From: Actinomycetota bacterium
GTDB taxonomy: Bacteria; Actinomycetota; Acidimicrobiia; Acidimicrobiales; Ilumatobacteraceae
Assembly: GCA_009919275.1 (NCBI GenBank)
Contig: RGCG01000002.1
Span: forward strand, 1 to 64,000
Length of the DNA stretch: 64,000 bases
Direction: 5' to 3'
Shown: positions 1 through 64,000 of the stretch, one piece after another
How the letters are laid out: every line of letters starts with the position of its first letter
Position numbering within the stretch: the stretch's first letter is position 1
Position numbers and translations under genes: made by a program
Notes under the pieces: generated by a model
Seen by the model: the letters and a program-made list of their open reading frames with translations, nothing else
What the model was told of the DNA's origin: nothing
Databases searched by the model: none

Positions 1-1544
1 TTGGTGACGGCCTTCGTGGTGTTACCCACGGCGTCGAGTGCGACCATGATCTTCTCGGGCTCACCGTGGAATTCGCCCGACATCTCGGCGATACCCGCGG
101 CGTTGTCGGAGACGGGACCGAAGGTGTCTTCCGAGACGATGACGCCAGTGGTTGCCAACATGCCCATGCCCGTGAGGGCCACGAGGTAGAAGCTGAAGGT
201 CAGGTTGCCGCCACCGAGTCCGATGGCCACGCCGATCGCGATTGCAATCGCAACCACTGCGTACACCGAGGACTCGAGGCCCGCTGCGGTTCCGGACAGG
301 ACGACCGTTGCCGGACCGGTTTCTGCCGACTCCGCGATCTCCTTGACGGGGCGGTAGTGGGTGCTCGTGTAGTACTCGGTGAGGCGGCTCACCAACTGCG
401 CAAGAACGAGACCGATGGCAACCGCGCCGAAGACGCGCCATCCTGCATTGCTGAGCGGCACGATCTTGCCATCGGGGTTTTCACCCATGAACTTGTCGTT
501 GCCGACGTAGGTGAGAGCGAGGATGAGCGTGCCGACGAGCGTCAGGACACCGGCCACGAGGAAGCCGCGGTTGATGGGCTTCAGGGCATCGGTTTCATCC
601 GGCTTGGCCTTCACGGCGAACACGCCCGCGATCGAGGCAACGACGCCGATGGCGCGTGCGGCGAGCGGGAAGACGAGACCGAGGGCCGGGTTCAAGCCGA
701 TGGAGTTGAACGCGGCCACACCGAGGATGATCGAGGCGACGAGGGTCACCTCGTAGCTTTCGAAGAGGTCGGCGGCCATGCCGGCGCAGTCACCCACGTT
801 GTCGCCCACGTTGTCGGCGATGGTGGCGGGGTTGCGCGGGTCGTCTTCGGGGATGCCCGCTTCGACCTTGCCAACGAGGTCGGCGCCAACGTCGGCGGCC
901 TTCGTGAAGATACCGCCGCCCACGCGCAGGAAAAGCGCGAGGAGCGAGCCACCGAAACCGAATCCGACGAGGATCACCGACGAGGTGTTCTGAAACAACA
1001 TGATGATGACGGTTGCACCGAGAAGTCCGAGGCCAACGGTGAACATGCCCGCGATACCGCCCGTGCGGAAGGCGACGGTGAGAGCGCGGGGCATCGAGTT
1101 GCTGAGCGCCGCAGCGGCGGTACGAACATTGCCGCGCGTGGCCAGGGTCATACCGATGTACCCGGTGAGACCCGAGGCGAGACAGCCCAGCACGAACGCG
1201 ATCGTGCGATAGATGCCTGCTTCGGCGAACGAAAGCGCCGAGGACTTGTCGGGCTTCAAGATCTCTGTCGAGGTCACAAAGACGATGATGACGAGCGGGA
1301 TCAGAATGAACCCGATCGTCTTGAATTGGCGCTTCAGGTACGCCCAAGCGCCTTCCTGAATCGCCGTGGCGATCTCGACCATCTTCGGCGAGCCTTCACT
1401 CTCGGCCATGACCTTCTTGACGAGGAAGAAACCGACGCAGAGGGCGATGAGGGCCGCCGCTGCGGACAACCACAGAACGGCCCATTCACCACCCTTCAGT
1501 TCGAATTGCTGCCAGCCGCCTTCCGCAGCGAAAATTCCAAGCAC
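1..1544 (-). CDS. hppA: Membrane-bound proton-translocating pyrophosphatase (H+-PPase), 3' end outside window
   Basis: The reverse strand reads continuously from a GTG at 1544, preceded by an AAGGA ribosome site, to the window edge; about 514 codons are visible of a family that usually has 650-800. It hydrolyses pyrophosphate to pump protons across the cytoplasmic membrane. The diagnostic substrate-binding segment is present near residues 190-235 (GGGIFTKAADVGADLVGKVE, then DNVGDNVGDCAGMAADLFES), with many hydrophobic helices around it. The ORF track misses this gene because it has no stop inside the window; the long plus-strand ORF 66-1742 is its antisense shadow. It is divergent from sdhCAB. 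The Na+/H+ and K+ subtype cannot be settled without the C-terminal part. Confidence 0.93.
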   Translation of the reverse strand, partial: MLGIFAAEGGWQQFELKGGEWAVLWLSAAAALIALCVGFFLVKKVMAESEGSPKMVEIATAIQEGAWAYLKRQFKTIGFILIPLVIIVFVTSTEILKPDKSSALSFAEAGIYRTIAFVLGCLASGLTGYIGMTLATRGNVRTAAAALSNSMPRALTVAFRTGGIAGMFTVGLGLLGATVIIMLFQNTSSVILVGFGFGGSLLALFLRVGGGIFTKAADVGADLVGKVEAGIPEDDPRNPATIADNVGDNVGDCAGMAADLFESYEVTLVASIILGVAAFNSIGLNPALGLVFPLAARAIGVVASIAGVFAVKAKPDETDALKPINRGFLVAGVLTLVGTLILALTYVGNDKFMGENPDGKIVPLSNAGWRVFGAVAIGLVLAQLVSRLTEYYTSTHYRPVKEIAESAETGPATVVLSGTAAGLESSVYAVVAIAIAIGVAIGLGGGNLTFSFYLVALTGMGMLATTGVIVSEDTFGPVSDNAAGIAEMSGEFHGEPEKIMVALDAVGNTTKAVT

Positions 1545-1790
1545 GTGAACTCATCCTTACGGTGGTGGGGCGGGCGTGGGCCAACCCCAGGGGTTTTTGG
1601 TGAACGCAACGAGTGTAGGGAATTCGGGCGGAGAGGGGCGAAACGGTCCAATTCCGTCACACCCCCGTTTTCGGCTCGGGAAAAGTTCGCCCGTCTGGGG
1701 TCTCGGGGGTACCGTTTCTTCGCTCTGAATTCGGGGCTCTGAATTCGGGCCCCCGGCGCCACGTCAGGCTCGTGGAAGAAAGGCAAGTAG
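1545..1790. promoter_or_regulatory. Divergent hppA/sdhC intergenic region
   Basis: This 246-nt gap separates two divergent start codons and must carry both promoters. It is rich in G runs. The hppA side has a clear AAGGA ribosome site just before the GTG. The sdhC side has GAAAGG 8-9 nt before its ATG and a short tandem repeat (separate entry). No convincing -35/-10 pair or small ORF was found by eye. Confidence 0.4.
1722..1749. repeat. 14-bp tandem direct repeat in the sdhC leader
   Basis: GCTCTGAATTCGGG occurs twice with no spacer, about 40-70 nt upstream of the sdhC start. A shorter related copy (GGAATTCGGGC) lies near 1619. The repeat contains the palindrome GAATTC. Whether it is an operator or slippage is unknown. 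Confidence 0.8.
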
Positions 1791-2552
1791 ATGGCTCAGG
1801 TTCTCCATGGTCGCGGCCCCGTCACCGCGACGGCCAACAAATCGCGCAAGAAGCGACCGTTCCTCCTCGACCTGTATTCGACTGCAGTCGGCAAGAAGTA
1901 CGCGATGGCCATCACGGGCATCGGCCTCATGGGATTCGTGCTCTTCCACATGATCGGCAACCTGAAGATGTACTTCGGTGCGGCCGACCTCGACCATTAC
2001 GCCGAGTTCCTGAAGAAGTTGCTCTATCCACTGGCACCGAAGGGTGCTGTTCTCTGGATCCTCCGCGGTGGACTCATCGCCATGGCGTTCATCCACATTC
2101 ATGCGGCCGTTTCGCTCACGCGTCTCAACCGCACCGCCCGCCCGGTTCGCTACCAGAGCGAGCGTGACTACCAGGTCGCCAACTTTGCCAGTCGCTCGAT
2201 GCGCTGGACAGGCGTCACCGTGTTCCTGTTTCTCGTGTGGCACCTGCTCGACTTGACGTTCGGCGTTACGAACACCGTCGGTGCCGACGGCGAGTTCATC
2301 CGCGCCAACGTGTACGACAACGTGGTACGCAGCCTCGACCGCTGGCCGGTCGCCGCGTTCTACATCCTCGCCAACATCGCTCTCGGCATCCACCTCTTCC
2401 ACGGTGCGTGGAGCCTCTTCCAGTCCATGGGCTGGAACAACCCGCGCTTCAACAAGTGGCGTCAGGCGTTCGCGACCGGTTTCGCGACCGTCGTGGTCGT
2501 CGGCAACGTTTCATTCCCGATCGCAGTTCTCGCCGGCGTGGTCGGCGGCTGA
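1791..2552 (+). CDS. sdhC: Succinate dehydrogenase cytochrome b subunit (type B)
   Basis: This 253-residue protein is the membrane anchor of succinate:menaquinone oxidoreductase. It has about five hydrophobic helices and conserved histidines in helices (VLFHMIGNLK, AFIHIHAAVS, FLVWHLLDL, GIHLFHGAWS) that are candidate ligands for two b hemes. The length matches the fused single-anchor b558-type family rather than the small SdhC/SdhD pair. The ATG at 1791 follows GAAAGGCAAGTAG. SdhA starts 15 nt after the stop, giving the gene order C-A-B typical of type B enzymes in Actinobacteria and Bacteroidetes. Confidence 0.93.
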   Translation: MAQVLHGRGPVTATANKSRKKRPFLLDLYSTAVGKKYAMAITGIGLMGFVLFHMIGNLKMYFGAADLDHYAEFLKKLLYPLAPKGAVLWILRGGLIAMAFIHIHAAVSLTRLNRTARPVRYQSERDYQVANFASRSMRWTGVTVFLFLVWHLLDLTFGVTNTVGADGEFIRANVYDNVVRSLDRWPVAAFYILANIALGIHLFHGAWSLFQSMGWNNPRFNKWRQAFATGFATVVVVGNVSFPIAVLAGVVGG

Positions 2553-2567
2553 GGAAGAAGGACAGTC

Positions 2568-4486
<1,919 letters not shown>

Positions 4487-4490
<4 letters not shown>

Positions 4491-5263
4491 GCAACCACCT
4501 GAAGGACATCACCCTCAAGATCTGGCGTCAGTCGGGCCCGAACGACGGCGGACACTTCGAGACTTACAAGGTCGACGAGATCAGCGACGAGGCGTCGTTC
4601 CTCGAGATGCTCGACTATCTCAATGAGCGCCTCATCAACGAGGGCAACGAGGCGATCGTGTTCGACCACGACTGCCGCGAAGGCATCTGCGGCACGTGTT
4701 CGCTCATGATCAACGGCCAGGCCCACGGTCCCGAGCGTGCAACGGCGACGTGTCAGTTGCACATGCGCAAGTTCAAAAGCGGTGACAGCATCACGATCGA
4801 GCCCTGGCGCGCAAAGGCCTTCCCGATCGTGAAGGACCTGATGGTCGACCGTTCCGCCTTCGACCGCATCATCGAGTCGGGTGGTTTCATCACCTCGCCG
4901 ACCGGTGGCGCGCCGGACGCGAACCTCATTCCGATTCCGAAGCCGGTCGCTGACGCCGCCATGGACTCGGCCGAGTGCATCGGCTGCGGTGCGTGCGTCG
5001 CGGCGTGCCCGAACGGTGCGGCCAACCTCTTCACATCCGCGAAGATCGCCCACCTCAACTTGCTGCCGCAGGGACAGGCCGAGCGTTACAAGCGTGTCGA
5101 GGCAATGGTCGAAACCATGGACGAGTACTTCGGTTCGTGCACCAACCACGGTGAGTGCGAGGCGGCATGCCCGAAGGAAATTTCGATCGATGTCATTGCG
5201 TTGGCGAACGCCGACTATCGCAAGGCGAAGGTCAAGAACCGCAAGCAACTCGCCCGCAACTGA
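4487..5263 (+). CDS. sdhB: Succinate dehydrogenase iron-sulfur subunit
   Basis: This 258-residue electron-transfer subunit carries three Fe-S clusters. The [2Fe-2S] ligands are in [10 protein letters not shown] plus a later Cys (TATCQLHM). The C-terminal ferredoxin domain has [12 protein letters not shown] and [15 protein letters not shown] for the [4Fe-4S] and [3Fe-4S] centres. The ORF track begins at 4403, but the GTG at 4487 overlaps the sdhA stop as GTGA and gives the expected N-terminus ([14 protein letters not shown]). A terminator-like hairpin follows. Confidence 0.95.
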
Positions 5264-5279
5264 TCGGCCGTGTTTCGCC

Positions 5280-5305
5280 GCTGCTGGTGAAGCACTAGCG
5301 GCTTT
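5280..5305 (+). terminator. Intrinsic terminator after sdhCAB
   Basis: GCTGGTG-AAG-CACTAGC forms a 7-bp stem (one G-U pair) that extends outward by about three pairs and is followed by TTT. It lies 17 nt after the sdhB stop and just before the promoter of the AAA ATPase gene. Confidence 0.6.
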
Positions 5306-5310
5306 ACGGG

Positions 5311-5316
5311 TAACGT
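5311..5316 (+). promoter_or_regulatory. -10 box, leaderless type
   Basis: TAACGT ends 6 nt before the ATG of the AAA ATPase, the spacing expected if transcription starts at the start codon. Confidence 0.5.
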
Positions 5317-5322
5317 CGGGCC

Positions 5323-6765
5323 ATGGCAGCACACGCATCGCCCCCCAACACTCTTCCGACGACCCTCGGCGCTCTGCGCACTTCGGGCTGGGAGTCCGTG
5401 CCCGTCAAAGACGAGATGCGTCGCAATGCGATCGCGAAGATTCGCGCCGGCGAGGCATTGTTCGACGGCGTGATGGGTTACGAGAGCACGGTCATGCCGC
5501 AATTGGAGAACGCGCTGCTTGCGGGCCACGACATCGTTTTCCTCGGTGAGCGCGGTCAGGCCAAGACGCGCATGATCCGGTCACTCACCGGTTTGCTTGA
5601 TGAGTGGATGCCGATCGTGTCGGGCAGCGAGATCAACGACGACCCCTACAACCCCGTCTCTCGTCATGCGCGCGATCTCGTCGAACAGATGGGTGACGAC
5701 ACCCCGGTGACGTGGGTGCACCGTTCCGCGCGTTACGGCGAGAAGTTGGCCACACCCGACACGTCGATTGCCGACCTCATCGGTGAAGTCGACCCGATCA
5801 AGGTTGCCGAGGGCCGATACCTGTCCGATGAGCTGACCCTGCACTACGGCCTCGTGCCGCGGACGAACCGCGGCATCTTTGCCATCAACGAATTGCCCGA
5901 CCTGGCCGAACGTATCCAGGTGGGCCTCTTGAACGTGCTCGAAGAGCGAGACGTCCAGATTCGCGGATACAAGATCCGTCTTCCGCTCGACGTCGTGCTC
6001 GTGGCGTCGGCCAACCCCGACGACTACACCAACCGCGGCCGCATCATCACCCCGTTGAAGGACCGTTTCGGTAGTCAGATTCGCACGCACTATCCGCTCG
6101 AGATTTCCACCGAGGTTGAGATCATCCATCAAGAAGCACGCCCCGCGTCGACGGCCGGTGTTGACGTGCGTGTTCCGGCATTCATGGACGAGGTCATTGC
6201 AACCTTCAGTCATCTTGCCCGCGCGAGCAACAACATCAGCCAACGCAGCGGAGTGTCGGTCCGTCTTTCGGTGAGCAACCACGAAATCATGGTGGCCAAT
6301 GCCGTGCGCCGCGCATTGCGTGCCGGTGACAGCGTTGTGTCTCCGCGCGTCAGCGACCTCGAGGCTCTTGCTGCGTCGACGTCGGGCAAGGTGGAAGTCG
6401 AGGTCCTCGAGGACGGCCGCGAGGGCGCCATCCTCGATCACTTGGTGAAGAGTGCCGTGTTGCAGGTCTACAAGCGCATGGCGACACCGACGACCGTCAG
6501 TGTCGAAGCGGTCAACGAAGTGCTCGCCGCCTTCGAAAGCGGAGTCATCGCGCACACGGGCGACGACGTGACGTCAACACAGTTGGTGTCATTGCTCGAG
6601 GAAGTGCCGTCATTGCGATCGGTCGTCAACGTCTTCACCGGAGGCGACGAGTCACCGGCCGTCGTCGCGAGCGCAGTTGAGTTTGCCCTCGAGGGACTGC
6701 ACCTCTCGAAGCGACTCAACAAGGACTCGTCGGGTCCGCGCGCCACCTACAGATCCAAGGCCTGA
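5323..6765 (+). CDS. MoxR/magnesium-chelatase-like AAA+ ATPase
   Basis: This 480-residue AAA+ protein has Walker A GERGQAKTR at about residue 73 and Walker B-like GIFAINELPDL at about 186. The following VLVASANPDDYTNRGRIITPLKDRFG resembles the sensor-1/arginine-finger region of ChlI/MoxR ATPases. It resembles the M. tuberculosis Rv0958-type protein, whose partner is a VWA-domain protein of the Rv0959 type; that partner is present here at 20779, about 14 kb away. No chlorophyll or cobalamin genes are nearby, so a MoxR-like chaperone role is more likely than metal chelation. A leaderless-type -10 box precedes the ATG. Confidence 0.85.
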   Translation: MAAHASPPNTLPTTLGALRTSGWESVPVKDEMRRNAIAKIRAGEALFDGVMGYESTVMPQLENALLAGHDIVFLGERGQAKTRMIRSLTGLLDEWMPIVSGSEINDDPYNPVSRHARDLVEQMGDDTPVTWVHRSARYGEKLATPDTSIADLIGEVDPIKVAEGRYLSDELTLHYGLVPRTNRGIFAINELPDLAERIQVGLLNVLEERDVQIRGYKIRLPLDVVLVASANPDDYTNRGRIITPLKDRFGSQIRTHYPLEISTEVEIIHQEARPASTAGVDVRVPAFMDEVIATFSHLARASNNISQRSGVSVRLSVSNHEIMVANAVRRALRAGDSVVSPRVSDLEALAASTSGKVEVEVLEDGREGAILDHLVKSAVLQVYKRMATPTTVSVEAVNEVLAAFESGVIAHTGDDVTSTQLVSLLEEVPSLRSVVNVFTGGDESPAVVASAVEFALEGLHLSKRLNKDSSGPRATYRSKA

Positions 6766-6778
6766 TCGGTCGCACCCG

Positions 6779-7489
6779 ATGCTCAAGAATCTCGTACTGA
6801 CCGGCGGTTGGGCGCACGATTTCTCGTCATCATCCGCGGTGCTGGCCGAAGTCCTCTCACCGGTGGCGACAAGTGTCGTCGTCAACGACATGAGCGAGGT
6901 TGCTCGGCAGCTGAACACGGGAAACTTCGACGTCCTCACGGTGTACGCCTGCTGGTTCACGATGACGGATGCCAGGTACACGAACGAACAGCGCGCCGAG
7001 TGGGCACGTACCACACCGCGAGACTTCCGTGACGCCGTCGTTCAGCACCTCGATTCCGGGCGTGGTCTGTGCGTGTTGCACACCGGCCTGCTGTGTTTCA
7101 CCGACTGGGAGGATTGGCCGGGAATCGTTGGCGGTGACTGGACATGGGGCCGCAGCTGGCATCCCGCTCCGGCAACGATGCGCGTCGACCGGCACCCCGA
7201 CGCGGCGAGCCATCCGGTCGTCGCGGGAATCGACGGCCTCGAGGTGTTCGACGAGCGTTACTGCGACATCGACGCACGGCCCGGTTCCAGCGTTCTCATG
7301 TCGTCCGGGGGCCCCGAGGGTGAGTTCCCGACGGTCTGGGTCCGTGACTCGGACGGCGGGCGACGTGCGTACAGTTCGCTCGGGCATGATCGCATCTCGC
7401 TCACCGAGCCAACCCATGCGCGGCTCATACGTCGCTTGCTCACATGGGCTGGCGGGGGTGACGCGGCGACGGTCTCGCGCCTAGCATGA
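6779..7489 (+). CDS. ThuA-like domain protein
   Basis: This 236-residue protein matches the ThuA fold, a class I glutamine amidotransferase-like domain: an N-terminal strand LKNLVLTGG, then GLCVLHTGLLCFTDWEDWPGIVGGDW and a late GRRAYSSLGHD. The usual biochemical role of ThuA proteins is unclear; some occur with sugar catabolism genes. The ORF track starts at 6677, inside the preceding gene, and the ATG at 6779 (13 nt after its stop) is preferred. It lies 46 nt upstream of the molybdenum hydroxylase operon, so it may be a leader gene of that operon. Confidence 0.7.
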   Translation: MLKNLVLTGGWAHDFSSSSAVLAEVLSPVATSVVVNDMSEVARQLNTGNFDVLTVYACWFTMTDARYTNEQRAEWARTTPRDFRDAVVQHLDSGRGLCVLHTGLLCFTDWEDWPGIVGGDWTWGRSWHPAPATMRVDRHPDAASHPVVAGIDGLEVFDERYCDIDARPGSSVLMSSGGPEGEFPTVWVRDSDGGRRAYSSLGHDRISLTEPTHARLIRRLLTWAGGGDAATVSRLA

Positions 7490-7535
7490 CCGAAGTATTC
7501 GCCGGCATATCGCTGAATCTGGGGGAGAGAACAAC

Positions 7536-9848
7536 ATGTCGCTGATCGGTGCCAAGGTTCTGCGCAAGGAAGACCCGAATCTGATCACCGGACAAGGGCA
7601 GTACGTCGACGATCTCGCACCGGCGGGTTGCGCGTTCATGGCAATGGTGCGCAGCACCGAACCACATGCGCGCATCGTTGCGGTCGACACCTCGGCCGCC
7701 CGGTCAATGGACGGTGTGCTTGCCGTGTGGACTTCCGCCGACATCGCCGGCTTGCCGGCCCGTCCATCGAGCTTGCCCGGAATGGACATGCCCCTCATCG
7801 CCGGTGACGCTGCCCGCTTCGTTGGCGACATCGTTGCGGTGGTTGTGGCCACCGATCGCTATACCGCCGCCGATGCAGCCGAGGCAGTGATCGTCGACTA
7901 CGAACCGCTGCCCGCGGTTGCTTCGCTCGCCCAAGCTCTTGCAGCCGATGCACCGATGATTCATCCGGTGCTTCAGGGCAACACCGTCTTCTTTCAGGAC
8001 TACACCGAGGACCTGTCGGCCGAATTTGCGGCTGCACCGCGCACGGCCAGCCTCTCGCTCGTCAACAACCGCTGTGCGCCCGTTCCCATCGAACCAAACG
8101 TTGTTCTCGCCGATTGGGGACCGGCGGGACTCACCGTGTGGGCCGCATTTCAGGCTCCGCACCACCTGCGCAACACCATCGCCGCGTTCTTCGGGATCTC
8201 GCAGGACACGACACGAGTGATTGCACCCGATGTCGGTGGAGGTTTCGGTGCCAAGATCAACTTCGCGTCGGAGATCTTCCTTGCCGCAGCGTTGTCGCGT
8301 GCGCTCAGCCGTCCGGTCAAGTACACCCAGACTCGCAGCGAGTGCATGGTTGCGATGTTCCATGGTCGCGCCCAGGAACACAAAGTCGACGTTGCCTTCG
8401 ACGATTCGGGGAAAATCCTCGCATTGAAGGTTCAGGTCACGCAGGATCAGGGTGCCTACCCCGATGCAACCGGAATGGGATTGCCGGTCCTCACCACCGC
8501 CATGTCGGCGGGTTGCTACAAGATTCCGAAGGTTGCCGTGTCGTGGCGCAACGTCGTCACCAATACGACGCCGGTTGCCGCCTACCGAGGCGCGGGTCGA
8601 CCGGAGGCGTCGTACATGATCGAGCGCGTCATCGACTTGGTTGCCGACGAAACGGGTGTTGATCCGATCGAGGTGCGCAAGACGAACTTCATTCCCGCCG
8701 ACGGGTTCCCCTACCAGACGCACAGCCCGCTCGCGGTGTACGACAGCGGCAATTTCGCGGGTGCGCTCGACGAACTTCTTCGCCACGTCGATTACCCGGC
8801 CTTGAAAGCCGAGCAGGCGGCACGGCTGGCCGACCCAAACGCGAAACTGCTCGGTATCGGGTTCTCGTCGTGGCTAGAGATCGCGGGCTTCGGCCCTCCC
8901 GGATCACTCGAGGCGTTCGGACACCTTGCGTCCTGGGAGTCCGCCCAGGTTCGCGTGCAGCCTGACGGCAGCGCGATCATCTACACCGGAGCCTCGCCAC
9001 ACGGCCAAGGCACCGTCACCACGTTCGCCCAAATCGCTGCCGATCAACTCGGCATCGACTTCGAACGCATCAGCGTGCGACACGGCGACACTGCAGTCAT
9101 CCCCCAAGGCATCGGAACAATGGGCTCGCGTGCCGTTGCAGTTGGCGGCGAAGGCGTCAAGACGGCAAGCACCCGCGTCTTCGAGCGCGCGAAGAAGATC
9201 GCGGCACACCTTCTCGAAGCCACCGAAGACGACATTGTCGTCGAGAACGAGGAATTCCACGTTCGAGGGACTCCGTCAAAATCGGTGCCATGGTCGCAGG
9301 TCGCATGGAAGAGCTTCCAGCCGCTCGAGTTGCCTGCGGGGATGGAGCCCGGATCGCTCGACGCGACCGTCTTCCAGCAGGTCCCCAACTTCAGCTTCCC
9401 GTCGGGCGCGTACTGCTGCGTTGTTGAAATCGACCGCGAAACCGGTGAGGTCGAGATTCGCAACATGTACCTCGTTGACGATTGCGGAACGGTCATCAAC
9501 CCGATGCTCGTCGAAGGGCAGGTGCACGGTGGGGTCGCCCAGGGAATCGCCCAGGCCCTCTATGAACACATGCAATACGACGAGTCCGGGGTGCCGCGAA
9601 CCGCGACGTTGATGGACTATCTCGTACCCGCCGCCCCCGACCTTCCCGGCTACGTCAGCGGCCGCACCGTGACACTCAATCCCAGCAACACGCTCGGCGC
9701 AAAGGGCGTCGGCGAGTCGGGGTCGGTCGGGGCACCTCCGGCCGTCATCAATGCGGTTGTCGACGCACTCAGCCACCTTGGCGTGAAGCACATCGACATG
9801 CCGGCAACACCACAAAAGATCTGGTCAATCCTCAGGGGGTCGAAGTGA
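7536..9848 (+). CDS. Molybdopterin-binding large subunit, form-II CO dehydrogenase/xanthine dehydrogenase family
   Basis: This 770-residue catalytic subunit of a molybdenum hydroxylase has the AYRGAGR active-site loop near residue 350. That motif defines form II CoxL-like proteins, not the AYXCSFR of true aerobic CO dehydrogenase. Other cofactor segments are [10 protein letters not shown] at about 232 and [10 protein letters not shown] near 725, whose Glu is the general base in the family. GGGGAGAGAAC stands before the ATG as a ribosome site. The substrate is not predictable; form II enzymes oxidise varied heterocycles and aldehydes. The stop overlaps the next start as GTGA. Confidence 0.88.
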
Positions 9849-10348
9849 GCACAATCGAAACGCACACGACACGAGTCACCGTCACGGTGAACGGTCGTGA
9901 AGTGAGCGAAGAAGTCGAGCCGCGCACGCTGCTCGTGCACTTCCTGCGCGAACAAGCACGCCTGACGGGGACGCATGTCGGATGCGACACCTCGAATTGC
10001 GGGGCGTGCACGGTTCTCATCGACGACGAAGCCGCCAAGTCGTGCACGGTGCTCGCGGTTCAGGCCAACGGCCACAAGGTCACCACGGTCGAGGGCGTCG
10101 GCAACGGCAGCGGAGGCTTCAGCCCGGTCCAAGAGGGGTTCCGCCAGGAGCACGGCCTGCAGTGCGGGTATTGCACTCCGGGAATGATCATGGCGTGTAC
10201 CGCCTTGCTCGCCGAGAATCCCCGACCGAATGAACACCAGATCCGCGAGGCGCTCGAAGGCAACCTGTGCCGTTGCACCGGCTACGAGACCATCGTCCGT
10301 GCCGTTCAGTGGGCGGCAACCAACGGAGGGGCAGGTGAGTGGGCATGA
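9845..10348 (+). CDS. Molybdenum hydroxylase small subunit, two [2Fe-2S] clusters
   Basis: This 167-residue protein has a plant-type ferredoxin N-terminal half ([12 protein letters not shown], then a further Cys) and a helical C-terminal half with [11 protein letters not shown] and [11 protein letters not shown]. It passes electrons from the molybdopterin site in the large subunit to FAD in the medium subunit. The start is a GTG overlapping the preceding stop by 4 nt, and the gene overlaps the FAD subunit start at the other end. Length and motifs are normal for the CoxS family. Confidence 0.93.
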
Positions 10349-11166
10349 TCCCGGCACGTTTCGACTACAGGCAGGCAGGGTCGGTGGCCGAGGCCCTTCA
10401 GCTTCTCGCGTCCTGTGACGATGCGAAGTTGCTCGCCGGTGGCCACTCGCTCGTGCCGCTCATGAAGATGCGCCTCGTGTCGCCGTCCACTCTCATCGAT
10501 ATCAGCGGTATCGCCGAGTTGCAGGGCGTCACCGATGCCGGCTCGGTTCTGCGCGTCGGCGCACTCACGCGGCATCGGGTTGTTGAACGATCGCAAGTCG
10601 TGGCCCAACACGTTCCGCTCCTCGCGCACGTTGCCGGTCTCGTTGGTGATCCGCAGGTGCGCAACCGCGGAACGATTGGTGGTTCGCTCGTTCACGGCGA
10701 CCCTGCAGCCGACCTGCCGTCAGTGGCGCTCGCAACCGGGGCAACGATGGTGGTCACCGGATCCGGTGGCGAACGGCGGATCGCCGCGTCCGATTTCTTC
10801 GTCGACTTCCTCGAAACCGCGGTTGGTCCGGACGAGATCCTGACCGCCATCGAGTTCCCGAAACGAACCGGAGCCGGCTTCGGCTACGAGAAGTTCGTGC
10901 GCCGTTCGATGGACTATGCGATCGTCGGTGTCGCGGTGCAGGCGGGCGAGCAGCCCGGCATTGCGCTCGTCAACATGGGCAGCGTGCCGCGTCGTGCCGA
11001 TGCCGCTTCGCGAGCGCTGGCAAGCGGCGCGGGCGTCGACGCGGTGGCAGCACTCGCTGCTGATGGCACCAACCCGCCCGAGGACCTGAACGCGAACGCC
11101 GACTACCGCCGGCACCTTGCGTCGGTGTTGACCAAGCGCGCACTCCTCGCCGCGGGGTACCGGTGA
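10345..11166 (+). CDS. Molybdenum hydroxylase FAD-binding medium subunit
   Basis: This protein of about 273 residues resembles CoxM/xanthine dehydrogenase FAD subunits. The pyrophosphate-binding segments [16 protein letters not shown] (about residue 30) and [22 protein letters not shown] (about 108) are intact. The ORF track starts at a GTG at 10339; the ATG at 10345 is preferred because it overlaps the small-subunit stop as ATGA. The stop overlaps the ferredoxin start. The order L-S-M differs from the classical coxMSL order. Confidence 0.9.
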
Positions 11167-11393
11167 CGGGACACGGCTATCGCGTCGAAATCAATCGCGA
11201 GACGTGCATCAGTTCGGGTCGGTGCGTGGGCGACGCTCCCGGGGCCTTTGTTTTCGACGATGACGAACTTGCCACGGTTGGCGACGCAGTGAGCGAACTC
11301 GCCGAGACGAAGCTCTTGCGCATCGCTCGTGACTGTCCCGGCGAGGCGATCATCGTGTACGGCGCCGACGGCGTGCCGCTGCAACTTCACTGA
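11163..11393 (+). CDS. Small single-cluster ferredoxin (P450-associated type)
   Basis: This 76-residue protein has cysteines in the pattern CISSGRC (C-X5-C) and a late DCPGEAI. The missing fourth ligand is typical of [3Fe-4S] ferredoxins that serve actinobacterial P450s. It starts with GTG overlapping the FAD subunit stop, so it is co-transcribed with the molybdenum hydroxylase although the P450s are convergent and next door. It could feed electrons to those P450s or take them from the hydroxylase. Confidence 0.82.
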   Translation: MTGHGYRVEINRETCISSGRCVGDAPGAFVFDDDELATVGDAVSELAETKLLRIARDCPGEAIIVYGADGVPLQLH

Positions 11394-11399
11394 GCAACG

Positions 11400-12345
11400 T
11401 CACGAGACGGGATCGATGGCAAAGATCCGTCGGGCGTTGCCCCCGAGGATTTTTGCGGCATCCGCGTGCGAAAGACCGAGCGAACTGATCTTGTCGAGGT
11501 ACTTCTCGTGCGTCGGTGCGGTGGACTGCGGTATCGAACGACAGCTGGGCCCATTGTTCGTCGAAGCTGCGTTGCAGGAGGCCCTTGCCCCACGGACGCC
11601 GTTCGAGTGCCGCCTCGAGGCGGCCCTTTTGGAATGGTGCAAAGCCACCGCCATGGGCGACGTGGACATGAAGTCCGGGATGTCTGTCAAGGACTCCACC
11701 GAAGAGGAGGTGGGCGACGGCCAGCGCTTCGTCGATGGCGAATCCGAAAATGATGTCCATGTCCCACGGTCCGAAGATCGGATCGGGTCCGCGCGAGACC
11801 GTTCGGGGTTCGGGGTGGACGACGAGTGGCACGCCGAGCGTCTCGTGCTCGGCCCAGAGATCGTTCCATCGGGGATCGGACAGGGGAACGCCGTTCACGT
11901 CGGAGCCGATGTACGAGCTCTTGAGACCCAATTGGGTGACGGCACGATGCAATTCGGCGCACGCAGCGTCGGGTTGCTGCATCGGCAGGCCCGCCGCACC
12001 GACGAGTCTCGGATGATGTCGACAGATCTCTGCAATTTCGTCGTTCGTGCGTTGGTTGAAGCGGATCGCCTCGCTCGCGGGCTGGTGGTAGAAGAACGTG
12101 ATCGGGTTGGGTGACACCAACTGCTGGTGTATGCCCAGCTGGTCCATGTGCTCGACGCGTTTGCGGGCATCCGAGAACGGACTGTCGACGAACTTCACGT
12201 TCTCGAGGACATAGTCGCCAGCACGAAAGAATTGGGTGCCGTCGGGGCGCACACCCATCTCGGGTCCGGCGTGACCGCAGGTGCCCATCACTCCGGGTAG
12301 GAGGATGTGGGCGTGAACGTCGACGACGTCGAAAGTTTGGCTCAT
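11400..12345 (-). pseudogene. Amidohydrolase (ACMSD-like family) broken by an internal out-of-frame deletion
   Basis: From ATG 12345 the protein reads as a PF04909-type amidohydrolase: VDVHAHILLPG at residue 6, VVHPEPRT near 180 and HVAHGGGFAPF near 235. After SFDTAVH (about 11527) this frame turns into unrelated arginine-rich sequence. The expected C-terminus (KISSLGLSHADAAKILGGNA, ending at 11400) continues in another frame. The roughly 30-residue stretch that normally links them, which carries the metal-binding Asp of a GTDYP-like motif, is missing. So this is a deletion plus frameshift rather than a single miscalled base. It is the last gene of the SDR-P450 operon and overlaps the P450 stop as ATGA. 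Confidence 0.75.
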
Positions 12346-13568
12346 CGGGTTTTCCCTTGCTCGTCGAATCGGTCTTCGAAGACGACGTGGTACGTGCGCC
12401 AGGTCGGTCGGGTGGTGCGATCGTCCGGCACCGGCGGGCGCGTTGACGAACGTCGTGCACCTCTTTCCAGCAGGGTCGAGATCATCACGGTGATGGCGCC
12501 GAGCAAACGATCTCCTTCGGATTGCCCGGGCGGCAATCCCCCCGCGAGTTCCTGACCGAGGCATGCATGGAACCCCGACCCAAAGGTGAGCCCCCACGGT
12601 GCAACGCCCTCGGCGATGGTGCGCGAGGGATCGAATCGGTCGGCATCGTCGCCAAAGACGGTCTTGTCCCTGTTCGCGGCGACCATGTCGATGACGACCG
12701 TGTCGCCTGCCGCGAAGCGGTCACCGGTCGGCAATTGGCCGTCCGTTACCGCGCGCCGAACGGATTGTGGGCTTGCCGGGTGGAGTCGTAACGATTCATG
12801 GACGAACCGTTGAAGAAGTTCGGGCTCGTCAACGAGGGTGTGCAGCACTCCGGGTTTTTCTGCATCGTGTTCGAAGCAGTGGTGCAGCGCATGAACGAGT
12901 GCAATCGAGGTGGAATGCGAGCCCACCCACGGAAAGTATGCGACCTCACGTTCGATGACTTCGGACGGCAGACCATGTTCCTCGCGGGCCGCGAGAAGCA
13001 CCGTGAGAACGTCGCGCGGGAGGTCGCTCTCCGGACGATGTCCGGCACGTACGTCGCGGATCAGTGCCTCGCGCCGGTCCCACGCAGGTGCGAGGTAGAC
13101 GGCTCGGACTTCGTCGAGCGCGGCGAGCCCATCGGCGATGATCGCCGCCTTGTCGCCGGTTGCGTGGACGACCGTCGACGCCGCTGAGAGTCGTGCCATG
13201 AGCCCGGCAAGGCGGAGGAAGTCCGACGTGTCCGAACCGATATCGAGACCGGCGACCGAAGCCGCGAGACGCAACATGGCGTGGCGGACGACGGGAACGA
13301 TGTCGATCTCCGAGGTGTCTTCACGGTGAATTGCGAGCGATTCCTCGAGGAGGACCGGAATGAGTTCACGTTCCCAGTACGCGAAGGTGTCCCGCCGAAA
13401 GAGACGGTTTTCGAGTCGGCGCCGGTCGGTGTGTGGTGCGCCGTGAAGGTTCACAATGACGCCATCCATGAGTGCCCGACCCTCGTCGTAGAGGCCCTGG
13501 CGCAGGTCACGGTGGCGCAACGCCTCGCGGGCGGTCACCCACGACTCGAGACGCAAGGTCTCAGCCAC
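12342..13568 (-). CDS. Cytochrome P450, second of a tandem pair
   Basis: This 408-residue P450 has the heme loop FGSGFHACLGQELAGG near residue 345, with the Cys thiolate ligand, and the ExxR motif ESLRLHPAS near 270. The I-helix reads VGSHSTS, so the usual acid of the AGxD/ET proton-delivery pair is His. It is a clear paralogue of the upstream P450 (NLHGxxHxxRRRLENRLFRR shared near residue 40). The N-terminus is short compared with typical bacterial P450s. It starts with a GTG that overlaps the upstream stop by 8 nt. Confidence 0.88.
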   Translation of the reverse strand: MAETLRLESWVTAREALRHRDLRQGLYDEGRALMDGVIVNLHGAPHTDRRRLENRLFRRDTFAYWERELIPVLLEESLAIHREDTSEIDIVPVVRHAMLRLAASVAGLDIGSDTSDFLRLAGLMARLSAASTVVHATGDKAAIIADGLAALDEVRAVYLAPAWDRREALIRDVRAGHRPESDLPRDVLTVLLAAREEHGLPSEVIEREVAYFPWVGSHSTSIALVHALHHCFEHDAEKPGVLHTLVDEPELLQRFVHESLRLHPASPQSVRRAVTDGQLPTGDRFAAGDTVVIDMVAANRDKTVFGDDADRFDPSRTIAEGVAPWGLTFGSGFHACLGQELAGGLPPGQSEGDRLLGAITVMISTLLERGARRSSTRPPVPDDRTTRPTWRTYHVVFEDRFDEQGKTR

Positions 13569-14784
13569 GCATCCCTGCGGCGCGCGGATCGAACAACACG
13601 TGGTACGACGACCAGTAGGGCCGACTCGTTGCCGTATCGATTTCTGCCGGCCGACTCGGGTCGGGCTTCACGCCGCGGTCGAACATCGCCTGGACGGCAA
13701 CCGTCGACAGACCGTATTCGTAGTCGGCGGTCTCCTCGGACCGTTCGTTCAGCCCCGCGGCGAGCTCTTGTCCGATGCATGCGTGCATTCCCGATCCGAA
13801 TGAAAGACCCCATCGGCTGACACCCGGGCCCTGCTCACCGCGGTGAGGGTTGAAGTCGGCGGCGTCGGCACCGAACACCGATTTGTCGCGGTTGACCGAC
13901 ATGAGGTCGATGACGACGGTCGACCCGGCGGGTACGACGGTGCCGTTCCGTAGTGTCACGTCGGCAAGCGCACGGCGCATACCCGTCGGGCTCGACGGAT
14001 TGAGACGGATCGTTTCGTAGACCGCGTGTTGAACGAACTCGCGGTTGGTGCGAACGAGCTCGGCGTCTTCGGGGTGTTTGGCGAGCCACCCAAAAAGGTT
14101 GTCGATGGTTCGCACGAACGCAGTTGCCGAGGTATGGGCCCCGGCGAGCAGGAAGAAGGCAATTTCCCGAACCATTGTTTGCTGGTCGATGTGGAGGGAG
14201 TCTTCGTTGCGGAGCAACACCGTGAGAATGTCGAGGGGAAGTGAATCCTCACTGATTTCGCCCGCGCGCCACTTCCGGATGAGTTCGTGACGACGGGCGA
14301 TTGACGGCGCGAGAAACTCGGCCTCGAACCGTCCCATCGAGTCGCTGACCTCGGCCTTCACTTCGTTGGGATCACGAAGGGTGTGGGCGAGGGTTGCACC
14401 CTCGATGAACTTCATCATGTACGAGTACAACCTGTTGGTTTCCTCGGGGGTTCCCAGTGGACGGTCGACCCCCGCATTCAGCGCTGCGAGATTCATCATC
14501 AATTGATGGGACAGATGAACAAGCTCGACCGAGCCGTGGCTGACGTGCGGCGCGAGCGTGTCGTCGATGATGCGGGGGAAATAATCACGTTCGTATCGCA
14601 CCAAAGTTTCACGACGGAACAGTCGGTTCTCGAGTCGGCGCCGCGCGCGGTGTTCGTCGCCATGGAGATTGACGAGTACACCCCCCATGACGATTTCCCC
14701 AGCGTCGTAGAGCGCCTGGCGTAGATCCTTCTGTCGGTAGACGTCGCGCGCGTCTTCATATGAGGTGACGGTGAAGGTCTCCAT
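13561..14784 (-). CDS. Cytochrome P450, first of a tandem pair
   Basis: This 407-residue P450 has heme loop FGSGMHACIGQELAAG near residue 345 and ETIRLNPSSP as the ExxR segment. The I-helix FLLAGAHTSATAF again has His where an acid is usual. The true start is ATG 14784, preceded by AGAGGAGAA; the ORF track extends it to 15588 through the SDR in the wrong frame. Its start overlaps the SDR stop as TGATG. Electrons may come from the convergent ferredoxin at 11163. Confidence 0.9.
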   Translation of the reverse strand: METFTVTSYEDARDVYRQKDLRQALYDAGEIVMGGVLVNLHGDEHRARRRLENRLFRRETLVRYERDYFPRIIDDTLAPHVSHGSVELVHLSHQLMMNLAALNAGVDRPLGTPEETNRLYSYMMKFIEGATLAHTLRDPNEVKAEVSDSMGRFEAEFLAPSIARRHELIRKWRAGEISEDSLPLDILTVLLRNEDSLHIDQQTMVREIAFFLLAGAHTSATAFVRTIDNLFGWLAKHPEDAELVRTNREFVQHAVYETIRLNPSSPTGMRRALADVTLRNGTVVPAGSTVVIDLMSVNRDKSVFGADAADFNPHRGEQGPGVSRWGLSFGSGMHACIGQELAAGLNERSEETADYEYGLSTVAVQAMFDRGVKPDPSRPAEIDTATSRPYWSSYHVLFDPRAAGMRG

Positions 14785-15572
14785 CAGTTCTCCTCTTTTG
14801 TTGGGTTCGGTTTTTCGGTGATGATGCCGAGACTCAGTCCGCCATCGACGCTGACGACGGCACCGGTTGTCCAGTCGGCCAGTGAGAGGTATTCCACGCA
14901 CTCGGCGATTTCTTCCGTCGTCCCGATTCGGCCGAGCGCGTGGTGGGTCGCCATTGACTCGAGCCGCGCCATTGCCTCGTCGTGGGTGAAGTCGCCGGAT
15001 CGTTCGTTGATCTCGGTGGGTACCGCACCCGGTCGAACGGCATTCACGCGCACCCCACGCGGGCCGAGCTCGGCAGCAAGCACACGGGTGAGCGTTTCGA
15101 CGGCACCCTTGCTGATGGCATACGGGGCAGCCCCCGGATACGCGCGCTTCGTGTAGATGCTGCCGATGAAAATCACTGCGCCGCGTGCGGCGATGAGATG
15201 GGGGAGAGCGGCCTGCGTCAGCATCATCCCGCCGATCACGTTGGTGGCGAGGATCGATGCCAGACCTTCGTCGGTCCATTCCTCGATGGGCCGGCGCCAC
15301 ATGTTGCCGGCGTTCGAGACGAGTACGTCGATCGCGCCGCCGTGCCGTACGGCCGTGTCGATGATCGCGGCACGATCGTTCGCCGAGGTGACGTCGGCGA
15401 CGAGCCAGGTGCATGCCGAGCCGAGATCGTCGGCAACGGCGCGCAACTTCTCCTCGCGACGTCCGCAGATTGTGACGCGCGCACCGCCGTTCACGAATCG
15501 GCGCGCAACGCCTTCGCCGATGCCCGACCCACCGCCGGTGACGACGACGGAGAGGCCATTCATGGATCGCAT
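14784..15572 (-). CDS. Short-chain dehydrogenase/reductase
   Basis: This 262-residue SDR has the cofactor motif TGGGSGIGEG near residue 12, NAG at about 89, catalytic Ser in IGSIYTK and YAISK (Tyr-x-x-x-Lys) near 154. The VDGGLSLG C-terminus is typical of classical NAD(P)-dependent SDRs. It begins at ATG 15572, overlapping the previous SDR as TGATG; a second Met four residues in is also possible. It probably oxidises or reduces an alcohol/ketone in the same pathway as the P450s. Confidence 0.9.
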   Translation of the reverse strand: MRSMNGLSVVVTGGGSGIGEGVARRFVNGGARVTICGRREEKLRAVADDLGSACTWLVADVTSANDRAAIIDTAVRHGGAIDVLVSNAGNMWRRPIEEWTDEGLASILATNVIGGMMLTQAALPHLIAARGAVIFIGSIYTKRAYPGAAPYAISKGAVETLTRVLAAELGPRGVRVNAVRPGAVPTEINERSGDFTHDEAMARLESMATHHALGRIGTTEEIAECVEYLSLADWTTGAVVSVDGGLSLGIITEKPNPTKEEN

Positions 15573-16318
15573 CAGCGCGTGTTCCCACTGCCGACGGAGT
15601 CGACGGACTGGGGACGCGGAAGACGACTGATCACCGACATCGTGACGCCGCCATCGACGAGCAGGTTCTGGCCGGTGATGTATGAAGCGTCAGGCGAACA
15701 CAGGAAAGCAACGACGTTCGCGATGTCGTCTCCCGAGCCGAGTCGGCCGAGCGGAACCGCGCCCTCGCGTGCCGCACGAGCCTGCGGATCCGCATAGATC
15801 GGAGCACCCATGCCCGCGTTGATGAGCCCCGGGGCAATGGCGTTCACCCGGATGCCGTGTGTGCCCCATTCAATTGCCATCTGTTGGGTGAGAAGGGCGA
15901 CCGCCGATTTGGTCGCCCCGTACGACCCACCGTTCGGCCCGGGCGCGACACCGTTCATTGATGTGATGTTGATGATCGTGCCGGCGGTTCCATCGGCGAT
16001 CATTCGCACCGCTGCAGCGCGCGCGACATTGAAGGTTCCGATGAGATTGACGTCGACGACCGAGCGAAAGTCGGCGTGCGACATTGTGAGCAGCGGTCCG
16101 AATCGGACGATGCCGGCGTTGTTCACCACGACATCGGGCGTGTTGTCGAGGGCCGCGATCGCTTTGTCAACGGCCGATGCATCGGTGATGTCGAGAGCAA
16201 GATCGATGTCGGGTCCGGAAACATCGACACGAACGACCTGAAATCCCTCGAGTTCGAGCCTGCGGCAAATCGAACTACCGATTCCGCCTGCGGCTCCCGT
16301 GACGATTGCGGTCTTCAT
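15572..16318 (-). CDS. Short-chain dehydrogenase/reductase
   Basis: This 248-residue classical SDR has TGAAGGIGSS at residue 7, NNAG at about 67, INITSMN with the catalytic Ser and YGATK near 135. It is only distantly similar to the SDR that follows. It is the first gene of the coupled operon SDR-SDR-P450-P450-amidohydrolase. A TAACAT box lies about 50 nt upstream, so this operon probably has a leader rather than a leaderless start. Confidence 0.9.
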   Translation of the reverse strand: MKTAIVTGAAGGIGSSICRRLELEGFQVVRVDVSGPDIDLALDITDASAVDKAIAALDNTPDVVVNNAGIVRFGPLLTMSHADFRSVVDVNLIGTFNVARAAAVRMIADGTAGTIINITSMNGVAPGPNGGSYGATKSAVALLTQQMAIEWGTHGIRVNAIAPGLINAGMGAPIYADPQARAAREGAVPLGRLGSGDDIANVVAFLCSPDASYITGQNLLVDGGVTMSVISRLPRPQSVDSVGSGNTR

Positions 16319-16363
16319 TGTGTTCGCCCCACCCGTTCCGCGCCCCGACGGCGCCCCCCGATG

Positions 16364-17689
16364 TTAGGGGTGAACGAGTTCCCACGTGAGGGGCACGGCC
16401 GACCAGGCCTCGACGCGTTCCCCGCGCAGGGGTGCGCGGTCGGGAATCGGCGTGAGATCCACCTCTTTGCCGCGGGAGAGGAGGTGACGGAAGCGGGACT
16501 TGTCGCCAAGAACGCTGATGTCGGTCTCGGGATGGCCGTCGAGGACGAGGATGTCCGCCTTGGCGCCCGGTGTGATGACGCCGATCTCTCCTTTTTGGTC
16601 GAGCGCGATCGCATTGGTGGATGTACCGCAGGCGATGGCCTCGAGCGGACTGAGACCGAGTTGGTTCACGAACACTTCCATCTCGCGTGCGTGCCAGTGG
16701 CCGTAGGGAGTGATTGAAAATCCGCTTTCTGAACCGCAGAGGAGCGGTACCCCCGCGTCGTACGCGCGACGGAGGCGTGCCCCGGTTTCCTCCATCTCAC
16801 CGGCGAAAACGGCCTGCGCCCCGGTGGTCGCACCGGCCTTCGCGCCGTACTCGGCGAGGTTGGCCAGGAACGTGAAGACGGGGCCAACGGTGACGTTGCG
16901 CTCGACGATTGCTTCGAGCGCTCGCTCACCCAGGTACGAAGCGTGCCAGATGATGTCGACGCCTGCCAGTGCGCAGTCGAGGGTTGCCTGGTCGCCACGG
17001 CTGTGCGCGGTGACCCGAACCCCGAGGTCGTGAGCGGTGTCGCACACAACCTTCAATTCTTCACGCGTCCACACCTGTATCTCACCCTTGCGTGCGGGAA
17101 TGAGTCCGGTGACGTGGATCTTGATGATGTCGGCACCGTCTTTGACCTGGCGGCGCACGACACGAATCATTTCGTCCTTGCTGCGGACGACCTCGGCATA
17201 GCCCGCGGTGCCCTCGTTGGGAATCATTCGCCCCGCGGTGCCACCGACAGCGGTCATGAGCGCGAAGGTTCCCGACTTCATTCGGGGACCTTCGGTGATG
17301 CCCGCCTCGATGGCGTCACGCAACGCGGGTCCGATGTTGAAGAGTCCGTCGACGTCGAGAAAGCTCGTCACGCCTGCGCGGAGGATCTTTCGAGCGTTGT
17401 GTGCCGCGAGCAGTGCAGCCGAGATTGGCTCACGCCTGTTGAACAACTCGTCGTTGCTCGCAGGTTCGCCGAGAGTCACGTGCACGTGGGCATCGATGAG
17501 TCCCGGCATGACCGTGAGGTCGGTTGCATCGATGATCTTCACGTCCGCCGCGCGCTCGGCGGCGCGTGACTCGGCGTCGGGACCAACCGCGACAATGAGG
17601 TCGCCGTCGGTGAGTACCGAAGTGGAGCGCTGCGGGGCGGAGCCGGTTCCGTCGATGACGTTCCCGTTGCGCAGGAGAATGGCTGCCAT
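16364..17689 (-). CDS. Imidazolonepropionase-like amidohydrolase
   Basis: This 441-residue metal-dependent hydrolase has the N-terminal HxH motif (GLIDAHVHVTLG, near residue 65), a carbamylation-type Lys in IIKIHVTG near 190, and metal His residues in VTAHSRGD and IWHASYLG. The last metal-ligand position, normally Asp in a GTDxG motif, reads GSESGFS here, so Glu replaces Asp. C-terminal GVITPGAKADILVLDG is standard for the family. Substrate unknown; related proteins cleave cyclic amides or Xaa-Pro dipeptides. It has its own leaderless-type -10 box and follows acetoacetyl-CoA synthetase by 9 nt. Confidence 0.82.
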   Translation of the reverse strand: MAAILLRNGNVIDGTGSAPQRSTSVLTDGDLIVAVGPDAESRAAERAADVKIIDATDLTVMPGLIDAHVHVTLGEPASNDELFNRREPISAALLAAHNARKILRAGVTSFLDVDGLFNIGPALRDAIEAGITEGPRMKSGTFALMTAVGGTAGRMIPNEGTAGYAEVVRSKDEMIRVVRRQVKDGADIIKIHVTGLIPARKGEIQVWTREELKVVCDTAHDLGVRVTAHSRGDQATLDCALAGVDIIWHASYLGERALEAIVERNVTVGPVFTFLANLAEYGAKAGATTGAQAVFAGEMEETGARLRRAYDAGVPLLCGSESGFSITPYGHWHAREMEVFVNQLGLSPLEAIACGTSTNAIALDQKGEIGVITPGAKADILVLDGHPETDISVLGDKSRFRHLLSRGKEVDLTPIPDRAPLRGERVEAWSAVPLTWELVHP

Positions 17690-17695
17690 GCCCGC

Positions 17696-17701
17696 AGTCT
17701 A
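17696..17701 (-). promoter_or_regulatory. -10 box, leaderless type
   Basis: TAGACT lies 6 nt before the ATG of the imidazolonepropionase-like gene. It overlaps the stop codon of the upstream synthetase gene. Confidence 0.45.
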
Positions 17702-19585
17702 GAGAACGAAATTGACGAGGCAGTGGGGGTTGGCGAGTGCCTCGGTGTTGCGGACTGCGCGACCGTTGACGACGTCGGCCACGGCAAGTTCGCTCAGTTT
17801 GCCCGATCGTGTCCGGGGCAGTTCCGGTACTTCGACGATGAGCGAGGGAACGTGACGCGGCGTCAGTCGTGACCGAATCAGATTGCGAACGCGCGCTTGA
17901 AACTCATCGTTCAGTTGTTTGCCGACGACAGGTACAACGAAGAGCACGATCCGCGAGTCGTTCTCCCACGACTGACCGACGGCGAGGCACTCGAGGACGT
18001 CGACGTCTTCTTCGACGACGGCATACAACTCGGCGGTGCCGATTCTCACCCCGGCGACGTTGAGAGTCGCGTCGGACCGGCCATGGATGACGAATCCGCC
18101 GGACGATGTTCGGGTGGCGAAGTCTCCGTGGGTCCACAGCCCGGGAAATCGCGCGAAGTACGCGTGTTCGAACCGTGAGCCATCATCGCCCCAGAAGCCC
18201 AACGGCACCGAGGGGAATGAATTCGCACAGACGAGCTCGCCGACGCGGTTGACGATTTCCTGTCCGTCGTCGTCGACGACACGAACGTCCATGCCGAGCA
18301 TCGTTCCTTGGATTTCTCCCCGCGTGACCGGCTTCGTTGGGTCTCCTCCGACGAAACAGCCGCACAGGTCGGTGCCACCCGAGATTGAGGCGAGGTGAAC
18401 GTCGCCAAGCCGTTGGTAAACCCAGTCGAAGCCGTCGGGTGCGAGTGGTGATCCGGTCGAGCACACCGTCCGCAGTGCGGACAGATCGCGCGTTGATCGG
18501 GGTGCGACGGCGTTCTTTCGCATCGCATCGATGTATTTGGCCGACGTGCCGAACAGTGTGAGTCGTTCGCTCTCGCAGAGATCCCACAACCGGTCGATCT
18601 GTGGGTGCGTCGGGCTGCCGTCATACAGAACGATGGCGGCGCCCGATGCAAGCATCGACACCAACCAGTTCCACATCATCCAGCCGCATGTCGTGAAATA
18701 AAAGACGCGATCACCGGGCCTCACATCGCAGTGCAGCTGCTGTTCCTTCAGGTGCATCAGCAGAACCCCCGCGGCGCGATGCACGATGCACTTGGGTTTT
18801 CCCGTGGTTCCCGAGGTGTAGAGGATCGTCCCCGGGTGATCGAAGTGGAACTGTGGACGCGGTCCTTCGTCGGCCGTTCCGCGGTAGTCGGCCCACGGTG
18901 TGGCGTCGTCGGGACACTCACCGACCACGACGGTACGAACGAGGCCGGGCAGCTCGGAGCGAATCTGCGCCAGAGTGTGGGTCAGATCGATGGTCTTCCC
19001 CGCGTACCGATAGTGGCTTGCCGCAAGCAGAACCGTCGGCGTGGTCTGACCAAAACGTTCGAGGACACCGTGCGCACCGAAGTCCGCGGATGTCGACGTG
19101 AACGTTGCACCAACGTGCATCGTGGCAAGAAAGAGGACAACCGTCTCGCGCACGTTCGGCATCCATGCCGCCACTCGGTGACCGGGGCCGACGCCGTCGT
19201 TACTGAGTGCGGCTGCGACCGCCGCGACTTCGTGTCGAAGTTCGTTCCATGTCGTCGTGCGGCGGGCTCCCGTTTCATCCACTTCGATGATTGCATCGCG
19301 CGCGCCGTCGCCTTCACGGACCTGCAGCAACGTGTCAACGACGTTCAGACGCGCGTCGGGAAAGTAGGACGTGCCGCGCGGTCCGGGACCGTGCACGAGT
19401 GCCGCCCGCTCTCCGCTCTCTCCTTGCATGCCGCAGAAACCCCAGAGGGCCTTCCAGAACGAATCGTTATCCGCGAGAGCAACACGTCGTGCCTCATCGG
19501 TGTCGAAGGCCCCGATCGTCCCGAGGAATCGATGCATGTTCGAGCGTTCAATCGCGTCAAACCGGGGTGTCCAGAGCGTCGACAT
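17699..19585 (-). CDS. Acetoacetyl-CoA synthetase (acetoacetate-CoA ligase)
   Basis: This 628-residue ANL-superfamily ligase has the P-loop-like LYTSGTTGKPK near residue 265, the acetoacetyl-CoA synthetase-typical GTSAKYIDAM near 360, ISGGTDLCGCFVGGDP near 410 and a terminal RTRSGKLSE segment with the adenylation Lys. It activates acetoacetate with ATP and CoA. An N-terminal acetyl-CoA-synthetase-like cap domain is present. Its position beside two hydrolases, SDRs and an enoyl-CoA hydratase-containing genome context suggests use in ring or branched-chain breakdown (inference). Confidence 0.9.
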   Translation of the reverse strand: MSTLWTPRFDAIERSNMHRFLGTIGAFDTDEARRVALADNDSFWKALWGFCGMQGESGERAALVHGPGPRGTSYFPDARLNVVDTLLQVREGDGARDAIIEVDETGARRTTTWNELRHEVAAVAAALSNDGVGPGHRVAAWMPNVRETVVLFLATMHVGATFTSTSADFGAHGVLERFGQTTPTVLLAASHYRYAGKTIDLTHTLAQIRSELPGLVRTVVVGECPDDATPWADYRGTADEGPRPQFHFDHPGTILYTSGTTGKPKCIVHRAAGVLLMHLKEQQLHCDVRPGDRVFYFTTCGWMMWNWLVSMLASGAAIVLYDGSPTHPQIDRLWDLCESERLTLFGTSAKYIDAMRKNAVAPRSTRDLSALRTVCSTGSPLAPDGFDWVYQRLGDVHLASISGGTDLCGCFVGGDPTKPVTRGEIQGTMLGMDVRVVDDDGQEIVNRVGELVCANSFPSVPLGFWGDDGSRFEHAYFARFPGLWTHGDFATRTSSGGFVIHGRSDATLNVAGVRIGTAELYAVVEEDVDVLECLAVGQSWENDSRIVLFVVPVVGKQLNDEFQARVRNLIRSRLTPRHVPSLIVEVPELPRTRSGKLSELAVADVVNGRAVRNTEALANPHCLVNFVL

Positions 19586-19593
19586 CGGCTTGG

Positions 19594-19599
19594 ACGCTA
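19594..19599 (-). promoter_or_regulatory. -10 box, leaderless type
   Basis: TAGCGT lies 8 nt before the ATG of the acetoacetyl-CoA synthetase gene. It falls inside the last codons of the upstream gene. Confidence 0.45.
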
Positions 19600-20196
19600 G
19601 TTGTCGTCGTGCACCGTCGGTGGCGGAACAATCGAGCCGAACAACTCACTCGGTGTGCGGCCGTGGTCACCCAGCCAGACGGTGTCGACCCGAAGACCGG
19701 CGTCCTCGACTTCGGCCACCGTGATGCAGGCGACCGCACCGAGGAACCGCCGGGCATCGCTGTTGTCCGGATCGAGCGTTCCGCCTTCAAGCCGGGTCAA
19801 CAGGCCGAACGGGTTCTCGAACGGGATCACGCCGGCGACGTCATCGGCCACGCTTGCGACAACCTCGTCGACGAAATGGGACCAGTGTCGATCGGCGCTG
19901 CGGTCGTCGGAGAAACCTCGATCATCGATGAACCAGCCCGGCACCTTGCGGCCGCACAGCGATACGTGCGGCCGAATGCCGAGCGACGTCGTACCCGCGG
20001 CAAACTCGATCAGGCGTTCGCGGACGGCTTCATCCACTCGTCCCGGTCGGGAAACGAAGTCGGTCCATGGAATGCGCAGGCGGACGTCACGGCAACCAAC
20101 GGATGCGAGACGCGCGAGATCGGCAAGTCGACGCTCAACTTCGTCGTGTGTTGCTGGGAGGGTTGCGCGGGTTGCGAACCGGACCATTCGTGTCAC
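19597..20196 (-). CDS. Truncated glycoside-hydrolase-like TIM-barrel protein
   Basis: This protein of about 199 residues resembles the first half of a family 1 glycosidase barrel: CRDVRLRIPWTDF near residue 37, GIRPHVSLCGRKVPGWFIDD near 75 and a helix with RHWSHFVDEVV. In the usual NEP position it has PFENPFG. The catalytic nucleophile half of a GH1 enzyme (400-500 residues) is absent, so it is unlikely to be an active glucosidase of that type. The GTG at 20196 is chosen because it overlaps the cyclase stop as GTGA; the ORF track begins at 20220. The family assignment is tentative. Confidence 0.45.
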   Translation of the reverse strand: MTRMVRFATRATLPATHDEVERRLADLARLASVGCRDVRLRIPWTDFVSRPGRVDEAVRERLIEFAAGTTSLGIRPHVSLCGRKVPGWFIDDRGFSDDRSADRHWSHFVDEVVASVADDVAGVIPFENPFGLLTRLEGGTLDPDNSDARRFLGAVACITVAEVEDAGLRVDTVWLGDHGRTPSELFGSIVPPPTVHDDN

Positions 20197-20744
20197 ATCA
20201 CGAAGGGGGACCGTGTCCACAGCTCGCCGGTGTCGTTCCGGTCGGCGATGACGGGGTCGCCCGACAGCGTGACGACGGCGAGGGGTTCGCTGAATCCGCG
20301 GAGCTCGAGCGGGCTGTGTTCGATGGTGCGGACGCCTTCGGGCAGGGTTTCGATTTGGTCGACCGGAATGAGGACTTCGAAGGCCCCGGCGGCGTCGCAG
20401 AGACGCGCTGCGGTGTTGACGGCGGAGCCGATGTAGTCGTCACCTTCGAACAACAGGGCGTAGCCGGTTGACAGGCCGATGCGCAGGGTGAGTGGTGCAC
20501 AAACGGTGGCCGCGCGACGTTGGAGCTCCATCGAAAAGACAACCGCGTCGGCCTGGTCGACGGCGACGATCATGAGACCGTCACCCAACCATTTGGCGAT
20601 GCGAACCCCGCGTTCCGAGGCGACATCGCGGGCGACGGCCCGAAACGAGGCGAGCAGCTTGCCGGCGGCGTCGTCGCCGTGCACTTCCGTGAAATGCGTG
20701 AACCCGGAAAGGTCGACGAAGGCGAAGGTGCGGGGGACGCGCAT
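20193..20744 (-). CDS. Stand-alone class III adenylate/guanylate cyclase domain
   Basis: This 183-residue protein is one cyclase catalytic domain with no sensor. Metal-binding Asp residues sit in FAFVDLSGFTHFTE (residue 11) and KWLGDGLMI (residue 55). The transition-state Asn and Arg are in GSAVNTAARL near 127, and the Lys before GDG fits adenine selectivity. Such domains work as homodimers making cAMP or cGMP. The start lies 34 nt from the divergent VWA gene start, with a leaderless-type -10 box in between. Confidence 0.85.
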   Translation of the reverse strand: MRVPRTFAFVDLSGFTHFTEVHGDDAAGKLLASFRAVARDVASERGVRIAKWLGDGLMIVAVDQADAVVFSMELQRRAATVCAPLTLRIGLSTGYALLFEGDDYIGSAVNTAARLCDAAGAFEVLIPVDQIETLPEGVRTIEHSPLELRGFSEPLAVVTLSGDPVIADRNDTGELWTRSPFVM

Positions 20745-20752
20745 GCACCTTC

Positions 20753-20758
20753 AGGTTA
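20753..20758 (-). promoter_or_regulatory. -10 box, leaderless type (cyclase)
   Basis: TAACCT on the minus strand lies 8 nt before the cyclase ATG. It is 7 nt from the divergent TAGGTT box of the VWA gene, so both promoters sit back to back in 34 nt. Confidence 0.5.
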
Positions 20759-20765
20759 CGCCAAG

Positions 20766-20771
20766 TAGGTT
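20766..20771 (+). promoter_or_regulatory. -10 box, leaderless type (VWA gene)
   Basis: TAGGTT lies 7 nt before the ATG at 20779. Confidence 0.5.
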
Positions 20772-20778
20772 CTTTTCC

Positions 20779-22779
20779 ATGTCGACCCGGTTCACCTACT
20801 CCCGCTGGGACGGGACTCAGAAGGGTTTCGAACTCGATGCCGACTCGCTCCTCGAGGCGGTCACCGACGACCTTCTCTATCACGGCGACGTGAACAGTGC
20901 GTTGCGCCGAATCATGCAACAGGGGATGACCGACCGCAATGGCGAACGCATCGCCGGGCTGCGCGACATGCTCGACAAGGTCAGGCAGCGCCGGGAGGAA
21001 ATTCTCGACCGCTCCGATCTGGGTGGCGTATACAAGGAAATCGCCGATGCGCTCGACGACATCGTCGACGAAGAACGTCACCAGCTCGACCGCAACGTGG
21101 CCGAAGCCGACGCGAGCGGCGACGAACGTCGGGCCGATACCGCGCGCAATGCCGCTGCCGAAAAGCACATGGAACTCGAGATGCTGCCTCCCGATCTCGC
21201 CGGCAAGGTGCGAGGCCTGCAGAACTACAACTTTGAGTCGGCAGAGGCACAGCAACGTTTCGACGAATTGATGGACAAGCTGCGCGAGCAACTCATGCAG
21301 CAATTCGTCGACCAAATGTCGGGTGCGATGCAGAACATGTCACCTCAGGACATGCAGCGCATGAAGGACATGATGGCTGCGCTGAACGACATGCTCGATC
21401 GACACGCGAACGGCGACGACCCACGATTCGACGAATTCATGTCGCAATACGGCGACTTCTTTCCCGAAAACCCCCAGAACATCGAAGAACTGATCGAGCT
21501 CCTCGCCGAGCGAATGGCGCAGATGCAGGCGATGATGAACTCGATGACGCCCGAGCAGCGGGCCCAGTTGCAGCAACTCTCCGAACAATTGCTTGGTGAC
21601 ATGGACTTGCAGTGGCAGGCGAACCGTCTGGGTGAGCATCTCCAGAACATGGCCCCGCAGGCGGGTTGGGAACGCCGGTACCAATTCAACGGCGACCAGC
21701 CGATGGGAATGGGCGAGGCGATGCAGGCCATGCAAGAACTCTCGGGCCTCGAGGAACTCGAGAACTTCATGCGAAATGCCACGAATCCGGGGGCTCTTGC
21801 CGAGGCCGATATGGACCGCGTGCGTGAACTACTCGGCGAAAATGCTGCTCAGTCCCTCGAGCGTTTGGCGCAACTGACGAAGATGCTCGAAGACGAGGGC
21901 CTCATCAACCAGACCGAGGGCCGTCTCGAGCTCACCCCGAAGGGACTGCGCAAAATCGGTCAGAACGCGCTGCGTGACCTCTTCAACAAACTCGCCAAGG
22001 ACAAGATCGGCCAGCACCAAATGCGGGAGTCCGGTGGTGGCCACGAGCGGATGTACGAAACCAAGCAGTACGAGTACGGCGATCCGTTCCGTCTCGATCT
22101 GCAGCAGACGCTTCGCAACGCGCTGCGTCGGCAGGGTGGCGGCACGCCCGTGCGTCTCGAACCCGACGATTTCGAGATCGAGCGGACGGAACACGTCACC
22201 ACCACGTCAACCGTTCTGATGATTGACCTGTCGATGTCGATGCCGATGCGTGACAACTTCCTGCCGGCCAAGAAGGTGGCGATGGCGCTCCATTCGCTCA
22301 TCACCTCGCAGTACCCGCGCGATTACATCGGTCTTGTCGGTTTCAGCGAGTCGGCGCGCATCCTCACCGCGGCGCAGATTCCCTCGGTGTCGTGGGACTT
22401 TGTGTACGGAACCAACATGCAACACGGATTCATGCTGGCCAGACAGTTGCTCGCCAAGCAGCACGGGACGAAGCAGATCATCATGATCACCGACGGCGAA
22501 CCGACCGCGCACATCACGCGCAACGGCGACGTGTACTTCAACTATCCACCGGTCCGCGAGACGATCGAGGCGACCCTTGCCGAAGTGATGCGCTGCACGC
22601 GCGAAAAGATCGTCATCAACACCTTCATGCTCGATGCGACGAGTGGACTCCGGTCGTTCATCGAGCGAATCACCGAGATGAACCACGGTCGCGCGTTCTT
22701 CACGACACCCGAGACCCTGGGTGACTACGTGCTCGTCGACTTCATCGAGCACAAGCGCCGACTTTCACGCGCTCGCTGA
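20779..22779 (+). CDS. VWA-domain protein, partner of MoxR/Mg-chelatase-like ATPase
   Basis: This protein of about 666 residues has a long Met/Gln/Glu-rich helical N-terminal region and a C-terminal von Willebrand A domain. The MIDAS motif DLSMSMPMRD (DxSxS) lies near residue 483, with ITDGEPTAH near 573 as a further metal-site loop. It resembles M. tuberculosis Rv0959, which is adjacent to the Rv0958-type AAA ATPase; the matching ATPase is at 5323 here. The ORF track extends it to 20479 through the cyclase; ATG 20779 with its -10 box gives the conserved N-terminus (STRFTYSRWDGTQ). Confidence 0.85.
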   Translation: MSTRFTYSRWDGTQKGFELDADSLLEAVTDDLLYHGDVNSALRRIMQQGMTDRNGERIAGLRDMLDKVRQRREEILDRSDLGGVYKEIADALDDIVDEERHQLDRNVAEADASGDERRADTARNAAAEKHMELEMLPPDLAGKVRGLQNYNFESAEAQQRFDELMDKLREQLMQQFVDQMSGAMQNMSPQDMQRMKDMMAALNDMLDRHANGDDPRFDEFMSQYGDFFPENPQNIEELIELLAERMAQMQAMMNSMTPEQRAQLQQLSEQLLGDMDLQWQANRLGEHLQNMAPQAGWERRYQFNGDQPMGMGEAMQAMQELSGLEELENFMRNATNPGALAEADMDRVRELLGENAAQSLERLAQLTKMLEDEGLINQTEGRLELTPKGLRKIGQNALRDLFNKLAKDKIGQHQMRESGGGHERMYETKQYEYGDPFRLDLQQTLRNALRRQGGGTPVRLEPDDFEIERTEHVTTTSTVLMIDLSMSMPMRDNFLPAKKVAMALHSLITSQYPRDYIGLVGFSESARILTAAQIPSVSWDFVYGTNMQHGFMLARQLLAKQHGTKQIIMITDGEPTAHITRNGDVYFNYPPVRETIEATLAEVMRCTREKIVINTFMLDATSGLRSFIERITEMNHGRAFFTTPETLGDYVLVDFIEHKRRLSRAR

Positions 22780-22796
22780 CGCCCCAAGGGTCGGTG

Positions 22797-22819
22797 AAAC
22801 CCTTGAATTGCAAGGGTTT
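22797..22819 (+). terminator. Hairpin after the VWA gene
   Basis: AAACCCTTG-AATTG-CAAGGGTTT is a perfect 9-bp stem 17 nt after the VWA stop. The right arm ends in TTT but there is no long U tract. The sequence TTGCAAGG(G/A)TTTGGC recurs near 22890, about 80 nt downstream. Confidence 0.6.
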
Positions 22820-22918
22820 GGCGGGATGAGGGGTACAAAACCCCCGATTTTTTCGGGCTCATTGGCAACGAGAAATGCGCACTTGCTTATTTTGCAAGGA
22901 TTTGGCACAATGTCATCG

Positions 22919-22930
22919 TTGTAATTACAA
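22919..22930. promoter_or_regulatory. Perfect 12-bp palindrome upstream of whiB
   Basis: TTGTAATTACAA is a perfect inverted repeat in an unusually AT-rich patch, about 105 nt before the WhiB start codon. It is operator-like and may overlap the promoter (TAATTA could be a -10). Binding protein unknown. Confidence 0.45.
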
Positions 22931-22991
22931 GCCTGCCATCACAGGCATGCCACAAGTTGGGGGACAGCGTCCGGTCAACACGCGCCGGACG
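22931..22991 (+). promoter_or_regulatory. Two hairpins in the whiB leader
   Basis: GCCTG-N6-CAGGC (22931-22946) and CGTCCGG-N10-CCGGACG (22968-22991) can form stems in the untranslated leader of the WhiB gene. The remaining 42 nt lead to a GGGAGG ribosome site. Such a structured leader may affect translation, but no known riboswitch was recognised. Confidence 0.35.
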
Positions 22992-23033
22992 GCGACGGTG
23001 GATGTCGGGGGTGTGCAGGACGGGAGGCAATCC

Positions 23034-23321
23034 ATGCAATTCCCAGAACACGAATCTGCGGACAATTCAGAGCTCAGCCCGGAACGGGGCTGGCAAGACG
23101 AGGCCAACTGCCTCGGCGTCGATCCCGATCTTTTCTTTCCCGAACGCGGTGCATCAACCCGCGAGGCCAAGGAAGTGTGCAGGGGTTGCGTCGTGCGCAA
23201 CGAGTGTCTCGAGTATGCGTTGGTGAACGGTGAGAAGTTCGGCATTTGGGGCGGACTCTCCGAACGCGAGCGTCGTCGCCTGCGCCGAGCCCGAGCTCAG
23301 GCGAATCGCAACGTCGTCTGA
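23034..23321 (+). CDS. WhiB-family [4Fe-4S] transcription regulator
   Basis: This 95-residue WhiB protein has its four cluster cysteines (ANCLG, VCRGCVVRNEC), the GIWGG turn and a basic RERRRLRRAR tail that binds DNA. WhiB proteins are actinobacterial redox-sensitive regulators that partner with the principal sigma factor. The ATG at 23034 is preceded by GGGAGGCAATCC; the ORF track start at 22875 would add a non-homologous leader. Its last codons and stop are the first unit of a tandem array. Confidence 0.93.
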   Translation: MQFPEHESADNSELSPERGWQDEANCLGVDPDLFFPERGASTREAKEVCRGCVVRNECLEYALVNGEKFGIWGGLSERERRRLRRARAQANRNVV

Positions 23322-23387
23322 CGCATAAACAACGTCGTCTGACGCATAAACAACGTCGTCTGACGCATAAACAACGTCGTCTGACGC
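23310..23387. repeat. 21-bp tandem array overlapping the whiB stop codon
   Basis: A 21-bp unit (AACGTCGTCTGACGCATAA plus AC) is repeated three times perfectly with a fourth partial copy of 15 nt. The first unit holds the WhiB C-terminal codons Asn-Val-Val and the TGA, so each unit repeats that stop. Each unit can fold a small CGTC/GACG stem. The array fills the whole space to the convergent formiminotransferase gene, whose TAA begins 2 nt after it. Confidence 0.95.
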
Positions 23388-23388
23388 G

Positions 23389-24201
23389 TTATGAGAGCGC
23401 GTTGAGGCGGGCTTCGATGGTCTGTGACGGACCGATGTCGAGTTGCTCCCACCGCGTTTCGTCGACCATTTCCAGCTGACGTTGTGGCAATAGCCCCACA
23501 AGCTCGGCACGTTGGACGGTGCTGCCTGCGAGGCGGGTTTCCGATGCCACGAGGTCGTAGGCGTCGGCGACGCTGATGGTCTGGGTGTCGACGATGTTCA
23601 TGCTCACCTGTGCGGAGCCCGCGACGAGGAAGGCGAGTGTTCGCAGGCCGGGGCGCCGCACCCGCGCCGCCACGATTCGGGCAACGTTCATGTCCGATGT
23701 TGCGAGGAACACGTTGTAGGCGATGAGAACCGGTCGCACTCCGACGCACATCGCACCGGCGGTCGGATGCGGCGCATCCGGTCCATGATCGGGCGACAGC
23801 GATGTCCACGCAGTGCGTCTCACATCGGGAAGCGTTCGCTCGGGTCCGTAAAGAAACACCGGTACGTGCAGTGCCGTTGACGCCCAGTGTGCGAAGTCAT
23901 CGCGGGCGCGAAGCGCATCGTCGGTACCGGAACCGTCGAGTGCGACGAAGGGCACCACGTCGACGACGCCGAGCCGCGGATGAACTCCCGCATGCTGCGA
24001 GACGTCGAGCACTTCGACAGCGCGCCGGGCGATATCCCTCACACAACTTGTCCCGACGGTGGTGTAGACGCTCCGGTTGTGGTCGGCATCGGAGTGAATG
24101 TCGAGGACGGCGGGGTTGGTGGTCCCGGGTTCACCGCCCGCGATGAACCGTACAAGGCCCGTGTCGCGGCCCTCGCTCACGTTGACGACGCACTCGAGCA
24201 T
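23389..24201 (-). CDS. Glutamate formimidoyltransferase-like protein
   Basis: This 270-residue protein matches the formiminotransferase domain of FtcD: ECVVNVSEGRD at the N-terminus, DADHNRSVYTTVG near residue 38, HAGVHPRLGVVDVVPF near 70 and PTAGAMCVGVRPVLIAYN near 145. It would transfer the formimino group from formiminoglutamate to tetrahydrofolate in histidine breakdown. The cyclodeaminase half is absent. The histidine-utilisation genes are not adjacent, although an imidazolonepropionase-like gene occurs 7 kb away. It converges on whiB across the 21-bp array. Confidence 0.82.
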   Translation of the reverse strand: MLECVVNVSEGRDTGLVRFIAGGEPGTTNPAVLDIHSDADHNRSVYTTVGTSCVRDIARRAVEVLDVSQHAGVHPRLGVVDVVPFVALDGSGTDDALRARDDFAHWASTALHVPVFLYGPERTLPDVRRTAWTSLSPDHGPDAPHPTAGAMCVGVRPVLIAYNVFLATSDMNVARIVAARVRRPGLRTLAFLVAGSAQVSMNIVDTQTISVADAYDLVASETRLAGSTVQRAELVGLLPQRQLEMVDETRWEQLDIGPSQTIEARLNALS

Positions 24202-24245
24202 CCCGACATGTTGTCAGGGCGGTGCCGAGTCAGCCGGCGTGCTGG

Positions 24246-24251
24246 TAGGTT
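24246..24251 (+). promoter_or_regulatory. -10 box, leaderless type (tatA)
   Basis: TAGGTT lies 6 nt before the tatA ATG. Confidence 0.5.
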
Positions 24252-24257
24252 CTCGGT

Positions 24258-24425
24258 ATGTTCGCTTTTCTCGAAGGTCCCGAACTGATCATCGTCGCGG
24301 TGGTCGTGCTTGTTCTCTTCGGCGGGTCACAGTTGCCCAAACTGGCGAAGAACCTCGGTCAGGCCCAGAAGGAATTCAAAAAGGGCCTCGCCGAAGGCCA
24401 AGCCGACGACGCCGACAAGAAGTAG
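24258..24425 (+). CDS. tatA: Sec-independent protein translocase subunit TatA
   Basis: This 55-residue protein, too short for the ORF track, has one N-terminal hydrophobic helix (ELIIVAVVVLVLFGGSQLPK) followed by the amphipathic helix KLAKNLGQAQKEFKKGLAEG and an acidic tail. FGGSQLPKLAKNLG is the TatA hinge, with Phe-Gly in the expected place. It forms the pore component of the twin-arginine translocase for folded proteins, relevant to cofactor enzymes such as those here. No tatC is adjacent. It converges on the second WhiB gene 5 nt away. Confidence 0.9.
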   Translation: MFAFLEGPELIIVAVVVLVLFGGSQLPKLAKNLGQAQKEFKKGLAEGQADDADKK

Positions 24426-24430
24426 GTTTC

Positions 24431-24742
24431 TCAGGCCGCGCCGTCACGACGGCGCTTTTTGATGCGGCGACGCTCGCGCTCGCTCGCCCCGCCCCACACG
24501 CCGTGTTCGATTTCCTCGACAAGTGCGTACTCGAGACACAGGTCCTTCACCTCGCAATTGCCGCAGATCTTGCGAGCCTTTTCGACCCCTGCTCCGTCGG
24601 AGGGAAAGAAGATTTCCGGGGCGTTGTCACGACACAGCCCGAGGTCCATCCATTCGGTTGTGCGGAAGTTCCCCACGAAGGGGAGGGCCAGCACCGACAA
24701 TTCGGTGCGCTTCTTGGTCATGTGTCCTGGTGCGCGGCTCAT
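24431..24742 (-). CDS. WhiB-family [4Fe-4S] transcription regulator
   Basis: This protein of about 103 residues has cluster cysteines in LGLCRDN and ICGNCEVKDLC, GVWGG and a basic ERERRRIKKRRR tail. The short N-terminal extension and GVWGGASERERR resemble WhiB1/WhiB2-type proteins. The ATG at 24742, with AGAAGGGAC in front, is preferred; a second Met (24721) is possible, and the ORF track start at 24850 lacks homology. It is divergent from the hypothetical gene at 24831. Confidence 0.9.
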   Translation of the reverse strand: MSRAPGHMTKKRTELSVLALPFVGNFRTTEWMDLGLCRDNAPEIFFPSDGAGVEKARKICGNCEVKDLCLEYALVEEIEHGVWGGASERERRRIKKRRRDGAA

Positions 24743-24830
24743 GTCCCTTCTGACGACGCAAGCGGTACAAAAGTTCCCGAGCCCGGGAAAGGGGTACTCC
24801 AGATAGCCTGAGGCGCAAAGGAGGCACGCC

Positions 24831-25091
24831 GTGTCCGAGATCACCACCAACGAGCCACCCCGAGCGCATGCCCGAATCGTGTATTTGGGCCCAGTTGCGC
24901 CCCATTGGGAGGTCTACGGCGACTATGGCGACAGGGCCCTCCTCGAGGAGTTCCGTACCCGGGTCCTCGCCAGGCTCGTCCTCATCACCCGTGACGACCC
25001 GCAGTTCCGGCGCAACAGCGAGCGTGTGGCCCGCGACGCCGAGCGCGAGCTGATCTCGATCGAGTGGGATCTGGGCACCGTCAGCGCCTGA
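24831..25091 (+). CDS. Conserved-looking hypothetical protein
   Basis: This 86-residue protein starts with GTG after a strong AAGGAGGCACGCC ribosome site. It has no signal peptide or membrane segment and is mostly charged helices (FRTRVLARLVLITRDDPQF). I do not recognise the family. It lies between a divergent WhiB gene and ppk, 55 nt before the latter, and could be co-transcribed with ppk. Confidence 0.65.
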   Translation: MSEITTNEPPRAHARIVYLGPVAPHWEVYGDYGDRALLEEFRTRVLARLVLITRDDPQFRRNSERVARDAERELISIEWDLGTVSA

Positions 25092-25146
25092 CGGTTCGTC
25101 CGGACGTCACGGTCCGTTCACGCACGCGCCTTTTTCCGCACCCCGA

Positions 25147-27255
25147 ATGCTCAACCGTCGGTCCTACGTTGACGGAATCGACGAACGTTTCTTCAACCGC
25201 GACCTGAGCTGGCTCGCGTTCAACGAACGGGTCCTCTCCCTCGCCCGCGAATCAGCAATTCCCCTGCTCGAGCGGGCGAAGTTCTGTGCGATCTTTTCGT
25301 CGAACCTCGACGAGTTCTTTCAGGTTCGCGTCGCGGGCCTGAAGAGCCAGGTCGACGAGGGTGTTCTGTTGCACGGCGTCGACGGCCGCAGCCCCGCACA
25401 GGTCCTGGACGAGGTGAATTCCGTCGTTCGACGCCTCGTGCGTGAGCAAGAACGAATTCTTGGCGAAGAGATCTTCCCGGCACTCGGTCAGCACGGCATT
25501 CGAGTCGTTATGTGGCGTGAACTCGACACGACCACCAAAGAGCGACTGACCCGCGAGTTCCGGCAGCGCATCTTTCCCGTGCTCACGCCGCTCGTCGTCG
25601 ACCCCGCGCATCCCTTTCCGTACATCTCCGGGTTGGCACTCAGCATCGGTGCGTCGGTCACCGATCCGCAGTCGGGCGAGGAGAAGTTCACCCGGGTCAA
25701 GGTTCCTGCATTGTTGCCGCGACTCATCGAAGTCGACGGAACGGGAATCTTCATCCCCATCGAAGAAGTCATCGTCGCACATCTCCACGAGTTGTACGAG
25801 GGGATGGAAGTGCGCGCGCCGTTCGTGTTCCGAGTCACGCGCGACGCCGACATCGAAGTCGATGACGAAGACGCCGATGACCTGCGCGAGGCCATCGAAG
25901 AAGAACTGCGCCGCCGACGCTTTGGTCGTGCGGTGCGGCTCGAGACGGTTGTCGGGGTGCCACCCGAGGTGGTGGGGTTGTTGCTCGAGGAACTCGAACT
26001 CGACGCCGTCGACCATTACGAAAGCGACGCACTTCTCGACCTCACTTGCCTTCAAAGGATCGCCGCACTGCCGCGGGAAGACCTGCGTGACAAACCGTGG
26101 CCATCGGTGACCGCGGGGCGGATTCTCGCCGCGCGTGAGAACGACGAGCCGATCTTCAATCTCATCAGGCGCCGCGATCTCGTTGTTCATCACCCGTACG
26201 AGTCATTTCAATCATCGACCGAGGCGTTCATCGACGAAGCAGCTCACGACCCTCGTGTTCAATCGATCAAGATGACGCTGTACAGGACTTCGCCCGACAG
26301 TGCGATCATGCGCAACTTGATATCGGCGGCGGAACGCGGTGTCCAGGTGGCGGTGTTGGTTGAATTGAAGGCCCGGTTCGACGAGGCGTTGAACCTCAAC
26401 TGGGCCCGACAACTCGAACAGGCCGGCGTGCACGTGATGTACGGCATCGTCGGCCTGAAGACCCATGCGAAGTTGGCGATGGTGGTTCGCGACGAGCCCG
26501 ATGGCCTGCGCCGCTACGTTCATTTCGGAACCGGGAACTACAACGCGAAGACCGCGGCCGTGTACGAGGACATCGGAGTGTTCACGTGCAATCCCGAGCT
26601 TGCCGATGACGCGACGCGGTTGTTCAACCACTTGACGGGTTTCAGCCGCGCCAATTGGTACCGCCACCTGTTGGTTGCGCCGCAGTTCCTGCGCGGCGAA
26701 ATCGTCGATCTGATTCGACGGGAACGCGAGATGGGTCCGCGCGGTTCCATTCGCTTGAAGGTCAACTCGGTGGCCGATGCCGACATGATCGCCGAACTGT
26801 ACGAGGCATCGCGGGCGGGTGTGCGCGTCGAGATCGTGGTCCGTGGAATCTGCATGTTGCGTCCCGGGGTCCCAGGCCTCTCCGAGAACATCTCCGTTCG
26901 ATCGATTCTCGGGCGTTACCTCGAACACTCTCGTATCTACCACTTCGGCAACGCGCACGGGCCCGACAAACCGGCGTGGTACATCGGGTCGGCGGACTTG
27001 ATGACACGCAATCTCGACCGCCGTGTCGAGGTGATGACGCCGATCCTCCTCGAACGCCACAGGGCTTGGCTCGAACAAACGCTTGCCTACCTCAACGACC
27101 CCGAAACCCCCCATTTCGTGCTCGCATCCGATGGTTCGTGGGAGCGGAGCGGGCGGGGTGACTTCTCCGACGACGCCCAGGGTCGTATGTACCGATGGGC
27201 CAAGGAGCAACAAGAGCGACGCGGGGTCGAGAGGTCGAATGAAGGGGTCGCTTGA
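25147..27255 (+). CDS. ppk: Polyphosphate kinase 1
   Basis: This 702-residue PPK1 reversibly makes polyphosphate from ATP. The N-terminal domain begins FFNRDLSWLAFNERVL. The autophosphorylated His lies in HFGTGNYNAKTA near residue 460, and the second phospholipase D-like His segment is IYHFGNAHGP with SADLMTRNLDRRVEV near 620. Length and motifs are complete. It leads the phosphate module ppk-phoU-sensor-regulator. Polyphosphate metabolism pairs naturally with the membrane pyrophosphatase elsewhere in the window. Confidence 0.96.
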   Translation: MLNRRSYVDGIDERFFNRDLSWLAFNERVLSLARESAIPLLERAKFCAIFSSNLDEFFQVRVAGLKSQVDEGVLLHGVDGRSPAQVLDEVNSVVRRLVREQERILGEEIFPALGQHGIRVVMWRELDTTTKERLTREFRQRIFPVLTPLVVDPAHPFPYISGLALSIGASVTDPQSGEEKFTRVKVPALLPRLIEVDGTGIFIPIEEVIVAHLHELYEGMEVRAPFVFRVTRDADIEVDDEDADDLREAIEEELRRRRFGRAVRLETVVGVPPEVVGLLLEELELDAVDHYESDALLDLTCLQRIAALPREDLRDKPWPSVTAGRILAARENDEPIFNLIRRRDLVVHHPYESFQSSTEAFIDEAAHDPRVQSIKMTLYRTSPDSAIMRNLISAAERGVQVAVLVELKARFDEALNLNWARQLEQAGVHVMYGIVGLKTHAKLAMVVRDEPDGLRRYVHFGTGNYNAKTAAVYEDIGVFTCNPELADDATRLFNHLTGFSRANWYRHLLVAPQFLRGEIVDLIRREREMGPRGSIRLKVNSVADADMIAELYEASRAGVRVEIVVRGICMLRPGVPGLSENISVRSILGRYLEHSRIYHFGNAHGPDKPAWYIGSADLMTRNLDRRVEVMTPILLERHRAWLEQTLAYLNDPETPHFVLASDGSWERSGRGDFSDDAQGRMYRWAKEQQERRGVERSNEGVA

Positions 27256-27327
27256 GGCGACTCGGGTAGCGTTGTTGGTGCGCTTGGCAACGCATTCGGT
27301 GTTTGCTGAACGGAAACGGTGGAGACG

Positions 27328-28068
27328 ATGGAAGAACTTCGCAAGGGTTTTCACGGCGAGATCAATGAAGTCCGCCAGAGTTTGGCGACCCTTGCCGCTT
27401 CGGTCATCGAGGCAATTCCGCGCGCCACGAACGTGCTCCTCGCCAGTGATCTCGAGGGTGCCGAGTACCTGATTCTCACCGACGACGAGATCGATGCCAG
27501 ATCGCTCGAACTCGAGGACCGCTGCTACCGGTTGCTCGCCCTGCAAGCGCCGGTCGCCGGTGAGCTTCGACAACTCGTCGCGATCCTGAAGATGATCGGT
27601 GAAATCGAGCGCAGCGCCGACCTCACCGTGAACATCGCCAAGGCCGCACGGCGGATCTACGGCCACAACCTCGACCCGAAGTTGCGCGGAATCATCAGCA
27701 AGATGGGTGACCAAGCCCAGCAGCTCTTCGCCGCCGCTCTCGAAGCGTTCGAAACCGAGGATGTCGCCAAGGCGAGCGCGCTCGACGACATGGACTCCTA
27801 CCTCGACGGACTCCAGCGTCAGTTCGTCCAGGCGATTTTCGAGTGCAATCTCGCCGGCACAATCGACCTCCAGGTGGCCATTCAGCTGGCGGTGGTGGCC
27901 AGGTTCTACGAACGCATCGGCGACCATGCGGTGAACATCGGTGAACGCATTCTCTATGCCGTCAGTGGTTGGCGTCCCGAACTGAAAGGCGCGGCCCGCC
28001 ACAAGGCGCGTTTGGCCGGTGACGACACCGACGGTGTGCCGTTCCCCGAGGTCGGTCCGGGGTCCTGA
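27328..28068 (+). CDS. phoU: Phosphate-specific transport/signalling accessory protein PhoU
   Basis: This protein of about 246 residues is all helical with two PhoU repeats. The metal-binding acidic segments EIERSADLTVNIAK near residue 93 and YERIGDHAVNIGER near 197 are the PhoU signature. It dampens the phosphate sensor kinase when phosphate is plentiful. ATG 27328 has GGAG 5-6 nt upstream; the ORF track GTG at 27319 is three codons earlier. The TGA overlaps a possible CTG start of the kinase gene. Confidence 0.94.
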   Translation: MEELRKGFHGEINEVRQSLATLAASVIEAIPRATNVLLASDLEGAEYLILTDDEIDARSLELEDRCYRLLALQAPVAGELRQLVAILKMIGEIERSADLTVNIAKAARRIYGHNLDPKLRGIISKMGDQAQQLFAAALEAFETEDVAKASALDDMDSYLDGLQRQFVQAIFECNLAGTIDLQVAIQLAVVARFYERIGDHAVNIGERILYAVSGWRPELKGAARHKARLAGDDTDGVPFPEVGPGS

Positions 28069-29216
28069 CCATCGAGATCACACTCGCCTTCATCCTCGGC
28101 GCCGTGGCGGCGGCTGCGGTTGCGAGTCTTTTCGGTGCGGTCCTCCGCGATCGCAGGAACCGCGGGGTTGTCGTACCTGCCGCAGTCCAAGACCTTGCGG
28201 CGCGAAGCATCGAGCAGTCGCGCGGTCCCGACTACGAGGTCGTGTTGAACGCATTGCCCCTCGGCGTGGTTCTTGCTGCGAGTGACGGGTCGGTCATCTT
28301 CCGCAATCGCGTTGCGGTCTCCGTCGTTGGATTGCGACACGTCGACCTCCTCGTCGAAGCCGCGGTCGATCGCTTGATCCGGCAAACCTTCGACACGGCC
28401 GAGGCCAAGACCGAGCGACTTGAGTTGTTCGGTCCGCCTCCGCGCGTCCTCATCGTGTCGACCGTCGAACTGGCCGACGGATTTTGTCTTGCGGTCATCG
28501 AGGACATCAGCGAGCGATCGCGAATCGATTCCGTTCGAACGGACTTCGTCGCGAACATCAGCCACGAACTAAAGACGCCCGTCGGTGCACTCTCGATCCT
28601 GGCCGAAACGCTCCAGGGAGAAGCCGACCCCGCGGTGATCGCACATCTATCGTCACAGATGATCAAGGAAGCCCATCGAATGTCGGACACGATCGACGAT
28701 CTTCTTGAATTGTCGAAGATCGAGTTGGATGCACCACTGCGTCAGAACAACATCGACCTTGGGGCATTGGTTCGCGAAGCAGCCGAACGTCACGCGAGAA
28801 CGGCTGCCGCGGGTGGAGTGACCATCGCAACCGACGTTCCCGAGGCTCGGTTCGTCGTGACCGGTGACCGGATCCAGTTGTTGTCGGCGGCGTCGAACCT
28901 CATCGACAACGCAATCAAGTACAGCGAGCCCGGTGACACCGTGTCGGTTCGTCTTTACCGTGAGCCGGGCAAGCTCGTGATCTCGGTCGAAGACGAGGGC
29001 ATCGGAATTCCGCCGGCCGATCTTGATCGAATCTTCGAGCGCTTCTATCGGGTCGACAAGGCCCGGGGGCGCGGTACGGGTGGAACGGGACTCGGATTGT
29101 CGATCGTCCGTCACATCATGGCGAATCATGGCGGCGAGGTGAACGTGGCCTCACAAGAAGGTGAAGGTTCGTCGTTCCGACTCATTCTTCCGGTGCAGAT
29201 CGGTGATAATCAGTGA
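28065..29216 (+). CDS. senX3: Phosphate-responsive sensor histidine kinase (SenX3/PhoR type)
   Basis: The protein has one N-terminal membrane helix, a PAS-like region, the H-box FVANISHELKTPVGALS near residue 160, N-box NLIDNAIKYSEPG and GTGLGLSIVRHIMANHGG. The ORF track start, GTG 28104, cuts the membrane helix in half. The in-frame upstream sequence TIEITLAFILGAV is needed to complete it. No ATG, GTG or TTG exists upstream in frame, but a CTG at 28065 overlaps the phoU stop as CTGA, so I place the start there with reservation. The product would be 383 residues. It is paired with the response regulator 7 nt downstream. Confidence 0.85.
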   Translation: MTIEITLAFILGAVAAAAVASLFGAVLRDRRNRGVVVPAAVQDLAARSIEQSRGPDYEVVLNALPLGVVLAASDGSVIFRNRVAVSVVGLRHVDLLVEAAVDRLIRQTFDTAEAKTERLELFGPPPRVLIVSTVELADGFCLAVIEDISERSRIDSVRTDFVANISHELKTPVGALSILAETLQGEADPAVIAHLSSQMIKEAHRMSDTIDDLLELSKIELDAPLRQNNIDLGALVREAAERHARTAAAGGVTIATDVPEARFVVTGDRIQLLSAASNLIDNAIKYSEPGDTVSVRLYREPGKLVISVEDEGIGIPPADLDRIFERFYRVDKARGRGTGGTGLGLSIVRHIMANHGGEVNVASQEGEGSSFRLILPVQIGDNQ

Positions 29217-29223
29217 CGTCCGC

Positions 29224-29943
29224 ATGAACGCCGCACCCGCCAACACAACACAAACCGTCCTGGTCGTCGAGGACGAAGAGTCGTTCATTGAAGCCCTCCA
29301 AGTGGGGCTGAAGCGCGAAGGTTTCCGGGTCGAAGTCGCCCGTGACGGGATGCAGGCCCTCGATCTGTTCGACCTCGTGCGCCCCGACCTTGTTCTGCTC
29401 GACGTGATGTTGCCGAAGGTGTCGGGCATCGACGTGTGTCGGCAGTTGCGTAAGCGTTCGCAGGTTCCCATCATTATGGTCACCGCCAAGGCGGCCGAGA
29501 TCGACACGGTTGTCGGTCTGGAAGTCGGAGCCGACGACTACATCACGAAGCCCTACCGACTGCGCGAGCTTGTCGCACGTATGCGAGCGGTGCTTCGTCG
29601 CGCGCCACTCGACCGCGCGGGCGAACTCACCGAGGATGCATTGGTGGTCGGTGATGTTCAACTCGATCCCGACCAGCACGAGGTTTTGATTCGCGGCGAA
29701 CGGGTCTCGTTGCCGCTCAAAGAGTTCGAGCTGCTCCACATTCTCCTCGCCAACGCCGGACGCGTCCTGCCGCGGGAAACGTTGATCGATCGGGTGTGGG
29801 GCAATGACTACGTGGGCGACACGAAGACGCTCGACGTGCACATCAAGCGGCTTCGCGCCAAGATCGAAGATGACCCGGGGACACCGCAAAAGATCGTCAC
29901 CATCCGTGGCCTCGGGTACAAGTACGAGCGACCACGCGCCTGA
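29224..29943 (+). CDS. regX3: OmpR/PhoB-family response regulator (RegX3 type)
   Basis: This 239-residue regulator has a receiver domain with acidic pocket VVEDEE, phospho-acceptor Asp in LVLLDVMLPKVSG near residue 59 and Lys in DDYITKPYR near 108. A winged-helix DNA-binding domain follows (FELLHILLANAGRV, then TKTLDVHIKRLRAKI and IVTIRGLGYKYER). It is expected to activate phosphate-starvation genes when phosphorylated by the adjacent kinase. The ATG at 29224 is preferred over the ORF track start at 29161, which lies inside the kinase gene. Confidence 0.93.
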   Translation: MNAAPANTTQTVLVVEDEESFIEALQVGLKREGFRVEVARDGMQALDLFDLVRPDLVLLDVMLPKVSGIDVCRQLRKRSQVPIIMVTAKAAEIDTVVGLEVGADDYITKPYRLRELVARMRAVLRRAPLDRAGELTEDALVVGDVQLDPDQHEVLIRGERVSLPLKEFELLHILLANAGRVLPRETLIDRVWGNDYVGDTKTLDVHIKRLRAKIEDDPGTPQKIVTIRGLGYKYERPRA

Positions 29944-29961
29944 TCGTCGGCCCGTCCGACC

Positions 29962-29967
29962 TACCAT
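29962..29967 (+). promoter_or_regulatory. -10 box, leaderless type (MFS)
   Basis: TACCAT lies 6 nt before the GTG at 29974. Confidence 0.5.
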
Positions 29968-29973
29968 CGGGAC

Positions 29974-31203
29974 GTGACGGCGCGCGAGACGACAACCGAT
30001 CTACCGCCCCGACCGCCGTTTTTCGTTCTTGCCCGAACCCACGGTCTCATGACGGTCGGCGAGGCAGTGATGACGGTCGCACTCGCCGACTCGCTCTTCT
30101 TGTCGATCAGCCCCGACGCGGCCCGCGGGAGGGTGATCCTCTTTCTGGCGCTCAGCCTGGCTCCGTTCGCGATCGTTGCACCATTCATCGGACCGCTCGT
30201 CGACCGGATGAGGGGTGGTCGTCGGCTCGTTGTGATTCTCGCCGCGTCGTTGCGTGCCGCCGTTTCGTTTCTCATGATCGGCCGAATTGATTCGCTCACA
30301 CTCTTTCCGTTGGCATTCGCCGCCCTCGTGTTGTCGAAGACGTATTCGGTGTCGAAGTCGGCACTTGTTCCCACCGTGGTTCCCAAAGAACGTGAACTCG
30401 TCGATGCGAACAGCAAACTCGGTCTTCTCTCGGGACTGATCGGCTTCGCAGCGGCCGTACCCGCGGCGATCATCCAATTGATTTCGCCAAACTTCACCCT
30501 CGGGTTGTCGGCCGCCGCGTTCATTGCCGCCGTGATCTCCGCCTGGCATCTTCCGCGCGACGTTCGCATTGCCCGGGAACCGCGTTCTCGGGCCGAAATA
30601 GAAGAGCTGCGCTCGAAGCGCGTACGCCGTGCGGTCGCCGCGATGCGCCTGATGCGGGCCCTGGTCGGGCTCATGTTCTTCCACCTGGCGTTCTGGCTCC
30701 GCGATCAAAAAGCGGGCACGGTGTGGTTTGGCTTCGCCGTTTCGCTCGCTGCCATGGGGACCATGACGGCCAATGCAATTGCGCCGATCATCCGACGGCG
30801 AATCCGGGAGGAGTCGATGATCATCGGCGCACTTGCCGCCACGGGCATCGGTGGATTCATCTGCACGTGGATTGGCGGTGTCACGGGCGGTGTCGTGCTC
30901 GTTGCCCTCGTCAACGCCTTCGCTGCGACGTGCAAGCTTGCCTACGAAGCGGTGGTGCAGTCCGACGCACCCGATGCAAACCGTGCCCGCGCCTTTGCAT
31001 CGTTCGAAACACAGTTCCAACTTGCTTGGGTCGGTGCCGGTCTGGTCCCGGTTGTACTCGACATGCCGGGTGAATTCGGCTTCTTCGTCGTCGGGTTGGT
31101 TGGCTGCGTGGGAACCTTGCTGTTCGTCTTGCGGATGCGAGCAGCTAGGCGATCTCGAGGCGGGCGAGCCACAACCCGGGCGCGTCGATCTCGGCCGGCG
31201 TAG
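29974..31203 (+). CDS. Major facilitator superfamily transporter
   Basis: This 409-residue protein has about 12 hydrophobic helices and the MFS loop motif GPLVDRMRGGRR between helices 2 and 3, near residue 70. The cytoplasmic middle loop RSRAEIEELRSKRVRR is charged. Substrate unknown; the closest general type is a DHA1-like or permease-like exporter. Its last 59 nt overlap the 3' end of the convergent metalloprotease gene. It starts with GTG behind a leaderless-type -10 box. Confidence 0.82.
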   Translation: MTARETTTDLPPRPPFFVLARTHGLMTVGEAVMTVALADSLFLSISPDAARGRVILFLALSLAPFAIVAPFIGPLVDRMRGGRRLVVILAASLRAAVSFLMIGRIDSLTLFPLAFAALVLSKTYSVSKSALVPTVVPKERELVDANSKLGLLSGLIGFAAAVPAAIIQLISPNFTLGLSAAAFIAAVISAWHLPRDVRIAREPRSRAEIEELRSKRVRRAVAAMRLMRALVGLMFFHLAFWLRDQKAGTVWFGFAVSLAAMGTMTANAIAPIIRRRIREESMIIGALAATGIGGFICTWIGGVTGGVVLVALVNAFAATCKLAYEAVVQSDAPDANRARAFASFETQFQLAWVGAGLVPVVLDMPGEFGFFVVGLVGCVGTLLFVLRMRAARRSRGGRATTRARRSRPA

Positions 31204-32338
31204 GCAACGCATCGGAGCGTCGCAACAGGTCGAGCACCTGATCGGGGGTCGCGCGTTCGAGGATGCCACGGATGAACGCACGACCCCGTTCGACGGTCGC
31301 CCGGGTGTGATGAATACCGAGGAGGTGTTCTACGAATCGATCGGCGGGGGAGGACTCGATGCGGCGTCGCCGGAGTGCCTCGCTGACAGCGGGTGCCCCG
31401 CCGAGCAGACGTTGGGTGACCCCATCGACAATCCAATCGATGAGGCCCACGGTGCATGCGAGCAGAGCATCGAGCCGTGGACGGAGCTCCTCTTGTTCGG
31501 GGGAGATCACGGCACCGAGCAACAGCGCAGGGTCGGACATCGTTTGCTGAAACGCCGCCATCGGGTTTGATGCGTCGATGTCGGTCTCGGAGAGTTTTTC
31601 GATGACTGCATCGGGATCGGGTGAGAAAGCCGAGACGTATGCGTTGACGGCATCGAGAAGCGCACTGCGCAGGTGTGGCGTGCCCAGAACCGCATGGGCA
31701 GCAAGTTCGTGCACCAGAACCCACATGCGGATGTCGGCGACCGGCAGGTCCCATTCGGCGGCGAAGCCGTCGACGTTTGTCGCGACGATGAGCAACGGCT
31801 TCGCGGGGTCGCGTGGAAGCAGGAGGTCGTATTGGCCGAACGCACGAGCCGCGAGCTGGCCGACCATCGAGCCGATGGTCATGCCGAGCATCATCGGGGC
31901 CATCGCCGACATGAGACCGTTCATCATCGACGTCATGGGATCGTCGGTGGCGGTGTCGTTGGAGCCGGTACCCGGGCGCTTGCCGAGGGCGGTCGCGAGG
32001 TTGTCGAAAACCGGCTTGTAGGACTCGAGCGTCGAGTGGCACCACTGTGCCGAGGTGACGCAGTCGATTCGCGGTTCGGCCGTTCCCACACCCGCCAGGA
32101 AATCGGCGATGTGGCGTTGGGCGAGGGGAGCCAGATTTTCGAAGGCAATTCGCGATGCGGGTTCGACGTTGGCGGTTCCCTGGCCGACCCCCATGTAGGC
32201 AACTTGACGTGCGATTTCCCAGTTCAACGGGCCTTGGCCGGCGAGAGATTTCATGATGTCGCCGAGAAACGGCATTGCACCGAAGGGGTTGCCTCCACCG
32301 AACGGGAATTCGCCCGGCGGAGTGTCGTCGTCGGCCAT
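31145..32338 (-). CDS. Zinc-dependent metalloprotease-like protein (DUF2342 family)
   Basis: This protein of about 397 residues has VLVHELAAHAVLG near residue 212, an HExxH zinc-protease motif, in a helical protein characteristic of actinobacteria. A Met-rich hydrophobic stretch (MAPMMLGMTIGSMVGQLA) lies near 150. The N-terminus is Gly/Phe/Pro-rich. The ORF track start at 32554 is too early; ATG 32338 has TATCAT 6 nt upstream. The exact function of the family is unknown; some members were linked by annotation to F420 biosynthesis without proof. Confidence 0.8.
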   Translation of the reverse strand: MADDDTPPGEFPFGGGNPFGAMPFLGDIMKSLAGQGPLNWEIARQVAYMGVGQGTANVEPASRIAFENLAPLAQRHIADFLAGVGTAEPRIDCVTSAQWCHSTLESYKPVFDNLATALGKRPGTGSNDTATDDPMTSMMNGLMSAMAPMMLGMTIGSMVGQLAARAFGQYDLLLPRDPAKPLLIVATNVDGFAAEWDLPVADIRMWVLVHELAAHAVLGTPHLRSALLDAVNAYVSAFSPDPDAVIEKLSETDIDASNPMAAFQQTMSDPALLLGAVISPEQEELRPRLDALLACTVGLIDWIVDGVTQRLLGGAPAVSEALRRRRIESSPADRFVEHLLGIHHTRATVERGRAFIRGILERATPDQVLDLLRRSDALPTPAEIDAPGLWLARLEIA

Positions 32339-32344
32339 GTTCTG

Positions 32345-32350
32345 ATGATA
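32345..32350 (-). promoter_or_regulatory. -10 box, leaderless type (metalloprotease)
   Basis: TATCAT lies 6 nt before the ATG at 32338 and is close to the TATAAT consensus. Confidence 0.55.
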
Positions 32351-32378
32351 CGACCGTATGGCGCGAGGTGCTTCGTCG

Positions 32379-33149
32379 TCAGTCGAGTCGTGACAACAGA
32401 CTCTCAACGGCGGCCATCGGAACGAAACCAATCGCGCCATCACGCGTCGTGAAGAGTCCGAGCGCCTTGCCTGCCGGGTCGACGACCACCGCCGCTTCGG
32501 GAACGTCGACGTTGGCCACGTCACCACCGAGCGGTACGAATCGACTGGTGTCACTCTTCACGGCGATGCCGATCACCGCTGCGACATCTCCCGAAGTCTC
32601 GGGGCCCGTGCGGACGATGACGTCGGTTCCACTCGCCGGCGCAACCGTTGATGTTGCGACGACCGAGGATCGTGGTGGGTTGCCGCCCGCGAGGACCACC
32701 AGCCCCAGGTCTTCGTCGCGTGCAATGACTTCAAGGTCGTATTCCTCGTCGTATTCCTCGTCATATTCCTCGGGTTGGTTGATACTGACGAGGAAGGTGC
32801 GATCTGCATGGTCGACGGCGATGACGAACCGTGAGCCGTCGTCGACGAGGAAACCGGGTGGCGCCGCATCGGTGGCTGTGGCGCCGCGTGTGGCCACGCC
32901 TGCGGCATTGCGCACGGTCGGGGTCGATTCGCGTTGGGCGTCTCGTGGCACCACGAGTGCAACGACGGCGACAATGAGGGCCAGCCCCAGGCCGCCCGCA
33001 AGTGATGCAACGACGGGATTGAGCGGTGGTGCAGGTCGTCGTTGGATCGCCCGACGGGATTGGCCGATCTCGCTTGGGTGGCGCCACTCGCGCTCGTGTT
33101 TGGGCAACGGCGCGGGCTTCACCTCCAGGCGGTCGTCGTCTTCGGGCAT
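32379..33149 (-). CDS. Membrane-anchored protein with degenerate trypsin-like fold
   Basis: This 256-residue protein has a cytoplasmic N-terminus (REWRHPSEIGQSRR), one membrane helix (VVASLAGGLGLALIVAVVALVV, residues 46-67 approximately) and an extracytoplasmic domain. The last part (VVDPAGKALGLFTTRDGAIGFVP) resembles the end of HtrA/S1C proteases, but I see no catalytic GNSGGP serine motif, so it would be a pseudoprotease. An unusual EEYD tetrapeptide is repeated three times near residue 128. Function unknown; homology is tentative. Confidence 0.6.
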   Translation of the reverse strand: MPEDDDRLEVKPAPLPKHEREWRHPSEIGQSRRAIQRRPAPPLNPVVASLAGGLGLALIVAVVALVVPRDAQRESTPTVRNAAGVATRGATATDAAPPGFLVDDGSRFVIAVDHADRTFLVSINQPEEYDEEYDEEYDLEVIARDEDLGLVVLAGGNPPRSSVVATSTVAPASGTDVIVRTGPETSGDVAAVIGIAVKSDTSRFVPLGGDVANVDVPEAAVVVDPAGKALGLFTTRDGAIGFVPMAAVESLLSRLD

Positions 33150-33212
33150 GGAGAGGACAGTAATTAGCCGCCACCCAAATTGGACGTCGGGTCCGAATCA
33201 CGGTGTGGTCGG

Positions 33213-33218
33213 TACCAT
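33213..33218 (+). promoter_or_regulatory. -10 box, leaderless type (moaE)
   Basis: TACCAT lies 7 nt before the GTG at 33226. It supports that start over the in-frame GTG at 33205, which would precede the box. Confidence 0.5.
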
Positions 33219-33225
33219 TTCATCC

Positions 33226-33708
33226 GTGTCCGGACGTGAAGTTCCTGCCGCCGATCACGGCGACAACTGGGTCGCCATCACCAGCGACGCGCTCGATGTT
33301 GGTCGGGCGTACGACTGGGCGTTGCAGCCGTCGTGTGGCGCGGTTGTGGTCTTTTCCGGAACCGTGCGCGATCATGCCGACGGTCGGGACAACGTCACAC
33401 ACCTCACCTACGAGGCCTACGAAGACAAAGCCGTTGTTCGTATGGCAGAAATCATTGACGAGGCACGACGCAAGTGGCCGACGGTCGTGCGGGTGGCAAT
33501 GTTGCATCGAGTGGGTCGATTGACCCTCGGAGAATCGTCGGTGTTGGTCGTCGTTTCCTCGCCGCACCGCCCGGAAGCATTCGAAGCTGGACGCTTCTGC
33601 ATCGACACCTTGAAGGTTGCGGTTCCGATCTGGAAACAAGAGGAGTGGTCGGAAGGGTCCGACTGGGGAACCGGAGCGCACGACATCGGAAGCGTCCCGC
33701 GTTCATGA
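33226..33708 (+). CDS. moaE: Molybdopterin synthase catalytic subunit MoaE
   Basis: This 160-residue protein matches MoaE: GAVVVFSGTVRDHADG near residue 38, LTYEAYEDKAVVRM near 62, HRVGRLTLGESSVLVVVSSPHR near 102 and the active-site Lys in VPIWKQEEW near 140. It converts precursor Z to molybdopterin with MoaD. The molybdenum hydroxylase at 7.5-11.2 kb would need this cofactor. The ORF track starts far upstream at 32275, antisense to other genes; GTG 33226 is chosen. The stop overlaps the next start as ATGA. Confidence 0.92.
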   Translation: MSGREVPAADHGDNWVAITSDALDVGRAYDWALQPSCGAVVVFSGTVRDHADGRDNVTHLTYEAYEDKAVVRMAEIIDEARRKWPTVVRVAMLHRVGRLTLGESSVLVVVSSPHRPEAFEAGRFCIDTLKVAVPIWKQEEWSEGSDWGTGAHDIGSVPRS

Positions 33709-33929
33709 TCGCCGCGCAGACCGCCGTGGTGGTGTTCGCCGTTCTCGCCCTCGCCTGTGGTGCGGCACTTGCAACTGTTCTTTTCCGTCAGCAACACCAG
33801 ACCGGTATCTATGACGGAATCGAAAATTTCCGTCGTCACATCGACGCACTCTCACCCGAGGCGCGTCGGAACGTCGTCAATCGGCAGGTCGAGACGCGAA
33901 GCGCTGACCGCACCGATCCCCGTTTGTAG
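33705..33929 (+). CDS. Small single-helix membrane protein
   Basis: This 74-residue protein has an N-terminal membrane helix (TAVVVFAVLALACGAALATVLF) and a short charged tail. It starts with ATG overlapping the moaE stop as ATGA and ends 54 nt before mreB. I do not recognise the family. Confidence 0.6.
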   Translation: MIAAQTAVVVFAVLALACGAALATVLFRQQHQTGIYDGIENFRRHIDALSPEARRNVVNRQVETRSADRTDPRL

Positions 33930-33969
33930 GCGCCATTCGCCCTCACGGTTCTCGTCGCCTCTCGCGACA

Positions 33970-33975
33970 TACACT
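33970..33975 (+). promoter_or_regulatory. -10 box, leaderless type (mreB)
   Basis: TACACT lies 8 nt before the mreB ATG. Confidence 0.5.
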
Positions 33976-33983
33976 GGGCGCGC

Positions 33984-34988
33984 ATGGCCCGCGACCTCGC
34001 TATCGACCTCGGCACCGCGAACACGCTGGTCTACATGAAGGGCCGCGGCATCGTGTTGAACGAGCCGTCGGTCATCGCGGTCAATCGCAAGACCAGTGAG
34101 GTCCTCGCCACGGGGCACGAGGCGTGGAACATGATCGGTCGCACCCCCGGGTACATCGTTGCGGTGCGGCCTCTTCGCGGTGGGGCAATCACCGACTTCG
34201 ACATCACCGAGCGAATGATTCGCTTGCTTCTTCAGCGGGTCGGAGTTTCGCGGTTCACCCGCCCCAAGGTCGTCATCTGTGTTCCGTCGGCGATCACCGA
34301 AGTCGAGCGTCGCGCGGTGACCGATGCAACGCGCCGAGCCGGAGCCTCCGATGCACAGTTGATCGAACAACCGATGGCAGCCGCCATCGGTGCCGAGCTT
34401 CCCATCGACGAACCGGTGGGCAACATGGTCATCGACATCGGTGGCGGAACAAGCGAGACCGCCGTCATCAGCCTCGGCGGCGTCGTGGCTCTCGAGGCCA
34501 TCCGCGTGGGCAGCTTCGATATCGACGCTGCCATCCAAACCTACGTGCGCCGCGAACACGGCATTGCCATCGGAGAGCGGACTGCCGAGGAAATCAAGAT
34601 CCAAATCGGAACCGCCGCACCGATGCCAAACGAACGCGGTGCTCAGGTACGTGGGCGCGATCTCGTCACCGGACTTCCGAAGAACATCGATCTCTCGGCC
34701 GAGGAAGTGCGCTTCGCAATCGACGAAGTCGTGTCGCAGATCGTTCAGTCGGTCACTCGTTGTCTGTCGAAAGTGCCACCGGAAATGGCACAGGACTTCC
34801 TGCAGCGCGGCATGTACCTCGTGGGTGGTGGCGGATTGCTTCGCGGCCTTGCCCAGCGAATCGAACGTGAAACCGACGTGCCGGTGCGCATGTCGCCGAT
34901 GCCCCTCGAGGCCGTCGTGCTCGGCGCGGGCCACTGCGTCGAGAACTACCAAGTCCTCCGCAGTATGTTCATGGGCGCGAGGCGTTAG
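33984..34988 (+). CDS. mreB: Rod shape-determining protein MreB
   Basis: This 334-residue actin homologue has the phosphate-1 loop AIDLGTANTLVYMKG at the N-terminus, VIDIGGGTSETAVISLGG (phosphate 2) near residue 150 and LVGGGGLLRGLAQRI (adenosine motif) near 285. It forms filaments that guide lateral cell-wall synthesis. mreC, mreD and rodA are not next to it, which is unusual for mreB loci. Its last codons and TAG form the first unit of a 34-bp tandem array. Confidence 0.95.
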   Translation: MARDLAIDLGTANTLVYMKGRGIVLNEPSVIAVNRKTSEVLATGHEAWNMIGRTPGYIVAVRPLRGGAITDFDITERMIRLLLQRVGVSRFTRPKVVICVPSAITEVERRAVTDATRRAGASDAQLIEQPMAAAIGAELPIDEPVGNMVIDIGGGTSETAVISLGGVVALEAIRVGSFDIDAAIQTYVRREHGIAIGERTAEEIKIQIGTAAPMPNERGAQVRGRDLVTGLPKNIDLSAEEVRFAIDEVVSQIVQSVTRCLSKVPPEMAQDFLQRGMYLVGGGGLLRGLAQRIERETDVPVRMSPMPLEAVVLGAGHCVENYQVLRSMFMGARR

Positions 34989-35093
34989 CCGAACGCCCGG
35001 TGGGCATTTCGCGAGGCGTTAGCCGAGCGCCCGGTGGGCATTTCGCGAGGCGTTAGCCGAGCGCCCGGTGGGCATTTCGCGAGGCGTTAGCCG
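34977..35093. repeat. 34-bp tandem array overlapping the ends of two convergent genes
   Basis: A 34-bp unit starting GCGAGGCGTTAGCCGAGCGC is repeated three times plus a 15-nt partial copy; unit 1 differs at one base (GAACGC for GAGCGC). Unit 1 contains the mreB stop TAG. On the other strand unit 3 supplies the TAA of the convergent PQQ-dehydrogenase-like gene. Each full unit has a GCCC-GGT-GGGC hairpin followed by ATTT, so the array could act as a string of terminators. Confidence 0.95.
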
Positions 35094-36135
35094 GCGCGAA
35101 GGACGCGGCCTTGTTGCCCGTGATCTTGATTGCGGTGACGCGTCCGGTGCAATAGTCCCCGAAGACGTACCAGCCGAGGAGTGCAGGGAGAGCCTTGTCG
35201 CGTACCTTCGTGCCGCCGATGATCGAACAGCCCTCTTCGCCGTGTTCGTAGACGTAGACGGGTGGGGCATGGTCAGGGGCGGACTGGTCCTTGTTCAGGC
35301 GCGAACGCCCCTCGTAGGCGCTCCACCCGAAGTTGGCCCCACGCCCCGACCCGTCAACGGCCCACGCGACGTTCAGTTCTTCCCAACGTTGTTGGCCGAC
35401 ATCGGGAACCCACAGGTTCATTTCGTCGTCGAACTCGAACCGCCACGGATTGCGAAGTCCGATGGCCCAGATTCTCGGGTCGGCCGACTTCGCGTCGCGG
35501 GCGAGCGAGTCGATGCTGACGATCTTCCCGAACAACGACTTGGGGTCGAGTGCGAGACGCTTCGGGTCGTTACCCGAGCCGCTGTCGCCGGTGCTGATGA
35601 AGAGTCGGCCGCCCGGACCAAAGTCCATGCTGCCGCCGTTGTGGACCGACTTCTGGTTTCGTACCAGTTGGAAGACGACGACCCGTGTTGAGGCGTCTGC
35701 AGTGTTGTCGTCACGCATTGCGTAGCGGGCCACCACCGTGTTGCCCTTCGAGTCGGTGTAGTTGACGAACAAGTAACGACCGTTCGTGTGGAAGACGAGG
35801 CCGAGAAGGCCACGTTCCGCATCGGCGCGGGTGAATCGGGTGAGATTGAGTACGACGGAGCGTCCCTTCGAGACTGCGTCGTAACGAATGACCACACCAT
35901 TTTGTTCCGCGATGTAGAGGCCGTCGTCGTTCGCGCGGGTGGCAATGTCGACGGGAATTCTCGCCGAGGTCACCTTCTCCAGTCGTAGCGCCTTGTTCGA
36001 CACTGATCCGGCGTGTGTCGGACCCAATCCGCCAACCCAGGGGACCGCGGTGACGAATGCGATCGCAAGCAGCAGGGCGCGTACCGATAGGCGCCGCTGA
36101 AACGTGGGAATTCTCACCGAAGTGAGTGTAGGCAT
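35053..36135 (-). CDS. Secreted PQQ-type sugar dehydrogenase-like beta-propeller, C-terminally replaced
   Basis: This 360-residue secreted protein belongs to the glucose/sorbosone dehydrogenase (PQQ-dependent) family: DDGLYIAEQNGVVIRY near residue 70, ERGLLGLVFHTNGRYLFVNY near 107, GDSGSGNDP near 182, IGLRNPWRFEFD near 225 and GWYVFGDYCTGRV near 325. The N-terminus has a signal peptide. Compared with its upstream paralogue it lacks the last roughly 40 residues (a propeller strand set) and instead ends in PANASRNAHRALG, which is translated 34-bp repeat. Start and paralogue stop overlap as TGATG. Confidence 0.85.
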   Translation of the reverse strand: MPTLTSVRIPTFQRRLSVRALLLAIAFVTAVPWVGGLGPTHAGSVSNKALRLEKVTSARIPVDIATRANDDGLYIAEQNGVVIRYDAVSKGRSVVLNLTRFTRADAERGLLGLVFHTNGRYLFVNYTDSKGNTVVARYAMRDDNTADASTRVVVFQLVRNQKSVHNGGSMDFGPGGRLFISTGDSGSGNDPKRLALDPKSLFGKIVSIDSLARDAKSADPRIWAIGLRNPWRFEFDDEMNLWVPDVGQQRWEELNVAWAVDGSGRGANFGWSAYEGRSRLNKDQSAPDHAPPVYVYEHGEEGCSIIGGTKVRDKALPALLGWYVFGDYCTGRVTAIKITGNKAASFAPANASRNAHRALG

Positions 36136-37223
36136 CAGCCCCGTTGGGTGAGGAGGCTCACGGTGCCACCGAGTTCGAGGACGTAGACGTCACCCGAGGC
36201 GACCGTTCTCACGGCCGTCACCGAACCGGCATTCTCGACGAGCCTTGTGATGGAAGTCGTCTTCTTCCCGTTCACCTCGATGGCGGTGATGTGTCCGGTG
36301 CAGTAGTCGCCGAACACGTACCAGCCGGTGAGTGTCGGCAACTTCGGTGACCGCACCCGGGTGCCTCCCGAGATCGAGCAGCCATCGTCGCCGTGTTCGT
36401 AGACGTACACAGGTGCAAGGTGGTTCCTCGCCGTTTGATCCTTGTTGAATCGCGCAAAGCCTTCGTACGCGCTCCATCCGAAGTTGGCATTGCGCCCCGA
36501 CCCCAACGTTGCCCACGCGACGCTGACTTCTTCCCACTTGTCCTGGCCGACGTCGGCGACCCAGAGATTCATGTCGTTGTCGAACTCGAATCGCCATGGA
36601 TTGCGCAGCCCAATCGACCAGATTCGTGGATCGGCGGCACGCTTGTTGCGTGCAAGTGGATCGATACTGATGATCTTTCCGAGCATCGACTTGCGGTCGA
36701 GTGCGAATCGTTGCGGGTCGTCGCGCGAGCCGCCGTCGCCCGTGCCGATGTACAGACGGTTGCTTGGTCCGAACGCGAGACCGCCGCCGTTGTGGTTGGC
36801 GTAGGGCTGCTCGAGCGAAAAGAGCTCGACGCGGGTCGCGGGATCGGCCACGTTTCCGGTGGTCATGCGGAATCTTGCGACGATGGTGTCGCCGGCGGCG
36901 TCGGTGTAATTCGCGAAGAGAAATTGGCCGTTGGGGTGAAAGGCGACTCCCAGCAGACCGCGTTCGCCGGAGGCGCCGGTGAGCGACGTGAGATCGAGAG
37001 CGGTCGTCTTTGCCTTTGTCTTTGGCGCGTAACGAATGACGAGGCCATCTTGTTCGGCGATGTAGAGGCCGTCGTCCCCCGGGCGCGAGGCGATGTCGAC
37101 GGGTTTCGATGCGTTCGTGACCTTCACCAGTCGCGCAGATGGCATTTGTGCCGCCCCGACCCCGTCGAGGGTGCCACCAAGAATGAAACCCGCGACCGCG
37201 AGGAGGGAAATTGGTTTACGCAT
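36135..37223 (-). CDS. Secreted PQQ-type sugar dehydrogenase-like beta-propeller
   Basis: This 362-residue protein is the intact paralogue: signal peptide (PISLLAVAGFILGGTLDGVG), DDGLYIAEQDGLVIRY, ERGLLGVAFHPNGQFLF, HNGGGLAFGPSNRLYIGTGD near residue 165, IGLRNPWRFEFD and GWYVFGDYCTGHI, ending with GDVYVLELGGTVSLLT. The family includes soluble PQQ glucose dehydrogenases and Hip-like proteins; substrate and PQQ use are not shown. Its start overlaps the tesB stop by 8 nt, so the three genes form one operon. Confidence 0.87.
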   Translation of the reverse strand: MRKPISLLAVAGFILGGTLDGVGAAQMPSARLVKVTNASKPVDIASRPGDDGLYIAEQDGLVIRYAPKTKAKTTALDLTSLTGASGERGLLGVAFHPNGQFLFANYTDAAGDTIVARFRMTTGNVADPATRVELFSLEQPYANHNGGGLAFGPSNRLYIGTGDGGSRDDPQRFALDRKSMLGKIISIDPLARNKRAADPRIWSIGLRNPWRFEFDNDMNLWVADVGQDKWEEVSVAWATLGSGRNANFGWSAYEGFARFNKDQTARNHLAPVYVYEHGDDGCSISGGTRVRSPKLPTLTGWYVFGDYCTGHITAIEVNGKKTTSITRLVENAGSVTAVRTVASGDVYVLELGGTVSLLTQRG

Positions 37224-38073
37224 CGGCGTTGACGCGCGCTAGCCCCTCTTGCACGACCGTGATTGCGAGCTGACCATCCTGTGTGTAGATGGATCCGCCA
37301 GCGAGTCCGCGGGCGTTCGAAGTTGAGATGGAGTACTGGTCGTAGAGCATCCACTCGTCGGCGCGAAACGGTCGATGAAACCACATGGCGTGATCGAGAC
37401 TTGCCATCTGCACGCCCTTTGAATTCCACGACAATCCGTGGGGCAACAAGGTTGTATCGAGAAGTGTGAAGTCGCTTGCGTAGGTGGCGATGCAGGTGTG
37501 AAGAACGGGATCGTCGGGCAGTGTGCCGTCGGCGCGCATCCACACGCGTTGGCCGAGTGTCGGCACGCCCTCGCGGGAAAACGGATCACCATCGACGTAG
37601 CGAAGGTCGATCGGGCGCGGCCTGTCGTACCACTCACCAATGAGGTGTTTGTAGGGCGCCATGCGTTCCTTGAAGTCGGGCAGTGTCTCGGGATCGGCAA
37701 GGTTGTTCGGCCCGTTGATCTGGTGGTCGGGGCCGGGCTCGTTGAGGTGGAACGACGCCTGGAGGTTGAAGATGACCTCGCCATGTTGGATGGCGACGAC
37801 ACGCCGGGTGGTGAAACTTCGTCCGTCGCGGATGCGGTCGACGTTGTAGAGAATCGGAACCCAGGGATCCCCCGGGCGCAGAAAGTAGGCGTGGAGAGAG
37901 TGCACGTGGCGGTCGGCCTCGACGGTGCGGGCCGCAGCCACCAGTGCCTGGCCCGCCACTTGGCCACCAAAGACACGCTGCCGGTTTTCATCGGGCGACT
38001 TGCCGCGAAACACGTTGACTTCGATGGCTTCGAGGTCGAGGAGATCGATGAGGTCGTCGAGCGCGGATTTCAT
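37216..38073 (-). CDS. tesB: Acyl-CoA thioesterase II
   Basis: This protein of about 285 residues is a double-hotdog thioesterase: VFGGQVAGQALVAAART near residue 35, LHAYFLRPGDPWVPILYNVDRIRDGRSFTTRRV near 58 and SLDHAMWFHRPFRADEWMLYDQYS near 225, where the catalytic Asp and Ser/Thr lie. It hydrolyses medium and long acyl-CoAs. ATG 38073 follows GGGGTGCA; the ORF track adds 11 residues upstream. A GCCCTGACAACATG motif 5' of the start is shared with the formiminotransferase gene. Confidence 0.92.
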   Translation of the reverse strand: MKSALDDLIDLLDLEAIEVNVFRGKSPDENRQRVFGGQVAGQALVAAARTVEADRHVHSLHAYFLRPGDPWVPILYNVDRIRDGRSFTTRRVVAIQHGEVIFNLQASFHLNEPGPDHQINGPNNLADPETLPDFKERMAPYKHLIGEWYDRPRPIDLRYVDGDPFSREGVPTLGQRVWMRADGTLPDDPVLHTCIATYASDFTLLDTTLLPHGLSWNSKGVQMASLDHAMWFHRPFRADEWMLYDQYSISTSNARGLAGGSIYTQDGQLAITVVQEGLARVNADA

Positions 38074-38123
38074 TGCACCCCATGTTGTCAGGGCAGGGGA
38101 CCGCACACAACGTGGGAGAGGGG

Positions 38124-38129
38124 TACCAT
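38124..38129 (+). promoter_or_regulatory. -10 box, leaderless type (nitroreductase)
   Basis: TACCAT lies 7 nt before the GTG at 38137, the same box and spacing as at moaE. Confidence 0.5.
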
Positions 38130-38136
38130 CGCCCCC

Positions 38137-39428
<1,292 letters not shown>

Positions 39429-39439
39429 CGGCCGCAACA

Positions 39440-40468
39440 TCAGTGGTCGAGGAAGCCGTGGCGGAAGAGCCGCGAACCCGGTGATGCTCCGGTAATGGCA
39501 TCGGCCGCCAAGATGACTGCTGCACCCGTGTAAGCCGTGCGTTCGTCGGCGGGGAACGCAATGCGATCGGGGTAGACGATTCCCGTGAGGTACGAACCGT
39601 CGTCGCAGCGGTGCGCACGCGTCCACGACAACAACTTCACGGCGGTATCGATGTCGCCGAGGGCGGAGTGGGCGAGCGAGCACTCGGCCGTCTCCGCTGC
39701 GGTTATCCAAGGTTCGTCACTCACGCAACGGATGCCGAGACCATCCATTGAAAACGTGTCCCACAACGACGCAAGGCGATCCTTGGCCTGGGATCCCTCC
39801 ATCGTGCCCGTCATGACGGGGTAGTACCAGTCCATCGCCCATCGTTCCTTTGGTTCGAAAGCGGTGAGATCGGTACGCACGACATGGTCGATTGCATCGG
39901 CCGCGCGCAACAGATGATCGGGGTGGTCGTCGACGAGAGCAGCCAACATCGCACCGCAGCGAAGCGAATGCCTGATCGACGACGATCCGGTGAGAAGCGA
40001 GTAGTTCCAGGGCATCTCATCGACCTCGCGGGCCCACAGCACCGTTCCATCGGACTTTCGGTGATTGAGTACCCATTCGAGGGCGGCACTGACGACCGGC
40101 CACAGATTCTTCACCGTGGCGATGTCGCCGGTGCACAACCAGTGGTGCCACAGCCCGGCTGCGACATAGGCACAGACGTTTGTGTCGAGCTTTGCATCTT
40201 CGATGCCGCCGTCGGAGAGGTAGTAGTTGTGCCACGCACCATCATCGCGTTGGGTCGAGGCCAGCCAGTCGTAAGCGAGGCGGGCTTCGCGATGCAGGCC
40301 CAACGTGTCGAGCGCCATCGCGGTTTCGACGTGGTTCCACGGATCGCAGTGTCCACCGTCGAACCAAGGAATCATCCCGTTGGGCAACTGCAAGCGGGCG
40401 ATTGATTCTGCCGTCGCGAGAAGTTCGGCATGGCTGACGACCCCGCTGATGGTGAGATCGTGTTTCAT
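39440..40468 (-). CDS. Alpha/alpha-toroid protein (prenyltransferase/terpene-cyclase-like or glycosidase-like)
   Basis: This protein of about 342 residues has repeated helical hairpins with aromatic and Gly turns (QLPNGMIPWFDGGHCDPWNHVETAMAL; RDDGAWHNYYLSDGG; SDGTVLWAREVDEMPWNY), as in alpha/alpha toroids. The Asp residues near DDGSYLTG could be catalytic or metal-binding, but the exact family is not certain. Its ATG overlaps the methyltransferase stop as ATGA, so it forms an operon with the glycosyltransferase and methyltransferase, suggesting a surface glycan or lipid-linked product. Confidence 0.65.
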   Translation of the reverse strand: MKHDLTISGVVSHAELLATAESIARLQLPNGMIPWFDGGHCDPWNHVETAMALDTLGLHREARLAYDWLASTQRDDGAWHNYYLSDGGIEDAKLDTNVCAYVAAGLWHHWLCTGDIATVKNLWPVVSAALEWVLNHRKSDGTVLWAREVDEMPWNYSLLTGSSSIRHSLRCGAMLAALVDDHPDHLLRAADAIDHVVRTDLTAFEPKERWAMDWYYPVMTGTMEGSQAKDRLASLWDTFSMDGLGIRCVSDEPWITAAETAECSLAHSALGDIDTAVKLLSWTRAHRCDDGSYLTGIVYPDRIAFPADERTAYTGAAVILAADAITGASPGSRLFRHGFLDH

Positions 40469-41214
40469 CGCGATGCCCCAACCGGCGATGCGATGTCGGC
40501 CCGACTGCGGGCGTAAACGACGAAGCTCTTGCCGAGCACCGGACTCAGCACTTTTTCGACGACCTTCATCCCACGGGGCTGGTTGATGATGTCCCATTCG
40601 AGGAAGCGCCGGTAAGCCGTGACGGCTCGGTGTGATTCGTTTCGCGGTCCGACCGCACACCGCAACCACCAGTAGGGACTGTGCAATGCGTGTGCATGGT
40701 GCTGGCCGACGATGTCGAAACCGGCGGTCCGCAATTTTGCCTTCAGTTCGGTTGCCGAGTAGATGCGGACGTGGCCCCCGGGGGATTTCGGCGCGTGGTA
40801 TTCATCGGACAGCATCCAGTTGATCTTCTCGGGAAGCCACGTCGGAACCGTGGCGGCGAGGACTCCACCGGGCTTCAAGACGCGGTGCAACTCTGCGATG
40901 GCCGCCGTGTCGGAGTCGATGTGTTCGAGCACCTCGGAGGTGACGACACGGTCGAACGTGGCATCGGCGAACGGCAGCCGCGTCGCATCACCGCGCAGGC
41001 ATGCAACGAACCGATCGGGCGCCATTTCGCCCGCCAACGCCATCGCAGCGAAGGTGTTGCGGGTGGCGACGACCTCGTCGGCTGCCCAGTCGAGAGCAAC
41101 GACACGCGCACCGAGTCGGGCGGCCTCGTAGGCATGGCGACCAAAGCCGGCCCCCGCATCGAGAAAGAGTTGACCGGGACTGAGGCCCAGCTTGTCGAAT
41201 CGAACCGTCAGCAT
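40465..41214 (-). CDS. Class I SAM-dependent methyltransferase
   Basis: This protein of about 249 residues has motif I FLDAGAGFGRHAYEAARLG near residue 20, ALDWA (motif post I), GDATRLPFADATFDRVV near 75 and HRVLKPGGVLAATVP near 112. It matches the Methyltransf_11 group. ATG 41214 overlaps the glycosyltransferase stop as TGATG; the ORF track adds 29 residues from the other gene. It probably methylates a sugar or lipid made by the same operon. Confidence 0.85.
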   Translation of the reverse strand: MLTVRFDKLGLSPGQLFLDAGAGFGRHAYEAARLGARVVALDWAADEVVATRNTFAAMALAGEMAPDRFVACLRGDATRLPFADATFDRVVTSEVLEHIDSDTAAIAELHRVLKPGGVLAATVPTWLPEKINWMLSDEYHAPKSPGGHVRIYSATELKAKLRTAGFDIVGQHHAHALHSPYWWLRCAVGPRNESHRAVTAYRRFLEWDIINQPRGMKVVEKVLSPVLGKSFVVYARSRADIASPVGASR

Positions 41215-42491
41215 CAACGTCTCCGTGCGCGATTGTGCGGCATGTCGAGAACTTCGCGGTACTGCTCGACCGTGAGTGCAGCGCAGTGACGCCAGCTCCA
41301 CCTTTCGACGACCCGCCGCCGGCCGTTCGCACCGATGCGGGCACGGAGCTCGGCATCGTCGAGCCCGCGACGCAGGGCTGCCGCGAGTGAGTCGACGTCA
41401 CCGGCCTTGCATTGCAAAACCGTGTCACCGTCGATACCGGTGACTTCTGGGAGCGCTCCACCGTCGGTGGCGACAAGGCAGATGCCGGTGCACATCGCCT
41501 CGATGGCGGGGAGGCTGAATCCTTCGTAGAGACTCGGCACCACCGCGAGTTCGGCTTCGGCGTACAACTCGACGATGCGCTCGTCGGGCACACCCGACAC
41601 AAAGTCGACGTGATCACGCAGGCCGAGAGAGTCGATGAGATCGGCGCTCTTTCCGGGTTTTGGTTTGCCGATGATCGTCAGGCGGACATCACGCTCGGTG
41701 CGCAACTTCGCCATTGCTTCGAGCAAAAAGGACAGTCCCTTCAACGCAACGTCGGCCGACGCCGTGGTGATGAGGTGGCCGGGCTTGCGAGCAACGTTGG
41801 GGATCGGACGGAAGAGGTCGGGGTCGACGCCGACCGGCACGAGACGCATGCGGTCGAGCGACACGCCCATGTCGTCGTGGATGTCCTTGATGGAGTTCTC
41901 ACTGACGACCACGATCCGGGGCATTTTCGAGGCAACCTTGCCTTGCATCTTCACGAACGAATACCAGCGGCTGATTCCGAAGCGCTTGTAACGACTCTTC
42001 GTGTGTTCGAGCTCGAGAGCACGATCGCGCGTGATGGGGTGGTGAAGCGTGACGACGGTGGGAATCATCTTTTCGATTTTCAGGATGTCGTCGCCCAGGC
42101 ATTGGTTGTCGTGCACGATGTCAAAGTCACCGACGCGGCTCTTCAGGGCGCGATAGGCGCGCATGCTGAAGGCCTTGGGTTCCCCGAAGGTTCCCTTCAA
42201 GAAAAGCGCTGCCTCGACGAAGTTCGGCCAGTTCTTCAGTTCCCAGTAGGCGGGGAATCGACCCGGATACTGGTCGTTGAAGATGTCGAGGCTCGGCAGT
42301 TGGTGAAGGGGGATGCGAGGGTCGAGAACCGGGTAGGGCTGGCCGCCGAACACCTCGACGTGGTGACCGAGATCGACGAGAGCCTTGGTGAGATGTCGGG
42401 TGTAGACGCCCTGGCCACCGACGTGGGGCTTTCCTCTGTAGGTGAGGTATGCGATGCGCAACGGCCCACTCGGGTCTGACCCCACTGTCAT
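41214..42491 (-). CDS. Glycosyltransferase family 4
   Basis: This 425-residue GT-B enzyme begins with RIAYLTYRGKPHVGGQGVYTRHL, the Gly-rich acceptor loop of GT4 proteins. The C-terminal donor domain has VPSLYEGFSLPAIEAM (the E-x7-E nucleotide-sugar motif) near residue 325. It should transfer a sugar from an NDP-sugar to a glycan or lipid; the acceptor is unknown. It is first in the operon GT4-methyltransferase-toroid. Confidence 0.9.
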   Translation of the reverse strand: MTVGSDPSGPLRIAYLTYRGKPHVGGQGVYTRHLTKALVDLGHHVEVFGGQPYPVLDPRIPLHQLPSLDIFNDQYPGRFPAYWELKNWPNFVEAALFLKGTFGEPKAFSMRAYRALKSRVGDFDIVHDNQCLGDDILKIEKMIPTVVTLHHPITRDRALELEHTKSRYKRFGISRWYSFVKMQGKVASKMPRIVVVSENSIKDIHDDMGVSLDRMRLVPVGVDPDLFRPIPNVARKPGHLITTASADVALKGLSFLLEAMAKLRTERDVRLTIIGKPKPGKSADLIDSLGLRDHVDFVSGVPDERIVELYAEAELAVVPSLYEGFSLPAIEAMCTGICLVATDGGALPEVTGIDGDTVLQCKAGDVDSLAAALRRGLDDAELRARIGANGRRRVVERWSWRHCAALTVEQYREVLDMPHNRARRR

Positions 42492-42533
42492 AGAGCGGTC
42501 AGGCTACCGCCCGGTAGGCGACCTGCTCGTGGG

Positions 42534-43779
42534 TCACTTCGTGCGTGTTTTCGCCGGCTCTCTGTCATCGAACCGACGCATGAGCAGGTAGGCAAACGCG
42601 CCAAGCATGACGAGGACAATCGGCATGTCGCCGAGGCGTGAATACCAGGTGCGCCCGGTGCGCAGCGGCACGTCGGCGATGATGACCGCGTCGTCGCCAA
42701 TGCGCGTTCGCGAGACGACGTCTCCTGCATTACTAATGAAGCCCGAGAAGCCGGTCGGCGCCGCCTGGACAACGAATCGCGCCGACTCAATGGCGCGAAC
42801 CCGCGACGACGCGAGTTGCTGTGTCTGCAGAATCGTGCCGCGGTACGAGGATCCGTTCGTCGGGTTGATGACGATTGAGGCGCCGTCCTCGACTCCCTCG
42901 TTGACGCGACCCGCAAAGAAGATCTCCCACGAGATCGCCGTTGCGACACGCACTTCATCGATGGCATCGCCGCTGATGGTGGCCTTGTCGAGCGGAACGG
43001 TGAGTAGTCCCCTCGACGTGCCGGAAACTGCATCGGTGGGCACTTGATCAACCGGTGCACCAATCGCGCGCAGGACCCCGCGCATCGGGATGTACTCGCC
43101 AAACGGGACACGGCGCACCTTGTCGTATTGATCGCCGATCGACCCGTCGGGCATCACGACGACTTGGCGGTTCGTGAAACGACCCGGGCCGGCGTCTTGT
43201 GTGACTCCGACAAGGAACGGAACGTCGAGTCGCCCAGCCTCAGCGGCGATTTCTGCGTACTCCGGAGAAACTGCGAAGTCTGCGACGTCGATGACGTTTT
43301 CGGGCCAAACCACGAGGTCGACCTTGTCCGACGACACCGATGACCCTGACGAGCGGGACAACGGGACTCTGCGCCTGGGAGATTCCGAGCGACGCAAGCG
43401 GCACACCACCGAACGGCCACGAGAATCGGAGTGCTTCGACGAGGCCGTGCGAAAGCGGTTGCATCACGGCGTGGCGATCGGTGCGCCAAATGACAGCCTC
43501 GGCCAGGCCGTGAAGCAGTGCAAAAAGGATGCAGGCGATGATCCAACCCGGTGCCGAGATGAACCACATCCATGCAGTCGCGGGCAAAAGCCAGCCCAAC
43601 ACGAAAATGGTTGCCAGTGCGAATGCACCACGGCGTGTCTCTGCCTTGCGGCTGATCGTGTGGAACCACGCGAGGCCGAGAAATGCGAGGGGCCACCAAC
43701 CCCACGGGGGCATCGACGCGGCGACAATGAGCCCCGCCGCGAGTGATCGTGTGCCGGCGGGCGCGATGCGACGTGTCAC
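42534..43779 (-). pseudogene. lnt: Apolipoprotein N-acyltransferase broken by an internal out-of-frame deletion
   Basis: The first part (GTG 43779, overlapping the sortase stop as GTGA) encodes membrane helices typical of Lnt: MPPWGWWPLAFLGLAWF and LRFSWPFGGVPLASLGISQA. After PLVRVIGVV (about 43338) the frame is lost. The nitrilase-like catalytic half continues in another frame from KVDLVVWPENVID to 42534. The roughly 100 residues normally between them (the last helices and start of the catalytic domain) are missing. Of the Glu-Lys-Cys triad, Glu (VVWPEN) and Lys (QYDKVRRVPFGEY) remain, but the Cys position reads AISWEIF (Ser). Confidence 0.72.
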
Positions 43780-44339
43780 TGGCCGCCGGAGGTTCTCTGC
43801 GAGATCAGCTTTGCGAAGACGACGTATCTGTAGGCAATTGAGTGCGGAGGATGGCAAGCAAAGATTGTGAGCGTCGCTGTGCGTGTTGGCCGCGTGATCC
43901 ACATTGCATCGGGTCGCACCACCTGGCGCTTCGTGATCCGGTACTCGAGAACGCTTTGCTTCTTCCCGGTCGTGGTGACGTAGATGAGGTCGCCGATTGC
44001 CAATTTGTCGATGTCGCGCATCGGGGCGCCGTGGCTGGTTCGGTGGCCGGCGATCACTGCGTTGCCGGGGCGGCCCGGTAGCGAGGTTCCCGGCCACAAG
44101 CCGAGCCCGCGCGACAGAGCGTCGTCATGGATGCCGTAAAGAAGAGGAACGTTCACACCGATCGAGGGGATGTTCACGACGGCCACACTGCGCCCGAGCC
44201 GCGGAACCGCGGTTGCGGTTCCAGCGGCTCGAGTGGCGAGCGTTGGCGTGGGCGCGAAGGCGACTGCCGATGTCGCCAGTGCCGCCGATGTTGCCAAAAA
44301 CAAGGCGAGCCACACCAGCCGGGGTTGGGAACGACGCAC
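43776..44339 (-). CDS. Class E-type sortase
   Basis: This 187-residue sortase has an N-terminal membrane anchor and a catalytic beta-barrel: His in VIAGHRTSHGAPMRDIDKL near residue 97, Cys in LTIFACHPPHS near 160 and Arg in YRYVVFAKL. IPSIGVNVPLLYG is the typical first strand. It would attach proteins bearing an LPxTG-like signal to the cell wall or act as a housekeeping pilin sortase. It precedes lnt in the same operon. Confidence 0.9.
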   Translation of the reverse strand: MRRSQPRLVWLALFLATSAALATSAVAFAPTPTLATRAAGTATAVPRLGRSVAVVNIPSIGVNVPLLYGIHDDALSRGLGLWPGTSLPGRPGNAVIAGHRTSHGAPMRDIDKLAIGDLIYVTTTGKKQSVLEYRITKRQVVRPDAMWITRPTRTATLTIFACHPPHSIAYRYVVFAKLISQRTSGGQ

Positions 44340-44366
44340 GGGTCAATTGTGGCAAGAACGGCGGTC

Positions 44367-45764
44367 TCAGCGGGCGGAAATCTCGTCGATGATTCGCATC
44401 GCAACGTCGTTTGCCTGCTGAATGCAAGCCGGTATCCCGATTCCACGGTAACTGGCGCCCGCAAGGTGGGCGGTTGGAAGTTCGACGGCGAGGTGTGCTT
44501 CGACATGAGCCACCCGGTCGAAGTGTTGCGGGCGGTACTGCGGGAAACTCTCGACCCACCTCGTGACTCGGACCGCACTCGGGTTGAGGTCGACTCCGAG
44601 GTGCATTTTCAGGTCGGCAAGTGTGAACGACTGAAGCTCGTCGTCGGAGTGGTGGTGCAACGGCATGCCGTCCCGACCGAGGGACACACGAAGCACTGCC
44701 GTCGAGTCGCTGTCGAGGTGCGCCCACTTTTGAGAGGCGAACGAGACGGCGGTGACGAAGCGCTGCACGGGTTTGGGAACGAGATAGCCACTGCCGACGG
44801 CGGCTCGGGGGAGGCTGCGCTTCGGTACTGCGAGGGTCACCATGACAACCGACGCGTGTTCCCACTCGCGAAGGAGGCGGCCGGCATTCGGTGCGGTCGC
44901 CGCAAGCCATTCCCCGGTATGGCGCGCAGGACCGGCGAGTACGACATGGTCACAGTGGTGTGAGCCTGATGATGTTTGCACCACGACGCCGGTCGCGGTG
45001 CGTTCGACAGAAGTGACGCGTTCGTTCGTCAGCACTGTCGCACCGAGTCGCGTGACGGCATCGAGAGTGGCATCGACGAGTTGTTGCATGCCCCCGATCG
45101 GTGCCGCGAACACGGGGGTTTCGGTCCCGTGGGCTGCGGGTTTCGGCCGCTTTCGCGCCGAGATGATGAGGCTGCGTCCTTCCGTTGCGAGCTCCGACAA
45201 CTGTGGCATGCCGCGCAGGGAGAAGTTGTCGGTGTCTGCCGCATAGATGCTGCCCACCAACGGATCGATGAGCATTTCGTGAACCTCGTTGCCGAGACGT
45301 TTGCGCATGTATGCGCCGAGACAGTCGTTGTCGATCGACGTGCGGGGCACCAGCGGCTCGAGACCCGCGCGGATCTTTCCGCGTGCCGACAGAAGACGCG
45401 AACGGCCAAGTGGCGCAAGTCGCGTGGGCACGCCGAGGAGGAGACTTTCGGGGAGCGGGTGGAGGCGGCCCCGCCATACCGATGCCTGCGCCACCGCGGG
45501 TGAGGTGAGCACGTCGCCGAGACCAACCGCATGCGCCAGGTCTCGCGCCGAGGGTACGCGCAGCAGGAACGCGTCAGCAGCTTCGTCAACGGCGGGGAGT
45601 CCGGCGAAGGGCGTCGTGCGGATGAGACCACCGATGCGATCACTTGCCTCGAGAAGCGTGACCTTGATGGTTGGATCAAGGGTCAACAGCCGGTGTGCGC
45701 AAGCCAAACCGGTGATGCCCGCGCCGACAACGACGACGTGGACGGGTGGTGACCCGGTGCTCAA
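44367..45764 (-). CDS. hemY: Protoporphyrinogen/coproporphyrinogen III oxidase
   Basis: This 465-residue flavoprotein has FAD motif VVVGAGITGLACAHRL at the N-terminus, LLEASDRIGGLIRT near 38, DEAADAFLL near 60 and the C-terminal SYRGIGIPACIQQANDVA. In Actinobacteria this enzyme (also called CgoX) oxidises coproporphyrinogen III in the coproporphyrin-dependent heme route. The start is a TTG overlapping the ferrochelatase stop as TTGA, a rare start codon justified by the coupling. Operon order hemE-hemH-hemY. Confidence 0.92.
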   Translation of the reverse strand: MSTGSPPVHVVVVGAGITGLACAHRLLTLDPTIKVTLLEASDRIGGLIRTTPFAGLPAVDEAADAFLLRVPSARDLAHAVGLGDVLTSPAVAQASVWRGRLHPLPESLLLGVPTRLAPLGRSRLLSARGKIRAGLEPLVPRTSIDNDCLGAYMRKRLGNEVHEMLIDPLVGSIYAADTDNFSLRGMPQLSELATEGRSLIISARKRPKPAAHGTETPVFAAPIGGMQQLVDATLDAVTRLGATVLTNERVTSVERTATGVVVQTSSGSHHCDHVVLAGPARHTGEWLAATAPNAGRLLREWEHASVVMVTLAVPKRSLPRAAVGSGYLVPKPVQRFVTAVSFASQKWAHLDSDSTAVLRVSLGRDGMPLHHHSDDELQSFTLADLKMHLGVDLNPSAVRVTRWVESFPQYRPQHFDRVAHVEAHLAVELPTAHLAGASYRGIGIPACIQQANDVAMRIIDEISAR

Positions 45765-46672
45765 CCCGCTGCCTCGATAATGCGCCGCGCGAGTGCGGCC
45801 ATCACCTCGGGGTTGTCGTTCACACAGGTTGTGCGGTCAAAGACGAGACCGCGTGCCTCGGCGTGCTTCTTCGCTTCGATGTCGAGGTCGAACAGAACCT
45901 CGAGGTGGTCGGCAACGAAACCACACGCGCACACGAGTACACCCCCCGGCGGGTTCTCCGAGGCCGCGAGTGCGTCGATTGCGTCGAGCACATCGGGGCC
46001 GATCCACGGTTCGGGAGTTCGTCCTGCCGACTGCCATGCGATTGCCCACTGTTCACCCTCACGCAAACCAACCGCTTCCGCCACGGCGACCGCCGTCGCG
46101 CGCAGTTCTTGCGGGTAGGGGTCACCTGCATCGATGATGCGTTGGGGTAACGAATGGGCAGTGAACAAGACCTTGGTCTTCGGGGGCATTTTCGCGAGGC
46201 GTGACCGCATGTCATCCGCGAGGAAGGTGATGAAGGCCGGCTCGGTTGCCCACGAGTCGATGCCAATGACTTCGATGCCGTTCGGCTCCGCCGCAGTTGT
46301 CGCGCGGCCAACGTATTGGCCGATGCTGTAGCTCGAGTAGTGCGGGGCAAGGACCAGGCCAACGATCTTTTCGACTCCGACGTTGGCGACGTTGGCGACG
46401 GCCTCTTCGATCATTGGATGCGCGTGCTTCAGCCCGAGCGTGACGCGAAAGCGTCCCGGTTGAAATGAATCGAGGGCATGTTGCACCGCGTCGCGTTGCG
46501 CTTCGGTGAGTGCCGCCAACGGAGACAACCCGCCGATGGCCTCGTAACGTCCCGTCAGTTCGGCGAGCAACTCGTCGGTCGGCGGACGACCGCGCCGGAT
46601 GTCGGTGTAGTACGGGAGGATTTCTTCGCGGCTGCGCGGCGTGCCGTAGGCCATGAGAACGACGGAAATCAT
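45761..46672 (-). CDS. hemH: Ferrochelatase (coproporphyrin ferrochelatase)
   Basis: This protein of about 303 residues inserts Fe2+ into the porphyrin. The family segments are VVLMAYGTPRSREEILPYYTDIRRG, LAPHYSSYSIGQY near 125, LFTAHSLPQRI (catalytic His) near 180 and CACGFVADHLEVLFDLDIEA near 255 with the catalytic Glu. ATG 46672 overlaps the hemE stop as ATGA; the ORF track adds 19 residues. Confidence 0.95.
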   Translation of the reverse strand: MISVVLMAYGTPRSREEILPYYTDIRRGRPPTDELLAELTGRYEAIGGLSPLAALTEAQRDAVQHALDSFQPGRFRVTLGLKHAHPMIEEAVANVANVGVEKIVGLVLAPHYSSYSIGQYVGRATTAAEPNGIEVIGIDSWATEPAFITFLADDMRSRLAKMPPKTKVLFTAHSLPQRIIDAGDPYPQELRATAVAVAEAVGLREGEQWAIAWQSAGRTPEPWIGPDVLDAIDALAASENPPGGVLVCACGFVADHLEVLFDLDIEAKKHAEARGLVFDRTTCVNDNPEVMAALARRIIEAAG

Positions 46673-47709
46673 CGGCGGGTCCTTTCGTGAACATGTTGCA
46701 CCACGGCGAGAAGAACATCGGGATCGCACTGTGGTGTGACACCGTGGCCGAGGTTGAAGATGTGTCCAGCGTGTCCGCCGTTCGCTGCGAGGACTTCATC
46801 GGCCGCGGCAATGGCATGATCGCGTCCCGCGAGTACCGCCGCCGGGTCGAGGTTTCCCTGGAGAATGACGTCGGGCCCGATTCGTCGACGCACCTCGTTC
46901 AGCGCAACGGTGTGGTCGACACCGAGTACAGCGGCCCCCGCGTCGTTCATGGCCTCGAGCAAATGTGAACAGCCGACCCCGAAGTGGATTCCTGCAACGT
47001 CGGGGTGCAAGCGACGAAGTTCGGCGAAGAGTGCGCGGGTGTGGGGGAGAACCGCCCGGCGATACGTGTCGATGTCGAGAGCGCCGATCCAACTGTCGAA
47101 AATCTGGAATGCCTGTGCGCCGTGCACGATCTGCCGGTCGACGAGTTCGACGGCGTGTTGTGTGAGGCGCTCCATCGTGTCGCCCCACAGGACGGGTTCG
47201 TCGCGCATCATTGCGAGGGTGTGTTCGTAGGTGCGGCTGGGACGACCCTCGATGAGATAGCTCGCAACCGTGAAGGGTGCCCCTGCGAAGCCGAGCAGTG
47301 GCACGTCGAGTTGTCGTACGAGGATGTCGATCGTCTCCATGACGTAGCCCATGTCGGTTTCCGCATCAAGCGGACGAAGACGAGCAAGGTCGGCGGCGCG
47401 TCGCAACGGTGCTTCGGCAACCGGCCCCGTTCCCGGTGCTACATCGATGCCGAATCCAACCGCGTGTGACGAGACGACGATGTCGCTGTACAGAACCGCG
47501 GCATCGACCCCGTAGCGACGAACGGGCTGCAGCGTGAACTCGGCTGCGAGGTCGGGCTTCTTGATGGCATCGAGGATGCTGCCCTCGCCACGCAGAGCGC
47601 GGTATTCGGGCAGGCTGCGCCCCGCCTGACGCATGAACCACACGGGTGTATGTGTTGCGGGCAGACCGTTGGCCGCAAGAAGAAAGGCCGAGTCGGTGGG
47701 GGCAGCCAC
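46669..47709 (-). CDS. hemE: Uroporphyrinogen decarboxylase
   Basis: This 346-residue enzyme converts uroporphyrinogen III to coproporphyrinogen III. The signature PVWFMRQAGRSLPEYR is at residue 22, GFAGAPFTVASYLIEG at about 140 and FNLGHGVTPQCDPD near the end. It has a GTG start with a leaderless-type -10 box and opens the hemE-hemH-hemY operon. Confidence 0.96.
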   Translation of the reverse strand: MAAPTDSAFLLAANGLPATHTPVWFMRQAGRSLPEYRALRGEGSILDAIKKPDLAAEFTLQPVRRYGVDAAVLYSDIVVSSHAVGFGIDVAPGTGPVAEAPLRRAADLARLRPLDAETDMGYVMETIDILVRQLDVPLLGFAGAPFTVASYLIEGRPSRTYEHTLAMMRDEPVLWGDTMERLTQHAVELVDRQIVHGAQAFQIFDSWIGALDIDTYRRAVLPHTRALFAELRRLHPDVAGIHFGVGCSHLLEAMNDAGAAVLGVDHTVALNEVRRRIGPDVILQGNLDPAAVLAGRDHAIAAADEVLAANGGHAGHIFNLGHGVTPQCDPDVLLAVVQHVHERTRR

Positions 47710-47716
47710 GTGCGGC

Positions 47717-47722
47717 AGGCTA
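47717..47722 (-). promoter_or_regulatory. -10 box, leaderless type (hemE)
   Basis: TAGCCT lies 7 nt before the GTG at 47709. Confidence 0.5.
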
Positions 47723-47742
47723 CCGCTGCACGAAGTTTTCGG

Positions 47743-48633
47743 CTAACGGGAGCGGGCCCGCAGGAGCGCCTCGACACGTGCGATGCGCGTGCGAGCCGGC
47801 GGATGTGACGAGAAGATCCGCTCGTGTCGACTGCGTCCGATTGCACTTGGATCGCGGGCCGCAACATGGGTGAGCGCGCGTGACAGCTGTCGCCCAAAGC
47901 CGAGCTCAACGACGCGTTTGTCCGCATTGAATTCCGCATCACGACCGACAAGGTCGTTCAGTCTCTGCGCGAAAACGAGCGTCGACCCGAACATCCACGA
48001 AAACGCGGTGAGCATTGTTCGCACGGCACCGGCGACATAAGGAACGACACCTGACATTCCCTCGGCGCGGCGCACCGATGCATCGGCGAACCGTCGCAAC
48101 CACTCACCGATCTGGTTGAACAGCAGCACAGGAAGACTGAACCACTGGGCAAACGAGAGGGCGACCGTGTGGGCGCCGAGGTGGTGACTGAACTCGTGTG
48201 CGACAACACCGATGAGTTCATCTTCGTCGAGCTTTGCGAGGGCGAAGGAACTGACGACGAGAATGTGGCCTCCACAAGCAAAGGCGTTCAGATCATCGCT
48301 GTCCTCGACCGCCAGCAGGAACCGCCGACGCGGTGTTCCCGCGGCGGCGAGAACCATGCGTGCCGCGACGGCGAGTCGACGTTCTTCGTCACGTTGAGGA
48401 GTTCTGACTCCGAGAAGTCGCAAGACGAAGAGTTGTTGTGTGATCGGAACGAACATGACAACCGACGCGAGAACGGCAATGGCAATGAACATCGGGTAGT
48501 TGATGTCGAACGGAAGTGAAACGACGAGCCAGATCAGTGACACCGCGACGAGCCAAGCAGGGAGTAGTGCGACAACGGGCAGGACCGCGGTGAAAGCGGC
48601 TGCGTCGACAGTTCGTTTTTTCCGCCGCGCCAC
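47743..48633 (-). CDS. M48-family membrane metalloprotease (HtpX-like)
   Basis: This protein of about 296 residues has two N-terminal membrane helices (VLPVVALLPAWLVAVSLIWLVV and the next segment), the zinc motif VVAHEFSHHLGAH (HExxH) near residue 147 and the third ligand region RDAEFNADKRVVELG near 230. A further hydrophobic region follows the zinc motif. It likely degrades damaged membrane proteins. GTG 48633 is chosen because TAGCCT lies 7 nt upstream; the ORF track start at 48654 would overlap that box. Confidence 0.86.
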   Translation of the reverse strand: MARRKKRTVDAAAFTAVLPVVALLPAWLVAVSLIWLVVSLPFDINYPMFIAIAVLASVVMFVPITQQLFVLRLLGVRTPQRDEERRLAVAARMVLAAAGTPRRRFLLAVEDSDDLNAFACGGHILVVSSFALAKLDEDELIGVVAHEFSHHLGAHTVALSFAQWFSLPVLLFNQIGEWLRRFADASVRRAEGMSGVVPYVAGAVRTMLTAFSWMFGSTLVFAQRLNDLVGRDAEFNADKRVVELGFGRQLSRALTHVAARDPSAIGRSRHERIFSSHPPARTRIARVEALLRARSR

Positions 48634-48640
48634 GCGACCG

Positions 48641-48646
48641 AGGCTA
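48641..48646 (-). promoter_or_regulatory. -10 box, leaderless type (M48 protease)
   Basis: TAGCCT lies 7 nt before the GTG at 48633, back to back with the box of the divergent esterase gene. Confidence 0.5.
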
Positions 48647-48660
48647 GACACCACCGCGTC

Positions 48661-48666
48661 TACACT
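48661..48666 (+). promoter_or_regulatory. -10 box, leaderless type (esterase)
   Basis: TACACT lies 6 nt before the ATG at 48673. Confidence 0.5.
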
Positions 48667-48672
48667 GAGTGA

Positions 48673-49437
48673 ATGAGCGAGTCACAGGTCATGGATGGTG
48701 CGGAAGCGTGGTCCCACGAGGGAACGGTCGACGCCGGAGTGGTCGTGGTGCACGGATTCACCGGAAACCCAGGCTCGATGCGCGGTCTCGCCGAGGCATG
48801 CGCAGCAGCGGGTCTGCATGTCGAGATGCCGCGACTGGCAGGTCACGGAACATGCGTCGACGACATGCTCCCGACGAGGTGGGTCGACTGGTGCCGCGAC
48901 GCTGATGCCGCGTATGCGCGATTGTCCTCGCGCACCAAGAACGTCGTCGTCATGGGTCTGTCGATGGGTGGATCGCTCACGTTGTGGCTCGCAGCCGAGC
49001 ACCCCGAAACAAAGGGGATCGTGTGCGTGAACCCGGCGACTTTCCCTCTGCCCGACGAGATGATGTCGGCAATTCGCGGAATTCTCGAAGGCGGCACCGA
49101 GGTCATTCCGGGGATCGGCAGCGACATCGCTGATCCCGAGGTCACCGAGAACGCCTATCCGGGCACACCGGTGAGGCCCCTTCTGTCCTTCATGGACGAG
49201 GGCTTGGTGCCGCTGTCACGGCGCTACGCCACCACCCGGGTGCCACTCCTTCTCTATACGTCGGCGAACGACCACGTCGTCGACCCGGCCCAAAGCGACC
49301 GGTTGGCCGAGGTCTACGGAGGGACGGTCGAACGGGTCACCCTCGAGCGCAGCTTTCACGTCGCGACCCAGGATTACGACAAGGGCGAGATTTTTGCCGG
49401 TTCGGTGGCCTTCGCACGTCGCGTCACGGGGTTCTGA
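48673..49437 (+). CDS. Alpha/beta-hydrolase, carboxylesterase/monoacylglycerol lipase type
   Basis: This 254-residue hydrolase has VVVVHGFTGNPGSM (oxyanion loop) near residue 24, nucleophile elbow GLSMGGS near 96, acid in TSANDHVVDP near 203 and catalytic His in RSFHVATQDYD near 232. It resembles Est30-type carboxylesterases, which cleave short acyl esters or monoglycerides. It lies 3 nt before lgt and may share its transcript. Confidence 0.87.
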   Translation: MSESQVMDGAEAWSHEGTVDAGVVVVHGFTGNPGSMRGLAEACAAAGLHVEMPRLAGHGTCVDDMLPTRWVDWCRDADAAYARLSSRTKNVVVMGLSMGGSLTLWLAAEHPETKGIVCVNPATFPLPDEMMSAIRGILEGGTEVIPGIGSDIADPEVTENAYPGTPVRPLLSFMDEGLVPLSRRYATTRVPLLLYTSANDHVVDPAQSDRLAEVYGGTVERVTLERSFHVATQDYDKGEIFAGSVAFARRVTGF

Positions 49438-49440
49438 TCG

Positions 49441-50277
49441 GTGTCACTGCTCGCAGCCATACCGAGCCCGTCGTCGAACGCGCTCGAGATCGGCCCTCTC
49501 AGACTGAATGCCTACGGGTTGATGATTGCGCTCGGCGTCATCCTCGGTGTGCGCATCGCAGGCAAGGCACTCGAGCGACGTGGCGCGGGAACCAGCGATG
49601 ATTTCGGTGCGGTCGCAATGTGGGCGGTTCCCGCGGGCGTCATTGGTGCGCGGATTTACCACGTCGTCACCGATTGGGACAGGTTCTCCGGAAACATCGG
49701 TGATGTCGTGAAGGTCTGGCAGGGAGGCCTCGGCATCTGGGGCGGCATTGCCCTTGGCGTACCCGTCGGGATGTGGGCGGCACGTCGCCGCGGACTCGAC
49801 GTAGCGGTTGTCGTCACCGTCGCCGCACCGGCGATTGCCGCGGCGCAGGCGGTTGGTCGGTGGGGGAACTGGTTCAATCAGGAACTCTTCGGAAAGCCGA
49901 CGGACCTACCTTGGGCGTTGCGCGTCAGCGATGCGAAGGCAGCCGCCGCGGGTTTCGATCCGGGAACGACTTTTCATCCGACCTACCTTTATGAGTCGCT
50001 GTGGTGTGCGGCGCTTTGCATTGCACTGCTGGCGGTCAACCGCCGTGGCTCACTCAAGCCCGGCCGCGTGTTTTGGCTCTACGCCGCGGGGTACACGCTC
50101 ATGCGTTTCTTCATCGAGGGATTGCGTATCGACCGTGCCCACGAAGCCGGCGGGTTGCGGCTGAACCAATGGGTGTCGCTGGTGGTGTTCGTCGTCTCCG
50201 TCGCGCTTTTCGCGGTTCAGGTTCGGGCCGATCGTCGACACGGGTCTAGCGTGGCGATCCATGAGCCCCAGCAGTAG
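49441..50277 (+). CDS. lgt: Prolipoprotein diacylglyceryl transferase
   Basis: This 278-residue membrane enzyme adds diacylglycerol to the Cys of lipoprotein precursors. The Lgt signature GRWGNWFNQELFG lies near residue 140 and HPTYLYESLW near 180, with seven hydrophobic helices. GTG 49441 starts 3 nt after the esterase stop. Several lipoproteins encoded at 54-56 kb would be its substrates. The last 17 nt overlap the enoyl-CoA hydratase gene. Confidence 0.95.
   Translation: MSLLAAIPSPSSNALEIGPLRLNAYGLMIALGVILGVRIAGKALERRGAGTSDDFGAVAMWAVPAGVIGARIYHVVTDWDRFSGNIGDVVKVWQGGLGIWGGIALGVPVGMWAARRRGLDVAVVVTVAAPAIAAAQAVGRWGNWFNQELFGKPTDLPWALRVSDAKAAAAGFDPGTTFHPTYLYESLWCAALCIALLAVNRRGSLKPGRVFWLYAAGYTLMRFFIEGLRIDRAHEAGGLRLNQWVSLVVFVVSVALFAVQVRADRRHGSSVAIHEPQQ
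50247..50252 (+). promoter_or_regulatory. -10 box, leaderless type (enoyl-CoA hydratase)
   Basis: TAGCGT lies 8 nt before the ATG at 50261, inside the end of lgt. Confidence 0.45.
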
Positions 50278-51097
50278 CCCAGCTTCCGGCAGCGACGTCG
50301 TTCTCTATTCCACGCCCGCGCCGGGTGTCGCACTCTTGACCTTGAACCGGCCCGATCGGATGAATGCATGGAATGCAGATCTCTCCGCGCGCTACTTCGA
50401 GCTTCTCGAACACTGCGCGCAGAGTGACGACGTGCGTGCGATCGTGGTCACGGGGGCGGGTCGCGGATTCTGCGCGGGCGCCGACATGGATGCACTGCAG
50501 TCCATCGGCTCGTCGTCTGACGGCGGGTCGGGCGGTGCACCAAGCGCCGAGGCAGCGTCGGGTTCGCACCTCCAGTCGTTCACGACCACCGTCCCCAAGC
50601 CCGTCATTGCGGCGGTCAACGGCGCATGCGCCGGCATCGGCATGGTTCAGGCCCTCGCCTGCGACATTCGTTTTGCGGCCGCGGGCGCGAAGTTCACCAC
50701 TGCATTCGGTCGTCGCGGACTGATTGCCGAGTACGGAATGAGCTGGCTGCTCCCGCGACTCGTGGGAACCGCCAACGCACTCGACCTGCTCTTGTCCGCG
50801 CGGGTTGTGCTGGCCGAAGAGGCTCACGCGATGGGAATGGTCAACGCCGTGCTGCCCGCCGACAAGCTCGTCGACCACGCGGTCGCCTACGCCGCCGATC
50901 TCGCCGCGAATGTCTCGCCGACATCGATGGCCGTCATGAAACAACAGGTCTATGCCGACTACGGGATGACCCTCGGCGATGCCGAGCAGAAGGCGTTGCG
51001 TTTGATGAAGGAGTCGTTGCGCCGGCCGGACTTCAAGGAGGGCGTCGCCAGCTTCCTTGAAAAGCGGCCACCGAATTTCTCCCCGGTCACTCGTTAG
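50261..51097 (+). CDS. Enoyl-CoA hydratase/isomerase family protein
   Basis: This 278-residue crotonase-fold protein has LTLNRPDRMNAWN near residue 27, the oxyanion segment GRGFCAGADMDAL near 67, NGACAGIGMVQALACDIRFA near 120 and FGRRGLIAEYGMSWLLPRLVG near 147. The Glu in LIAEYG is in the position of a catalytic acid. A Ser/Gly-rich insert (SIGSSSDGGSGGAPS) near 83 is longer than usual. It likely acts in fatty or aromatic acid beta-oxidation. Confidence 0.9.
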   Translation: MSPSSSPASGSDVVLYSTPAPGVALLTLNRPDRMNAWNADLSARYFELLEHCAQSDDVRAIVVTGAGRGFCAGADMDALQSIGSSSDGGSGGAPSAEAASGSHLQSFTTTVPKPVIAAVNGACAGIGMVQALACDIRFAAAGAKFTTAFGRRGLIAEYGMSWLLPRLVGTANALDLLLSARVVLAEEAHAMGMVNAVLPADKLVDHAVAYAADLAANVSPTSMAVMKQQVYADYGMTLGDAEQKALRLMKESLRRPDFKEGVASFLEKRPPNFSPVTR

Positions 51098-51100
51098 CAT
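51095..51100 (+). promoter_or_regulatory. -10 box, leaderless type (gatC)
   Basis: TAGCAT lies 8 nt before the GTG at 51109; its first bases overlap the stop of the preceding gene. Confidence 0.5.
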
Positions 51101-51108
51101 CTGACGCC

Positions 51109-51411
51109 GTGTCACAGCGTCTCACCGCCGCCGACGTGGCGAAGGTTGCGCGCCTCGCCCGTCTCAACGTTTCGCCCGAGGAAGTCGAGCGTTACACGCG
51201 CCAACTCGATGGCATGCTCGATCACTTCGCCGACATCGACAACCTCGATCTTGCGAATGTCGAGCCGATGACGCAGCCGTACCCTCTCGTCAACGTGTTG
51301 CGCGCCGATGTCGAGCAACCATGCCTCGATCGTGACGAGGTTCTCGCGGTGGCACCCGCGGCCGAAGATGGTCGATTCCGCGTTCCTCCATCGGGTGGTC
51401 TCCATGAATGA
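51109..51411 (+). CDS. gatC: Asp-tRNA(Asn)/Glu-tRNA(Gln) amidotransferase subunit C
   Basis: This 100-residue subunit has the family pattern VAKVARLARLNVSPEEVERYTRQL and PMTQPYPLVNVLRADV. It bridges GatA and GatB in the transamidosome. It starts with GTG and overlaps gatA by 8 nt. Its presence implies indirect synthesis of Gln-tRNA and/or Asn-tRNA. Confidence 0.94.
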   Translation: MSQRLTAADVAKVARLARLNVSPEEVERYTRQLDGMLDHFADIDNLDLANVEPMTQPYPLVNVLRADVEQPCLDRDEVLAVAPAAEDGRFRVPPSGGLHE

Positions 51412-52828
51412 CTTTCCGACTGTTGCATCGATTGCGGCCGACGTCGCGGCCGGCCGCGTGTCGGCACGCGCGATCCTCGAAGAGCATTTGACGCGCATCG
51501 ATTCCCGTGAATCAGAGGTTCATGCCTTCAATCTCGTCATGCGCGACCGGGCTTTGCAAGCCGCAAATGAGATCGACGACCGCGTGAAGCGTGGGGACAA
51601 CCCGGGAAGGCTCGCGGGCGTACCCATCGCACTGAAGGACAACATGTGTACGCGCGGTATCGACACCACGTGTTCGTCGCGCATTCTCGAGGGCTGGAAG
51701 CCGCCGTACGACGCAACAGCAGTGAAAAAACTCGCCGCCGAGGGCGCGGTCTTCATCGGAAAGACGAACCTCGACGAGTTCGCGATGGGGTCGAGCACCG
51801 AGAACTCTGCGTTTGGTCCCACCCGCAATCCGCTCGACACATCGCGTGTTCCCGGTGGTAGCAGCGGTGGAAGTGCGGCGGCAGTCGCCGCGGGGTTTGC
51901 CGCAGGCAGTCTCGGCAGCGACACGGGCGGCAGTATTCGTCAGCCCGCCGCACTGTGCGGTCTCGTTGGAGTGAAGCCGACCTACGGCCTTGTCAGTCGG
52001 TACGGCCTCGTCGCATTCGCAAGCAGCCTCGACCAAATCGGCCCGTTCACACACACCGTCGAAGACGCAGCAATCCTCACCGAAGTGATTGCGGGCCACG
52101 ACCCCATGGATTCGACGAGCATCCCGCAACCCGCCCCGGCTCTCGTCGGTGTCCTCGGTGCCGGTGTGAAGGGCCTGCGCATTGGTCGCGTCGCGGACTT
52201 GCCGAAGGGCGCCGACCCCGACGTGCTTGCGCGTCTCGATGTTGCGTTCGATGAACTCGCCAAAGCGGGTGCCACCATCGTCGATGTGACGTTGCCGTCG
52301 CTTTCTTTCGCGCTCACGGCCTATTACCTCATCGCTCCCGCAGAAGCGAGCAGCAACCTTGCGCGCTACGACGGCGTCCGCTACGGCAAGCGTGTTGCGG
52401 CAGGTGACATCAACACGATGTACGCCGACACACGCGAGGCCGGCTTCGGCGACGAAGTGAAGCGGCGCATCATGCTCGGCACGTACGCATTGTCGGCCGG
52501 TTACTACGACGCCTACTACGGAAAGGCCTTGAAGGTCCGCCGACTCATCGCCGATGACTTCGCGCGGGCCTATGCCGCTGCCGACGTCATTCTCACGCCG
52601 ACGTCCCCGTCGGTCGCGTTCCGCTTCGGGTCAAAAACCGACGACCCGCTCGCCATGTACCTGTGCGACATCTTCACCATTCCGACGAACCTCGCCGGCC
52701 ACCCGGCGATGAGCGTTCCGTTCGGAACCGGCCAAGACGGCATGCCGGTGGGTGTGCAAGTACTCGCTCCGACACTCGGCGAATCGACGATGTTCCGCGT
52801 CGCTGCGGAGCTGGAGCGTGCGGCATGA
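51404..52828 (+). CDS. gatA: Asp-tRNA(Asn)/Glu-tRNA(Gln) amidotransferase subunit A
   Basis: This 474-residue amidase-signature enzyme releases ammonia from glutamine. The catalytic Lys is in VPIALKDNMCTRG near residue 72, and the cis-Ser and nucleophile Ser are in PGGSSGGSAAAVAAG and GSDTGGSIRQPAA near 145-170. ATG 51404 is chosen; the ORF track start lies inside gatC. The stop overlaps gatB as ATGA. Confidence 0.96.
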   Translation: MNDFPTVASIAADVAAGRVSARAILEEHLTRIDSRESEVHAFNLVMRDRALQAANEIDDRVKRGDNPGRLAGVPIALKDNMCTRGIDTTCSSRILEGWKPPYDATAVKKLAAEGAVFIGKTNLDEFAMGSSTENSAFGPTRNPLDTSRVPGGSSGGSAAAVAAGFAAGSLGSDTGGSIRQPAALCGLVGVKPTYGLVSRYGLVAFASSLDQIGPFTHTVEDAAILTEVIAGHDPMDSTSIPQPAPALVGVLGAGVKGLRIGRVADLPKGADPDVLARLDVAFDELAKAGATIVDVTLPSLSFALTAYYLIAPAEASSNLARYDGVRYGKRVAAGDINTMYADTREAGFGDEVKRRIMLGTYALSAGYYDAYYGKALKVRRLIADDFARAYAAADVILTPTSPSVAFRFGSKTDDPLAMYLCDIFTIPTNLAGHPAMSVPFGTGQDGMPVGVQVLAPTLGESTMFRVAAELERAA

Positions 52829-54279
52829 GCGGCACGGGGAAAATCGAAAACGGTCTACCCGACGGTTGGGAACTCATCGTCGGACTCGAAGTCCACGTCG
52901 AACTTGCCACGAAAACGAAACTCTTCAGTGCATCGCCGAATCGCTTCGGTGACGAGCCGAACACCAACATCGACCCCGTGACGCTCGGCCTGCCGGGTGC
53001 GTTACCGGTGCTGAACGAGCACGCCGTCGAACTCGCCATGCGAATCGGTCTCGCACTGAACTGCAGCGTGCAGCCCTGCACGTTCCACCGCAAGAACTAC
53101 TTCTATCCCGACCTGCCCAAGGCCTACCAGATCAGCCAGTACGACCAGCCCTTGAACGTCGACGGCTATCTCATGTTGCCGGGCAACGTCCGAGTCGAGG
53201 TTGAGCGGGCCCATCTCGAGGAAGACACGGGCAAGTCGACGCACTTCGGCGGGGCCGGAGGGCGTATCCACGGCAGCGAATACTCGCTCATCGATTTCAA
53301 TCGCGCAGGTGTGCCGTTGGTCGAAATCGTTTCGCGACCCGACATCCGCACCGCCGAGCAAGCAAAGCAGTATGTGAGCGAATTGCGTTCGATTCTGGTT
53401 GCCATTGGCGCAAGCGATGCGAAAATGGAAGAGGGTTCGATGCGCTGTGATGCGAACGTTTCGGTTCGTCGTTTCGGCGAGCCGCTCGGTACGCGGTGCG
53501 AAATCAAGAACGTCAACTCGGTGCGATCGCTCGGTCGTGCGATCGAATACGAAGCGCGTCGACAAGTCGACATCCTCGATACCGGTGGAAGCATTCGTCA
53601 AGAGACGCGTCACTGGGACGATGCCGAGGGTCGCACCCATACTCTTCGCACGAAAGAGGACGCCGACGACTATCGCTATTTCCTCGAACCCGACCTCGTG
53701 CCGCTTGCTCCCGATGCTGCGTGGGTCGAGCGAGTCCGGACCGCACTGCCACCGTTGCCGGCTGCGCGTCGCGCCGCGCTTGCCTCTCTCACCGGCGCCG
53801 ACGTCGAAGGTGAAGCCGTGTCGGTGGTCGTCGAGCGCGGACAGGACACGTACGTGAAAGCTGTTGTCGATGCAGGTGGCGATGCGGCCCGCGCATTGGT
53901 GTGGGTTCAGCAATCGTTTGCCGATGAAGGTGACTCGCCGCGATTGCCGGCGTCCGATCTCGCAGCGCTCACCCAAATGGAGCGTGCCAACAAGATCACG
54001 GCGACCCAAGCAAAGACGGTTCTCGGCGACATGCTTGCCGCAGGCGGGGGAGACCCGGCACGGATCGCTGCATCGAAGGGCTTTGAAGCACTCGACACAA
54101 CGTCGATCGCTGTGTTTGTCGACGAAGCGATTGCGGCGCAACCCGATGCCTGGGCAAAGTACTGTGCAGGTGAAGAGAAGGCCGCAGGTGCGCTCGTCGG
54201 TGCCGTCATGAAGGCGAGCAAAGGAAAAGCCGACGGCAAAGTCGTCACGGCGTTGCTACAAGAACGGCGCGGATCGTGA
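52825..54279 (+). CDS. gatB: Asp-tRNA(Asn)/Glu-tRNA(Gln) amidotransferase subunit B
   Basis: This 484-residue subunit phosphorylates and amidates the misacylated tRNA. It has the GatB signature LIVGLEVHVELATKTKLFS at the N-terminus, FHRKNYFYPDLPKAYQISQY near residue 90 and a C-terminal YqeY-like helical tail (ITATQAKTVLGDMLAAGG). ATG 52825 overlaps the gatA stop. The gatB stop in turn overlaps the GTG of the next gene, tying gatCAB to the envelope operon. Confidence 0.96.
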   Translation: MSGTGKIENGLPDGWELIVGLEVHVELATKTKLFSASPNRFGDEPNTNIDPVTLGLPGALPVLNEHAVELAMRIGLALNCSVQPCTFHRKNYFYPDLPKAYQISQYDQPLNVDGYLMLPGNVRVEVERAHLEEDTGKSTHFGGAGGRIHGSEYSLIDFNRAGVPLVEIVSRPDIRTAEQAKQYVSELRSILVAIGASDAKMEEGSMRCDANVSVRRFGEPLGTRCEIKNVNSVRSLGRAIEYEARRQVDILDTGGSIRQETRHWDDAEGRTHTLRTKEDADDYRYFLEPDLVPLAPDAAWVERVRTALPPLPAARRAALASLTGADVEGEAVSVVVERGQDTYVKAVVDAGGDAARALVWVQQSFADEGDSPRLPASDLAALTQMERANKITATQAKTVLGDMLAAGGGDPARIAASKGFEALDTTSIAVFVDEAIAAQPDAWAKYCAGEEKAAGALVGAVMKASKGKADGKVVTALLQERRGS

Positions 54280-54821
54280 AGCGTTCATTCGTCGTTGTTC
54301 TCGTTGCGTGTCTCTTGGCGGCGGGATGCGCGGAAGACTCGACTCCAAACAGTGATGCATCGGCGGTCACGAGCCTCGAAGCGTCGCCGTTGGAATCGTC
54401 GACGTCGAAAGCGTCGACTCCAGCGGTGTCAACGACAACGGCTGCGCCGGTGTCGCCAGCGGGTGACTTTGGGTCGCGATACAACGGGGCACCGGTTGCC
54501 TTCTGGTTCTGGGCGCCGTATTGAGGCACCTGCAACAGTGAAGCCCCCTCGGTCGAGGTGGCCAGTCAAAAGTGGGCCGGAGAGGTTCAAATTGTCGGGG
54601 TTGGCTGGAACGGCACCCAGGACGAAATTGATGGTTTCGTCTCTCGCCACGGTCTGACCTTTGCCAACGTTCGAGACGCCGACGGGTCGATTTTCGCCTC
54701 TTTCGGCGTTGCGGGCCAGCCAGCATGGGTTTTCCAGTCGGCCAACGGATCTCGTGAACTTGTGCTCGGGGCCCCCTCGGCTTCCGAAGTCGCGGGTCGT
54801 CTCGCCGGAATCGCCGGCTGA
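54276..54821 (+). CDS. Candidate selenocysteine-containing DsbE/TlpA-like thioredoxin lipoprotein (in-frame TGA at the active site)
   Basis: From GTG 54276 (GTGA overlap with gatB) the frame encodes a lipoprotein signal (VVVLVACLLAAGC, lipid Cys at residue 17), a Ser/Thr linker and the start of a thioredoxin fold (GAPVAFWFWAPY). A TGA at 54522-54524 follows, then the same frame continues as GTCNSEAPSVEVAS through VGVGWNG, FANVRDADGSIFASFGV and QPAWVFQ to a TGA at 54819. This matches secreted DsbE/MPT53-like proteins, whose motif is WCxxC, with the TGA at the first Cys. Read as selenocysteine the product is 181 residues with a UGTC redox motif. The ORF track splits it in two. The alternative is a Cys-to-stop nonsense mutation. 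Confidence 0.65.
54543..54562 (+). promoter_or_regulatory. SECIS-like hairpin downstream of the in-frame TGA
   Basis: GCCCCCTC-GGTC-GAGGTGGC folds into a stem of seven pairs with one C-U mismatch and a GGUC tetraloop. The loop starts 26 nt after the TGA. Bacterial SECIS elements lie just downstream of the UGA inside the coding region and need a short stem with G/U in the apical loop; the E. coli fdhF element also has a GGUC loop. GC-rich coding DNA makes chance hairpins common. Confidence 0.45.
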
Positions 54822-54946
54822 TTCCTGACCCTCGCCGGGCTCCAGATGACTCCCGGGAAAACGCCGATTGAAAGATGTGTCACCTGACTGGTCAATAATG
54901 GGGTCTCTCATTACCTTGAGGGCAAGTCCAGTTGAAGGGGGCAGCG
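54822..54946 (+). promoter_or_regulatory. Intergenic region with probable promoter for the lipoprotein operon
   Basis: This 125-nt gap is AT-richer than its surroundings. TTGAAA near 54868 and CAATAAT near 54892 resemble -35 and -10 elements about 19 nt apart. AAGGGGG precedes the GTG at 54947 as a ribosome site. No small ORF is seen. Confidence 0.35.
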
Positions 54947-55456
54947 GTGGGTGTTCGTCGTGCGAGAGGAAATTTTTTAGCCGTTTGCATAGTCGGTGCA
55001 TTTGTACTGGGTGCATGCGGTGGTTCCGACTCGTCGTCGAATGACGAAACAACTGCCGACTCCACCGAAGTTGTCAACGAAACAGATGAAGCAGAGGAAG
55101 CAACAACTGACACCGCTGTTGAAGCAACCGGTTCGGTTGAGGAGTTCTGCAAGTCGGCACTCGACAACCAGGGTGGTGCCGACATCGCCGCCGACGATGA
55201 CCCTGCAGCGATTGCCGAGAAGTTGTCGGCGAATGCTGCGGCACTCGAAGAGATGGCATCACTCGCGCCGAGCGACGTGAAGGCAGATGCCGAAGCTGTT
55301 GCCACTGCTGCTCGCAGCATGGCCGAGGCAATTTCTGGTGACCCGACTTTGGACAAGTTCAACTCGCTGATCGAAGAATTCGCAACATCCGATGCCAACA
55401 CCGCGTCAGCCAACGTGCAGACATGGGTGAAGGCGAACTGTGAGCCCGGGAAATGA
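54947..55456 (+). CDS. Secreted lipoprotein, function unknown
   Basis: This protein of about 169 residues has a lipoprotein signal ending FVLGACGGSDSSS, an acidic Thr/Glu linker and a helical Ala-rich domain with two cysteines (EEFCKSALDN and VKANCEPGK), which could form one disulfide. I do not recognise a family. GTG 54947 is preferred over the ORF track TTG at 54932 because AAGGGGGCAGC lies in front. The stop overlaps an ATG of the next ORF. Confidence 0.7.
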   Translation: MGVRRARGNFLAVCIVGAFVLGACGGSDSSSNDETTADSTEVVNETDEAEEATTDTAVEATGSVEEFCKSALDNQGGADIAADDDPAAIAEKLSANAAALEEMASLAPSDVKADAEAVATAARSMAEAISGDPTLDKFNSLIEEFATSDANTASANVQTWVKANCEPGK

Positions 55457-55473
55457 TGAGAGGTACATCAATC

Positions 55474-56529
55474 ATGAGGAAACGATCGTTCTTGACCGGG
55501 GTCATCGCGGCCACGGTTGTGCTGGCTTCGTGCGGCGGGTCATCTGACTCGTCGTCGGGTGAGACAACGGCATCGACGCGTGTGAAGAACGCGGCGCTAC
55601 CCGCAACGACTGTTGCTGCGACAACCGCGGCACCCGAGACCACCGCTGCACCTGCAACGACTGCGGCACCTGCGACAACCGCGGCGCCTGCAACGACCGC
55701 AGCACCCGAGACCACCGCGGCACCTGCGACAACCGCAGCGCCCGAGGTCACGGTGCCCGAAGTGACAAAGGTGAAGGACCCGGGTGGCTACCAGGCGACG
55801 TACCTCGCAACCACCGACCCACTCGGCTCACCGCGTCCCGCGTTGCCCGCCGAAGCATCGATCACAGCGAATGCGGCCAAGGCAGTCGGCAGCGTTTACC
55901 GCACCGACAGCGACGGCATCCTCGGTGTCACTGCCGCTGAATGGTCGGGCACGGCCACGCCGCTCACGCTTCGCTGGACAGTGAACGGCAAGCCCTGTGA
56001 CAACTGCGCCTTCCTTTCGCCCACCTCGAAGAAAGTGGTGAAGGCCCTGCTGGCGGCGACATTGCCCGGTTCCGGAATCACCGGCATTCGAGGCCTCGAT
56101 GCGACGGCCGTCGGAGTCGGTCGGTATCAGGGCAGTGGTTGGGGTTTCGAAGTCCTCATCGGCGACCCGGCATCGGCTGAAGCGCAAAAGACCGGCAATG
56201 CAATCCGTGACTGGGCGCTTTCCTGCTCGGGTGATACCGCAGCGACCTGCCGCAACGTCGAGCTCGGAATCGGCGAACTGCGCTGGAAGAACCAAATCTG
56301 GTCGGTGGCCAACTGCACCTCTGCGCTGCAGAACGGCGGACCAAAGATTCTCCTCGCCGACGCAGCAAATCTGCTGAAGGGCGCCACTGCCGAAACCGCA
56401 AGCCTCGTGCGCCAACGCGCCGCAATCGATCGGGTGGCAATCGCCACGCCCACGTATCGCCCAGTTTTTGCGAGCTCGGGTGACGCCCGCGCTCTCACCG
56501 GATTCGCTTCGACAGGATGTGCGAAATGA
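55474..56529 (+). CDS. Secreted lipoprotein with TTAAP-repeat linker, function unknown
   Basis: This protein of about 351 residues has a lipoprotein signal (TGVIAATVVLASCGGSS), a hexapeptide-repeat linker and a globular domain with cysteine pairs (GKPCDNCAF near residue 183, SCSGDTAATC near 252, then NC and GC). The domain is not recognised. Start choice: ATG 55474 with AGAGG about 12 nt upstream, or ATG 55453 overlapping the previous stop as ATGA; the shorter form gives a cleaner signal peptide. The stop overlaps the giant gene start as ATGA. Confidence 0.68.
   Translation: MRKRSFLTGVIAATVVLASCGGSSDSSSGETTASTRVKNAALPATTVAATTAAPETTAAPATTAAPATTAAPATTAAPETTAAPATTAAPEVTVPEVTKVKDPGGYQATYLATTDPLGSPRPALPAEASITANAAKAVGSVYRTDSDGILGVTAAEWSGTATPLTLRWTVNGKPCDNCAFLSPTSKKVVKALLAATLPGSGITGIRGLDATAVGVGRYQGSGWGFEVLIGDPASAEAQKTGNAIRDWALSCSGDTAATCRNVELGIGELRWKNQIWSVANCTSALQNGGPKILLADAANLLKGATAETASLVRQRAAIDRVAIATPTYRPVFASSGDARALTGFASTGCAK
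55621..55746 (+). repeat. 18-bp coding repeat, seven TTAAP(A/E) hexapeptides
   Basis: Seven imperfect 18-bp units encode TTAAPE or TTAAPA in an extended Thr/Ala/Pro linker between the lipid anchor and the globular domain. Synonymous differences between units show it is not a fresh slippage product. Such linkers in actinobacteria are often O-mannosylated. Confidence 0.9.
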
Positions 56530-59500
56530 GCATGAATAGCTTCAAGAAATTTGCCCTGGTATCGGCGGCGATCAGCATTGCAATCGTCGACATCACCCCG
56601 GTCGGCGCAAGCAGCCCGGCCGATTCGACGACCACCACGGTCGCACCGGCAGCCGAGGCGACCACCACCACTGGCGCGCCCGCTGCGGGTGACGCAACCA
56701 CGACGACGGCTCCGGGTGCTGCAGCGCCCGCCGCGACCGACGTCGCGGTGCCCACCACGATTCCCGGTCTCGACAACGCGTTACTCGCGCCACTGCCGAG
56801 TGACGCGAAGCCCGACAACGTCGACCTCGTGCCGGCAACCACGGCACCGGCCACTACGTTGCCGCCCGCAACGCCGGGCAAAGCGAAGTCCGGCCCCGAC
56901 ATCATGGCCTCGGCAAACCAAACAAGCGTTGTCACCACCGACCTCAACGCGGTGATCATTGTTCGTTTGTCGAACATGGGTAACGCGGCCGCGGGTATTG
57001 AAGCCCCGGTCTCGTTCTCGTTGGCCAAGTTGCCGCGAGGCGTCAAGGTGCTCGAGGTTCTTCCTGCGCTGAACGACAAGTCGGCGATCGGTGACCAGGG
57101 CTGGGAGTGCAACGCGACATCGTGCACGCTCAAGCAGAAGACCGACACCGGTATCTCCAGCGGCATCATTCCCGTTGCGGGTGTCGTGCGCGCCGACCTG
57201 CGCGTGAACTACGCACCCGATGCGGAATTGTTCGTCGCCGACGATGCGTACACCACCAAGAGCAACGAGCTTGCCGAAAAGCGTGACATCGCAGGAATCC
57301 AGGCCTTGTCGCGTACCGTGCCGCACTTCCTCGTGCGTGCGTCACTCGCGGGTGATGCTGCTCCCGAAAACGACGAGTTCGCTCTCGCGGTGCTGGGCGC
57401 TCCTCGCAATACAACGGGCAACAGCCCCGCCGAGGACACGGGCCGCAGTTCATGCGTCTTCGTTGACGGTGAACCGTCCGGAAACACCTATCCGGGTGGT
57501 CGCTTCAAGATCGTTCTGCGCACGCTTCCGGTGTGTGATCAGGTTTTCTCGGGCGACATCACTTTCACCGACATTCTTCCCGCACAGCTTGGTCTCACCG
57601 ATGTGAAGATTTCCGGCAACGGTTGGACCTGCGATGACCCTGCCGCACCGAAGCGTTGTACGCGCACCGGTGGCGAGATTCAGCCCAGCTTCTTCAGTGA
57701 GCCGCTCATCATCGAGGGTCGCACATCGAAGACCGCAGCGGTGACGGCACAGCCCTTCACGTGGAAGGTCAACTCAGTGAGCCGCGTGCTGGCCGATGGA
57801 ACCCAGCTCGAGGCGCTCGCCGAACTCACCTCGCAGATCAACGAAGCCCCGAAGCCCGACCTCGTCGCAAAGGTCATCGCGCGTGATGGCAAGACCAGCA
57901 TGGTTGCTCCCGGCACGTTGCTCGTCGATGCGAAGGTGCGTTCGATCAACGGTATTGGTCAGAACGTCGCCGTCACCGTGGGTGTCCGCAAGGGCGTCAC
58001 AATTGAAACGTCAGCCGATGGCTCGCCCGGTTGGACCTGTGCGTCCGCCGCCGCCGACCCGGCTGCCGGCGAAGGTGCAACTGCGTTCAAGTGCGTGAAG
58101 GCAGAGTTGTTCGACACGGCCGAAGAAACGGTCGCTTTCAAGTTCACGACCACCGAAGCGACCGAAACGGGCGCAGCGCAGGTCATCAGCGTGATCTCGG
58201 CCGAGAACGAAGATGCGGCGAAGGTCGAGAACAACCGTTCGGGCCAGACGTTGCTCATTCAGCCCGCTCCGGCAGCAATGCCCGGCATCGTGTTCACGCG
58301 TGCCGACGAGAAGGGCGCAACCCAGGCCGTCAGCGACGGTTCGACAACCGAGATCATCGTTGGCAAGAAGGCCAGCTACGGCCTCGCGGTCTCGAACCTC
58401 GGCGCGGCTCCCATCGCAGCTGGATCGGTTGTTCGTCTCGAACAGTACGTATCCGACTTCGCGATCTTCTCGGGCAAGTCAGCACCGAAGGAAGCCGACT
58501 TCAAGGGCGACCTTGATTCGAAGAAGATTCCGGCAACGCCGGGCCAGTGGGCCTGCGTTGCAGGTCAAGGCACTCCGCCAGTGGTGCAGTTGCCCGAATC
58601 CCTCGCGGGTGCGGGGGAGGCCATCGCCGCGCCGACACCCGTTGCCACACCGGGCAAGAAGGGCGCGGCAATTCGTTGTGAGTTGACGCTCGCCGCTGCC
58701 GTGGCACCCGAGGCACAGACGCCAATTCTCAATCTCACCGTCGAGGCCGCGAATTCGGCCAAGCCGGGCAAGCCCGAATGGCCGGTGTACGCGTCGTTGC
58801 CAGCGGTGAAGACCGCTCCGGTGGCCCGCTACGGCATGGGCATCACCGTGGTCAAGCAGCAACCGGCGCTCACCGCGGCGATTGCCGCACCGGCCGGACC
58901 TCGTCCGGGTGGCAAGGCCGCTGCGCAATTCAGCGTGAAGAACGAAGGCACGGCCGACTCCAATGCTCAGTCGATGATCATCAAAACCAAGGGCGGTCGT
59001 TTGACCGGCGCCAAGGGTGAGGGTTGGAACTGTGCAGTCGTCGGTGGCTTCATCGCCGAGGGCTTCATTGCGTGCTCGCGCAAACTCCCGCTGAAGGTCG
59101 GGGAAGCGTCGAAGGCCGTCGCTGTCGACTATCAGTCGAGTGACCCGAAGGCCAAGAAGATGGTGTTGCAGGTGACGTCGATCGTCTCGAACATCTACGG
59201 CCAGCCCACCAGCCAAACCTCGACCCAGGAAGTCGACCTGCGCGCGCCGCTGTCGTTCTCGATCCAGGGTCCCGACGTCATTGTCGATCAGATCGTCGAT
59301 GCCACCGGAAAGCGTGTGCCGTCGTCGATTCTCCTCACAACGGTCGGCAACGCCGACGGTTCGAAGTTCACGTGGCGCCAGCTCTGCACGACCGATGCCG
59401 ATGTCAAGGCATCGAACGGGCTCTGCAAGGCCGTCACCTCCGCGGCCAAGTGGGTCAGCGACGCTCCGTCGACGGGCCCCACGGCGAATCTGCTCGCACC

Positions 59501-62500
59501 CGCCGTCAAGGCGGAAGAGACGTTGGTCTTCGAAGCAACCGCTCTCGACGAGGCGGGAACTTCCTCGACCGCGCGCTTCTCGGTGCGTGTCCAGCCGTTG
59601 CCCACCGCGCAGGGTCCGACCGGCAAGGCGGGAAGCGGCAGCGGTTCGTCCGTGCTGCGTCGCGTGCCGAAGCAGTCGGGACCAAGCGTCCGCGCATTTG
59701 CCGCCACCGCGCCGACATCGGGCGCCGGTGACACTTCCGTTCTCACGTCGGCCAATGCCGGCGTGACGGTCAACGGCAACATCTTCGGTGGTTCGACGCT
59801 CACCGTCGCTCAGGGTGCCGCTGTGTCGGTCACCGCCGCGGCCTCGGGCGTTGGCGCGGTCACCTACGCGTGGTCGCAGGCCGCGGGCCCGACACCTTCG
59901 GTGCTTGCAACAGCCGTTACGAACACCGCAACGGTCGCGTTCACCGCACCCGCAGCGAACACAACCATCAGCCTCCGCGTGGTCGCAACCGACTCACGCG
60001 GCGAAAAGTCATCCGATGTCGTCACAGTTGTCGTTGGCACCGGTGGCGCTGCCGCCGTGTCGGCGAACATCACCGAGGGCGAAGGTCCCTTGGCAGTCGA
60101 CACGGCGAAGGCAATTGCTCTCAACGCAACCGCAACCGGTTCGGGCGCCATCACCTATGCCTGGACACAGGTGTCGGGTCCTGCTCTTACGTTGAACGGT
60201 GCGAACACTGCAGCGCTCTCGATCGCGGCATCGGCCGCAATCGGCACCGCAGTCATCCTGGTCACTGCCACCGACGCCACAGGCGCCAGTGCAACCGACC
60301 AGATCACACTGCAGATGAACCCAAGCGGTGCACCGACCCCGTTGTGTGACTTCGTCGAGGCAATCTCCACGAACACCGCCTCCAAGCTCGAAGCGACGTA
60401 CAAGGCGATCGGTATCGGCAATCTTGATCTGTCACAGCTCAAGGTGAACTCTTCGACGTGTTCGGAGAGTTCGAAGGTGTCGTTCACCAACGCCGGGTTC
60501 TCGCTCGCCGGCTACCTCACCGTTTCGGGTGCAAGCGGCTCGATCAGCGCCGCCGGTCTCACCATTCGCTCGGCCACTTTCACCGGTCCCGAGTCGTGGG
60601 GTTCACCCGTCTTCTCGATCGGTGGAACCGACCCCGTCGGCCTCTTCATTCCGTTCTCAAGAGCATCGATTGCAATCGGCGCATTCGAAGGCAAGATCGA
60701 ATCGGGTTCGATGCCGTTCCTCAAGTTGCCCGCCGGCTGGACGCCCGCTGCGACGTTGACGTTCAGCGTCGACGCCGAGGGTGGCAAGGCCGTCAGCCTC
60801 GAAGCAACCGCTACCGGCCCCGAGAAGAACGGCAAGAAGCCAACGGCCCGCATCGCGGGTGCCGTCGCCACAAACGGCACGTTCTCGCTTGACGCATCGC
60901 TCGCCAACGGGTTCGAGCTCTTCGGCTCGACAATCGACTTCGCCGGCTCGGTGAAGAAGGAAACCCCCGAAGCCGACGTCGCTTTGTCGCTGAAGGGCGC
61001 CCTGCAGGGTGAGATCGCGCTCACGTCGAACGTGAAGATCACCGCATTGTCGGCGTCGTACGACAAGGGCGGCGCCATCACAGGTTCCGGCACGATGACA
61101 ATCGGCTCGGGCGACACCGCACTGGCAGTGACGGCCGACCTCAGTTACACCGATGCAAACAACCATTCGTTCGCCGTGAAGGCCGCAACCGCGGGTGGCA
61201 AGTGGAGCCCGGGCAAGGACATCTCGATCCCGCTCGCCAGCGCGTCGGGTTCGTACGTTGCCAAGGACGGCGCAAAGACCATCGACGTCTCCGTCGTCGG
61301 TGGTGACGTGTCGCCCTTTACCGGTCTCAAGTTCGTCGCACCCACCATCAAGGCGACCGCACAGTGCCCGGCAACGGGTGCCTGTGACGTGAAGGTCAAC
61401 CTTGACTCGGGTGCGGAAGTCACCCTGGGTTCAACCTCGACGACCGGCAAGATCACCGGTGCGGTCGACATCACCAACAAGACGGCGTCACTGAAGGCAT
61501 CGCTCGACAAGATTCCGCTCGTCGCGGGCCTCGAGATCACGTCGGCCTCACTGGCAATCGATTCCACCAACATCGGTGCCGCGAATGCGGCCACCACCGT
61601 CACGTTGGCGGGTTCGATGACAGTGTTCGAAAAGACGGTCAGCGCCTCTGCGGCGTTCTCGAAGACCGGCGTGTTGCTGACCGCCGACCTGCCGGAGCTC
61701 GCACCGTTCGGCGCAAGCGGACCGGTCTGGAAGCCGGGCCAGCTGAGCTGGTCGTCGGGTCCGATCTCGATCACACCAAAGGTGCCGTCGTTGCCGAACA
61801 TCAAGTCGGTCAACCTGACACCCAGGGTGCCGCGTCTCAACATGGCGATCGCACTGCCCGAGCAGATCAAGGGTCTCGCTTCGGCAACGGTGAGCAACGT
61901 TGGCGACATCGCCCTCGATGGTGAAGTCGACTTCTCGACCGGCAAGTTCAGCCTCGCCGCGTCGCTCACGAACGACACGATCGACCTCGCTGGTGCAATC
62001 AGCCGCGAGAAGACCGGCGACCCGTTCAAGTACAACCTCACCGGCAAGGTGAAGAAGGCAATCGCCCTCACCGACTCGGTGTCGCTGACCACGCTCGACG
62101 TGAGCTTCGGCAACGCAACGGCGGGTGGCCCGCTCACCCTCACCGGCAATGGTTCGGTTGACGTGAAGTTGCCCGACTCGACGGTTGTCACCGTCGCGGG
62201 TGCGGTCACCTACAACTCGGCCACCGACTTCACCGTTACCGTCTCGGCGGGTGCAACCGCTCCGTCGTTCGCGGTCACCGGTGGCGAGGCTCTGAGCCTC
62301 GGTCAGGCAAGCGGTACCTTCAAGCGCACCGCTGCAGGAAGCGTCCTCGACGTCAACTTGTCGACCGCTGGTCCGTGGAAGCCCGTCAGTGGCCTCAGCG
62401 TCACCAACGTGTCGGCCAAGGCATCGGTCACCTGCAACACCGGCGCCAAGTGCGTGCCGGCGTTCGACCTGAAGGGAACCCTCGGCTTCGACCTCGGTAT

Positions 62501-64000
62501 CTCGGGCCTCAACTCCGCGGATATCAGCGGCAAACTCGACGACAAGGGCTTCGCGTTCAGTGCGAAGTTCAACGACCTCGCGTTCACGTCTGACATCAAG
62601 TTGTTGGCTCCGACCTTCAGCCTGGCGATTCCACCGAAGACCAGCACCGACAAGGCCTCGGCATCGTTGTCGGGCACGTTCGCGCTCTTCGGCGCGACGC
62701 TCAACGCAAACGTCAACTTCAGCTCGGCGGGCGTCCTGCTCACCGGCGACTTCCCGAAGTTCAACTTCCCGGGCTCCGACATCGGCTTCGACGGTGGTCA
62801 GTTTGCATGGGCGCTGCGCGCACCCAGCAGCATCAGCTGGACACCGAAGGTTCCGAACTTCCCGTCACTGCCGGCCATCAGCCTGCCCGCTGGCGCTCCG
62901 CGCCTCGTGTTGTCGATGCCGACACCCGACGCAGTGAAGCAGTTGTCGGGCGACACGAGCCTCACCTTCGGTGCGGTCAAGGTCGAAGGCAGCATGACGC
63001 TGGCGTCCGGGGCGTTCTCGCTCACCGCGTCCTACGACTCGAATGCCACCAACATCACCGGCACGTTCTCACGTGAGGGCACCGGCAAGAACCTCACCTA
63101 CAACATCTCGGCCAAGGTGAAGCAACCGCTCACCGTCGTCGACGGTGTGAAGGTGGCCGCACTCGACCTCAACTTGAACAACACCACCGGTTCGGTGCAG
63201 GCGACGGGTACTGGTGACATCGAAATCTCCACCCCGTCGACGCCGATCGTCCTTGGCTTCAACCTGAACTACAAGTCATCGACCGACTACTCGTTCCAGG
63301 TGACGGTGAAGCCGACGGGTGGTACGACGTCCTGGTCGCCCTTCGCAGGATTCAGCCTGCCGCTCGGCAACCTGACGGGCACGATGGCACGTTCGGGTCA
63401 GACCCGCACGTTCAGCCTCGCGTTCAAGGGCGCCTCTGACTGGATTCCGGTCGGCTCTGCGAACGGCCCCGGTGTGAAGATCAGCGAGCCTGGCGCGGCC
63501 ATCTCGGCCACGTGCCAGGTCGGCGCGAGCTGCGTGCTCGCGTTCACTGCAACCGGCAAGGTGTCGGTCAACGTCGGTCAGGGTTACACCGCGCCGGCAA
63601 CCCTCACCGGTACCTTCACCAAGGACAGGTCGGAACTGCAGGCGGTGTTTGCCGACATTCCGGTCACCACCGGCGTCACGATCAAGGCTCCGACACTCGC
63701 CGTTGCATACGCGACGGTCGGGGGTCTCTCGGCCAGCGTGTCGGGTAGTGCCGATGTTCTCGGCACCACACTGTCGATGGCCGCGGTCTTCTCCGCCCAG
63801 GGCGTCATCGTCTCGGGTGGAATGAACGACTGGACGCCGATCCCCGGCGGCCCGACGCTCACCAACGCCTCGTTCGCATTCGCGACCTACAACGCGGTCC
63901 AGGTGACGTTGCCGAACGCACCAAACCTCGGCAAGGTCGACATTCCGCTCAACAACCCGACGCTGCTCGCGGGCTTCAAGGTCCCGGGCTGGTTGAAGGA
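56526..64000 (+). CDS. Giant secreted repeat protein, 3' end outside window
   Basis: From ATG 56526 (ATGA overlap) an open frame of more than 2,490 codons runs off the window; the ORF track omits it for lack of a stop. It has a signal peptide ending ITPVGASS and a Thr/Ala/Pro linker to about residue 120. Five beta-sandwich-like modules follow, each with a W-x-C and a later Cys (near 193, 367, 503, 675, 834). Two PKD/Ig-like domains (VTYAWSQAAGP, ITYAWTQVSGP) lie near 1110-1265. From about 1480 a module of about 358 residues repeats three times, with CPATGAC, CNTGAKC and CQVGASC at 1614, 1970 and 2330. No enzyme motif is seen; an adhesin or surface-layer role is inference. Confidence 0.8.
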   Translation, partial: MSMNSFKKFALVSAAISIAIVDITPVGASSPADSTTTTVAPAAEATTTTGAPAAGDATTTTAPGAAAPAATDVAVPTTIPGLDNALLAPLPSDAKPDNVDLVPATTAPATTLPPATPGKAKSGPDIMASANQTSVVTTDLNAVIIVRLSNMGNAAAGIEAPVSFSLAKLPRGVKVLEVLPALNDKSAIGDQGWECNATSCTLKQKTDTGISSGIIPVAGVVRADLRVNYAPDAELFVADDAYTTKSNELAEKRDIAGIQALSRTVPHFLVRASLAGDAAPENDEFALAVLGAPRNTTGNSPAEDTGRSSCVFVDGEPSGNTYPGGRFKIVLRTLPVCDQVFSGDITFTDILPAQLGLTDVKISGNGWTCDDPAAPKRCTRTGGEIQPSFFSEPLIIEGRTSKTAAVTAQPFTWKVNSVSRVLADGTQLEALAELTSQINEAPKPDLVAKVIARDGKTSMVAPGTLLVDAKVRSINGIGQNVAVTVGVRKGVTIETSADGSPGWTCASAAADPAAGEGATAFKCVKAELFDTAEETVAFKFTTTEATETGAAQVISVISAENEDAAKVENNRSGQTLLIQPAPAAMPGIVFTRADEKGATQAVSDGSTTEIIVGKKASYGLAVSNLGAAPIAAGSVVRLEQYVSDFAIFSGKSAPKEADFKGDLDSKKIPATPGQWACVAGQGTPPVVQLPESLAGAGEAIAAPTPVATPGKKGAAIRCELTLAAAVAPEAQTPILNLTVEAANSAKPGKPEWPVYASLPAVKTAPVARYGMGITVVKQQPALTAAIAAPAGPRPGGKAAAQFSVKNEGTADSNAQSMIIKTKGGRLTGAKGEGWNCAVVGGFIAEGFIACSRKLPLKVGEASKAVAVDYQSSDPKAKKMVLQVTSIVSNIYGQPTSQTSTQEVDLRAPLSFSIQGPDVIVDQIVDATGKRVPSSILLTTVGNADGSKFTWRQLCTTDADVKASNGLCKAVTSAAKWVSDAPSTGPTANLLAPAVKAEETLVFEATALDEAGTSSTARFSVRVQPLPTAQGPTGKAGSGSGSSVLRRVPKQSGPSVRAFAATAPTSGAGDTSVLTSANAGVTVNGNIFGGSTLTVAQGAAVSVTAAASGVGAVTYAWSQAAGPTPSVLATAVTNTATVAFTAPAANTTISLRVVATDSRGEKSSDVVTVVVGTGGAAAVSANITEGEGPLAVDTAKAIALNATATGSGAITYAWTQVSGPALTLNGANTAALSIAASAAIGTAVILVTATDATGASATDQITLQMNPSGAPTPLCDFVEAISTNTASKLEATYKAIGIGNLDLSQLKVNSSTCSESSKVSFTNAGFSLAGYLTVSGASGSISAAGLTIRSATFTGPESWGSPVFSIGGTDPVGLFIPFSRASIAIGAFEGKIESGSMPFLKLPAGWTPAATLTFSVDAEGGKAVSLEATATGPEKNGKKPTARIAGAVATNGTFSLDASLANGFELFGSTIDFAGSVKKETPEADVALSLKGALQGEIALTSNVKITALSASYDKGGAITGSGTMTIGSGDTALAVTADLSYTDANNHSFAVKAATAGGKWSPGKDISIPLASASGSYVAKDGAKTIDVSVVGGDVSPFTGLKFVAPTIKATAQCPATGACDVKVNLDSGAEVTLGSTSTTGKITGAVDITNKTASLKASLDKIPLVAGLEITSASLAIDSTNIGAANAATTVTLAGSMTVFEKTVSASAAFSKTGVLLTADLPELAPFGASGPVWKPGQLSWSSGPISITPKVPSLPNIKSVNLTPRVPRLNMAIALPEQIKGLASATVSNVGDIALDGEVDFSTGKFSLAASLTNDTIDLAGAISREKTGDPFKYNLTGKVKKAIALTDSVSLTTLDVSFGNATAGGPLTLTGNGSVDVKLPDSTVVTVAGAVTYNSATDFTVTVSAGATAPSFAVTGGEALSLGQASGTFKRTAAGSVLDVNLSTAGPWKPVSGLSVTNVSAKASVTCNTGAKCVPAFDLKGTLGFDLGISGLNSADISGKLDDKGFAFSAKFNDLAFTSDIKLLAPTFSLAIPPKTSTDKASASLSGTFALFGATLNANVNFSSAGVLLTGDFPKFNFPGSDIGFDGGQFAWALRAPSSISWTPKVPNFPSLPAISLPAGAPRLVLSMPTPDAVKQLSGDTSLTFGAVKVEGSMTLASGAFSLTASYDSNATNITGTFSREGTGKNLTYNISAKVKQPLTVVDGVKVAALDLNLNNTTGSVQATGTGDIEISTPSTPIVLGFNLNYKSSTDYSFQVTVKPTGGTTSWSPFAGFSLPLGNLTGTMARSGQTRTFSLAFKGASDWIPVGSANGPGVKISEPGAAISATCQVGASCVLAFTATGKVSVNVGQGYTAPATLTGTFTKDRSELQAVFADIPVTTGVTIKAPTLAVAYATVGGLSASVSGSADVLGTTLSMAAVFSAQGVIVSGGMNDWTPIPGGPTLTNASFAFATYNAVQVTLPNAPNLGKVDIPLNNPTLLAGFKVPGWLK

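Follow-up and report, generated by a model that had tools for sequence, protein, structure and literature searches.

A 3,325-residue secreted protein with tandem, predicted beta-sheet modules and a coupled lipoprotein gene in a freshwater actinobacterium

The window analysed here is a stretch of 64,000 nucleotides at the start of contig RGCG01000002.1, from a member of the Ilumatobacteraceae, and it ends within a very long gene on the forward strand. The frame begins at ATG 56526 (or 56517) and is open to the window edge, a span of 2,491 codons that agrees with the more than 2,490 reported by a first-pass annotation of the same DNA; a stop codon at contig position 66503 closes it after a further, unbroken 2.5 kb, for a giant protein of 3,325 residues. 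A lipoprotein gene adjoins it upstream. The features of the locus are:

55453..56529, forward strand: partner lipoprotein of up to 358 residues, with a lipobox (LASC), a T/A/P-rich linker and a domain of ~240 residues (reading frame and family alignment)
56526..64000 within the window and on to contig position 66503, forward strand: gene for the giant secreted protein, of whose 3,325 residues the window encodes 1-2491 (reading frame and dN/dS)
56526..56612, forward strand: Sec-type signal peptide (sequence; hydropathy peak at residue 9)
56613..56885, forward strand: T/A/P-rich linker of the giant protein (sequence)
56883..59705, forward strand: N-terminal region of beta domains that resemble Ig, CARDB and DUF11 and carry spaced Cys pairs (profile matches all weak)
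59763..60311, forward strand: pair of PKD domains, residues ~1080-1262 (two stretches matched by Pfam PF22352, E 2.7e-13)
60327..60737, forward strand: conserved entry segment between PKD domains and modules, residues 1268-1404 (profile match to distant relatives)
60738..61820, forward strand: module 1, residues ~1405-1765 (segment comparison)
61821..62900, forward strand: module 2, residues ~1766-2125 (segment comparison; AlphaFold model m27689e0c9a1f)
62901..63995, forward strand: module 3, residues ~2126-2490 (segment comparison)
63996..64000 in the window (contig 63996-66503), forward strand: predicted C-terminal beta-ribbon region, residues 2491-3325

The frame is a single genuine gene, and it evolves under purifying selection. 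A frameshift, which the first-pass annotation had named as a possible objection, is absent, and an assembly artefact is ruled out by the 3,325 codons in one frame, by orthologues of 3,318-3,358 residues from separate MAGs, and by dN/dS values of 0.048-0.155 against related genes (six pairs). The signal peptide, which is probably cleaved near residue 29 (the orthologues have sites of the ANA-S type), is in keeping with the earlier description of a very large secreted protein; the composition is rich in Ala, Thr, Ser and Gly. The stop codon of the lipoprotein gene overlaps the start codon of the giant gene (ATGA), and this overlap is kept in 9 of 9 orthologues. Another family of the order has two giants, each with a homologue of the lipoprotein beside it; none was found beside the distant relatives in G023, G819 and G737 (some of these stretches are short). 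The ~240-residue domain of the lipoprotein has no match in Pfam or the PDB. Adjacent genes encode other putative surface proteins, with FG-GAP repeats or, in a lipoprotein of 4,435 residues, a combination of Ig-like, laminin-G and PA14 domains. (The lipoprotein gene, the Ig-like/PKD N-terminal half and 834 further residues past the window edge lay beyond the view of the first-pass annotation.)

In the N-terminal half, the PKD domains are the best defined part. PF22352 scores 50.2 bits against a curated cut-off of 27, which identifies PKD domains in the giant protein, and they are present in all 10 family members. The Ig-like region preceding them gives a best E of 0.023 to CARDB, in 2 of 10 family members, when searched with profiles, and a DUF11 match of E 0.03 in the distant relative L032. 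The entry segment that follows the PKD domains is kept in distant relatives (profile E 1.1e-19 in G819 and 4.6e-9 in G737). The match to NCBIfam NF038112 (E 1.3e-19, 69 bits against a cut-off of 1500) spans residues 955-1308, the PKD domains with their flanks, and is uninformative on the modules.

The three tandem modules of ~358 residues are 23-29% identical to each other over ~350 residues (E 1e-16 to 1e-37); blastp E values are 2e-18 to 1e-37 when segments 1440-1800, 1800-2155 and 2155-2510 are aligned pairwise. It is this segment-wise comparison that defines the repeats; a self-blastp of the whole protein is uninformative, since neither the protein nor any of 20 shuffles of it gave an off-diagonal match. 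Each module carries one Cys pair (C1614/C1620, C1970/C1976 and C2330/C2336), so the periods are 356 and 360, in line with the 356-360 that the first-pass annotation had given; its Cys pair likewise stands, with the spacing corrected from C-x4/5-C to C-x5-C in all three modules. The strand motif and the Pro-rich turn that it described are also found in the sequence, the former as FSKTGVLLTAD, FSSAGVLLTGD and FSAQGVIVSGG (consensus FSxxGVLLTxD), the latter (W-P-x-V/L-rich) as ISITPKVPSLPN and SWTPKVPNFPS. That reading had not recognised the module, and no profile search places it in a described family: there is no match in Pfam, NCBIfam or PHROGs, a PDB sequence search gives chance-level matches for the module profile and none for the C-terminal profile, and across all four resources the PKD domains are the only part of the giant protein to be matched. 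Module and C-terminal region make up a domain family not yet catalogued, and the giant protein represents a new lineage-specific family.

The C-terminal region (834 residues) closes with a cap rich in Trp and Cys and a last strand, GRRYGIR (within YDGRRYGIR). Its relatives are fused to CBM_4_9, TIG and PKD domains. The profile match between this region and the module is confined to their overlapping border, so no ancient homology is claimed. Extension along the contig did not yield the C-terminal anchor that the first-pass annotation had anticipated: LPxTG is absent from nine orthologues, the giant protein has no C-terminal membrane helix, and neither a C-terminal sorting signal nor a wall-binding domain was found in it.

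AlphaFold predicts a single module as an almost all-beta, up-and-down sheet (pLDDT 82; modelled from a single-module alignment, a two-module alignment having been dropped as out of register). The C-terminal part, modelled as 846 residues of a 93%-identical orthologue from an alignment of only 10 rows, is predicted to contain ~47 sequential strands, with pLDDT 78 overall, above 85 in most of the core, and pTM 0.48. Within the strands, hydropathy at odd and even positions differs by a mean of 3.1-3.2 Kyte-Doolittle units versus 1.4-1.5 in shuffled sequences, a value reached by 0 of 500 shuffles. The nonpolar face is 73% VILMFWYCA with 4-7% charged or amide residues; the polar face has 33% charged or amide residues and 32-33% Ser/Thr. 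At 18 of 19 predicted two-residue hairpins (15 of 16 in the C-terminal part, 3 of 3 in the module) the nonpolar sides fall on the same face, a test that is partly circular because the strand borders are taken from the model; at three- and four-residue turns the agreement does not exceed chance (C-terminal part, 5 of 11). In Foldseek the solved structures closest to the C-terminal part are ApoB100 chains, at E 6.6e-8 and 5.0e-7 and probability 1.0, with low TM-scores of 0.20-0.32 over the model. Barrels come next (LptD, porins and ushers; VIA-align Z up to 14.7), and the meander matches them strand by strand. For the module alone Foldseek gives no significant match (best E 0.023), and a viral structure library yields nothing stronger than weak meander matches (fibre-, porin- and MORN-like).

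The module is confined to the Acidimicrobiia and, rarely, other Actinomycetota; within the class, 7 of 395 genomes have it. Nine orthologues have three copies, one paralogue has two and distant relatives have one or two, so that lengths differ by whole modules; one genome has several divergent paralogues. Neither the giant protein nor its partner has a match in the 96% complete genome G011, so only part of the genus has them. Plasmid-borne spread is rejected, as a PLSDB search gave no match. The first-pass suggestion of a lineage-specific adhesin, sheath or surface-layer protein stands as to lineage, and the role it proposed is possible; the predicted sheet with one continuous nonpolar face would point to coverage of lipid or another hydrophobic surface as much as to an adhesin.

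From this solid anatomy we infer a function. The best explanation, held tentatively and at somewhat short of an even chance, is that the giant protein is a secreted amphipathic beta-ribbon that covers lipid or some other hydrophobic surface and is tethered by its lipoprotein partner. The ~2,000 residues of predicted antiparallel meander, made up of the three modules and the 834-residue C-terminal part, would form an extended ribbon whose nonpolar face rests on a membrane, lipid particle, hydrophobic substrate or cell surface, much as the ApoB100 beta-belt lies on LDL. Module number would set the length of the ribbon, and the Ig-like part would act as a spacer. Because the giant protein has no anchor of its own, the lipoprotein from the same message may tether or assemble it at the cell envelope. 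A narrower version, in which some Actinomycetota independently evolved a lipoprotein-held, ApoB-like belt that wraps lipid particles or membrane and is sized by module number, is rather unlikely.

The nonpolar face may instead be buried on itself or on another sheet, since any beta sandwich shows amphipathic alternation. Such a self-packed fibre or adhesin rod, with sheets face to face within or between chains, would be a stiff, lipid-free two-layer stalk, a cell-surface adhesin or matrix protein, on which the Ig-like part, or a tip that binds a ligand, stands off from the cell. This is a serious contender, if a less than probable one: the strand amphipathy fits a sandwich equally well, Ig-like and PKD domains are typical of surface proteins, the domains joined to C-terminal-region relatives fit it, and so do the neighbouring genes. 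Against it are the long sequential run of strands in the AlphaFold models, structural matches to meanders (ApoB, LptD, porins) rather than to Ig or fibre folds, and the missing anchor.

A sheet curled into a hydrophobic gutter, carrying lipids or other hydrophobic molecules outward like AsmA/TamB or VPS13, would use the continuous nonpolar face and could be loaded by the co-made membrane lipoprotein. This is unlikely, as neither the module nor the C-terminal region matches AsmA/TamB-type or other beta-groove families in Pfam or NCBIfam at E <= 1, the structural matches are simple up-and-down meanders, and no second membrane to bridge is evident (no Omp85). A surface-layer or sheath protein tiling the cell is less likely still; size, secretion and composition would suit it, but the absence from G011, the rarity of the modules in the class and the divergent paralogues within one genome do not. 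A giant outer-membrane-type barrel is extremely improbable despite the VIA-align Z scores, the matches to LptD, porins and ushers and a last strand (G-x-x-aromatic-x-aliphatic) that we take to resemble the OMP beta-signal, because rmsd values of about 17-29 A in the long alignments fit barrel closure poorly and Omp85 (PF01103) was found in 0 of 41 genomes searched, including its own and the single-contig G023 (controls, 7 of 14 positive).

Returning to the amphipathic ribbon, the closest likeness is to ApoB, an amphipathic beta-sheet belt round a lipid core (PMC12419007), and to large lipid transfer proteins: very long secreted proteins whose bulk is amphipathic antiparallel sheet, predicted in the case of the giant protein. 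The two differ in that the giant protein is bacterial, is built partly of three 358-residue repeats, has no sequence similarity to ApoB100 (7-9% identity in structural alignments) and binds lipid only putatively; none of 10 family members matches a vitellogenin/lipoprotein N-terminal domain of Pfam at E <= 1. Outer-membrane barrels (LptD, OprD-type porins, TOM40/VDAC) share the up-and-down antiparallel meander with strands of about 8-15 residues, whereas the giant protein departs from them in its apparent misfit to barrel closure and in a lineage without Omp85 machinery. With K319L-like proteins (PF22352) it shares the two PKD domains, but these are only about 5% of the protein. The Apilactobacillus Giant1-5 are likewise secreted, repeat-built, multi-domain proteins of thousands of residues; their repertoire comprises beta-solenoid and helical-repeat domains and SH3b-like domains for wall binding (PMC12863079), whereas the protein described here has a new beta module and a lipoprotein partner. 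A literature search found no paper on giant proteins of Ilumatobacteraceae or on a bacterial ApoB-like belt. The predicted architecture of the new family, a single amphipathic antiparallel sheet of great length, is rare, and its hosts are freshwater actinobacteria that have hardly been cultivated. Should lipid be held on the nonpolar face, bacteria would have arrived by convergence at a counterpart of the ApoB belt, and the protein would show how such plankton handle extracellular hydrophobic matter; even as a stiff stalk it would be a new repeat for giant surface proteins. The coupled lipoprotein offers an easy handle, as the two adjoining genes can be co-expressed.

The source genome is 2.18 Mb and 88% complete; its contig C2 is 84 kb long, and the window covers the first 64 kb. 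The frame that opens at ATG 56526 (+) leaves the window and reaches a clean stop 2.5 kb further on, yielding a single protein of 3,325 residues. The giant is a real gene: other members of the genus have orthologues of the same layout (3,318-3,358 aa), with dN/dS of 0.048-0.155 (n = 6 pairs). The first-pass annotation had likewise taken the frame as one unbroken gene. The locus is laid out as follows:

55453-56529 (+): partner gene, a lipoprotein with a ~240-residue domain
56526-66503 (+): giant gene, with the following parts
N-terminus: signal peptide, then a T/A/P-rich linker
~940 residues: Ig-like domains of CARDB/DUF11 type (all matches weak)
two PKD domains (PF22352, E 2.7e-13)
residues 1268-1404: conserved entry segment between the PKD domains and the modules
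residues ~1405-1765, 1766-2125 and 2126-2490: modules 1, 2 and 3
residues 2491-3325: C-terminal region (834 residues), closed by a Trp/Cys-rich cap and then a terminal strand

The cap pattern, C...W.P..W.C...GW..W ... G..f.i, is shared by relatives belonging to other families in the order. The giant's 26 cysteines can all be grouped into thirteen pairs of neighbours. The first-pass annotation had suggested looking for a C-terminal anchor (LPxTG or a membrane helix) on the extended contig; the giant has no LPxTG, and by hydropathy it has no membrane segment beyond the signal peptide, the later maximum (near residue 1230) falling within the second PKD domain.

The proposed three long modules with a period of 356-360 residues are confirmed. 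Segments 1451-1800, 1806-2155 and 2161-2510 align with one another over ~350 residues at 23-29% identity (blastp E about 1e-16 to 1e-37), and one Cys pair per module (1614/1620, 1970/1976, 2330/2336) gives periods of 356 and 360. The pair itself was correctly noted, but its spacing is C-x5-C throughout rather than C-x4/5-C. (Module borders were set at the Pro-rich linkers ISITPKVPSLPN and SWTPKVPNFPS.) In a tree of 27 modules, module 1 clusters with 1, 2 with 2 and 3 with 3 across genomes, so the duplications predate the genus. A tandem paralogue in genome G007 has modules 1 and 3 only, which means either a loss of module 2 in this copy or its gain in the others. (The two giants, L025/L026 on G007:C219, have a small lipoprotein gene and a partner gene between them; the upstream one has the two modules.) Outside the genus, where the deep branches of the tree are weak, there is one copy in each of G023, G819 and G737, and two in each of two giants of G372. 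Given this variation in copy number, the module is a genuine unit of gain and loss.

The partner domain has no match in Pfam or among PDB sequences. Its stop overlaps the ATG of the giant (ATGA) in 9 of 9 orthologues, and within the genus a partner lies beside every giant whose upstream region is covered (L002, the window's own locus, L023-L025, L027-L031, L072 and L073); in G011, the most complete genome lacking the giant, the partner is likewise absent. In G372, from another family of the order, partner homologues lie directly upstream of both giants (E 6e-32 and 1e-31), and within the stretches covered no such neighbour is seen near the relatives in G023, G819 and G737. The partner's T/A/P linker is encoded by an in-frame 18-bp-based repeat (window 55616-55746; PETTAAPATTAA), the length of which differs among orthologues.

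Past the giant, at its main locus, lies a conserved block (contig C2 66500-70090, or L002:11501-15091; L024:13949-17555) encoding an FG-GAP-repeat lipoprotein, a PAP2/vanadium-haloperoxidase-like secreted protein and, as orthologues show, a pentapeptide-repeat lipoprotein; a second-locus paralogue, L030, is without it. Closely downstream and outside the window, at contig C2 70160-83467 (L036:6133-19440), is a second giant gene of 4,435 aa with a lipobox signal, Big_2, Laminin_G_3, PA14/GLEYA and many RCC1 repeats. Several genomes of the genus have relatives of this second gene after the giant. Inside the window are a 34-bp GC-rich unit (34976-35097; CGCGAGGCGTTAGCCGAGCGCCCGGTGGGCATTT) in 3.6 tandem copies, 97% matching, and a 21-bp unit (23309-23387; CAACGTCGTCTGACGCATAAA) in 3.8 perfect copies.

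Among 395 genomes of the class, 7 match the module profile (E 0.001); the C-terminal profile matches 17 of 395 from the class and 6 of 396 from the phylum (E 1e-6). Named matches are actinobacterial MAGs, and for several the sample names point to lakes and reservoirs. The C-terminal region is joined to varied N-terminal parts, including CBM_4_9 (L033), TIG (L034) and PKD (L032, L046, L109). A 1,388-aa protein of the window's genome (G000:C167:16498-16851; L061, L080) matches the module and C-terminal profiles weakly (E 6.9e-8). The public MAG 'Acidobacteria bacterium isolate REEB451' (JAGWWV010000001.1, 121,359 bp; L037) has a C-terminal region that is 93% identical, and kinship places it in the window's genus; its title looks wrong.

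The giant is a secreted single gene product with modular duplication and a coupled lipoprotein gene, and its fold is computed to be an all-beta amphipathic ribbon. AlphaFold models the module (28 alignment rows, a shallow alignment) with about 24 strands and one short helix (pLDDT 82, pTM 0.68), and the C-terminal 846 residues of L037, again from a shallow alignment, with ~47 strands joined by mostly short turns (pLDDT 78, core mostly >85). Using strand borders read off the model, nonpolar/polar alternation is far above shuffles: VILMFWYCA make up 73% of one face versus 24-26% of the other, charged or amide residues 4-7% versus 33%, and the nonpolar sides coincide in 18 of 19 two-residue hairpins. 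Three- and four-residue turns have no same-side preference, their strand pairing being less certain. The simplest reading is a long sheet, nonpolar on one side and polar on the other. For the C-terminal part, the top two Foldseek matches are ApoB100 chains (E 6.6e-8 and 5.0e-7), followed by LptD and ushers; VIA-align matches it to barrels (Z up to 14.7, rmsd ~17-26 A), which we read as a common meander with differing curvature. The module alone (best Foldseek E 0.023; VIA Z 9.3, rmsd 28) receives no fold assignment from these searches.

The nonpolar face of such a ribbon would need covering, and we tentatively favor lipid or another hydrophobic surface in this role, since the modelled strands follow one another in a long meander and the top structural match is to a lipid belt. 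This preference is held loosely because a sandwich would give an equal sequence pattern; packing of the nonpolar faces against one another into a fibre is the other serious option, ranked only slightly lower. An outer-membrane barrel is unlikely, as Omp85 was detected in 0 of 41 genomes versus 7 of 14 controls in an identical search.

If lipid or another hydrophobic surface does cover the ribbon, the giant would at most work like ApoB; it is not a member of that family, as there is no sequence relation and a vitellogenin-type domain was not found in it. It belongs to the broad kind of giant secreted or surface proteins with an Ig-like stalk. Its main body is a new domain family, yet this broad kind is known, and the giant is therefore not categorically new.
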